From positions 1-20,821 of the IMG/VR virus record IMGVR_UViG_3300018426_000202: a DNA stretch of 20,821 nucleotides; one strand, written 5' to 3'. Under the pieces are notes generated by a model. It was not told the origin of the DNA. It saw only the letters and a program-made list of their open reading frames with translations, and searched no databases. Source of the stretch: a virus. The translations under genes and the position numbers were made by a program. Shown here in pieces: positions 1 to 20,821 of this stretch. Position 1 is the first letter of the stretch. Each line of letters opens with the position of its first letter.

Positions 1-2
1 CT

Positions 3-2549
3 TTGTTTATATTAGAAGAAGCTGTAAGTGCATATGGTGTACCGACAATGGTTACACCTATTGCTAATCAATTAAATTCAAACTTTAAAGTTGAATTTGC
101 AAGCGAAAGAACGGCTTCTCGAGATATCAATCTTATCACAGCTAAACTTGCGGATGACGGTGAAATGTACGTCGAACACGTTAATTCAGTAAATCTGACA
201 CCACAAGATGGTTCAGTTATTACTTCAACAACAAACGGCATTCACACAGTCACATCGGCAGCTTCTAAAGCAGCTTTGCAAGTTACCTTAGCACTTAACT
301 CAGATGAGGACTCAGCTCACTACAGGAACTTAAGAATATACGATACAATAGACAATCACTTGGTTGCTGAAATCTATGTGTATGGTGAAACTGTTGGTGA
401 AGATGAAAGACTTGCAGTCTTGTTATCTAACCTTGGTACTTCACTTACAACTAAAGACCAATTCTTATTTAAAGACCATGACATCAACGAGCTTGGTACA
501 GACTGGAAACTGATCAACAGAAAGCGTAGAGAGTTACTATTGGAGCTTTCAAACATTAAGCCGTTTGTCGGCACATACAAAGCTTTAATAAATGCTATCA
601 AGTTTTTTGGTTACAATAACCTAACTCTAAAAGAGTACTGGTTAATGATTGACGACCGTTCACCAATGTTTGGTAAACTAAAAGCAGTTGAGGTACCTAA
701 TACTTCAGCTGGTTTTATTGTTAAGAAAAGAGAGACAGTACTTCCGTCTTCATCTTATAAAAAGACTTCGAGATTTGGTTTGTTCTACAAGCTTAATGAA
801 CCTGATGGTACATTTGACGAATGGGATATACCACAAGTTGACGAGGTATTTGACTTTACACCTGAAGAGGTTTTAATCAAACTTTATGGTCTAAAGAACA
901 AGCTTCAGAAAGAATATCTCCCATTACATGCTAAGATTATAGACATTATTGGAGAGGGTGACTTTTACTCTGCATACAATACAAATATTTGGACGAACAG
1001 AAACCCTATTACTGAAGTTGTTGCTGGTATCGACCCAAGTATTGAAATCCATACACCTAATGTTTATATAGAAGATTTACATAAGGTTTCAAAAGTATTT
1101 AGTGGGATTAATCAAGATTTTACTAAACTAACACCAACCGAACTAACAGACGCTTATACTGATACTGAATTATTTTACGAGGAATACTATAACCTTGATA
1201 GAAATACATTCAACTCAAATAACACTGACCAAAAGATTGGAGCACCTATCATGCTTGAGTGTACTTCATTCTTAAACAGCTGGGGTGACGCTGACTTTAC
1301 ATGGAACGATGCTGAATCATACATTACATGGGAAAACTGGTGGAAACAAAACATCTATGAACTTAGATGGACAATTACAGGACCTAAAGGTTATTTACTT
1401 GAATTGGTGGGTGATGTTGATGATTACATGAAGATTGCAGTTGCACTTCCATATGCCGGTTCTTATTCAGTTAAGTTTGAACAGATTGACTTGTTTAATA
1501 ACGTAATGGTTCTTAGATATCCAGATGCCATCGTGGTTAATGTCAAGCCTGTTGAAATATACGGAGTGTATAGATGGAAAGAATCTCAAAACTATTCATG
1601 GGGTCGTTCAAGTTATTCCTGGAAAGACGCTGGTGGTGATTGGGACTTCCCACAACAAAATAAAGACGATGTTGACGAAGAGATCGGAACACTCTATAAT
1701 ACATTAGACAGGGCTAACTATTTACATGACGATTCTAATGGTGTAAACTTCTCTATGGTTAGAAGATATGTTGATACGACATCACCGACAGGCTACGGTG
1801 AGACAACCGGCCCTTACTTCTGGAAGAACTTAAAACAGCATACTTGGAACGATGGTGCACATACTTGGTGGGATGCTACTGTTGTTGGCATGGACCAAAC
1901 TGCTTCGTTTAAGATTCTAAAAGCAAGGGGTGGGGTTACAATGATTATTGAACATTATGATGTTGCATCAAATACGATTTTAACAGGTAATCATACATTT
2001 AGCACGACTATAAATACCACGACTAATCCAACTGATATAGCAATATGGAATGCAGAAATATTAGCGCTAAACAATTCAACTGACCCAATAATTAGCAAGT
2101 TTAATTACAACGGTATTTTTGAAGATACTAATAATAACGGTACAGCTGATACTTGTTTAGGTATTTTAGCAGTTGGTAAAGAGTATTCTAATAGATATGA
2201 CTTTGAATCTGTTACATTCGATACACCTGCTGATGGTTATATTGAGGGCGAAACACACTATAAGTCTAATAATCCAACATACAATGACATTAGAATCGCA
2301 AAAGACCATGTGGATATTGAACTTTTAACTCATATGACTTTTTCAGCAGACAACTGTAAAATGCCTGGAAAGATTGCATACAACTGGAAGCTGGTAAATA
2401 ACTCAAAAGAAATAGACGATATATACTACAATAATAAGTGGTTAACATATGTCTTTGAACACAAGGGAGATTATACAGTCGAACTAGAGGTTACAGATAT
2501 CAATGGAAACACTAACAAAGTTACTAAAAACGCTTTAACTATTAAATAA
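3..2549 (+). CDS. Large baseplate/tail structural protein, P2 gpI-like segment plus PKD/Ig-like domains (5' partial)
   Basis: The frame is open to the left edge and the first possible start here is a TTG, so the true N-terminus lies outside the window; 848 residues are visible. Residues 172-213 (NRKRRELLLEL..., then VGTYKAL, then FFGYNNLTLKEYW) have the pattern of the P2 gpI family of baseplate proteins: an R-R-x-L-L helix, a G-T, a short helix ending in G-Y, then E-W/E-Y-W. Three tryptophan triads follow (W427/434/442, W525/533/540, W607/615/622), separated by about 80-100 residues that look like Ig/PKD beta-sandwich units. Residues about 775-848 end in a typical PKD-like strand pattern (YVFEHKGDYTVELEVTD). 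I infer a large baseplate-peripheral protein with adhesin-like domains. The family is not recognised over its full length. The next gene starts 11 nt after the stop. Confidence 0.6.
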   Translation: MFILEEAVSAYGVPTMVTPIANQLNSNFKVEFASERTASRDINLITAKLADDGEMYVEHVNSVNLTPQDGSVITSTTNGIHTVTSAASKAALQVTLALNSDEDSAHYRNLRIYDTIDNHLVAEIYVYGETVGEDERLAVLLSNLGTSLTTKDQFLFKDHDINELGTDWKLINRKRRELLLELSNIKPFVGTYKALINAIKFFGYNNLTLKEYWLMIDDRSPMFGKLKAVEVPNTSAGFIVKKRETVLPSSSYKKTSRFGLFYKLNEPDGTFDEWDIPQVDEVFDFTPEEVLIKLYGLKNKLQKEYLPLHAKIIDIIGEGDFYSAYNTNIWTNRNPITEVVAGIDPSIEIHTPNVYIEDLHKVSKVFSGINQDFTKLTPTELTDAYTDTELFYEEYYNLDRNTFNSNNTDQKIGAPIMLECTSFLNSWGDADFTWNDAESYITWENWWKQNIYELRWTITGPKGYLLELVGDVDDYMKIAVALPYAGSYSVKFEQIDLFNNVMVLRYPDAIVVNVKPVEIYGVYRWKESQNYSWGRSSYSWKDAGGDWDFPQQNKDDVDEEIGTLYNTLDRANYLHDDSNGVNFSMVRRYVDTTSPTGYGETTGPYFWKNLKQHTWNDGAHTWWDATVVGMDQTASFKILKARGGVTMIIEHYDVASNTILTGNHTFSTTINTTTNPTDIAIWNAEILALNNSTDPIISKFNYNGIFEDTNNNGTADTCLGILAVGKEYSNRYDFESVTFDTPADGYIEGETHYKSNNPTYNDIRIAKDHVDIELLTHMTFSADNCKMPGKIAYNWKLVNNSKEIDDIYYNNKWLTYVFEHKGDYTVELEVTDINGNTNKVTKNALTIK

Positions 2550-2560
2550 AAAACCATAAA

Positions 2561-3100
2561 ATGGCAACCATTTCACTAATTCAAGGCACAGATAGCCTTT
2601 CAGCTTCAAGAGTTACTTTAAACGATAACTTCACAGCTATTAATGATGAACTAGGTCTTGTTACAGGTCTATTAAATCCAACGACAAGCAATCTATCAAA
2701 TGTAAACAGTATTGGTGCTGCTAGTATTGATGTTGATGGCGGTTCCGCTGCTTCATTCGCTTCTACTGGTAACTCACTAGGAGTTGATACGGATGTTGAT
2801 GCACTTCTATCAATCAATAAGGGTGTTACATATAAAGCAGAAACAGTAGCTGTAATGCCAAATGCAGCTTCTTACGAGGCTTCATCTTACATTCTTACTA
2901 CAGGGTCGGCTGACCTTTTTAATGCATCAGAAGGTCAAGAAATTACTATTATTGCAGAGTCCGGTACGGTTATTGTAAATCCAATTATGATTGCTGGAGT
3001 AAATTTATTAGAGTTACCTCAATACGCTACAGCAACACTTAGATTTCACGGTTCGGTTTGGTACCTAATCGCTGCATCACCACTAGCTAACGTAGCTTAA
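2561..3100 (+). CDS. Short fibre-like virion structural protein
   Basis: 179 residues. The start is ATG after an A-rich, Shine-Dalgarno-less spacer (AAAACCATAAA). The N-terminus (SRVTLNDNFTAINDELG, residues 16-32) has the helical (V/I)-x-(I/L)-N-x-N-F-x-x-(I/L) pattern that often opens phage fibre proteins and attaches them to the baseplate; a related pattern opens the collagen-like fibre at 12888. The middle is rich in Gly/Ser/Ala/Asn. The C-terminal part (about 85-179) is beta-rich and ends in a strand-turn-strand (TATLRFHGSVWYLIAA) typical of compact terminal fibre domains. I infer a small trimeric fibre or decoration protein attached to the baseplate. No catalytic motif is seen. Its position between two structural genes supports a virion role; the exact function is unknown. 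Confidence 0.5.
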   Translation: MATISLIQGTDSLSASRVTLNDNFTAINDELGLVTGLLNPTTSNLSNVNSIGAASIDVDGGSAASFASTGNSLGVDTDVDALLSINKGVTYKAETVAVMPNAASYEASSYILTTGSADLFNASEGQEITIIAESGTVIVNPIMIAGVNLLELPQYATATLRFHGSVWYLIAASPLANVA

Positions 3101-3119
3101 TAAAAAGATTTAAAGATAA

Positions 3120-5003
3120 ATGGCAACACCATTAGTAAGAACTGTTCAAGAGCAGGGCGGCACAATGTACGCCTTTGCATCAGCTGCTAGAGATTTAACT
3201 AGAGCACAAGGAGACCCGGACTTAAAGTTCGAGTTTTCTCATTATGCACTTATGGATCTACCAGAGATTGCAACTCAGGTCAACGGTCTTAACACTATTG
3301 AATTCAATAGTTTAAAGGATGTTGCTGGAGGTGCATATATACCTTCAACTGATGACAACAGGTCTTGGTCTGAAACATTCCAAAACTATGCGCTTAACTT
3401 AGAAGAGCTTGTAAGGAATGATGATGATTTTGATCCACAAATTTATAAGTCGGATGCTGAAAAGATATTCTTTAAATATCTTCAATCAATCGGTGCTTTA
3501 AGATTTAGGTCAGCTACTTCAAGTGAAGCTGTATCTACAGTTGGTAGATATGCTGAAGAGGATAGTGTTTCAGGTACTGGTAATGATTATGAAAGACTAG
3601 TTAAATATGTTGGTACTATTGATGTTATCAATGATAAAAACTACGCCGCAAATACATACCAGGAAATCTTTGTTAACGTACCTTCTTCTGTAGGTTACAC
3701 TCCTGTAGTTCTTTTTGAAGAAGACACATATAATACAACGAGTCTAGCTTTAACAGCTGGTACCAATATCAATGGTCGTTCATCACACCCAGAAACCGGA
3801 TTTAGTATTCAGTCTTTAGTTGATGCAAATGGTCAATATGATATTAATACTAACACAACACCAGCCTTAGGAATTGACTTTAATGAGCAAAGCTATTATG
3901 CTGTCAATGTTAATTCATCTATTAATACTCTACACGATTACTCTCAAAGAGGTGGTAACTTCAAGTTTAATGTGGTTCTTGTTTATTATGACCTTTACTC
4001 ACAGAGCAATCCAGGTAATAGAGCAACAAACCTATACGGTGTTCTTTTATTAGATAACTTTAAAGACGGTGGAATTAGAGAGCTTATAAAATACAAGCCT
4101 AATTCAATCACAGGTCTTAATGGTAATGCTTATTCACTTAAGCTAAACATTAAGTACAATACTTCATTGGACAATGTGGGTGTTGAAAATAATATCAACG
4201 ACTTTACTACGTTCTCAATGGACCTGTTCTTTGATACTACATCAGTATTAGAGAACGCTGCAAAACTTTTAATGCAGGCCAACAACAGATACGATGACAT
4301 AGCATCAAGACTTGATGTTATGGAGAACATGGTTCTTTCATCTGAAGATGCCGATACAATGAAAGCTGAAATTGCTTCATTACAAACACAAATTGAAAAC
4401 GCTTCTTTAAATTTTGCTGATGAAGCTTCACTACTTGATATGATTACAGATATCAATAGAAGAATGAACAGCATTATTAATGGTACAATCCCAACAGAAG
4501 TTCAATACAATACAAACGTTATATTTGACGGTAAGGGTACCAAAGTTGATAAATCGGTACCTGGTAAAATCAAAGTAAATAATGACGTTAAAGGTTACCA
4601 ACTTTTAACTAAATTTGAATGGGACCTGGTTAATAAGGCAGTTGGTCAAAAGATTGTTGAATTCGATCCAACTACTGCAAATACTAAAGGTGTTTACGTA
4701 AGACTAAAGTCTTTTGAAAACATGGTGAGAATGTCGTTAACAGCTGGAGCGGCTAATAATGACATAAATATATACATTGATGATAGCTATGAATCTTGGG
4801 AAGAGGGTCAAGTGCTTAAACTTGCTTTTGATTCTGTTCTAAATTTAGGTGGCTATAATATCAATATTTACACTGACAAGAAAAACGATTGGTCATTAGC
4901 TAGACAAATTACATTAGGTGATTTGAACAGTACAAAACCTTATATCGAACTTGTATGTGTTGATAAAACATTATTAACATTCGTAGCAGACGTACTAAGA
5001 TAA
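3120..5003 (+). CDS. Virion structural protein with central coiled coil, family not recognised
   Basis: 627 residues, ATG start preceded by AGATTTAAAGATAA with no Shine-Dalgarno. The N-terminal third (residues 1-130) is soluble and mixed alpha/beta, with a run of acidic residues around the ELVRNDDDFDP segment. The middle is beta-rich with many Asn/Thr/Tyr. Residues about 375-455 form a predicted helical coiled coil (AKLLMQANNRYDDI..., DTMKAEIASLQTQIENA), followed by a small beta segment around FDGKGTKVDKSVPGK and a C-terminal beta domain. No signal peptide, membrane segment or enzymatic motif is seen. The coiled coil suggests a trimeric or elongated component. It lies between a fibre-like gene and another coiled-coil structural gene, with only 1 nt before the next start, so translation is probably coupled. 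Likely tail or baseplate; assigned only by context. Confidence 0.5.
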   Translation: MATPLVRTVQEQGGTMYAFASAARDLTRAQGDPDLKFEFSHYALMDLPEIATQVNGLNTIEFNSLKDVAGGAYIPSTDDNRSWSETFQNYALNLEELVRNDDDFDPQIYKSDAEKIFFKYLQSIGALRFRSATSSEAVSTVGRYAEEDSVSGTGNDYERLVKYVGTIDVINDKNYAANTYQEIFVNVPSSVGYTPVVLFEEDTYNTTSLALTAGTNINGRSSHPETGFSIQSLVDANGQYDINTNTTPALGIDFNEQSYYAVNVNSSINTLHDYSQRGGNFKFNVVLVYYDLYSQSNPGNRATNLYGVLLLDNFKDGGIRELIKYKPNSITGLNGNAYSLKLNIKYNTSLDNVGVENNINDFTTFSMDLFFDTTSVLENAAKLLMQANNRYDDIASRLDVMENMVLSSEDADTMKAEIASLQTQIENASLNFADEASLLDMITDINRRMNSIINGTIPTEVQYNTNVIFDGKGTKVDKSVPGKIKVNNDVKGYQLLTKFEWDLVNKAVGQKIVEFDPTTANTKGVYVRLKSFENMVRMSLTAGAANNDINIYIDDSYESWEEGQVLKLAFDSVLNLGGYNINIYTDKKNDWSLARQITLGDLNSTKPYIELVCVDKTLLTFVADVLR

Positions 5004-5004
5004 G

Positions 5005-8000
5005 ATGGCAAATAATTCAATCTCACAAATAATCAGACAGTTTCTGGAAATGAACCAGAACTCTTTAGAGAACTATGAAAAAATCTCTGAAGCAATCACA
5101 ACTGATAAGAAAACTGTATCTCTAGATTTATTCGATGAGCAAGGTACTCTTAGAACGGTTCAAGTACCTGCGTTCGGTTATTTGAAGCGTGAGATTGAAA
5201 GACTAGACCAAAACTTTAAATCACTTTCAGGTATTGGTTCTGGTGATGCTTCTGTTAGAATGGCCGACGGTACGTTTAGACAAATTCAAAAGTCTAAACT
5301 TAAAACGCCTGCTAACCCTGTAACGAATATTACAACACCTGTTGAATTCGTAGCAACTACAAACAACTTCTTTGAATCATTTCTTAATCCATTACTACAA
5401 GTACAACTTAATGTTAATAGTCAAATTAGTACAGGTACTGAAAAAATCAAGTTAAGAAGATACATCATTGATTCTAATGACGCCGCTTCTGCTGAATGGT
5501 TTGACGGTAACCTTAAGGGTTTAGACAACCTAGAAGTCAATAATATGATTTCACAACTAGAGACTGCTGGTATTAAATACATTCTTGATGAAGAAGTTAT
5601 TGATGCTCCGGTAAGGTCTACTAAATACTATGGTGGTTTCAATGTTATTAAAGTTAGAACAGCTCAAAGAAACATTGTAGTAGATGGTGTTACTCAAACT
5701 AAGACTGTAAAGCTATACACTTTAGATAAATTCTCTTATTCAGATGCTGATAAATCAATGTCTGAAACAGAATCATTAAGAGTAAATGACGAACTACTAG
5801 TTAACTCTGGTAATAATTCTACTAAATATAAAGTAGTTGCACTTAACTCGGATACTCTAGAGGTTGAATTACTTCTTGTTGAGGGTTACGAGTCTATTAA
5901 AGTTGGTGCTGACCAATTAAAGATTTATAAAGGTAAAGAAGCTTATGAAGCTATTGATGTTTCAGTAGGCTTTGACGAAAGACTAGTTGCATTTATTAAA
6001 CCAGTTGACCCTGAATCAAATATTGAAGCAGAAGTATGGTCACCGGGTACTGCATTCTATTCTAATGACCTTATAATTACTAGAGAAAATGGCGAGGTTC
6101 AAACTCTTGCTGATTACTATAAAGCTGAAGTTTCTGACTTTGGTCAATTTATTAAAGCTCTTAAAGAGGATTCAATCCCACCAGCAACAGTTGGAGTTGC
6201 ACCAGATGCACCCCAGGTGGACGCAGACAGCTTTAAAGTTGTTCAGGTTAATACACACTTAACTAACAGCAAGTCCTTCCAGAAGGTACAGCAACTTAGT
6301 TCTAATAAGATTGCAACTGAAACTAAAATTAAAAGTTTAGATGATACTCTTGCTAAAAAGAGGTCTGAAGTTGCTACTAAGAAATACTCTTCATCTATTG
6401 AAAGAGATAGAGATAGAAACGAATTAAATTCAATGCTAAATGAAAGAGCAGCGGAATCTAAGCTTTACTCTTCATTAGTTAATGAAATTAAATCTGTAGC
6501 AAGCGATAACGCTATTCAAAGTATTGCACCTAAGTACAGAGTTCGTGGTTTCTTCCCGATGCCAACAGCTAAACTTGCAGGTGATACAATACCTCAAGAG
6601 GTTGTACAATTTAAAATTCAATACAGATACCTATCACAAGATGGTACTCCATCTGATGTTAATCAAATCCAAACTACAATTGACGGTTCTACAACTACAG
6701 GTGTATTTTCAAATTGGATTGAAGTTGCGTCAAAGGCTAGAAAAAGAATTAAAGACCAAGTAACTGGTAAGTATATTTGGGCAACTGAAGCTATTGAGAA
6801 CGGGCAAGAGGTTAATATTAACCAAATCGATATTCCAATTCAAGCAGGTGAAATTGTCGAGTTTAGAGTTAAGTCCCTATCTGAAGCGGGATGGCCAGCT
6901 AATCCAGTAGAGTCTGAGTGGTCTGATATTACTAGAATTGAATTTCCAGCTTCTGCACAAACTAATGATGCTGTTGTTTCTTTAATTGATGAAAACTCTA
7001 AAGAGATTGCTAAAGTAGAGCTTATTAGTGAGCTTGAAAGCAAGGGTGTTTATGCACATATTAATGATTCTTTTATCGCTAACGAAAAGTATTTCGTACA
7101 CGAAGCTCAAAATATTGCATCAGGTTTCTTAACAGCTGAGCAAAGTCCTATCAATCTATTTGAGAAGCTTACTCAGATGCAAAACGAAATCAACGCACTT
7201 AAAGAGCAAATTGCTGGTACTGTTGGTGAACTTGCAGTTAAGATTCAGTATGAAGATGGAACAACTGAAATTATTCAAAACAATACAGTTAAGTCTATAT
7301 TCGCGGGGTATTACACTGACGAAGTTAAAGACCTAACTATTAAGAAGGGTCACATTGTAACTAAGACGTTTAAGATTCTTCTTGAGAATTCTAAAGCTAC
7401 ACCGCTTGAACTTATTTCAAGACTTGCTGGTGATAGAAAGTCTTCCGTATATGCTTCTTCTACTAACAACATATTCGGTGTTAAACCAAATACAACTAGT
7501 TTAGATTCAGCTATTGCTGCGGATTCATTCTACCTATCACAGGGTAGATACGATATGGTGCCTGTTATCTATCAGAATACATCGGCTGTTGAATTTACAA
7601 CATCAGACTTTTTAAATGATGCGCCGTATCAATCAGGTCAACTAAAGGGTCAATTTGCTTATTCTAGATTTAGAAACATTTCAAACAGCGGTGATTTATA
7701 CACTACTGATGATTTAATTGCAGCTGATATAACGGCTGCGATTCAATATGAAACATCTATGTGGAATCTGCTTTCACAGACGTATGGTAATGTAGCGAAT
7801 GATGGTTACATTTGGACAGGTAGATGGGATTCTAATGATAATCCTGAAGCAACAATACCTGCTTGGGTTAGCCAAGGTAATCAAAGTTACGATAATGGTT
7901 TACATGTCCATAAAGACCACCCAATACTTAAGACTACTACAACATTTAATGATGTATACCAATCAGGAGCAGGTATTGTACAGGCTAAAGCAGCTGGTAT

Positions 8001-8406
8001 AAATAATATTCAATCAGCATACTATTTAGATGTTAATGAAAATAGAACTATTAAAACATCATTTGACCCTAATGACCAATACTTATTAGGTGGTAAATCG
8101 TGTGGTTCTTACTTGTTCATGTCGCCACTATCTATTGAATCGCTTTCAGTTGATGCTGACAATACGTCGGGTAAATATGTAGTTAATTCAGGTGAATCTA
8201 ATGCTATTGCAATTGACGTTGTATTCCAATATAGAATGACTGATTATGCTGGTACATCTGATTCAAACCTAGGTTTTGTTGGTGGTATCGAATCGACTCC
8301 TGTATCTAATCTAACTTACTCTAAAAAGATTGGTTTAGATATCTTAGATGTTGACAACAATAAATTCTCATTTGACTTAGAGGTATTTGCGAAGTACACT
8401 GCGTAA
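5005..8406 (+). CDS. Large coiled-coil virion structural protein with FN3-like domain
   Basis: 1133 residues. ATG follows the previous stop by 1 nt (TAAGATG). Residues 1-75 are strongly helical (QIIRQFLEMNQNSLENYEKI, then FGYLKREIERLDQNFKSL), followed by a conserved-looking RMADGTFRQI at 85-94. A second long coiled coil spans about 419-505 (KIATETKIKSLDDTLAKKRS through RDRNELNSMLNERAAESKLY). Residues about 506-649 look like a fibronectin-III/Ig-type beta sandwich, with VEFRVKSLSEAGWPANPVES and a following SEWSDITRIEF strand. A third helix lies near 717-737 (LFEKLTQMQNEINALKEQIAG). The rest is beta-rich. No enzyme motif, signal peptide or membrane span is seen. The architecture suits an elongated baseplate or tail-fibre component. 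I do not recognise the family, and the functional call rests on context and architecture. Confidence 0.5.
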   Translation: MANNSISQIIRQFLEMNQNSLENYEKISEAITTDKKTVSLDLFDEQGTLRTVQVPAFGYLKREIERLDQNFKSLSGIGSGDASVRMADGTFRQIQKSKLKTPANPVTNITTPVEFVATTNNFFESFLNPLLQVQLNVNSQISTGTEKIKLRRYIIDSNDAASAEWFDGNLKGLDNLEVNNMISQLETAGIKYILDEEVIDAPVRSTKYYGGFNVIKVRTAQRNIVVDGVTQTKTVKLYTLDKFSYSDADKSMSETESLRVNDELLVNSGNNSTKYKVVALNSDTLEVELLLVEGYESIKVGADQLKIYKGKEAYEAIDVSVGFDERLVAFIKPVDPESNIEAEVWSPGTAFYSNDLIITRENGEVQTLADYYKAEVSDFGQFIKALKEDSIPPATVGVAPDAPQVDADSFKVVQVNTHLTNSKSFQKVQQLSSNKIATETKIKSLDDTLAKKRSEVATKKYSSSIERDRDRNELNSMLNERAAESKLYSSLVNEIKSVASDNAIQSIAPKYRVRGFFPMPTAKLAGDTIPQEVVQFKIQYRYLSQDGTPSDVNQIQTTIDGSTTTGVFSNWIEVASKARKRIKDQVTGKYIWATEAIENGQEVNINQIDIPIQAGEIVEFRVKSLSEAGWPANPVESEWSDITRIEFPASAQTNDAVVSLIDENSKEIAKVELISELESKGVYAHINDSFIANEKYFVHEAQNIASGFLTAEQSPINLFEKLTQMQNEINALKEQIAGTVGELAVKIQYEDGTTEIIQNNTVKSIFAGYYTDEVKDLTIKKGHIVTKTFKILLENSKATPLELISRLAGDRKSSVYASSTNNIFGVKPNTTSLDSAIAADSFYLSQGRYDMVPVIYQNTSAVEFTTSDFLNDAPYQSGQLKGQFAYSRFRNISNSGDLYTTDDLIAADITAAIQYETSMWNLLSQTYGNVANDGYIWTGRWDSNDNPEATIPAWVSQGNQSYDNGLHVHKDHPILKTTTTFNDVYQSGAGIVQAKAAGINNIQSAYYLDVNENRTIKTSFDPNDQYLLGGKSCGSYLFMSPLSIESLSVDADNTSGKYVVNSGESNAIAIDVVFQYRMTDYAGTSDSNLGFVGGIESTPVSNLTYSKKIGLDILDVDNNKFSFDLEVFAKYTA

Positions 8407-8418
8407 TTAATCTGAATA

Positions 8419-8437
8419 TATAAGTCAAGCGCTTATA
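8419..8437. repeat. 6-bp inverted repeat in the 47-nt gap before the 1476-aa gene
   Basis: TATAAG (8419-8424) and CTTATA (8432-8437) are perfect inverted copies separated by TCAAGCG. The 8-bp palindrome AAGCGCTT (8427-8434) sits inside. This is the longest gap in the structural block, in which other genes are 1-20 nt apart. No T-run follows, so it is not a classical terminator. It could be an RNA processing hairpin or a protein site. Confidence 0.4.
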
Positions 8438-8441
8438 AACA
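8434..8441 (+). promoter_or_regulatory. Candidate phage late promoter box TATAAACA
   Basis: TATAAACA differs at one position from the T4 late promoter consensus TATAAATA and lies 12 nt before the ATG at 8454. It would give a leader of only about 7 nt if the T4 spacing holds. It partly overlaps the inverted repeat at 8419-8437. In AT-rich DNA such a near-match can arise by chance, so this is a weak call supported mainly by its location in the only sizeable gap of the structural block. Confidence 0.3.
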
Positions 8442-8453
8442 TATCATAGATTA

Positions 8454-11400
8454 ATGGCTAATTTAAACTTCGAAGCAAACAATAACCCTATTGAGGGTAA
8501 GAGTCACGTTATTCTGAGAACCAATCCTTTACTTTCTTCAAATGTAAAGTTGGTTGTTGATTCAAACGATGAAATATACTTGGATTCTATTAATGCTAAT
8601 AGAGCTCTGAGCGATAAGAGATATAAGAAATTTAGTCTAAATCGCAATGGCCATTATGCATATGATATAGCTTCTTTCTTTGCTAACACACCATACGATA
8701 CTGTATACGATGTTTATAGAAAAGACTCAGACATTTCAGTCTACAGAGAATACAATAAGCAATATGAAGAGCAGTACAATTACGGTGCTCGCTTAAATGG
8801 ATCAAAACACTTTGACGAGAACATTAGGTTCATGGCACCACTATGGCTTGATGAAAAGTTACCTGAATATTTTGTAATTTATAGAATTGAAGAACCGGTA
8901 TCCGAGATAAATCTTACGGATGACTTGTCTGGTATCAATGATAGAATTATGAAGATGTTGTCAAATGCAACTTTAGTAAAGTCATTTGATTTAAGAAAGG
9001 GTTCACCGATCGGCGATTACTTAAATACATTTGTTAATGACCCTAATAGACCAAAAGCACCGCTAACTGTTTCTTTTGAAAAAGATGAAAAGACATCTTG
9101 GAACGGTATTGATTTACGTAAGGGTGGGTTTGTCTCAAAGGGTGAATACATCTATAGAGACTTTGTACTAGAGGACAGGTCTGAAATCATGAACAATGAG
9201 TTTATCACTAATGGTTTTAAAAGAAACCAAATGATTAGTGCTAATCTTATTAATATGGAATTCATGTTTGAAGACTTTGACAATGCTTATGAAGTAAACA
9301 GATACATTGGACTTTATGTTAATGCACATGAAGAGGGTACATTTAAAAGCGTAAGATACGACGGTAACGTTTTACATATTAATGAAAGTACAGTAGAAAC
9401 TAACTTTGACTTAACGGGTACAAGTTTAGTAGCAACTGACATGTTACCAAATATTGAATTAGCAGACCCAACATTAAACTGGGTAAAATCAGGTAATTCA
9501 TTTGCACATATTAAAAATATTTATGACGGTGTACAAAGTCCGTATAAATTAAATGTAAGTGCTTTTAATATTGATAATAGCAAATACGTTAAAAAAGATG
9601 ATACTTTAACGGTTACAAACTTTTTAAGTGATGTTAAAGACTTTATTGAAATTGAAGTTATAGATACACCTGATATTGCAAATCAATATATTATTGGAAT
9701 TACAACCGAACTCTTACAAGGTAATTTTGTAAAATATGTAATAGTAGCAGACCCTGGTCTCCCAGCTGGTGAAGCATCAGCTCACAAGTTTTCTAATCAA
9801 GGGACATTCAGTGAAATAGCAAAAGCTATGAGGTCTGCTTTTTTAAATATAGATGATCTTCAATTAAATATAGATGTTATAGGTAACGCAATTCTTGTAA
9901 CTAGTTATAAAACTGGTAATAGAACATATGGTTTTGCTTTTGGTGAATATAAAGATAATAATAATTGTTTGTCTATTAGAGGTATCTTAGATAATGTTGA
10001 CAAAAAATTAAAGTTAGACTCTTATCTTTATTCTACATTTACACTTTATTCAGGTATTGGTGGTTCTAATGCTGGTTCAGGTATTTTAGTAGATGCTACT
10101 GAAGTTGGTGATATCAATACTGATACTTATTTAAAATCAGGTGAAAAGTTTATTAGAATTATTGAAATTCTAGAAGACCCTAATTTTAATGGATATTACA
10201 GAGTTTGCTTAAATGATAAACTAAATGTATCAAATATTACAGATATAAACCTATCATTATACGTTGATAACAAAATAAGTTTCGGTAAGTTTGAAGCGTT
10301 AGACTTTCATGATTTTGATTACAATTTCTATTCTGAAGCAAACTCTAAAATGGGTGAACTACAGTATGAAATCGACTATGATATTCTAGGTGTTGAATCA
10401 ACTCAAATAGGTACTATATCTGGTGATTATGCTAAACTACAAGGCGTTAAAAATGCAGTTACCCAAACAAGCTCTGGTGTTAGTTATGTTAATAATGAAT
10501 ATGATAGACTGCAAGAAAACTATAATACAGCACTAGCACTTGAATCAAGGGTTATACCTACAATAAACAAGTGGAAATATTTTGAAGGTGTAAACGCTAA
10601 AGAATTACCATATATGCTTACGATGAGCGAAGCGTTTGGTAAAACTAATTTCTCACCAGATGTCGATGTTACAGGTAGAAGTATATCTGATATGACACAC
10701 GAGTGGTTCTATTTGTACAAGCATCCTGTTTATGACGGTATTGCCAACGAAACGGACCCACTTAAAAAAGCACAGCTTCAAGCTGATTTAGCTAAAACAC
10801 TTTCAAGCTATTTACAGCCAGAAGAAACTATAAATTTAGAGGCTTCTCATTTATTAGATGTTACTAATAATTATTTTGATAGACTATTTGTTTACGATGG
10901 ATACGACGTAACTGGTATGGGCTTTGCACCTGCAGTTCCAACTGCTAAGTATGTAACCCTACGTGGTGGCTCACAGGAAGCCCCTGCTGAAGCTTTGTTC
11001 AGAGGCTTAAAGGTTAAGCTATATGAAAGGAAGGAATCATTAGAAGCCAATCCAAGGAATCTATTTACATCTACTTCTTTTAATGGTTATAGATTTTCAG
11101 CGGTGTTAAATTACAATAACAATCAAGCTGATAATAATATTGAAATCAAAGCTATAAAGAATGACAAATTTAAGTTTGTTTGTTTATACATTGAACTTAA
11201 TACAACGGAAGCTTCAATAACTTCATTAAATAGAGAGCTGCTTTACAAGCTCAATGACATATTTAAGATAGACCCTGTTGATGGTCCTGTACCAGCAGAT
11301 ACACAGATTAACGGTTATATTAATTTTAATATTCAACAAGATGCTGATGGTAAATATGCAGAGGGTATTGGTGTTGATGCTAAACTTGCTAGAGACATTC

Positions 11401-12884
11401 AACTTAATTCAAGCGGTGGATACAATAATTTAATCTTTACATACAATGGTACTGATTGGGTGTTACCTGTGATTGAAGTAAATGACAATACTATTAAAGT
11501 AGCTACATCAAATTATAAAATTGATGATGTTAACAATACCACTCAATTAAATATTACTGGACTATCTGAATCTGATTGGTCGAATATTACATTTACATAT
11601 CAAGGTGGTGGTGCTAATCTAGCTAAATCATTATTAACTTCTGTTTCTGCTAAAAACTTAGTTGATTTATTGAATAATAATGATACTAAAAATGTAGAAT
11701 ACATTACAGTTTCTGAAGATGGTACAATTTCTAATAATACATTTATTATTAACGTAGAAGATGGTAATAAATTATATAGATTTTCTAAACTTAAACCAGT
11801 AGCAGACCCTAATAAGCCGGATAGTTATAAGATATCTGCTGGTAAAGTTGGGTATATTGTTGTAGAACGTACTGATATGTACAGAGCTGGTTTTGTTAGA
11901 ATGTCTGGTCATTATACACCCTTAACAAGACCTGTTGTAATGTTTACTGATTTATATTCAGAATACAAAACAACACAGCTTGAAGACGATGGCGATGTTC
12001 TTACAATACCGGATCCAAGAGAACAGTTAATCTATAATAGATACAATAGAATGGGTATTGCGTTTATGTCGTATATCGACAGAGGCCAATACAAGTTTGG
12101 TTTAATTGAAGACTTGTTCTATCATAAAGTCAATCCAGAAAAAGCCGACGGTATACTTAAGCTTTCAAACTCTACTAGTAGCCAACCACTATATCCTTTG
12201 ATTGACGAGATTGCTATTGCAAAAAGAGATATTAATGTATTCAGGTCGTCTTGGGAAGACCAGTACTATGTGAAGAACGGTTCGTCACAGACTAATAAAA
12301 ATGTGTACGGTACACTTTCACCTTATGAAGAGTCTGCATTCCTAGCATCAACTCTTAATCTTCCTAAATCACAATATGAAATCACAGCATATCCTGATAT
12401 CGCTGAAATGAACTCACTGACACAATTAACTTCTGTAGAATCTATCGGTAATTATACAGGTGATATTTTAAAGTTTGAGGATGCTGATAAAATCTATATG
12501 AGCATTAATGTTGATAATCTTTTAGTTGATTTATTAGAAGCTGATAATGCTGGTATTTCAATACAGAGATTTGTACAAGCTTCGGAATCATATGGTGATA
12601 AGACTACATTAAAAGATGATATTAGAAAATACATTGAGGTTAACTTACTTAAGTTATTGAATATTGTAGACGTTAAACTTTTTACTAAAGACGACAGTTC
12701 TATAAAAATCAGTGAAGTTTTAAGCGCTACAAACCTTAATGAGATTGCAGATACTGGATTCAAAGAGTCTAATGATTTTAGAATAGAGTATAATAATACA
12801 AACCCGCTAAAATTAAGACTAATATATAACAAAAGAACTGGCTTTAGACACAAGCTATACGTTTATATAAAAATAAGAAGCTAA
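8454..12884 (+). CDS. Very large virion structural protein (1476 aa), family not recognised
   Basis: 1476 residues, the largest gene in the window, starting at ATG after GATTA with no Shine-Dalgarno. The N-terminal region carries a distinctive stretch (HVILRTNPLLSSNVKLVVDS, residues 18-37) followed by aromatic-rich segments (YNYGARLNGSKHFDENIRFM, then APLWLDEKLPEYFVIYRI). I recall similar openings in large structural proteins of Bacteroidota phages but cannot name a family. The middle is beta-rich and Asn/Asp-rich, with a helical stretch near 656-713 (YVNNEYDRLQENYNTALALE). The C-terminus contains Tyr/Arg-rich strands (LIYNRYNRMGIAFMSYIDRG) and ends in basic residues (YVYIKIRS). No signal peptide, transmembrane segment or enzyme motif is seen. 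It sits directly upstream of the collar-type fibre (3-nt gap), which suggests a baseplate or fibre-connector role. Confidence 0.45.
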   Translation: MANLNFEANNNPIEGKSHVILRTNPLLSSNVKLVVDSNDEIYLDSINANRALSDKRYKKFSLNRNGHYAYDIASFFANTPYDTVYDVYRKDSDISVYREYNKQYEEQYNYGARLNGSKHFDENIRFMAPLWLDEKLPEYFVIYRIEEPVSEINLTDDLSGINDRIMKMLSNATLVKSFDLRKGSPIGDYLNTFVNDPNRPKAPLTVSFEKDEKTSWNGIDLRKGGFVSKGEYIYRDFVLEDRSEIMNNEFITNGFKRNQMISANLINMEFMFEDFDNAYEVNRYIGLYVNAHEEGTFKSVRYDGNVLHINESTVETNFDLTGTSLVATDMLPNIELADPTLNWVKSGNSFAHIKNIYDGVQSPYKLNVSAFNIDNSKYVKKDDTLTVTNFLSDVKDFIEIEVIDTPDIANQYIIGITTELLQGNFVKYVIVADPGLPAGEASAHKFSNQGTFSEIAKAMRSAFLNIDDLQLNIDVIGNAILVTSYKTGNRTYGFAFGEYKDNNNCLSIRGILDNVDKKLKLDSYLYSTFTLYSGIGGSNAGSGILVDATEVGDINTDTYLKSGEKFIRIIEILEDPNFNGYYRVCLNDKLNVSNITDINLSLYVDNKISFGKFEALDFHDFDYNFYSEANSKMGELQYEIDYDILGVESTQIGTISGDYAKLQGVKNAVTQTSSGVSYVNNEYDRLQENYNTALALESRVIPTINKWKYFEGVNAKELPYMLTMSEAFGKTNFSPDVDVTGRSISDMTHEWFYLYKHPVYDGIANETDPLKKAQLQADLAKTLSSYLQPEETINLEASHLLDVTNNYFDRLFVYDGYDVTGMGFAPAVPTAKYVTLRGGSQEAPAEALFRGLKVKLYERKESLEANPRNLFTSTSFNGYRFSAVLNYNNNQADNNIEIKAIKNDKFKFVCLYIELNTTEASITSLNRELLYKLNDIFKIDPVDGPVPADTQINGYINFNIQQDADGKYAEGIGVDAKLARDIQLNSSGGYNNLIFTYNGTDWVLPVIEVNDNTIKVATSNYKIDDVNNTTQLNITGLSESDWSNITFTYQGGGANLAKSLLTSVSAKNLVDLLNNNDTKNVEYITVSEDGTISNNTFIINVEDGNKLYRFSKLKPVADPNKPDSYKISAGKVGYIVVERTDMYRAGFVRMSGHYTPLTRPVVMFTDLYSEYKTTQLEDDGDVLTIPDPREQLIYNRYNRMGIAFMSYIDRGQYKFGLIEDLFYHKVNPEKADGILKLSNSTSSQPLYPLIDEIAIAKRDINVFRSSWEDQYYVKNGSSQTNKNVYGTLSPYEESAFLASTLNLPKSQYEITAYPDIAEMNSLTQLTSVESIGNYTGDILKFEDADKIYMSINVDNLLVDLLEADNAGISIQRFVQASESYGDKTTLKDDIRKYIEVNLLKLLNIVDVKLFTKDDSSIKISEVLSATNLNEIADTGFKESNDFRIEYNNTNPLKLRLIYNKRTGFRHKLYVYIKIRS

Positions 12885-12887
12885 AAC

Positions 12888-14204
12888 ATGGCTATTAATA
12901 TTAAAGAAATCTTTGAGAGCGATACATCGAATCAACAGATTGACAAAATCAATTACAACTTTGACCAAATCCTAGCTAACGGAGGTGGCCCTATTGGGGC
13001 AACAGGTGCCCAAGGTGTTGCCGGTTCAGTCGGAGCTACAGGTGCACAAGGAGCACAAGGTCCTATTGGTCCACAGGGTGTACCAGGTGCATATAGTGAC
13101 TTTTTTGTATCTGATGATTTAAATCCGGGCGTTGCTGGTTCTAATACAATAGCACCAACCGCTAGAAATAATAGAATACCATCTTTAGTATTAGGTGACC
13201 AAGATGCAACATCTAACGGTAATGTATCTTTATATGATGGTTCTGCTCTTAGGATAATAGGTTCTAAATTTAATGGTAACTTGGTTAGACTTGACGTAAA
13301 TGGACTTAATACTAATTATATTGATATTAATATAAGTGACGGGGCTAATGGTAGAATGCTTAAATTTGATAATTCAGCACAAGGTCTTGACGCAATATAT
13401 GAATTTGACGGTAAATCACTTTCATTAAATTATAATAACAATGATATTATAAAATTAGCTTATGGTGGTTCGTTTTTTGATGTAGAGGTTGATTTTGAAG
13501 GCCAAGTTAATTTTAATGAAGAAACTGTATTTAATGGTCTAACTAGATTACCTAGTAATGCAGCTACTGGTAAAGTACTTTCCTCTGCTGATAGTAATGG
13601 TACTTTCGCTTGGACTGACCCGGGTGTAGTGCCAATCGGTACTATTGTTATGATACCTGGTTTTGTATTAACTAATAGCGTTGATAAGGTAGGTAATACT
13701 GCTACTATTCCAACAGATAACTGGATTGGTAGAGGTGAGGGCGATTGGGCTGGATGGTATTATTGTAATGGTGAAACATGGACTGGATCTGGTGTTTCAT
13801 ATGCTGTACCTGATATGAGAGATAGATTCCCATTAGGATTCTCATATTTACAAAATGCTGATTCTGAAGCTTCTACAGTAGCTGATGGTGAATATGGTGT
13901 TAAAAATGTTGAACAATTAAAAACAGTTACAACAGCAACAGACCACTCACATGATGTTGCAATAGGTAATATCACTGTAGATGAAGCTTCAGTGTTTAAC
14001 CCCGCAGATGTTTTACAACCACAAACTGGTGGTCAATCTACATTTACAAGTACAACAAATGGTCAAACTGTTGTTGATATTTCACCTAAGACTACTACAC
14101 TAGGATACATGATATACTTAGGAATACCAACTTTAAAATACGGTATTGGAACAGCACAACAGGGACCTCAAGGTAATACTACACCAGTATTTGGTCTTGG
14201 ATAA
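12888..14204 (+). CDS. Collagen-like tail fibre with phage tail-collar domain
   Basis: 438 residues, start ATG after GAAGCTAAAAC. Residues 1-30 contain a helical adaptor (QQIDKINYNFDQILANGG) of the type that docks fibres on the baseplate. Residues 34-69 are twelve uninterrupted Gly-X-Y triplets (GPI GAT GAQ GVA ... GVP GAY), predicted to form a collagen-like triple helix. A beta-rich shaft follows to about 245. Residues about 247-325 are a tail-collar domain: PIGTIVMIPG, GWYYCNG at about 289-295, and VPDMRDRFPLG at about 307-317. After it come a histidine-containing turn (ATDHSHD, about 350-356) and a second short Gly-Pro-Gln-Gly segment near the C-terminus. Known collar-domain proteins are trimeric short tail fibres or receptor-binding tips. 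I infer a baseplate-attached, host-recognition fibre. Functional class is confident; the receptor is unknown. Confidence 0.88.
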   Translation: MAINIKEIFESDTSNQQIDKINYNFDQILANGGGPIGATGAQGVAGSVGATGAQGAQGPIGPQGVPGAYSDFFVSDDLNPGVAGSNTIAPTARNNRIPSLVLGDQDATSNGNVSLYDGSALRIIGSKFNGNLVRLDVNGLNTNYIDINISDGANGRMLKFDNSAQGLDAIYEFDGKSLSLNYNNNDIIKLAYGGSFFDVEVDFEGQVNFNEETVFNGLTRLPSNAATGKVLSSADSNGTFAWTDPGVVPIGTIVMIPGFVLTNSVDKVGNTATIPTDNWIGRGEGDWAGWYYCNGETWTGSGVSYAVPDMRDRFPLGFSYLQNADSEASTVADGEYGVKNVEQLKTVTTATDHSHDVAIGNITVDEASVFNPADVLQPQTGGQSTFTSTTNGQTVVDISPKTTTLGYMIYLGIPTLKYGIGTAQQGPQGNTTPVFGLG

Positions 14205-14216
14205 TAATAACTAATA

Positions 14217-14975
14217 ATGATTAATATAAACATAAATAAAGATTGGATTCCCTTTATAGTAATTGCAGTACTTGCATTTATATTATTGGGGCAGTGTTCT
14301 ACAAACTCAGCACTTAGGGAAGACAAACGTGTTCTTGTGACTCAGGTTGAGAATGCTAAATCTAACCTAAGAGCTTCACAAGATTCTGTTGAGCTTTATA
14401 TTAATCAAAATAATTTCTTAGAAGCTGAAATCAGCACTTACGCTGCAACTGCTAAAGAATTAAAGGAAGAATACAATGGTATGCTTAAAAAATACCAAAA
14501 AGCACTTGGTGTTAATAAACAACTTGAAAATGTAAACTCTTTACTTTCAGCTGAGCTTAGAAACAAAGACAGTCTTTTAATTAATGCTAATATAAACGCA
14601 GATTCAACCTTTACATTTAAAGATTCAGTTGATTATGGTGATAACAATACAAGAGTTGTTACATTAGATGGTATGATTAAAGATTCTACAGTTATAGGTA
14701 AATTATCAATATACCAAACAATTACTCTATTGACTGCTCTCGAAAATGAGGACGGTGTTAATAGAATGAGGATAAGCACAAAATACCCATTTGATGATAT
14801 TAAAATTGAAGGAATAAATATCATCAATAATGAGTTGAATACATATAAGAAGAAGAGCAGGTGGAACATGAACTTTGGGATTGGATATGGAATCTTCCCG
14901 GTTAATGGAACCATTCAACCGTCACCATTTGTAGGTGTTATGTTTGGATATTCACCTAAATGGCTTCAATTTTAA
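14217..14975 (+). CDS. Membrane-anchored coiled-coil protein with outer-membrane-like C-terminus; possible spanin
   Basis: 252 residues. Residues 10-26 (WIPFIVIAVLAFILLGQ) form a single hydrophobic segment after a short lysine-containing N-terminus, predicting an inner-membrane anchor with the rest in the periplasm. C27 follows LGQ, but Gln at -1 is not a good lipobox, so a lipoprotein is unlikely. Residues about 32-125 are helical coiled coil (LVTQVENAKSNLRASQDSVE through NKQLENVNSLLSAELRNKDS). The C-terminus has two amphipathic strands rich in Gly and aromatics (WNMNFGIGYGIFPV at 216-229, PFVGVMFGYS at 237-246) and ends in Phe, as beta-barrel proteins do. Coiled-coil proteins with this layout occur in Bacteroidota phages and prophages. 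I infer an envelope-spanning protein that could act in lysis, like a one-piece spanin. It lies among tail genes, so a virion role is the alternative. Confidence 0.45.
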   Translation: MINININKDWIPFIVIAVLAFILLGQCSTNSALREDKRVLVTQVENAKSNLRASQDSVELYINQNNFLEAEISTYAATAKELKEEYNGMLKKYQKALGVNKQLENVNSLLSAELRNKDSLLINANINADSTFTFKDSVDYGDNNTRVVTLDGMIKDSTVIGKLSIYQTITLLTALENEDGVNRMRISTKYPFDDIKIEGINIINNELNTYKKKSRWNMNFGIGYGIFPVNGTIQPSPFVGVMFGYSPKWLQF

Positions 14976-14991
14976 TAAAGTAACTAACTAG

Positions 14992-17061
14992 ATGGCACAA
15001 TCATCAAAATACGCAAGATTAGACCAAGATGTTCTGTTAGAGTTTATCTACCATGATCAGAACGTTGCTACGCTAAGCAACTACCAGATTGAGATAGACG
15101 ACAACGGCTCGCATCTTTTAGTACTTGATACAACAGGTTCAAGTTCTGATTCAAGACACTTAATCCATGAATTAGGCGCTCTTGTAGTAAACTTTGATGT
15201 TACTGAAAGTACAACTGCTGTTCTTATTGAGAATTTTGCATCTAGGTCATTAACATTAGGTAACGGTAAGACATACAAATTTAATGTATCAGCTCTTACA
15301 ACCCCATCAGACTTTAAAGTTTTAGATGCAAACGCTAATCAAGTAGGTTCACTTAGCGGTACTACTTATATGTTCACACCAACAACTAATGGTGCGTTTA
15401 CTTATGTCTATTCAGATTTAAACGGTGGTAAAATTACTGTACAAGATACAGCTAATCCATTATATGCAACAGCTGATGAAGAAACTGGTAATGATATAAG
15501 AACTGGAGCTGGACAACCTGGTAGATACCAAGCGGTTTCTGTAGATGGTGTTGAAGCTTCAAGATACGCTTTATTAGATTCTACTAATAATTTTATTGAT
15601 AACAATGTAGATTGGACAGGTTCAACTTCAGCTACAATACAACAGGCAGATGCAACTGATATTCCTTCTAATACTGTAACTTATGATACTGTAAGACTTC
15701 ACTTAAAGTCTGGTTATTCATTTGCAGCCAGAGGTTACCAAGGATTCTTATTTCAAGTAGGTGCAGTCAGACAATCAGGTGTTAAGAATTATTTCACCTC
15801 GATTGCTTACTTAAACACTTCATCTTTTGAAATTCAAAACCCTAAGCCTTTTATTTTAGGCGAGACAATGTATTCTAAGTTTATTGAGATAAAGGTTCCT
15901 TCACTTGTGAACATGGACCCAGACTTTAAAACTTGGTTCTTTGGTACAGGTGCTGATGATTTAAATTCAACGGCAAACTACGAGATTACATATAAACTTA
16001 TTGATTCAATTGACAGCTCAACTGGATTTGACTATATCAATACAGGTGATGAGGTTGAATTTATAGTAGCTCGTGAAGATGAATTCCAAGATATTGCAGC
16101 GGTTGTTGAAGAAGCAGCTGACGGTGATTACTTTAATCTGTATGCAACTAAAGACGGTTCAATTTCTGAATTCGATAAGTACATTCAAAATAGACTGTTA
16201 ACTTCAGGTGATGACATTACGGTCTTCCATGAGATTACAGTTTACGAACAGATTACATCTTTCTTTGATAAGAGTTATTCGGTTACGGTTTCACAAACAG
16301 AAAACTTTGATGAACCAATCCCGTTCAGACCTATCATTAACAACTCATCTGTAGCGACAGCTTACAATATTGATTACACTCTAAGAATTTACAACGAGTC
16401 TAATAATACACAGATAGTTAAGAAAGCTTCTTATACTTCATACAACGTTGGTAAATACGGTAAGTACCTAAGAAATATCAATCTGCCTTCATCTAATAAA
16501 ATTATGAAAGTATACAACACACTTCCTAATGTTTTAGAGAACAGACAGATTATAGAAAACTTAGCAACACTGCCAAATAACCAAGTAAGCTTTGTACCTA
16601 CATTTATTGAAAGAATGAATATTGTTACAGGTTCGACTAATGTTACAATAAACAGTAATGAGGTGGTTGATAACTCATCTATCAAATACCACTCAGATGG
16701 TGAGTCTCAATTAAAACTAAGCCCATTCGATAATTACATTAAGTTTAAAATTGCTAAACTTGACGGTGATGACCTTATTAATATTTCATTAGAGTCTGTA
16801 AATAAAGTTGTACTTAACTTAGGTAAGGTTGCTATTGATAATACTTTAAATTATGCTGATGTTGAATTAGCAGAAGGTGAGATTATGTTTAAAATTAGTG
16901 AAGCTGTAATGAATAAAGTTGCGAGACAGTCCAACAGCACATACATGCTTTCAATCCATAACGGTAACGATAAGACACTTATTCACCACGGTACATTTAC
17001 AGTATTAGGTTCAAACAATCCTAATGACTCAACACAATTACAGGTGCAATTACCTATTTAA
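14992..17061 (+). CDS. Virion structural protein (689 aa), family not recognised
   Basis: 689 residues, ATG preceded by TAACTAG. The protein is beta-rich and Asn/Thr/Ser-rich. An N-terminal unit (residues 1-75) starts SSKYARLDQDVLLEFIYHDQ. A similar R-Y-A-L-L-D reappears near residue 186 (SRYALLDSTNNFIDNN), and the segment between has short strands such as TYKFNVSAL and GAFTYVYSD that suggest a small Ig-like module. The C-terminal half contains aromatic-rich segments (DITVFHEITVYEQITSFFDK) and ends QLQVQLPI. No signal peptide, transmembrane segment, coiled coil or catalytic motif is seen. Located between the envelope-spanning candidate and a tail-tube-fold gene, it is most likely a baseplate or tail component. 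Sixteen of its 17 arginines use AGA/AGG, matching the other structural genes. Confidence 0.45.
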   Translation: MAQSSKYARLDQDVLLEFIYHDQNVATLSNYQIEIDDNGSHLLVLDTTGSSSDSRHLIHELGALVVNFDVTESTTAVLIENFASRSLTLGNGKTYKFNVSALTTPSDFKVLDANANQVGSLSGTTYMFTPTTNGAFTYVYSDLNGGKITVQDTANPLYATADEETGNDIRTGAGQPGRYQAVSVDGVEASRYALLDSTNNFIDNNVDWTGSTSATIQQADATDIPSNTVTYDTVRLHLKSGYSFAARGYQGFLFQVGAVRQSGVKNYFTSIAYLNTSSFEIQNPKPFILGETMYSKFIEIKVPSLVNMDPDFKTWFFGTGADDLNSTANYEITYKLIDSIDSSTGFDYINTGDEVEFIVAREDEFQDIAAVVEEAADGDYFNLYATKDGSISEFDKYIQNRLLTSGDDITVFHEITVYEQITSFFDKSYSVTVSQTENFDEPIPFRPIINNSSVATAYNIDYTLRIYNESNNTQIVKKASYTSYNVGKYGKYLRNINLPSSNKIMKVYNTLPNVLENRQIIENLATLPNNQVSFVPTFIERMNIVTGSTNVTINSNEVVDNSSIKYHSDGESQLKLSPFDNYIKFKIAKLDGDDLINISLESVNKVVLNLGKVAIDNTLNYADVELAEGEIMFKISEAVMNKVARQSNSTYMLSIHNGNDKTLIHHGTFTVLGSNNPNDSTQLQVQLPI

Positions 17062-17078
17062 ACTAAGGTTAACTAGAT

Positions 17079-17630
17079 ATGATATTAAATAGTAGAAGTA
17101 ACTTATTTAACTTTAAGTTTCCTAAGAACTTTATACCTAAAGAGGTTGCTGACAAATATCGTCCTTATTTGAACAGATTACCAGGTAATATAATCGAAGA
17201 ACCTATTGATTTCATTAATTATACTATCCAAGGTGTTTCAATGCCAGGTATTTCATATACACCTGCTGAGCAGAATTTCAATGACGGTACTACAGTGTAT
17301 AAAAGAGGATACCAACCGGTTCAAAACTTAATTAACAGAGAACTAACAGTTACAATGCAGTTATTAGACGGCTTTATTAACTATTGGATTCTTTCAGATG
17401 CTTTATTGTACCATTATAACAGACAGAATGAAAAGTCTTATATTGACGACCTTAAGTTACAACTATTAGATGCCGAAGGTATTCACTTAATGTCGGTTGT
17501 ATTTGAGAAGCCTATTATGAATTCTATTTCTGAGCTTGACCTTAATATGGCACAAAATGTAGCAGAGTTTAACACAGTCAGTGTAACATTCTTCTATAAC
17601 AAGTTCAATTTGATTAATGAATTACAGTGA
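17079..17630 (+). CDS. Tail-tube-fold tail or baseplate protein (T4 gp19/gp54-like), tentative
   Basis: 183 residues, ATG after TAACTAGAT; a weak AAGG lies 11 nt upstream. The order of segments matches the tail-tube fold of T4 gp19 and related baseplate-tube proteins. An N-terminal strand pair leads into a loop with Pro-Gly (INYTIQGVSMPGI, residues 46-58). A strand then precedes an amphipathic helix (RELTVTMQLLDGFINYWILS). The last strands are DLKLQLLDAEG, SVVFEKPIMNSISELDL and FNTVSVTFFYNKF. T4 gp19 ends in the same strand-turn-strand plus aromatic pattern. I infer a tube protein or a tube-initiating baseplate component. Since only one such gene is visible, it may be the initiator (gp48/gp54 type) rather than the main tube subunit. 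The next gene begins 11 nt after the stop. Confidence 0.5.
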   Translation: MILNSRSNLFNFKFPKNFIPKEVADKYRPYLNRLPGNIIEEPIDFINYTIQGVSMPGISYTPAEQNFNDGTTVYKRGYQPVQNLINRELTVTMQLLDGFINYWILSDALLYHYNRQNEKSYIDDLKLQLLDAEGIHLMSVVFEKPIMNSISELDLNMAQNVAEFNTVSVTFFYNKFNLINELQ

Positions 17631-17641
17631 TATATAATAAT

Positions 17642-18010
17642 ATGAAAACTTTTTTAACATACTTAGAAGAACAAAACGTAACTCAAGCTGACCTTCAAGC
17701 TATCAATGAGTCACTAGAACAGGAATGGACACCTGAGCTAGAAGCTAAAATTGATGAAGCTGTCGATGCATTCTTAGCTGATTACGTAAATGAAGATGGT
17801 TCTTACGACTTAGAAAGATTCAATGCTGAGGTAACTAACGAAGGAGTTCTTGGTTCAATCATCGGTGGTCTTACAGGTTTTGCACTGGGTAAATCAGTTG
17901 GTAAGATTGTTGCTAAAGTACTAGGTATTCAAAAAGGTGTATTCTACGATTTATTAACTTCAAGACTAGTTGGTGCCGCTCTAGGCGCAGCGCTTGGTAA
18001 AAAGCTTTAA
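17642..18010 (+). CDS. Small glycine-zipper protein with capsid-targeting-like N-terminus
   Basis: 122 residues from the ATG at 17642. A GTG at 17627 would add five residues but overlaps the previous stop, so ATG is preferred. The N-terminus MKTFLTYLEE resembles the capsid-targeting sequence of T4 internal proteins (MKTYQEFIAE type), and INE at 21-23 fits the hydrophobic-X-Glu pattern cut by T4-type prohead protease. Residues 11-66 are acidic and helical. The C-terminal half has two glycine zippers: G71, G75, G79, G83, G87 at four-residue spacing (GSIIGGLTGFALGKSVG), and G111, G115, G119 (GAALGAALG), separated by a basic/hydrophobic segment. Such helices can pack in membranes. Possible roles are an internal head protein ejected with DNA, or a holin-like protein; the N-terminal motif favours the former. 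No family is recognised. It closes the structural block and directly precedes the resolvase gene. Confidence 0.5.
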   Translation: MKTFLTYLEEQNVTQADLQAINESLEQEWTPELEAKIDEAVDAFLADYVNEDGSYDLERFNAEVTNEGVLGSIIGGLTGFALGKSVGKIVAKVLGIQKGVFYDLLTSRLVGAALGAALGKKL

Positions 18011-18011
18011 T

Positions 18012-18629
18012 TTGAATCTAGTCGCAATAGATTATTCTATCAACTCCCCGGGTATCTGTCTTCTTAAAGACGGAAAGCCTTACTATATTTCATACATCAA
18101 ACCTAAATCAGGGACAAAGAAGCAACAAGCACTACAGGAAGAGATGAATCTTCTTAATGATGTTACTCTAATAAACCAACCTGAACCAAACGTTGATAAA
18201 CAAGAATTAGCTAGAGTCATGAGACACCGAACAATTGCTGAAGGTATCTGTGACTTAATAGCTGAGCATACAAATCCAGATGAGGAATATAAAATCTATT
18301 TTGAGGGTTCTTCTTACGGGACCTCTCGCTTTGGAACAAACTCTCTTATTGATTTGGCTTCTGCTAGCTCTATCTTAAAATCATATTTGATTGATCGCTT
18401 CAATGTGACTGTACTCGAAGTCTATGCCCCAACCACAATTAAGAAACATGCTGGTAAGGGTAACATGAAAAAGATGGAGATGTGGGAAAAGTACATTAAT
18501 GATGAGTCAAATCGTGAGTCGGGTCTTTGGAACTTTTGTCAACAATTTAAGGAGGACAAAAAGATTATGAAGCCCCTAGATGACCTTGTGGATGCTTATT
18601 TTATCATGTCTTACGTTAGGTCCCTTTAA
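18012..18629 (+). CDS. RuvC-fold Holliday-junction resolvase/nuclease (TTG start)
   Basis: 205 residues if translation starts at the TTG at 18012, which gives MNLVAIDYSINSPGICLL, the usual opening of this family with the first beta strand and catalytic Asp. A further TTG at 17994 would add six residues but overlaps the preceding gene. No ATG occurs before the codon for residue 45, which would delete the catalytic Asp. Catalytic acids expected for RuvC-type resolvases are visible: D7 (AIDYS), E98 (IYFEGSS), and D190/D191 and D194 (KPLDDLVDAYFIM). The central LASASSILKSYL helix and VLEVYAPTTIKKHAGKGN also match. The enzyme is expected to cut branched DNA during replication, recombination and packaging, in place of T4 gp49 (endonuclease VII). 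One nt separates it from the upstream stop. Fold is confident, exact substrate less so. Confidence 0.82.
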   Translation: MNLVAIDYSINSPGICLLKDGKPYYISYIKPKSGTKKQQALQEEMNLLNDVTLINQPEPNVDKQELARVMRHRTIAEGICDLIAEHTNPDEEYKIYFEGSSYGTSRFGTNSLIDLASASSILKSYLIDRFNVTVLEVYAPTTIKKHAGKGNMKKMEMWEKYINDESNRESGLWNFCQQFKEDKKIMKPLDDLVDAYFIMSYVRSL

Positions 18630-18635
18630 ATTGTA

Positions 18636-18705
18636 TTTTACCCTCAGGCATAAAACCATAACTTATACGAGCATATTGGTATGTTTGTTTCATTTTAGGG
18701 TAAAA
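18636..18705. repeat. Inverted repeat A: TTTTACCCT / AGGGTAAAA
   Basis: TTTTACCCT at 18636-18644 is perfectly complementary to AGGGTAAAA at 18697-18705 (9 bp, 52-nt spacer). It contains the only C/G runs in the gap. Its right arm lies between the two arms of repeat B, so the two pairings cross. Confidence 0.6.
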
Positions 18706-18746
18706 ATATTTAAAAATAATAAGGTAGTATGTTATTATGAAACAAA
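18684..18746. repeat. Inverted repeat B: TTTGTTTCAT / ATGAAACAAA
   Basis: TTTGTTTCAT at 18684-18693 is perfectly complementary to ATGAAACAAA at 18737-18746 (10 bp, 43-nt spacer). With repeat A the order is A-B-A'-B', a pseudoknot-type topology if both form in RNA. As DNA these could instead be paired operator sites. Confidence 0.6.
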
Positions 18747-18760
18747 AAAGAATAGTTCCA

Positions 18761-18766
18761 TATAAT
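18761..18766 (+). promoter_or_regulatory. Candidate -10 box TATAAT just before the 60-aa gene
   Basis: A perfect TATAAT lies 4 nt before the ATG at 18771, so a transcript from it would begin at or inside the start codon and be leaderless. At 17-nt spacing the upstream hexamer is TGAAAC (18738-18743), a poor -35. It is weak evidence in AT-rich DNA. Confidence 0.22.
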
Positions 18767-18770
18767 ATAC

Positions 18771-18953
18771 ATGAATAAAAATATACTTACACCAAGTCAA
18801 TTAACAGAACTAAGTCGCGCTGTAGAATTAATGGTAAATTCAGAAATGATTACCGTTGAGGAAGGTGTTGACTTTCTAGGGAAAGCAGGGTTGACTCAAG
18901 TAGAGGGTTCTACATGGGTTGATACTACTGGAACTAAATACGTCTTTGCATAA
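18771..18953 (+). CDS. Small hypothetical protein (60 aa)
   Basis: 60 residues, ATG start with no Shine-Dalgarno (CCATATAATATAC before it). Residues 7-41 are predicted helical (TPSQLTELSRAVELMVNSEM, then a second helix EEGVDFLGKAGL), and the last 15 form two short strands (STWVDTTGTKYVF). No Cys pairs, signal peptide or membrane segment are seen. The amphipathic two-helix pattern and lack of low-complexity sequence make it look like a real gene. It stands alone, with a 141-nt gap before it and the 112-nt gp32 leader after it. I do not recognise it. A small regulatory or replication-accessory protein is a guess from position only. Confidence 0.55.
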   Translation: MNKNILTPSQLTELSRAVELMVNSEMITVEEGVDFLGKAGLTQVEGSTWVDTTGTKYVFA

Positions 18954-18966
18954 GACAAAACTATTT

Positions 18967-18996
18967 TTGAAACATTTTTAAAAGTAGATATATAAA
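18967..18996 (+). promoter_or_regulatory. Candidate sigma70-like promoter upstream of gene 32
   Basis: TTGAAA at 18967-18972 is followed by TATATA at 18989-18994 (16-nt spacer) or TATAAA at 18991-18996 (18-nt spacer). Both are close to the general bacterial consensus. The -10 overlaps the late-promoter box TATAAATA, so early and late transcription of gene 32 could start from nearly the same place. If the host is Bacteroidota, its main sigma factor prefers other boxes, which lowers confidence. Confidence 0.4.
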
Positions 18997-18998
18997 TA
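18991..18998 (+). promoter_or_regulatory. T4-type late promoter box TATAAATA upstream of gene 32
   Basis: This is an exact match to the T4 late promoter consensus TATAAATA, placed in a non-coding gap 68 nt before the gp32 start. By T4 spacing transcription would start near 19004. T4 gene 32 itself has several promoters including a late one, which fits. The only other exact copy noticed on this strand (2009-2016) lies inside a gene. Use in this phage would require gp55/gp33-type factors, which are not in this window. Confidence 0.5.
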
Positions 18999-19012
18999 GA
19001 GTTAAGAAACTC
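18999..19012 (+). other. Small hairpin GAGTT-AAGA-AACTC in the gp32 leader
   Basis: GAGTT (18999-19003) and AACTC (19008-19012) form a 5-bp stem with loop AAGA. Part of the right arm, AAACT (19007-19011), can alternatively pair with AGTTT at 19036-19040, so two exclusive folds are possible. It would be at the very 5' end of, or excluded from, a transcript starting at the late box. Confidence 0.3.
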
Positions 19013-19021
19013 AAAAGGTAA

Positions 19022-19062
19022 TTAACAGGATAAACAGTTTAACAAATTAAAGAATTAAAGGA
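19022..19062 (+). promoter_or_regulatory. Candidate gp32 translational operator (TTAA repeats) with ribosome binding site
   Basis: The leader before gp32 is A/T-rich and has little structure. TTAAC occurs at 19022 and 19039, and TTAAA at 19047 and 19055; the last two lie in an 8-nt-period repeat (ATTAAAG at 19046-19052 and 19054-19060). The final copy runs directly into AAAGGA (19057-19062), the only convincing Shine-Dalgarno-like sequence in the window, 3 nt before ATG. In T4, gp32 represses its own translation by binding an unstructured leader with UUAAA repeats that covers the ribosome binding site. The same layout is seen here; binding is inference. Confidence 0.45.
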
Positions 19063-19065
19063 AAC

Positions 19066-19974
19066 ATGGCAGATTTTGACATTTTCAATTTGAGCGTCAA
19101 CGATGTTGAAACTCACAAAGCAGCAGCGTCAAACACAAATGACGTAATCTACAAACCATCAGCAGACGATGGTATGGATGGTACTTACAAAGCACTTATT
19201 CGCTTCGTACCAAACCCAGAAAACCCACGCAAATCATTAGTACGCAAGTACGTTCACTGGTTGACTGACCCATCAGGTTCAGGTCGTCTAGTTGATTCTC
19301 CTACTTCAGTTGGTGAGAAGTGTCCTATTCAAGACGCATTCTTCCGCCTACGTAAGTCTGATTCAGCAATCGACCGTAAGATGAGTGAAAAACTAAAGCG
19401 TCGTGAGCAGTACTACTCTCTGATTAAAATCATTAAAGACCCACAAAACCCGTCAATGGAAGGTCAGTATATGATTTACAAGTTTGGTTACAAAATCAAA
19501 GAAAAGATTGACGAAGAATTGTCACCAGCATTCGGTGAACCAACTCAAGTATTTGACCTGTTTGAAGGTAAAAACTTTGAGCTAATCATTACTCGTCAAG
19601 GTGATTACAATAACTACGATAAATCTAAATTCTCTGCAAGTACATCTCCAATTATGGTGGGTGATTCACCAGCTGAGCGTACACCAGAGTCTATGCAAGC
19701 TATTAAAGCTGAACTAGAAAGTGCTCCATCACTTTCAACTTATGAGTACAAGCCTTGGGACGATTCAGTTCGTGACTTTGTAAACCAAGTGCTAAGTCAG
19801 TACGTTACTAATCCAGGTCGTTCAATGGGGTCTGTTACAGCACCCGCATCTGCACCGACGCCGACTGCAACAACAGTTACAGAAACTGCACCAACACCAG
19901 CTCAACCAGCTGCAAGTGCAACAGTTAGTGATGATGACGACCTTGACTCATTCCTAGATGGACTCGATATCTAA
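19066..19974 (+). CDS. 32: Single-stranded DNA-binding protein, T4 gp32 family
   Basis: 302 residues, close to T4 gp32 (301), starting at ATG behind AAAGGA. It coats single-stranded DNA at the fork and organises replication, recombination and repair proteins. The core aligns by eye with T4: YVHWL (H64), a basic-aromatic patch (KLKRREQYYSLIKIIKDP, 109-126) matching T4 KRKTSYW...VVKDP, a G-x-K-I-x-x-K-I motif (141-148), and NYDKSKF (183-189) matching NYDESKF. The C-terminus ends in an acidic tail (SDDDDLDSFLDGLDI), used in T4 for protein contacts, after a Pro/Ala/Thr-rich linker (about 258-286). Of the four T4 zinc ligands only H64 and C86 have counterparts; C77 and C90 positions are not Cys, so zinc binding is probably lost. 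All 13 arginines use CGT/CGC, unlike the AGA-using structural genes, which suggests high early expression. The primase gene overlaps its last 17 nt. Confidence 0.93.
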   Translation: MADFDIFNLSVNDVETHKAAASNTNDVIYKPSADDGMDGTYKALIRFVPNPENPRKSLVRKYVHWLTDPSGSGRLVDSPTSVGEKCPIQDAFFRLRKSDSAIDRKMSEKLKRREQYYSLIKIIKDPQNPSMEGQYMIYKFGYKIKEKIDEELSPAFGEPTQVFDLFEGKNFELIITRQGDYNNYDKSKFSASTSPIMVGDSPAERTPESMQAIKAELESAPSLSTYEYKPWDDSVRDFVNQVLSQYVTNPGRSMGSVTAPASAPTPTATTVTETAPTPAQPAASATVSDDDDLDSFLDGLDI

Positions 19975-20821
19975 TCTCACAGAAGAGCTTAAAGGTAAAA
20001 TTAGAAGCTTAGTAAAAGAGGTGGCTGTGCGTGAGCATGGTCACCCTTCTAAGCAAATGATAAAGGAGATGCCAGGTCGTTTGACTTTGGCTTGTCCTTA
20101 TTGTGGTGACTCGACTACAGACCATACAAAGAAAAGATGTAATCTGTATTGGGACACCCTACAATTTCATTGCTATAACTGTGGTGAACATGGTGATGTA
20201 TACCGTTTATTAAGAGACCATGATTTAAGACTTAGAGATGGAGATGATTCCATAAAAGTCATTGAGTACATTAAGTCTCGCAAGACTGAAACCAAGCAGA
20301 TTGAAACAATGAAGCATGGTATTTATGTCAAGGCTAACGAAGCAGCGATATCAGTATCAGACTTTAAGAAACATTTTAAAGCACAGTCCATTGAAGTTGG
20401 TGACTATGCTTGGTTTTATTTAAAGGGTCGTGCACTACACCACAAATCCGAAGAGTTTCTATATTCGCCGTTTGGCCAGAACCTATGGATTTTAAATAAA
20501 ACACCAGACGGTAAAATATTAGGTTGTCAGAGTAGAAAGCTTGGTAAGTACAAATCAAGATACCTTACATACGATATGGGTAAGCTGTATTCAGAAATGG
20601 GTAAAGACTTTCCGTTTGAAGGTGATGAACTTATTTCAGTTAATAAGATTTCAACTTTGTTCAACATTATGCGTATAGACATGACTAGAGACGTTACTCT
20701 TTTCGAGGGACCTCTTGATGCAATGTTTATGGCAAACTCTATGGCTCTTGCGACTGCAGGTCGTTCAACAACAGAACTAGACGAGATACCAACAACTCGC
20801 TATATGTTTGATAACGATGAA
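19958..20821 (+). CDS. 61: DNA primase, T4 gp61 family (3' partial)
   Basis: 288 residues are visible and the frame runs off the right edge. ATG at 19958 overlaps the gp32 gene by 17 nt, so translation may be coupled. The enzyme makes RNA primers for lagging-strand synthesis together with the replicative helicase. The N-terminal zinc ribbon is C46-x2-C49 (CPYCGDSTTDHTKKR) with C72-x2-C75 (FHCYNCGEHGD), matching T4 gp61 CPVCGDS...HCYNC. The Toprim catalytic domain is seen as E250-G251 (VTLFEGPLDAMF) and the D285-x-D287 pair (MFDNDE) just before the edge, as in T4 VLEGPIDSLF and VLDNE. T4 gp61 is 342 residues, so roughly the last 50 are missing here. A fused helicase downstream cannot be excluded because of truncation. 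Arginine codons are mixed AGA and CGY. Confidence 0.9.
   Translation, partial: MDSISNLTEELKGKIRSLVKEVAVREHGHPSKQMIKEMPGRLTLACPYCGDSTTDHTKKRCNLYWDTLQFHCYNCGEHGDVYRLLRDHDLRLRDGDDSIKVIEYIKSRKTETKQIETMKHGIYVKANEAAISVSDFKKHFKAQSIEVGDYAWFYLKGRALHHKSEEFLYSPFGQNLWILNKTPDGKILGCQSRKLGKYKSRYLTYDMGKLYSEMGKDFPFEGDELISVNKISTLFNIMRIDMTRDVTLFEGPLDAMFMANSMALATAGRSTTELDEIPTTRYMFDNDE

Follow-up and report, generated by a model that had tools for sequence, protein, structure and literature searches.

The window, by which I mean the whole 20,821-nucleotide stretch of viral DNA analysed (a 20.8 kb fragment), carries on its forward strand an open reading frame at positions 17642–18010 that starts with ATG, stops with TAA and encodes a CTS-tagged double glycine-zipper protein of 122 residues (CTS, capsid-targeting sequence; hereafter referred to as the zipper protein). 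Besides G53, its glycines are at residues 68, 71, 75, 76, 79, 83, 87, 95, 99, 111, 115 and 119, and the translation bears out the exact positions that a preliminary description had given for two zippers, with five glycines at 71–87 and three at 111–119. The parts of the protein, all on the forward strand, begin with the capsid-targeting-like peptide MKTFLTYLEE (residues 1–10, 17642–17671), which includes a first L-x-E site. A second L/I-x-E site, I-N-E, is a candidate for cleavage (residues 21–23, 17702–17710), and is followed by an acidic segment of net charge −12 (residues 24–67, 17711–17842). The sequence TNEG, a candidate third cleavage site (residues 65–68, 17834–17845), leads into a basic C-terminal half (+6). 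Conservation and modeling place a first helix at residues 69–94 (17846–17923), with the glycine zipper 71–87, and a second helix spans residues 100–119 (17939–17998), with the signature TSRLVG (106–111) and the zipper 111–119.

The zipper gene lies between a tail-tube-family gene (PHROG_45; 17079–17630, forward strand), its constant upstream neighbour, and genes for a RuvC-like protein and gp32. In all of the 80 nearest loci, retrieved via the tail-tube protein, it is found directly downstream of the tail-tube gene, within 300 nt in 76 and at ∼330 nt in four, which makes it a core gene within the close clade. In a larger set it directly follows a tail-tube gene, no more than 500 nt upstream, in 229 of 238 loci. 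This position would be expected if the protein served in the tail or baseplate, perhaps in the tail tip or tube lumen as a part that contacts the membrane. However, position alone is weak evidence for such a role, since RuvC and gp32 also adjoin the zipper gene; the CTS-type N-terminus and the protease sites are features of head proteins, and a distant homologue in the phage Lak-C1 is not beside the tail-tube gene, leaving a tail role quite improbable. Also beside tail genes, window positions 14217–14975 encode a protein of 252 residues; it has a hydrophobic segment near its N-terminus and weak matches of DUF6808/spanin-like type.

An octamer resembling a late promoter, GATATATA, is located 5 nt before the ATG (17629–17636, forward strand), and overlaps the upstream gene's stop codon. 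The motif ATATATA is enriched 11–17-fold upstream of open reading frames in three relatives, where it precedes the portal and protease genes and several genes with the N-terminal tag, and GATATATA is likely to be a late promoter. The octamer occurs upstream of many open reading frames in three related contigs (G001–G003), and stands so near the ATG of the zipper gene and of several tagged genes that their messages would be almost leaderless. A GTG at 17627 was considered as an alternative upstream start, and rejected, as it spans the stop codon of the neighbouring gene and is not conserved.

A scan of viral contigs confirmed 312 relatives of the zipper protein; in a second one, for which the zipper domain served as query, at least 482 loci emerged. 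This is a real and widespread family of T4-like marine viruses, previously unnamed. The window protein has no match above cut-off in PHROGs, Pfam or NCBIfam, and a search of T4 found no homologue, in agreement with the preliminary description, which knew of no T4 counterpart. No relative was confirmed in GTDB genome contigs, and hence neither a prophage nor a host copy came to light. Beyond the close clade the family is not universal: no homologue was found in Tenacibaculum phage pT24, Flavobacterium phage MaF61 or the huge uncultured phages LR745206 and LR756501, so that no cultured carrier is known from this analysis. A homologue is present in the 462 kb phage LR756500, and a single distant one in the Prevotella phage Lak-C1. 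Aside from LR756500, the phage collection has its nearest capsid proteins in Lak phages of Prevotella, and the tail proteins match those of Tenacibaculum and Flavobacterium phages; the protein matches therefore indicate that the hosts are probably Bacteroidota.

Conservation was counted in 63 distinct homologues of the same length class. Residues T3, F4, E23, T65-N66-E67-G68 and G71, G75, G79, G83, G87, G111 and G115 are invariant, and G119 is found in 62. Nucleotide changes in the reading frame are mostly at third codon positions, and it is under constraint at the protein level. Across 63 diverged loci, identity to the window is 80% in the zipper half (residues 68–122), 68% in gp32 and likewise in the tail-tube protein, 56% in the N-terminal half of the zipper protein and 47% in RuvC. 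Within its neighbourhood, no piece is better conserved than the zipper domain. That it exceeds gp32 in conservation, unlike the variable internal proteins of T4, favours an essential role over superinfection exclusion, and the protein probably has a constrained, essential function, in DNA entry or in head structure. The preliminary description had also proposed a block to superinfection, which this conservation and the core status of the gene make less likely. More generally, an ejected effector acting at the host membrane, in superinfection exclusion or anti-defence, would have a role comparable to that of the T4 internal proteins, one of which, IPI, is ejected and acts against restriction (PMC3012670), and some of the other CTS-tagged proteins described below (a GNAT acetyltransferase, an ATP-grasp/RimK-like ligase) are effector-like. 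However, the T4 internal proteins are diverse (PMC3012670). In the zipper family, by contrast, no part is more conserved than the mature domain, and the gene is core, making such an effector improbable.

The N-terminus had been noted to resemble the CTS of T4 internal proteins, and the resemblance holds in register. In the T4 record, ipII and ipIII start with MKTYQEFIAE and ipI with MKTFKEFTSTTTPVSTITE; MKTFLTYLEE shares with these K2, T3, an aromatic residue at positions 4 and 7, I or L at position 8, and E10. Among the 63 homologues, position 4 is always F, position 7 is Y in 54, L in seven and H in two, and E10 is kept in 54, with D, A or S in the other nine. The starts found across the family (MKTFxxYLxE, MKDIKTFKEYLQE, IKTFNAYLTE and MKTYEEFINE) bridge the T4 form and the consensus of the local phages, and MKTYEEFINE, from divergent homologues, is nearly the T4 peptide.

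As the window is a fragment, the tag and the head genes were examined in its relatives. All four related contigs tested (104–150 kb) encode gp23 (PF07068) and a gp21-type protease that passes the PF03420 cut-off; the protease gene is not within the 20.8 kb of the window. In the two contigs analysed in detail, the portal gene is followed by a small acidic gene, a protease fused to an acidic scaffold-like region, and the capsid protein gene, with the portal named by position and T4 gene order rather than by family search. The protease and the acidic scaffold-like region form one long open reading frame at L087:11307–13367 and in its relatives, and at L310:3899–5653; in T4, by contrast with this apparent fusion, genes 21 and 22 are separate.

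Open reading frame starts and interiors were scanned for the tag motif [KR]x[FYL]xx[FYHL][ILVM]xE. In the relatives it is 24–57 times commoner at starts than in interiors (Fisher p = 9.5e-11 in contig G001, IMGVR_UViG_3300031705_000001, and 1.3e-6 in G002), and is carried by 3–9 proteins per genome, with the consensus MKHIKLFEQFINE in the related contigs and MKYIKEYEEFINEA in LR756500. The preliminary description had suggested searching other genes of the phage for the same N-terminus, and in the relatives this search is positive. As controls, the same scan applied to 63 kb of T4 picked out ipII and ipIII and no other protein, and gave no match in crAss001. A strict search for MKTF had made the tag appear unique to the zipper gene, an impression overturned once a few leading residues were allowed. 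Among the genes with this tag are the one that separates portal and protease (MKIIKTFEDFITE, KTFEDFITE), the one following gp23, and those for a GNAT acetyltransferase and an ATP-grasp/RimK-like ligase. Some matches of the MNNHKLTKKLQVLLSE type may be due to chance. In contig G001, head-targeting-like tags of the MKHIKLFEQFINE type are found on several unrelated proteins (L082:10600–11553, L083:5007–5354, L087:10912–11250 and L087:14992–16560), the ligase and the acetyltransferase among them, which are candidates for ejected effectors.

In the T4 CTS, residues 4 and 7 serve targeting and residues 8 and 10 processing, and cleavage occurs after L/I-x-E, releasing propeptides of 10–19 residues (PMC9026906). 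The N-terminus of the zipper family fits these residue roles, the cleavage motif and the propeptide length. [LI]xE is found at positions 8–10 in 47 of the 63 homologues. At positions 21–23, where an I-N-E site had been pointed out, [LIV]xE is present in all 63 (strictly [LI] in 59), while residues 11–23 are otherwise the least conserved part of the protein, with 37% mean identity. Members of the family with shifted spacing still carry LNE or INE. E23 is therefore the best candidate for cleavage, and resembles the ITE-19 site of T4 ipI. As a refinement that the preliminary description did not contain, there is a third possible site, NE|G, which lies at 67/68. NE|G itself is invariant, but with T at P3 in most members it departs from strict L/I-x-E; divergent homologues carry I, V, M or L there instead. 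The tag of other proteins, moreover, can end in [IV]NE|G. Cleavage at this candidate site would split the acidic part (−12) from the basic part (+6). With the tag and the gp21-type protease of the relatives, the fit to L/I-x-E and the strict conservation of E23, the head targeting first proposed from the N-terminus appears well supported.

In three loci (L200, L201 and L236), the zipper half is located behind a different N-terminal part, with the module NGMGxVSLP...GSGD[VI]P (for example at L201:4536–5192). One other protein per relative genome has this module (phmmer E-values down to 1e-11; G001 84238–85056), as has, more loosely, the N-terminal arm of gp23 (G001 113482–114861), and the shuffled expectation for the core pattern is 0.02. 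In one carrier it stands directly before an internal tag (GSGDVPAG...KKKRMKHLKTLESFISEG). The module may thus be a second head-related tag. Directly after the zipper homologue of L201, positions 5198–8051 hold small genes starting with MRNLYTYLTEE, MKSLSYYITEA, MKSLYDYITEA and MKSLKFYLEES, a cluster of tag-bearing genes. The distant homologue of Lak-C1 (L310:9856–10182; record positions 152855–153181) has an internal tag-like stretch, KKVYDYIVEA, lies ∼4 kb from the prohead protease gene rather than beside the tail-tube gene, and adjoins two genes resembling further internal or membrane proteins.

A PDB profile search and Foldseek gave no significant match for the zipper protein. AlphaFold2 modeled residues 68–122 alone with moderate confidence (mean pLDDT 72), as helices 69–94 and 100–119, while the full-length model (51.9) is too poor for use. 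In helix 1 the stripe of small residues extends to A91 and G95, with lysines at 84, 88 and 92. The best 19-residue hydropathy is 1.36, compared to the usual transmembrane cut-off of 1.6, and the usual rule therefore does not predict membrane insertion, which is nevertheless possible. A small protein with two hydrophobic glycine-rich helices and a late-promoter-like site might be thought a holin or other lysis protein. Nevertheless, a hydropathy below the transmembrane threshold, a mostly acidic N-terminal half of 67 residues, the CTS with its conserved protease sites, and the lack of a match to any holin family make this highly unlikely.

What can be read directly from the sequence is the tag, the protease and capsid genes of the relatives, the conserved sites, the zipper hairpin and the core status in the close clade. 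The explanation I favour, which I give about an even chance, is a late core protein that is loaded by its CTS, processed by the prohead protease and ejected, and whose zippers oligomerise at the host membrane and aid genome entry. In this proposal, the protein would be expressed late in a T4-like lineage probably infecting Bacteroidota, and its N-terminal capsid-targeting sequence would load it into the prohead. A gp21-type protease would then cut after [LI]xE, most likely at E23, possibly at E10 and perhaps at E67|G68. The mature product would be the basic C-terminal half, folded into a helical hairpin that bears the two glycine zippers; it would exit the head together with the DNA, oligomerise in or on a host membrane and help the genome across. 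Of these steps, packaging in the head is very probable and processing by the prohead protease probable; ejection with action at the membrane is evenly balanced, a pore being plausible. Against this explanation, the gene is beside tail genes and outside the head cluster, no classical membrane-spanning segment is predicted (hydropathy 1.36), E10 is replaced in nine of 63 homologues, the 67|68 site is off strict L/I-x-E, the full-length model is poor, and pT24, MaF61, LR745206 and LR756501 gave no match.

A more specific version, which I regard as speculative and unlikely, is a self-contained precursor, loaded by the CTS, in which the acidic half would shield the basic zipper half, keeping it soluble and neutral inside the prohead. 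The protease would release residues 68–122 at NE|G, and the freed hairpins would, after ejection, build a DNA-entry channel in the cytoplasmic membrane of hosts of this T4-like lineage. Alternatively, it is possible, though rather doubtful, that the protein is CTS-packaged but never membrane-active, its zippers packing protein against protein in the scaffold core, at the portal region or in the condensed DNA. Such a structural protein of the head interior would agree with a CTS and late-promoter-like site common to core genes, high conservation, core status and borderline hydropathy, as well as with the Lak-C1 homologue near the protease gene, and the lysine stripe 84/88/92 could bind DNA. However, long uninterrupted GxxxG zippers are more typical of membrane or membrane-associated helices, and the protein showed no similarity to gp22, gp67 or gp68.

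To my knowledge, the route by which the DNA of T4-type phages crosses the inner membrane is not settled, and under the favoured explanation of ejection and genome entry, a conserved head-tagged zipper protein provides a concrete candidate for DNA entry in a common marine lineage. One tag on enzymes, core proteins and the zipper family indicates capsid targeting well beyond the T-even phages, and with such a shared tag it would be possible to predict ejected proteins from sequence.

Several known systems can be compared. The GxxxG pattern is common to the zipper protein and the Pfam glycine-zipper domains (PF13488 Gly-zipper_Omp, PF05433 and PF13441). PF13488 is matched by 26 of 46 members (best E-value 3.5e-5), with the window protein at 17.3 bits, below the 25-bit gathering cut-off; the second helix with TSRLVG is not part of PF13488. 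A literature search for glycine-zipper ejection proteins found nothing relevant. T7 gp14 and P22 gp7 are small virion proteins with helices that have been suggested to make a pore in the membrane through which DNA enters (PMC8954989), a likeness of working only; they belong to a different type of phage. Gp14-like proteins have 2–5 predicted transmembrane helices (PMC8954989), and gp14 is not known to carry a CTS; the zipper protein has no transmembrane helix by the usual threshold (hydropathy 1.36). Closest are IPI, IPII and IPIII of T4, with which the zipper protein shares an N-terminal peptide in register with MKTYQEFIAE/MKTFKEF, an L/I-x-E site 10–23 residues in, and, in its relatives, a gp21-type protease. 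T4 internal proteins are highly diverse, with the CTS alone conserved (PMC3012670), but such variability, a descriptive rather than a defining trait, is not what is found for the zipper domain, at 80% identity and above gp32. Unlike theirs, the mature part is a glycine-zipper hairpin, unrelated, strongly conserved and core. The CTS tag is already known; what is new is a conserved zipper family that probably has an essential role.
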